The position numbers and the translations under genes were made by a program. A DNA stretch of 10,440 nt, from contig CAMWQZ010000015.1 in assembly GCA_947176515.1 (NCBI GenBank), positions 1 through 10,440 on the forward strand, read 5' to 3'. Shown here piece after piece: positions 1-10,440 of the stretch; within the stretch, counting starts at the first letter, position 1; each line of letters begins with the position of its first letter. This stretch comes from an uncultured Bacteroidales bacterium (GTDB lineage: Bacteria > Bacteroidota > Bacteroidia > Bacteroidales > Muribaculaceae). The notes below the pieces were generated by a model. That model was not told the DNA's origin. It ran no database searches and worked only from the letters and a program-made list of their open reading frames with translations.

Positions 1-953
1 CCGCTGTTGTATCAGTTAAGGTTATGGAGCCTCAGTTTGAAGGCCAGACCAAAACCAAACTCGGCAACTCGGAGGTAATCGGCGCCGTGCAGACAGCTGT
101 CAGCGAGGCTCTCCGCAATTATCTCGAAGAAAATCCCCGTCAGGCTCGCACGATTGTCGACAAAGTGATACTCGCCGCCCAGGCCCGTCACGCCGCAAAC
201 AACGCTCGCAAACAAGTGCAGCGCAAGTCTCCGCTTTCAGGCGGCGGTCTCCCCGGCAAACTCGCCGACTGCTCTTCGCGCACGGCTGAGAACTGCGAAA
301 TCTTCATTGTCGAAGGTGACTCGGCAGGCGGAACTGCAAAGCAAGGCCGTGACCGTACATTCCAGGCCATCCTGCCGCTTAGAGGTAAAATCCTCAACGT
401 CGAAAAGGCGATGGAGCACAAAATCCTCGACAACGAAGAAATCTCGAACCTCTTCCGCGCCCTCCGCGTGACTATCGGCACAGAGGAAGACCCCAAGGAA
501 GCCAACCTCAGCAAGCTCGCCTATCATAAGATTATAATCATGACCGATGCCGATGTCGACGGTGCTCACATCGCGACACTCCTTATGACCTTCTTCTTCC
601 GCCGTATGCGCCCGATTATCGAGAACGGCTATCTCTATCTCGCCACTCCGCCGCTCTACAAATGCAAGCGCGGCAAGGCCGAGGAATATTGCTGGACCGA
701 CCAACAAGTGCAGCGCTTCATCGACGAACACGGCAAGGCTACGACCGTGCAGCGTTACAAAGGACTTGGTGAGATGAGCGCAGCCGAGCTCCGAGACACC
801 ACAATGTCGCCCGAAGGCCGCATGCTCAAACAGGTCAACATCAGTGACGCAGCCGAGGCTGACCGCATATTCTCGATGTTGATGGGCGAAGACGTTGGTC
901 CGCGCCGCGACTTCATCGAGGCCAACGCAAGCTACGCTAATATCGACGCATAA
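1..953 (+). CDS. gyrB: DNA gyrase subunit B, C-terminal part (5' end outside the window)
   Basis: This is the ATP-hydrolysing subunit of DNA gyrase, which with GyrA introduces negative supercoils. Only about the last 317 codons are present. The frame is open from base 3, and the residues before the first ATG (AVVSVKV) read straight into the conserved block PQFEGQTKTKLGNSEV, so the ATG at 24 is internal. The TOPRIM domain is complete. Its catalytic glutamate lies in EGDSAGGTAKQGRD (Glu codon at 312) and the metal-binding aspartates in DADVDGAHI (Asp codons at 546, 552 and 558). The GyrA-contacting tail carries QRYKGLGEMS and ends in YANIDA. There is no long insert between DADVDG and QRYKGLGE, unlike the E. 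coli protein. QRYKGLGEM and the AxYANID ending support GyrB rather than ParE. A strong terminator follows. No damage is seen. Confidence 0.98.
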   Translation, partial: AVVSVKVMEPQFEGQTKTKLGNSEVIGAVQTAVSEALRNYLEENPRQARTIVDKVILAAQARHAANNARKQVQRKSPLSGGGLPGKLADCSSRTAENCEIFIVEGDSAGGTAKQGRDRTFQAILPLRGKILNVEKAMEHKILDNEEISNLFRALRVTIGTEEDPKEANLSKLAYHKIIIMTDADVDGAHIATLLMTFFFRRMRPIIENGYLYLATPPLYKCKRGKAEEYCWTDQQVQRFIDEHGKATTVQRYKGLGEMSAAELRDTTMSPEGRMLKQVNISDAAEADRIFSMLMGEDVGPRRDFIEANASYANIDA

Positions 954-974
954 AGCAACACGACATGAAATATG

Positions 975-1016
975 TAACGGTCCGCAACAAAATCAACGTG
1001 CGGGCCGTTATTTTAT
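975..1016 (+). terminator. Rho-independent terminator after gyrB
   Basis: A hairpin forms between AACGGTCCGC (976-985) and GCGGGCCGTT (1000-1009). It gives ten pairs with one G-U wobble, and T975-A1010 extends it by one more. The loop is 14 bases and a T-rich run, TTTTAT, follows at 1011-1016. It lies 22 bases past the gyrB stop and separates gyrB from rnr. Confidence 0.85.
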
Positions 1017-1089
1017 ATATACATAACTAATAATAACATTGTCGACCGACCATCAGTCAGTCGCAACATTCATCATAACGACCAAAACT

Positions 1090-3375
1090 ATGGCAAAATC
1101 AAGTAAAAAAGATAGTAATGCAAAGCGGTTGAAAGAGGCCGTCGAAACATATGTAAGCTGTCAGGAAGGCGGTACTTTTAATTATAAACAGGTTTCTGCC
1201 GCCGTCGGCGCGGTGACTCCAGCTCAGCAGAGAGCCGTGGCACTCAAGCTTGCCGAACTTGCTTTTGACGGAGTCTTGGTCGAAGTCGCACCCGGCAAGT
1301 ACAAGACCCCGAAACGCTCGGTAGTCACTACCGGCGTGTTTGTCCGCCGCTCTAACGGCAAAAACAGCGTCCTTCTTGACGATGACAACGAACCGGTTTT
1401 CGTTGCCGAGCGCAATTCTATGCATGCGCTCAACGGTGACCGCGTGTCAGTGAGCATCGCAGCCAACGTCCCCGGCAAAGAGCCTGAAGCCGAAGTGCTC
1501 GAAATCATCGAGAAGAAAGACCAGACTTTCATCGGCACACTACGCGTCGACCGTCACTATGCATATCTGCTTACCGACTCTAAATTCCTTGCCACAGACA
1601 TTCTTATTCCCAAAGCAAAACTTAAAGGTGGCGTTACCGGCGACAAGGCTGTCGTAAAAATCATTGACTGGCCCGACGACGCTAAAAATCCAGTTGGCGA
1701 AGTCATCGACATACTTGGCAAAACCGGCGAGAATAACGCCGAAATGCACTCTATCCTCGCTGAGTTTGGCCTACCATACCGCTACCCCGAGGCAGTTGAG
1801 AAGGCCGCAGCCAAGATTGACGCCGGCATCACTGACGAAGTCGTTGCTGAGCGTGAGGACATGCGCGGCATAACCACCTTCACCATCGACCCCAAGGATG
1901 CAAAAGACTTTGACGATGCGCTCTCAATCAGAAAACTCCCTAACGGACACTATGAAGTAGGAGTGCATATTGCCGACGTTACCCACTACGTAAAACCCGA
2001 CACTATCATCGACCGCGAGGCTCAGGACCGCGCTACGTCGGTGTATCTCGTTGACCGCGTCGTGCCGATGCTGCCCGAGCATCTCAGCAACGGCATCTGC
2101 TCGCTGCGTCCTGACGAGGACAAACTAACGTTCTCTGTGATTTTCGAAATGGACGAGAATGCCAAGGTCATCAAGTCGCGCATCGCCCGTACAGTGACGC
2201 GAAGCGTGCGCCGCTTCACTTATGAGGAGGCCCAGGAGGTAATCGAAACCGGCAAGGGCGACTTTGCAGAAGAAATTCTTACGCTTGACACTTTAGCAAA
2301 ACAACTTCGCGAGCGCCGCTATGAGAACGGCTCGGTAGAGTTTGACCGCGCGGAGGTGAGATTTGATATTGATGAAAACGGCCATCCGACAGGCGTATAT
2401 TTCAAAGAGTCGAAAGACGCCAACAAGCTTATCGAAGAGTTTATGCTGCTTGCCAACAAAACCGTGGCAACTGTTATCGGCATGACCGGCGACAAGCGCA
2501 AAAAGCCAAAGGCATTTGTATATCGCGTTCATGATATGCCCGACCAGGAAAAGCTGGTCAACCTCACCGCGCTCGCTAAAAACTTCGGTTTCAAAATCAA
2601 GCCGACCGGCTCACCTAAAGAAGTCAATAAGTCAATCAACAAGATGCTCGCCGGCGTCAAGGGCCGTGGAGAAGAAAACTTCCTGTCGACACTCGCAATC
2701 CGCTCAATGGCAAAGGCTGTCTACACCACCGAGAACATCGGTCACTACGGCTTAGGCTTTGACTATTACACTCACTTTACGTCGCCGATCCGCCGCTATC
2801 CTGACATGATGGTTCACCGTCTGCTCGACCGTTATCTCAATGGTGGCCGCAGCGTCAATGTTGAGAAACTTGAAGAAGAGTGCAAGCACTCATCAAATAT
2901 GGAACAGCTCGCCGCCAACGCTGAGCGCGCATCAATCAAATTCAAACAGGTCGAATTCATGGGTGACCACCTCGGCGAGGTCTACGACGGTGTAATCTCA
3001 GGCGTCACCGAATGGGGACTGTATGTCGAGTTGGACGAAAACAAGTGTGAAGGCCTCGTGCCCGTCCGCGACCTTGCAGATGACTATTACGACTACGACG
3101 AAAAAAATTATTGCCTCGTCGGCCGTCGCAATGGCAACCGCTACCGCCTTGGCGACAAAGTTAAGGTACAGGTCGCGCGCGCTAACCTCGATAAAAAGCA
3201 GCTCGACTTCGTGCTTGTCGACGAGAAAAATCCACCTCGCTCGCTCGATAACCTCGCGGCTCCAGCGATTTCTGAAGTGATGCGCTCATCTGGCAAAGCG
3301 AACAAGTCGAAACACCAGTCGCGCAGCAAGTCAGGCAAATCGACTAAAAAAGGCAAATCGTCACGCCGCAAATAA
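1090..3375 (+). CDS. rnr: Ribonuclease R, 3'-5' exoribonuclease of the RNase II/RNB family
   Basis: RNase R degrades RNA, including structured RNA, processively from the 3' end in the cytoplasm, and acts in mRNA decay and rRNA quality control. Numbering from the ATG at 1090 gives 761 residues, a usual length. The order is a lysine-rich start with a winged-helix-like segment, cold-shock/OB domains (about 75-230), the RNB catalytic domain (about 255-600), an S1 domain (about 630-710) and a basic Ser/Lys/Arg tail. The active-site block ITTFTIDPKDAKDFDDALS supplies Asp267, Asp273, Asp275 and Asp276, equivalent to the metal-binding aspartates of E. coli RNase R. The frame is also open from a TTG at 1039, but those 17 extra residues do not look like family sequence, and the ATG start MAKSSKKD gives a normal N-terminus. 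A weak -7-like TAACATTG at 1034-1041 would put the transcript start downstream of that TTG. folB follows after nine bases. Confidence 0.97.
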   Translation: MAKSSKKDSNAKRLKEAVETYVSCQEGGTFNYKQVSAAVGAVTPAQQRAVALKLAELAFDGVLVEVAPGKYKTPKRSVVTTGVFVRRSNGKNSVLLDDDNEPVFVAERNSMHALNGDRVSVSIAANVPGKEPEAEVLEIIEKKDQTFIGTLRVDRHYAYLLTDSKFLATDILIPKAKLKGGVTGDKAVVKIIDWPDDAKNPVGEVIDILGKTGENNAEMHSILAEFGLPYRYPEAVEKAAAKIDAGITDEVVAEREDMRGITTFTIDPKDAKDFDDALSIRKLPNGHYEVGVHIADVTHYVKPDTIIDREAQDRATSVYLVDRVVPMLPEHLSNGICSLRPDEDKLTFSVIFEMDENAKVIKSRIARTVTRSVRRFTYEEAQEVIETGKGDFAEEILTLDTLAKQLRERRYENGSVEFDRAEVRFDIDENGHPTGVYFKESKDANKLIEEFMLLANKTVATVIGMTGDKRKKPKAFVYRVHDMPDQEKLVNLTALAKNFGFKIKPTGSPKEVNKSINKMLAGVKGRGEENFLSTLAIRSMAKAVYTTENIGHYGLGFDYYTHFTSPIRRYPDMMVHRLLDRYLNGGRSVNVEKLEEECKHSSNMEQLAANAERASIKFKQVEFMGDHLGEVYDGVISGVTEWGLYVELDENKCEGLVPVRDLADDYYDYDEKNYCLVGRRNGNRYRLGDKVKVQVARANLDKKQLDFVLVDEKNPPRSLDNLAAPAISEVMRSSGKANKSKHQSRSKSGKSTKKGKSSRRK

Positions 3376-3384
3376 ATCCAGGCG

Positions 3385-3741
3385 ATGAAAGCAACCATAG
3401 AGATTGAGGGTCTGCGTGTGTGGGCTCGCCACGGTGTGTTCAGCCAAGAGCGCACCGTCGGCAATCTTTTTGAAGTGTCGCTGTCGCTCGTCTATCCGCC
3501 GGCACTGAAAGCCGTGAAGACAGACTGCGTAGACGATACGCTCAATTATGCTCAGGCGGTTGAGATTGTGAAATGCGTGATGTCAGAGCCCTCGGCTCTC
3601 TTAGAGCATGTGGCAGGGCGCATCCACGCAGCCCTGACCGCAGCATACCCCGAAATAGAATCAGGCCGCATCAAGGTAACCAAACTCGCACCCCCCGTCT
3701 CTGCCGAACTCACCGCCGCCCACTTCACCCTCGAATTTTAA
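3385..3741 (+). CDS. folB: Dihydroneopterin aldolase
   Basis: FolB converts 7,8-dihydroneopterin to 6-hydroxymethyl-7,8-dihydropterin and glycolaldehyde in folate synthesis, acting in the cytoplasm as a ring-shaped oligomer. At 118 aa it has the usual length. The N-terminal block GLRVWARHGVFSQERTVGN carries Glu22. LNYAQ carries the conserved Tyr55. LLEHVAGRI carries the pterin-anchoring Glu74, and TKLAPP carries the catalytic Lys100. The numbering of Glu22, Glu74 and Lys100 matches the well-studied Staphylococcus aureus enzyme. The start lies nine bases after the rnr stop with no terminator between, so the two genes are probably cotranscribed. This is the last gene of the housekeeping block: immediately after it composition drops and gene direction reverses. 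Confidence 0.95.
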   Translation: MKATIEIEGLRVWARHGVFSQERTVGNLFEVSLSLVYPPALKAVKTDCVDDTLNYAQAVEIVKCVMSEPSALLEHVAGRIHAALTAAYPEIESGRIKVTKLAPPVSAELTAAHFTLEF

Positions 3742-3798
3742 ACCAAATTTTCCAAAATGTAGACAACTGATGATTTCATGATACATAGCTTTTAGGAG

Positions 3799-3843
3799 AA
3801 AAACCACAAATGTTTACTCTTAGTTATCAATCAAACATTTATG
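3799..3843 (-). terminator. Probable rho-independent terminator of the minus-strand receiver operon
   Basis: On the minus strand, CATAAATGTTT (3843-3833) can pair with AAACATTTGTG (3815-3805). This is an eleven-pair, AT-rich stem with one G-U wobble. It is followed by G and then five T (minus-strand reading of 3803-3799). The stem starts directly after the stop codon at 3844-3846. On the plus strand the wobble becomes a C-A mismatch and no T run follows, so it is better suited to ending the minus-strand transcript than that of folB. Confidence 0.55.
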
Positions 3844-4848
3844 TTAATCACTAATAATTGAACGGTCATGCATATAAGTGTAATACCACTTCATGACAGC
3901 AAAAAAAGCGCAATAAGTTGCGTTCAGCACATTACGATTATAATATGCTCCATAATAGCTATCAGAATGTTTAGTGATAAAATGACTATTATGATTGGTC
4001 ATATCGCCCAGGAATTTTATTAAATATTTTGTTTCTTGGTTACAAATATCAAACGATACATAAGGATTATTGAAATCGGGTTTAGGCTTGCCGTCACGGT
4101 CTTTTACAATAGCGCCATTTGCATCTTTAAGATAGTAACATGATTCACAAAGATAACGTATACGCTGATTAAACGAATTTTTACTATCGGCATTAATCTT
4201 AATTATACCGATGTCATTAAGTTTTTGAAGCATATTTTCTAAAACCTTTCTCATACGGTTGTATGGGTCATAGAAAAGCGATGATTCAGAAAATCCCTTA
4301 ACGATTTCATCCATAACAGCCTTTTGCTCAGAGTCAAGGAAGCCTTCGTTGAATAAGTTATGACACTCTTCATGCCCGACGTAAAAATGGTATGATGAAT
4401 CAAAATCCGAAAGCATCTTGGTGATAAGATTTCTCACCAGTTCTCCTTTGTCAAAGGCTCTCCCGGATTCTACAATATGTCGTATAGTCATTTCAAACTT
4501 TCCCAAATCGGTATTTGCGGAATACACATACATCGGCACAGGTTTAATCTGATTGACTAATTCTATAGCATCGGCCACGACGTAGTCGCTTGCTTCTTTT
4601 CCTGCAGAATTGGCCATGCCACGCAAATCAAATACTACGCCTTGGTACAGATTGGGATTTCTTTTAAATTCCTCAGCGAATTCTTCGTAAGTGGGCACTC
4701 CTTTGACACCGATGCCACTTTCCTCAACTTTATGAACATCTCTTAAGAAACCACTTGCAGCTCTACGATAATTCTCATTGATATCGTTATTATCCTTGGG
4801 GATTGGGATAAAGTAATCATCAAGCCATAAAACGTTGTATATCATCAT
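3844..4848 (-). CDS. Receiver-domain protein with an unrecognised C-terminal domain
   Basis: A 334-aa soluble protein. The N-terminal part (about 1-140) reads as a phosphoacceptor receiver domain with the full set of key residues: acidic pair Asp10/Asp11 (VLWLDDY), candidate phosphoacceptor Asp74 (VVFDLRG), switch Ser110 (YVYSA) and Lys134 (FDKGE). It is longer than a classical CheY domain, with an insertion after the first strand. The C-terminal part (about 185-334) is no DNA-binding output domain that I recognise. It is helical and rich in aromatics. A stretch starting RKVLENMLQKL (200-210) and a later GDMTNHNSHF (281-290) loosely recall HEPN/DUF4145-type all-helical domains, but this is a weak resemblance. 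The gene begins two bases after the stop of the kinase-like gene (ATG at 4848 or 4845), so translation is probably coupled and the two are likely partners. I infer phosphorylation-controlled activity and cannot name the output. Confidence 0.85.
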   Translation of the reverse strand: MMIYNVLWLDDYFIPIPKDNNDINENYRRAASGFLRDVHKVEESGIGVKGVPTYEEFAEEFKRNPNLYQGVVFDLRGMANSAGKEASDYVVADAIELVNQIKPVPMYVYSANTDLGKFEMTIRHIVESGRAFDKGELVRNLITKMLSDFDSSYHFYVGHEECHNLFNEGFLDSEQKAVMDEIVKGFSESSLFYDPYNRMRKVLENMLQKLNDIGIIKINADSKNSFNQRIRYLCESCYYLKDANGAIVKDRDGKPKPDFNNPYVSFDICNQETKYLIKFLGDMTNHNSHFITKHSDSYYGAYYNRNVLNATYCAFFAVMKWYYTYMHDRSIISD

Positions 4849-4850
4849 AA

Positions 4851-5777
4851 CTATTTCTTGATAAAAAGTTTGTATACCACCAATCCATTCTCAGAAAGGA
4901 ATTGGGCATCTCCACCGATTTCCTTCATGGCATTCCTAATGGAAAACATACCTTTCCCCTCATTGCCGGATTTTCCGCTCGTGTAGCCGTAATCGAAAAT
5001 TTGTTTAGAATCGCCCTTGAATTGGGTGCCATTGTTCTGAATAGACACCACAAGGAAATCTTTTTCCTCTGCATCCACGGAAACAACAACTTTCTTCTCG
5101 GTAATCAGTTTTTTCTTTTGTTCTGTTGCGCTAAAAGCGTGACGCTCAATATTTGACCGAATATTAAGAAGAACCTCATTTAAGAACTTATCCCCGTCAA
5201 TATTAACGTAGTATTGAGACATAAGGAACTCATTGACATACGATACAATTGCTACAGGAGTTTTGTCAAGACCCTTTTGAATAATTTCGAGCAGATTCAC
5301 TTTGGTGCAAGTGATATTTCCACTATTCACATCATGTTCAAGAGATTGGAGCGCAATACAGATTGATAGGTAGTCATTACGGCTGTCTTGAATGAGATTA
5401 TAGGTGTCGTTATTCGCCAGTGGTTGCTTAAAATATTGCGTATTATTATAACAAGTGTCGTAAAAGGGGATGATGACGTTCTTGATCTTGGGGATAATAT
5501 CATCAAGCGTTTTTTTGATATTACCTCTAAGAGATGCCAACTTCTTTTCCTCAGAGTCTTCTTCCGAATCATACCATTTCCTCGAAAAGAAACTCATTAT
5601 TGAAGTAGCAGTCTTGTGCACTTCGTTTATATTTACCCTATGTTCAAGAATAAATTCTTTTGTTACCTGCCCATCGTTGAGTATCGAATCAATCGGGTCC
5701 AGCACCGCCAAACGGAGCCGCATCTTAACATTGTGTTTGTTTGCGCCAATGTCCTTTATAAGTTCTGCTGATGTCAT
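4851..5777 (-). CDS. GHKL-type ATPase, cytosolic sensor histidine kinase-like protein
   Basis: A 308-aa protein without membrane segments. The C-terminal 120 residues match a HATPase_c domain. The N box FLNEVLLNIRSNIERHAF contains Asn205 and Asn209 in canonical spacing. The G1 region is SIQNNGTQF (245-253), with Asn248 where most histidine kinases have Asp. The F/G2 region is FDYGYTSGKSGNEGKGMFSI (261-280), and IRNAMKEIGG follows as in kinases. The segment TKVNLLEIIQKGL (158-170) sits where kinases join the dimerisation helices to the ATPase domain. The N-terminal 150 residues are helical. No standard H box is obvious: His15 (NKHNVK) and His55 (EVHKTATS) are only candidates. It probably phosphorylates or otherwise controls the receiver protein encoded two bases downstream. 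It starts 12 bases after the Gly/Ala-rich membrane protein gene, so the three form one operon. A non-phosphorylating GHKL role remains possible. Confidence 0.85.
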   Translation of the reverse strand: MTSAELIKDIGANKHNVKMRLRLAVLDPIDSILNDGQVTKEFILEHRVNINEVHKTATSIMSFFSRKWYDSEEDSEEKKLASLRGNIKKTLDDIIPKIKNVIIPFYDTCYNNTQYFKQPLANNDTYNLIQDSRNDYLSICIALQSLEHDVNSGNITCTKVNLLEIIQKGLDKTPVAIVSYVNEFLMSQYYVNIDGDKFLNEVLLNIRSNIERHAFSATEQKKKLITEKKVVVSVDAEEKDFLVVSIQNNGTQFKGDSKQIFDYGYTSGKSGNEGKGMFSIRNAMKEIGGDAQFLSENGLVVYKLFIKK

Positions 5778-5789
5778 AGAATTGTGGTA

Positions 5790-6680
5790 TTACAAGTTTG
5801 CAGATTCTCTTGAAAGCTTACCTAATGTTTTAGCCTTATCAACGATATCAAAGAGGAGCTCCTGATTATACGCAGAACAATTATAATCACGCGTATTTTC
5901 AGTAATATTGCTATTGTCTATAAACTTCTGAAGCGGGGTTATCAGGCGCTTGGTCTCCGTAGAAATCTGTTTTACACGCTGACGAGCCTTCTCTAATTTA
6001 TAGACTTCTTTATCTATTTTCTTACATTCAGCCTCTAACGCTTCGATGGTTTTCTTGTTTTTCGAGCCTTTAGTAAGAGAGACACCAAGAAAGGAAATTG
6101 CACTCACACCAGCTATGCCCCACCCAATAGGGCCCAAGAGACTAATCAATGCAGTCCCACCGGCAATACCCGATCCTCCAGCTGCAAGAGTTCCACCTCC
6201 TAACCATGCAAGTGCCGCATTAGTGGCAGCAGCCCCACCAAGCGCAGAAATAGCAGTACCAGTGCTTGCAGTACCAAAGGTGGTGGCAACTGCAATTGCA
6301 GCCGTAGACCCCCCAACAGCGACGGCTCCACCAACAGTAGCAGTTCCTAACAATACTCCGTTTTGAGTCTCTATATTGTATTCTCTTCGGATAGATTTGT
6401 CCTTATCTACGGCAGTTTTAATAACAGAAACCAAGGACATTGCAGTGGTAATCCCATTAATAATTGAATTGGGACAATGGGCAAGATTTTTAACGTAGGC
6501 ATTCAGACCGCTTATCAATTGATAGGATCTTTCGCGAAGATTAAAAAGGGCAACGGCATCGTTAGTCGCAGATTCTACTAAATTAAGAAAGGCTTCTCTC
6601 TTTTTTTCGTATGTCGCAGCGACTTGTTTTAAATCCTCTCCGTGATTGAGTGGATTGATTATTTTTGAAAATATACTCAT
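5790..6680 (-). CDS. Gly/Ala-rich putative membrane-inserting protein with flanking helical arms
   Basis: A 296-aa protein of unknown function with a striking three-part layout. Residues 13-65 are charged and helix-forming. Residues 108-202 form one long Gly/Ala/Thr/Ser-rich hydrophobic stretch with many small-xxx-small steps (VGGAVAVGGS, LGGAAATNAALAWLGGG, LLGPIGWGIAG). Residues 206-255 are a lysine/glutamate-rich predicted coiled coil, followed by a short C-terminal tail. There is no signal peptide. A soluble helical protein that can expose a hydrophobic hairpin is a layout seen in alpha-helical pore-forming proteins, so a membrane-active effector or a stress-responsive membrane sensor is plausible; this is inference. 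The block GAAATNAALAWLGGG recalls uncharacterised bacterial proteins I have seen, without a known function. It is the first gene of a three-gene operon with the kinase-like and receiver genes. A promoter candidate lies directly upstream. MSIFSKIINP is taken as the start because no other ATG is near. Confidence 0.85.
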   Translation of the reverse strand: MSIFSKIINPLNHGEDLKQVAATYEKKREAFLNLVESATNDAVALFNLRERSYQLISGLNAYVKNLAHCPNSIINGITTAMSLVSVIKTAVDKDKSIRREYNIETQNGVLLGTATVGGAVAVGGSTAAIAVATTFGTASTGTAISALGGAAATNAALAWLGGGTLAAGGSGIAGGTALISLLGPIGWGIAGVSAISFLGVSLTKGSKNKKTIEALEAECKKIDKEVYKLEKARQRVKQISTETKRLITPLQKFIDNSNITENTRDYNCSAYNQELLFDIVDKAKTLGKLSRESANL

Positions 6681-6684
6681 GGTG

Positions 6685-6716
6685 CAAATCTACTAAATTT
6701 TGTGGATATAGGCAAT
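6685..6716 (-). promoter_or_regulatory. Bacteroidetes-type promoter candidate for the three-gene receiver operon
   Basis: On the minus strand TAGATTTG (6692-6685) fits the Bacteroidetes -7 consensus TAnnTTTG exactly. Twenty bases upstream lies ATTG (6716-6713), close to the -33 TTTG element, and the consensus spacing is about 19-21. Only four bases (CACC) separate the -7 box from the ATG at 6680, so the transcript would begin at or next to the start codon. Confidence 0.5.
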
Positions 6717-6746
6717 TTTGAGCCTATCTTGAATGTCTTGGCTGAT

Positions 6747-7082
6747 TTATAATTTAAAGAAGCCTAACTCATTACGGATTTTTTCCACACTAACCACATC
6801 AATGTCTTTAGGTTGATTACGGATAATAGTCATCAGTTCACTGGTTGAGATTGTTTGAATCAACTTCAAAGAATCTTGATTTCTCAGAAAGATGTTGAAG
6901 CTATTATCGAGTTCATCGAAAATAATTTCAACCCGACCTTTGAACTTGTTTCCCTCTAATTTGAAACTGATACCATGTTCTATATTACAAAGTGTAGTGG
7001 CATCAATTCTCCATGATGCAGTAGCTTCGTGGCCGCTAAGGATTAATTGCCAAATATTTAATTAATTGTGGTCTTGGATCAT
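6747..7082 (-). pseudogene. Small hypothetical reading frame interrupted by an early stop codon
   Basis: On the minus strand an ATG at 7082, 21 bases after the peptidase stop, opens a frame that reads MIQDHN and hits TAA at 7064-7062. The same frame then continues for 104 codons to TAA at 6749-6747. The downstream translation looks like real protein: it starts LNIWQLILSGHEATASWRID, then KLEGNKFKGRVEIIFDE in the middle, and ends VEKIRNELGFFKL. No ATG, GTG or TTG occurs in frame between the stop and 6870, so a full-length product has no ordinary start. The simplest reading is a gene inactivated by a nonsense change or by slippage in the repetitive AATTAATTAA at the stop. A non-standard start such as the ATT at 7055, or a sequencing error, is possible. 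I do not recognise the family. Placement at the end of the peptidase operon suggests it was once its last gene. Confidence 0.5.
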
Positions 7083-7103
7083 AATGTAAATAAGCTTAAA
7101 AAT

Positions 7104-7895
7104 TTAACAAACTCTTATACGGGATTGACGGTAACGACACGACTTACTCCAGCGGTCAACCTCGTAGGCCCGTTCGCAAAGTTGAGGATGCGACTGAAAT
7201 GCCACTTGGCAGTTCTGCTGTATTTTGCCCCACAACGAGCCTTCGATAATGTCGTGATATTCGTAAGCTTGATTGAGCAATTCCTTGCCGTTTGGCTTAA
7301 AAGATTTCATGCCAGAAGCTAATTTGGCAAGAACTTTTTGATATGCCTGTGCGCCAACAATTGAAGTCGCACAACGATCTGCACTCAACTCGCTTCGACG
7401 GCTCCAGTATTGAAGAGCAAGAACAAGGGGGCCAAAAAGCATATACGGAATACCCTTAAATGAGTCGGCAAGTTCAACGAGTGAATAAAGCAACGTATTG
7501 TAGAACGTGTGGTGGCAAACGATGTGTCCACACTCATGTGCCAATACACCTTTCAGCTCATCTGGAGATAGAGTCTCGACCGCGCCGCTTGAAATAGCAA
7601 TGAATGTACGGGTCTCGCCATAGGTATATGCATTGATGTAAGGGTCGTTATAAACATACAATTCCGGTTCATCAATGCCAAGCGCTGTTACTGTCTCCTT
7701 GAATACTCGGTAAAGTGCGGGAAAGTTATCTTCGTAGACCTTCACATGATTGGCAAGATTTTGTCCGCGATAGAGACTTTCCCCACCATACTCCATATAC
7801 TTGCGTACAAGATAATTGAATCCCGGAATTTTTTTAAGCGCAAGTATTGCTTTAGCATCTGCTGGATGCATAAACCGGTTGTTCGGTATTCTCAT
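7104..7895 (-). CDS. M48-family zinc metallopeptidase (HtpX/Ste24-like)
   Basis: A 263-aa protein counted from the ATG at 7895. It has the gluzincin signature HECGH with zinc ligands His120 and His124 and catalytic Glu121. The third ligand is Glu169 in SELSADR, the usual M48 ExxxD arrangement. Upstream, PDELKGVLAHECGH matches the active-site helix of HtpX-like enzymes. A hydrophobic stretch (about 148-163, IPYMLFGPLVLALQYW) between the two motifs may be membrane-embedded or buried. There are no N-terminal transmembrane helices, unlike HtpX. The frame is open up to an ATG at 7943, but that overlaps the upstream gene by 52 bases. The ATG at 7895 gives an ATGA overlap with the upstream stop, typical of coupled translation; an ATG at 7901 is a close alternative. 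The substrate is unknown. Coupling to the YaaW-like gene suggests a shared role, perhaps in membrane-protein quality control or in activating a partner by cleavage. Confidence 0.92.
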   Translation of the reverse strand: MRIPNNRFMHPADAKAILALKKIPGFNYLVRKYMEYGGESLYRGQNLANHVKVYEDNFPALYRVFKETVTALGIDEPELYVYNDPYINAYTYGETRTFIAISSGAVETLSPDELKGVLAHECGHIVCHHTFYNTLLYSLVELADSFKGIPYMLFGPLVLALQYWSRRSELSADRCATSIVGAQAYQKVLAKLASGMKSFKPNGKELLNQAYEYHDIIEGSLWGKIQQNCQVAFQSHPQLCERAYEVDRWSKSCRYRQSRIRVC

Positions 7896-8638
7896 ACGCA
7901 TTGGGCAGTAAGAAAGTGAGAATTGTGTTTCAGGCGCATACAAGCGACTTGAATTACGGCAGGAACGGTAACGCGATATGCCGGCGAGGCGATGTCAAAA
8001 GCCAACCATCCGGCGGTTAATGCCCAACCGATGGGTCCGGCAAGTGCCGCGGCAGCGCGTCCCAGGACTCCTGCTGTAGCAAGATATACACCACGACCAA
8101 TGAGGATACGGGAGATATTAGAGCCGATATAATAGATTACAGGAGCAAGAACTTTTCCGCCACCTCTGCGAAGTGCAACAAGGATCGCAGCGGCTACAAT
8201 TTGTTTATTGTAACTCTGCGGCTTGATACCAATTTCAACAGATAGTTCGTGGAGCAGATCAATATCCATACTACCGATGGTTTCCTCGCAGTATTTTGTA
8301 AGGAGAGCAATTTCGATTTCCTCTACTGTTGAGCACGAGGGTATTCTAACCTTCATCTTCTTGCATACATCGCGCAGGATGCTTTCATAGCTTGCGCCAA
8401 CGCCGCCACGGAATATATTGGCAAAGGTGTTACCTCCAAAACGTTGCAGTTCAGCCGCAATCTCTTGCCACATACCTTTCATATTATCGGGATAGCAACG
8501 AAGATATACATCGTTGTCAGTAAGCTGTTCGCTTAGGCGAACCTCCCCTTTATTATCGTGAGTAAGCGTGTCGCAGAGTGTTTTCAGCTCATCGTTAGAG
8601 CAGTACTGAAGGAATGATAGGTTGGAATCAACAATCAT
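7892..8638 (-). CDS. YaaW/UPF0174 family protein
   Basis: A 248-aa protein recognisable as a homologue of E. coli YaaW (UPF0174; some annotation calls it ubiquinol-cytochrome c chaperone-like). Shared blocks recalled from YaaW are SFLQYCSNDEL and THDNKGEVRLSEQL near the N-terminus (the DUF3944-type segment), WQEIAAELQRFGGNTFAN (57-74), and PAYRVTVPAVIQVACMR near the C-terminus. Between them lies a Gly/Ala-rich hydrophobic region (about 183-216) with AALAGPIGWALTAGWLAFD, likely membrane-associated. The biological role of the family is not established. The start at 8638 is chosen because the family N-terminus begins there; the open frame extends to 8746 but the extra 36 residues are unlike the family and overlap the preceding small ORF. 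It starts 17 bases after that ORF and its stop overlaps the peptidase start (ATGA). Confidence 0.9.
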   Translation of the reverse strand: MIVDSNLSFLQYCSNDELKTLCDTLTHDNKGEVRLSEQLTDNDVYLRCYPDNMKGMWQEIAAELQRFGGNTFANIFRGGVGASYESILRDVCKKMKVRIPSCSTVEEIEIALLTKYCEETIGSMDIDLLHELSVEIGIKPQSYNKQIVAAAILVALRRGGGKVLAPVIYYIGSNISRILIGRGVYLATAGVLGRAAAALAGPIGWALTAGWLAFDIASPAYRVTVPAVIQVACMRLKHNSHFLTAQCV

Positions 8639-8655
8639 AGTTAAAGATATTAAAG

Positions 8656-8877
8656 TTAGACAATTGATGAAAGCGCTATTTCTGTGGAGAGCGCAGTTAC
8701 TCCAGCCTTGACGGTAAATTTGAGTTGATGGCGACGAGAGATGCAAGGCGTGAATAGCAAATTCCCAGACTCATCGCAGTAGTGGCGTTTGATGTAATCG
8801 TTCTGTAAGCGATTATAACTTTCTGAGAATATCTTAGCCATACGTTTGACAGCGAAAAATGGCGAACAGATAATCAT
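8656..8877 (-). CDS. Small hypothetical protein, 73 aa
   Basis: The ATG at 8877 overlaps the TGA stop of the 381-aa gene in an ATGA arrangement, and the frame ends at TAA 17 bases before the YaaW-like start. It therefore fills an otherwise unexplained 235-base gap between two operon genes. The product begins MIICSPFFAVKRMAKIF, has a polar middle with YNRLQNDYIKRHYCDESGN, and ends STEIALSSIV. I recognise no motif. An internal ATG at 8841 (MAKIFSES) would give 61 aa. The same frame is open upstream to about 9030, but that stretch lies inside the 381-aa gene and is probably shadow. The ATGA overlap and exact fit to the gap support a real gene; the lack of recognisable homology keeps confidence moderate. 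Confidence 0.55.
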   Translation of the reverse strand: MIICSPFFAVKRMAKIFSESYNRLQNDYIKRHYCDESGNLLFTPCISRRHQLKFTVKAGVTALSTEIALSSIV

Positions 8878-10019
8878 GCGCAAATAGTTTTGACTGAACA
8901 AATCAATTTCTTGGTGCCAATTGAGGCTCCCATACCTCCGGCAATACCTCCGATAATGCCTCCGATAGCTGTACCAACACCGGGACAAATCAGACTCCCG
9001 ATAGCTGCCCCTGCTGAAGCTCCAGCCCAACCACCTCCGACACTAGTGACATTGCAAGCTGTGTTTTCGCAAAATTCGGCACCACTAATTTTACCGCGAC
9101 AAAGTTTGACAGCGTCAGGTATCGTTGTAGCTACAGCCATTGCTCCGCTGACTATTACATTAGTTCGAGCAGCCTTGGTCAAAACATTTGCTGCAGCTGC
9201 TCCTGTTATGCTTTTACCCGCAACTGCCGAAGCCGTCTTTGTGATGACAGATTTACCTAATTCTGTCTTCATTGCGGCTTGCATCATCGGACGAACTGCG
9301 TGAGTCGCCGCAGCCGCACAACTTCTCCCTGCTGCCGTGCGAAGGAATTGCTGGGCCACCACACCACCGAGCATTGCAACGCCTGCTGACTTTACACCTG
9401 ACACAGCAGCTTTTTTAAGAGCATCTCCAGTTGATTCACCATTGCATTTGGCTATGATGAAAGTGATGCCGGCAGAGATTCCACAAGCGAATGCGCAAGC
9501 AGCCGCCTGAACGCGCATATCGAACTTAATCGAGTCGAGATTCCCGGCTTTAGCCATATTCTTTGCCTGTACATAGGTATAACGACCTTTGACAACAATA
9601 TCGGTAGCCTGATTTGGGTCGCTTATTCCGGGAACCTTTCCATCGCTGATGGCTTGGCGCATACGTTGTACAATTTCAGAGTATTGGTCTGAGGGGACTT
9701 CAAACTTCTGCCCGGCATATCGGAACTGACCTGTAGTGGAGTCAAATCCAGACGAGAAAGTGCGAGTAGCCGTCCGATAGCATTTCGTTTGTATGGGTTG
9801 CCCGTTAACAATGCGGTCAGCACCGTTCACTTCATTGCTTCTACCGCATTGATCTACTACACGTCCACACTGACGGTCATGGATGGCGTGAGCATCTTCC
9901 ATGGCAAAACCATGACCGCCTTTAGTGTGGTACTTGAGCCATTGAGTCTTAGACTCAATCTGATTGGTTGAGGCCATAGATGAGATGCCAGAGGTTGCGC
10001 GAGTTGAGTTCTCTTCCAT
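8874..10019 (-). CDS. Two-part protein: conserved N-terminal domain with nuclease-like motif plus glycine-zipper membrane tail
   Basis: A 381-aa protein from the ATG at 10019. The frame also opens at a TTG at 10046, which adds MFNLLIPVT and is less likely. The N-terminal half (about 1-165) holds strongly conserved-looking blocks: HTKGGHGFAMEDA (31-43), NGADRIVNGQPIQTKCY (65-81), YAGQKFEVPSDQY and YTYVQAKNMAKAGN. I recall similar blocks in a widespread uncharacterised family, from memory and not from a search. Asp68 followed by Gln77-x-Lys79, with Glu41 upstream, fits the spacing of a PD-(D/E)XK-type nuclease in its QxK variant, a hypothesis only. From about 170 to the end the protein is Ala/Gly-rich and hydrophobic. 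It finishes in a glycine zipper (about 328-370: GGGWAGASAGAAIG, GVGTAIGGIIGGIAGGMGAS) suited to membrane insertion or oligomerisation. It is second in the operon, 36 bases after the zinc-knuckle protein, and overlaps the next small ORF by ATGA. Confidence 0.9.
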   Translation of the reverse strand: MEENSTRATSGISSMASTNQIESKTQWLKYHTKGGHGFAMEDAHAIHDRQCGRVVDQCGRSNEVNGADRIVNGQPIQTKCYRTATRTFSSGFDSTTGQFRYAGQKFEVPSDQYSEIVQRMRQAISDGKVPGISDPNQATDIVVKGRYTYVQAKNMAKAGNLDSIKFDMRVQAAACAFACGISAGITFIIAKCNGESTGDALKKAAVSGVKSAGVAMLGGVVAQQFLRTAAGRSCAAAATHAVRPMMQAAMKTELGKSVITKTASAVAGKSITGAAAANVLTKAARTNVIVSGAMAVATTIPDAVKLCRGKISGAEFCENTACNVTSVGGGWAGASAGAAIGSLICPGVGTAIGGIIGGIAGGMGASIGTKKLICSVKTICA

Positions 10020-10055
10020 AGTAACTGGGATTAGGAGATTAAACAAAATAGAGAA

Positions 10056-10406
10056 TTAGTGTTTGTGACCGACATGATAGTTGCCGCAGGTGCGACATTT
10101 ATATGGACGCATGATGGTCTTATGGAGAATAGCATCTTTCACTACCTGAAAGTTAGCACGTTGCGATGACTTATATCCGACTTTTGGATTATCGAATTTG
10201 TTAAAGTGAGCGCGAGGACAATCCATACCGACGGAAGGATTATTGAATACAACGTATGCGGCTGTTGCTGCAGCAACGGTAACTACAGTCCCCACTACCA
10301 CCTTACCAGTGGTTACGATTACTTTAGTAGCCTTCGGGTGCTTCTCTTTGAAGTTAGAGAAGAAACCTTTCTTCGTTTTATCGGAGGTGTTTGCGGATTT
10401 TTCCAT
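10056..10406 (-). CDS. Small single-pass membrane protein with C-terminal zinc-knuckle-like motif
   Basis: A 116-aa protein. The first 27 residues are lysine-rich (KTKKGFFSNFKEKHPKATK) and lead into one hydrophobic segment at about 28-54 (VIVTTGKVVVGTVVTVAAAT), probably a single transmembrane helix with the basic end in the cytoplasm. The C-terminal part contains Cys63 and ends in PYKCRTCGNYHVGHKH, where Cys104, Cys107, His111 and His114 or His116 could bind zinc. Short proteins ending in such a YxCxxCGxxHxGH motif are common and mostly uncharacterised. It is the first gene of the operon, behind a -7-like promoter box and an A/T-rich leader typical of Bacteroidetes translation starts. The next gene starts 36 bases after its stop. 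Function unknown. Confidence 0.82.
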   Translation of the reverse strand: MEKSANTSDKTKKGFFSNFKEKHPKATKVIVTTGKVVVGTVVTVAAATAAYVVFNNPSVGMDCPRAHFNKFDNPKVGYKSSQRANFQVVKDAILHKTIMRPYKCRTCGNYHVGHKH

Positions 10407-10429
10407 AATTTTTTTTAAGTTTCACACTG

Positions 10430-10437
10430 CAAAGTTA
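10430..10437 (-). promoter_or_regulatory. Bacteroidetes -7 promoter box for the right-hand operon
   Basis: On the minus strand TAACTTTG (10437-10430) fits the Bacteroidetes -7 consensus TAnnTTTG exactly. The expected start of transcription about four bases further gives a leader of about 20 bases, containing a run of A before the ATG at 10406. The matching -33 element would lie beyond the window edge, so only half of the promoter can be judged. Confidence 0.55.
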
Positions 10438-10440
10438 GAT

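Follow-up and report, generated by a model that had tools for sequence, protein, structure and literature searches.

A recurrent membrane protein, kinase and receiver gene module that looks like part of a little-described phosphorelay-controlled defence system

Introduction

Detocs is a two-component defence system that combines a soluble kinase with a receiver-linked protein. Receiver domains or two-component genes are also found within the defence operons of CoCoNuT type I-B and NxD McrBC systems, (PMC11090510), and JukA is described in a review as a sensor that acts with diverse effectors or alone (PMC13282480). Concerning the other families treated here, a literature search with preprints and most subscription papers outside its reach returned no mention of the candidate family PDC-M09, only Helicobacter work on DUF3944, and nothing related on the combination of HsdM, a histidine kinase and a receiver in defence. 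We describe here a bacterial locus, contained in a stretch of 10,440 nucleotides (the window), that appears to meld a kinase and receiver pair with a membrane-type protein and a JukA-family gene.

Results

The three genes at the center of the locus, which we term A, B, and C, are real open reading frames on the minus strand, and the tight packing noted in the original prediction is confirmed. Gene A (5790..6680) encodes 296 residues, gene B (4851..5777) 308 residues, and gene C (3844..4848) 334 residues. Immediately before gene A, on the same strand, lies a promoter candidate (6685..6715) of the form TTG-N20-TAnnTTTG, which we take to be the Bacteroidota consensus; it recurs at the same position in locus L003, and therefore in two of eight loci with the window counted, and was not seen before A in the six other triplet loci. 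A hairpin followed by a T run on the minus strand after gene C (3795..3848) is a weak terminator candidate, with a fold of −10 kcal/mol and a z score of −1.9. Upstream of the triplet, all on the minus strand, are an M48 metallopeptidase gene (7104..7943, listed from a TTG; Peptidase_M48, 1.8e-23), which overlaps the end of a JukA-family gene (7892..8638, with its ATG at 8638, the listed frame extending to 8746), a gene that we call prot6 (8874..10046; 381 residues from the ATG at 10019, 390 as listed), which these two genes separate from A, and a 116-residue open reading frame (10056..10406). The contig ends just past this last frame, so any WYL gene would have to be sought beyond the window.

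Gene A encodes a Gly/Ala-rich protein that is membrane-type by hydropathy, and its family keeps the AATNAALAW..GG columns invariant in 53 sequences. Residues 18-291 match the PADLOC candidate defence family PDC-M09A (PDLC04407, E = 1.2e-65; a second PDC-M09A score, from the PADLOC profile search, is 8.6e-56), so A itself is not an undescribed protein. Compared by sequence with solved structures, the A family gave no match at 0.1. Its profile matches 6 of 393 genomes searched, three of them with weak scores only (2.4e-5 to 5.5e-4) in long open reading frames that may be chance, and a PDC-M09A search across 395 genomes of the phylum matched 10, five of these more weakly than 1e-5. Phage records hold one partial match to A, and plasmid records none at 0.001. 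On viral contigs, relatives of A occur without B and C in all eight loci, within the flanks fetched. A is a component shared beyond the triplet, and the families are partly separable. A is likely an effector that may enter the membrane, although it could instead be a membrane sensor.

The triplet recurs. Of the 11 loci that searches with C retrieved, 7 hold A, B, and C side by side, in unchanged order and on a single strand. Six of these are contigs whose titles name Bacteroidota groups, and the seventh is a contig of an Erysipelotrichaceae metagenome-assembled genome; this is the recurrence that the original prediction had called for. It had also named, as grounds for abandoning the idea, that the three families might occur mostly apart; against this, A is kept in 8 of 8 loci seen on the A-B-C branch of C (window included), but the relatives of A that lack B and C bear the suspicion out in part. 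A, B, and C diverge in step: over eight loci, the identity correlations are 0.88 (A-B), 0.85 (A-C), and 0.89 (B-C), values reached by 3, 0, and 2 of 5000 permutations, respectively. The protein searches used single-sequence queries for C and B, with 19 and 7 matches that each include the query itself, and a profile query for A (5999 of 8000 scored), whose counts are not comparable with the other two. The tree of C was built without L044, which is short and badly aligned, and from an alignment in which L003 and L008 are absent; P0019 and P0020 fall in its A-B-C clade, a placement by sequence and not by neighborhood. The system is rare, since among 393 genomes A and C occur together only in the window's own, the C profile matching eight. 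No C match was found in plasmid records at 0.01, nor any relative of C in viral contigs.

The unit is larger than the three genes first proposed. A JukA-family gene and an M48 peptidase gene lie beside the triplet in four of the seven other loci as well as in the window, and M48 adjoins JukA in L003, L005, L006, and L009; the contig of L004 ends just past C and that of L008 about 1.1 kb past it. The JukA protein of the window matches PDLC04113 in PADLOC at 8.8e-56 and DUF3944 at 1.2e-11. Among 295 genomes of the order to which the window belongs, the JukA profile has a match in one only, the genome of the window itself. Against solved structures the JukA protein retrieved only a hemagglutinin at 7.3e-4, with no significant stretch. 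prot6 is present in the window and four loci, partly different from those with JukA and M48. Its N-terminal stretch is distantly like PDC-M09B (hhalign probability 50%, E = 1.6e-4), as are residues 63-125 of its relative in L006 (1.8e-5), and its C-terminal part is glycine-zipper-like (Gly-zipper_Omp at 0.0015, below the cut-off); in PADLOC, the window protein has no match at 0.1 and only LeoB at 0.15. A WYL gene lies upstream in 7 of 7 other triplet loci by an in-house profile, itself built from L004-L009, six of the seven loci that it then matched. Pfam confirms WYL in L003, L004, and L006, the three that were tested; in L003 a 152-residue open reading frame lies upstream of prot6, with the WYL gene beyond it. 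Xylanibacter ruminicola D31d (L009) carries WYL, A, B, C, prot6, JukA, and M48 all together, so the whole cassette could be tested there without reconstruction. A pooled PADLOC scan of 30 flanking genes in all, in which matches are attributed singly only for the first member, included 20 genes flanking triplet loci; the 11 of these resolved singly yielded one PDC-S57 match, in L003, and a pair of PDC-M13 matches, both in L006, with eight others lacking a match. The proposal of a phospho-signalling conflict system is borne out in part: the triplet recurs, its proteins co-diverge, the C proteins show no transcriptional output family above cut-off, and JukA, PDC-M09A, and WYL genes give it defence-type company, but the proposal does not hold for the size of the unit or the novelty of A.

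The cassette also bears signs of mobility. Relative to L003, the JukA, M48, and prot6 proteins of the window are 96, 95, and 94% identical, versus 48, 46, and 57% for A, B, and C, a discrepancy that suggests that A-B-C has been exchanged as a unit. GC content falls from 0.53 over positions 1-3741 to 0.37 in C, 0.39 in B, and 0.42 in A, and the cluster was not seen beside folB in five genomes of the same genus that were inspected; on these two grounds we take the region to be an island.

These data bear on whether A is the output of the system or its input. If A were a membrane-embedded sensor, B and C would relay its signal and the effectors would be prot6, M48, or JukA, released or activated via C. 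The position of A as the first gene encoded, the lack of a sensor domain in B, and the presence of a peptidase and prot6 among the neighbors fit such an arrangement, as does the gene of 473-498 residues that adjoins A in six of the eight viral-contig loci and could be an effector there. Locus L007 speaks against it, having A-B-C and prot6 with no JukA or M48 near the triplet on its 12.7-kb contig, as does the unequal divergence of A-B-C and the JukA block from L003, and we consider a sensory A unlikely. Less probable still is a host envelope-stress operon, in which the kinase, regulator, membrane protein, and M48 protease would handle membrane damage rather than defence. HtpX-type M48 peptidases are envelope-quality proteases, and NCBIfam HtpX models do match the M48 protein, though below their cut-offs; such a housekeeping role sits poorly with the patchy presence of the genes (C is absent from 36 of 36 other same-genus genomes searched), the low GC of A-B-C, the JukA and PDC-M09A memberships, the WYL regulators in relatives, and the swapping of the module. 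We retain a defensive cassette with A as its candidate effector as the preferred reading.

Gene B encodes a soluble, histidine-kinase-like protein with a GHKL catalytic domain (HATPase_c, 28.8 bits against a cut-off of 26.4). Its family profile matches solved histidine kinases, the best being 5c93 at 5.3e-8, and the single sequence gave no match to solved structures at 0.1; in PADLOC, B is without a match at E up to 1. Lys14-His15 and Pro28 are invariant in 14 of 14 alignment rows and form an H-box candidate. An hhalign comparison with the sister kinases described below spans residues 74-308 of B, and His15 is not matched to the H-box of those kinases, so the case for His15 as the phospho-acceptor rests on its invariance and motif. 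The G1 box in the same alignment of 14 reads NNG; GHKL kinases usually have an aspartate in this box.

Gene C joins a receiver (residues 1-155) to a helical output domain (160-334). The acidic pair, phospho-accepting Asp (Asp74), Ser/Thr, and Lys are all present and the phospho-site is conserved, with the acidic pocket and Asp invariant across relatives down to 16% identity. An arrangement with no working phosphorelay, in which C serves as a scaffold while B uses its ATPase to remodel A, would suit the Asn found where the G1 box usually has Asp and the His15 unconfirmed by alignment with the sister kinases, but a mere scaffold would not need this invariant pocket and Asp, and we regard it as improbable. 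In keeping with the original prediction that the C-terminal domain has no DNA-binding look, 0 of 19 C proteins has a match to a transcriptional output domain above cut-off, one member reaching RHH_9 at 0.012. Pfam, PADLOC, NCBIfam, and PHROGs offer no credible name for C, and matches to LPD18 (0.05), Cas2e (0.017), and GltC (0.064) were judged to be chance. Against solved structures, the 19-row family retrieves 2l69 (7.1e-4), named a 'Rossmann 2x3 fold protein', and then the response regulator 3luf (0.0077); lower in the ranking come other receivers mixed with unrelated proteins. The 16 closer rows give nothing better than 0.08. The 50 VIA-align matches listed for the model of C fall within residues 1-158, except for one that reaches 181, leaving the output domain uncovered. 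The N..R..LE and [NQ]xxSH motifs of the output domain raise a faint suspicion of a HEPN/DUF4145-like domain. By sequence, the output appears to be an unclassified helical domain of no recognized DNA-binding family.

A sister clade of C in the tree (support 99/98) is mostly paired with kinases that carry type I restriction methylase/specificity domains in the same polypeptide. We tentatively suggest, at somewhat under an even chance, that the two clades belong to an unrecognized defence-phosphorelay superfamily, mainly Bacteroidota here, with a receiver and helical-output core, one branch with methylase/specificity kinases, and another with free kinases to which A and JukA-M48-prot6 are attached. 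DNA recognition or modification could, in the sister branch, be read as a phosphoryl signal, which poses a sharp question: can the methylase of a restriction system pass its signal to a histidine kinase?

Discussion

Our working interpretation, to which we give a nearly even chance, is that A-B-C serves as the phosphorelay module within a cassette that is mobile and probably directed against phages, and that the relay controls a membrane effector. B, a soluble histidine kinase lacking a sensor domain, would phosphorylate the receiver of C. The helical output domain of phosphorylated C would then touch other proteins rather than bind DNA, and so change the state of A. As the likely effector, able to enter the membrane, A may damage the membrane, arrest growth, or bring about abortive infection. 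The cue would probably come from elsewhere in the cassette, the candidates being the JukA-family protein as an infection sensor, the M48 peptidase, and prot6, with the WYL regulator presumably controlling expression. Were this correct, the cassette would constitute another route by which infection sensing is wired to a membrane effector, via a histidine-aspartate phosphorelay, and would link families catalogued apart, namely PDC-M09A, JukA, and WYL-controlled modules.

The cassette shares features with several described systems and differs from each. Like Detocs, it pairs a soluble kinase with a receiver-linked protein that has no recognized DNA-binding domain, an analogy only, as there is no sequence link for B (E up to 1) or C (Cas2e at 0.017 only) in a 2023 PADLOC library that may lack Detocs models. 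It resembles CoCoNuT and NxD McrBC in having receiver or two-component genes within a defence operon, but its gene content is otherwise different, and the scanned proteins of the window include no McrB-type GTPase. A similarity to Bunzi comes from phage NatCom_3357, where a BnzB-like gene (3.7e-99) is followed by one of the A family, whereas no Bunzi model appears among the PADLOC matches of seven window proteins. The likeness to Juk lies in the JukA-family protein (8.8e-56); here, an M48 peptidase and A-B-C adjoin JukA in place of JukB, a name absent from the PADLOC matches of the seven window proteins in a library that may lack a JukB model. With PDC-M09 the cassette shares gene A, which is PDC-M09A over most of its length, and prot6 may be a distant PDC-M09B relative, although the window prot6 has no PDC-M09B match in PADLOC and A is here coupled to a kinase and a receiver. 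Judged from sequence, the three genes move as one module, frequently next to the JukA family of anti-phage sensors, which gives them the look of a little-described phosphorelay-controlled defence system.

Recurrence of the triplet and a sister branch

An ORF listing and domain searches agree with the original prediction on where A, B and C lie (3844–6680, minus strand), how they are spaced and which domains they contain. Among one-per-species genome contigs, a scan for the receiver protein C returned 11 relatives, and in seven of these loci (L003–L009) A, B and C are adjacent, in the same order and on one strand. The A-B-C loci thus number eight including the window, a small sample; six of the other seven are titled metagenome-assembled, L009 comes from a named strain, and L004 is a 4.4-kb contig that may be misbinned. 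A sample of the order gave matches to C in 8 of 393 genomes, including the window's own, and added seven more loci. In these seven and in L010–L013, a protein of 671–1023 residues precedes C and replaces A and B.

In most of these sister-type loci (L010–L013, L041–L047), the protein before C joins an N6 DNA methylase and a type I specificity domain to a histidine-kinase end, and a C-family receiver protein follows in every case; L010 (7408–10008) has one of the clearest fusions. Above the Pfam cut-off, N6_Mtase is matched in 8 of the 11 proteins, Methylase_S in seven and HATPase_c in eight, the remaining three scoring 8.6e-5, 0.0022 and 0.014 for HATPase_c. Neither methylase domain passes in L041 (N6_Mtase falls just below) or L046 (Methylase_S at 0.04), and L042 has Methylase_S without N6_Mtase. 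A tree of 18 C proteins splits the two types by one branch with support of 99/98. Our in-house WYL profile, built from L004–L009, finds a WYL-type gene upstream in 7/7 A-B-C loci and in 9/11 sister-type loci, the exceptions being L013 and L042.

Genomic setting and probable module exchange

The opposite-strand genes left of the triplet are, as we read their translations, presumably gyrB (partial), rnr and folB. GC content is 0.53 over positions 1–3741, compared with 0.37 in C, 0.39 in B and 0.42 in A. In a sample of the genus, folB was found in 40 of 41 genomes; the cluster does not adjoin it in the five inspected (G010, G018, G817, G001 and G012). None of the 60 other genomes in a relatives sample, which included 36 from the same genus, yielded C in genome searches that score only a few first-look candidates per genome. 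The distribution of the cluster is patchy, and the cluster is probably mobile. The window is one entire 10,440-base contig of a genome 65.7% complete, and it ends inside the cassette.

The closest relative of the window is L003, from a record titled Porphyromonadaceae, with a 93% match over 3.2 kb, on which grounds we take the order of the window's genome to be Bacteroidales; the two share the gene order prot6-JukA-M48-A-B-C, and the counterpart of the WYL gene upstream in L003 would fall past the window's end. Between the two, JukA, the M48 metallopeptidase and prot6 are 96%, 95% and 94% identical, whereas A, B and C are only 48%, 46% and 57% identical. These sequence comparisons are most simply explained by a block exchange of the triplet next to a partner that stayed conserved. 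Over the eight loci, the identities of the three proteins correlate with one another (r 0.85–0.89, a level reached in 0 to 3 of 5000 permutations). The M48-A gap is 423 bases in the window versus about 70 in L003, too short for the stop-terminated tail of another reading frame that lies within 6681–7103 of the window, which looks like a remnant, as expected at a module junction. In both loci, a promoter match of Bacteroidota type is found 4 bases upstream of A. It is only suggestive, because the 120 bases before A contain no such match in the remaining six loci and three further matches occur on the opposite strand of L003.

JukA and M48 also accompany A-B-C in L005, L006 and L009 besides L003 and the window, and prot6 does so in L003, L006, L007, L009 and the window. 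The background is low, as the JukA profile matched a single genome, that of the window, among 295 of the order. Towards its N terminus, prot6 (8874–10046) contains a conserved NG.DRI.NG..IQTKY-like stretch that may loosely resemble PD-(D/E)xK nucleases. An Oscillospirales phage (PV036458.1) encodes a 650-residue protein (7413–9365) containing a prot6-like stretch (33% identity, covering 78% of prot6); its gene is flanked by one for an endolysin and one annotated as DNA invertase. L006 contains a second, weaker M48-profile match upstream of its WYL gene (3814–5013; 2.6e-13) and, at 14255–15003, two near-cassette genes matching the PADLOC candidate PDC-M13, the first a DUF3990 protein.

Gene A and its pairings

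A matches PADLOC PDC-M09A at 1.2e-65 and belongs to a large family, with 5999 of 8000 scored candidates passing 1e-3 in an eight-sequence profile. The motif AATNAALAW..GG is invariant across 53 aligned members, and the core of the window copy is uncharged and hydrophobic by hydropathy. Among eight relatives in viral contigs, six adjoin a gene of 473–498 codons, and B and C are absent from the fetched flanks of all eight. In phage NatCom_3357 a BnzB-like gene (3.7e-99) precedes the A-family gene. These viral partners and the BnzB-like neighbor indicate, at the level of sequence, that A is reused across several candidate defense pairings, the one in the window being with a kinase and receiver. 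The NatCom_3357 pair (PV036416.1, 3071–5624) is annotated merely as hypothetical. Another viral contig (L096, 231–5993) carries consecutive WYL-like, A-family, 481-residue and 840-residue prot6-like (9.3e-68) genes, a related cassette with neither kinase nor receiver.

Gene B and the proposed relay

B is a minimal kinase. Its N-terminal part contains K14-H15 and P28, which are invariant in the family alignment, and is followed by a HATPase_c domain with N, G1 (NNG) and G2 boxes. Its family profile matches histidine kinases among solved structures (5c93 at 5.3e-8), and hhalign pairs residues 74–308 with the kinase ends of the sister fusions (99.2%, E 3.5e-19). Because His15 does not coincide there with the conserved histidine of the sister kinases, the acceptor site of B is a putative one.

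The data fit a relay in which B would signal to C and C would act on A through protein contact, with WYL controlling the module and JukA often supplying detection. The main rival is that A is instead a membrane sensor. For the relay we infer phosphotransfer, the identity of the sensor, a membrane action of A and protection against phage.

Comparison with known systems

We found no description, in the literature searched, of JukA, PDC-M09A and two-component genes united in one swappable module, nor of a sister branch of restriction methylase-kinase fusions sharing the receiver family of C. The elements themselves have precedents. Detocs already employs two-component logic in defense, and A itself is catalogued as a PADLOC defense candidate (PDC-M09). 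JukA is described as a known sensor with diverse effectors (PMC13282480), and McrBC/CoCoNuT operons are described as containing two-component genes and receiver domains (PMC11090510).
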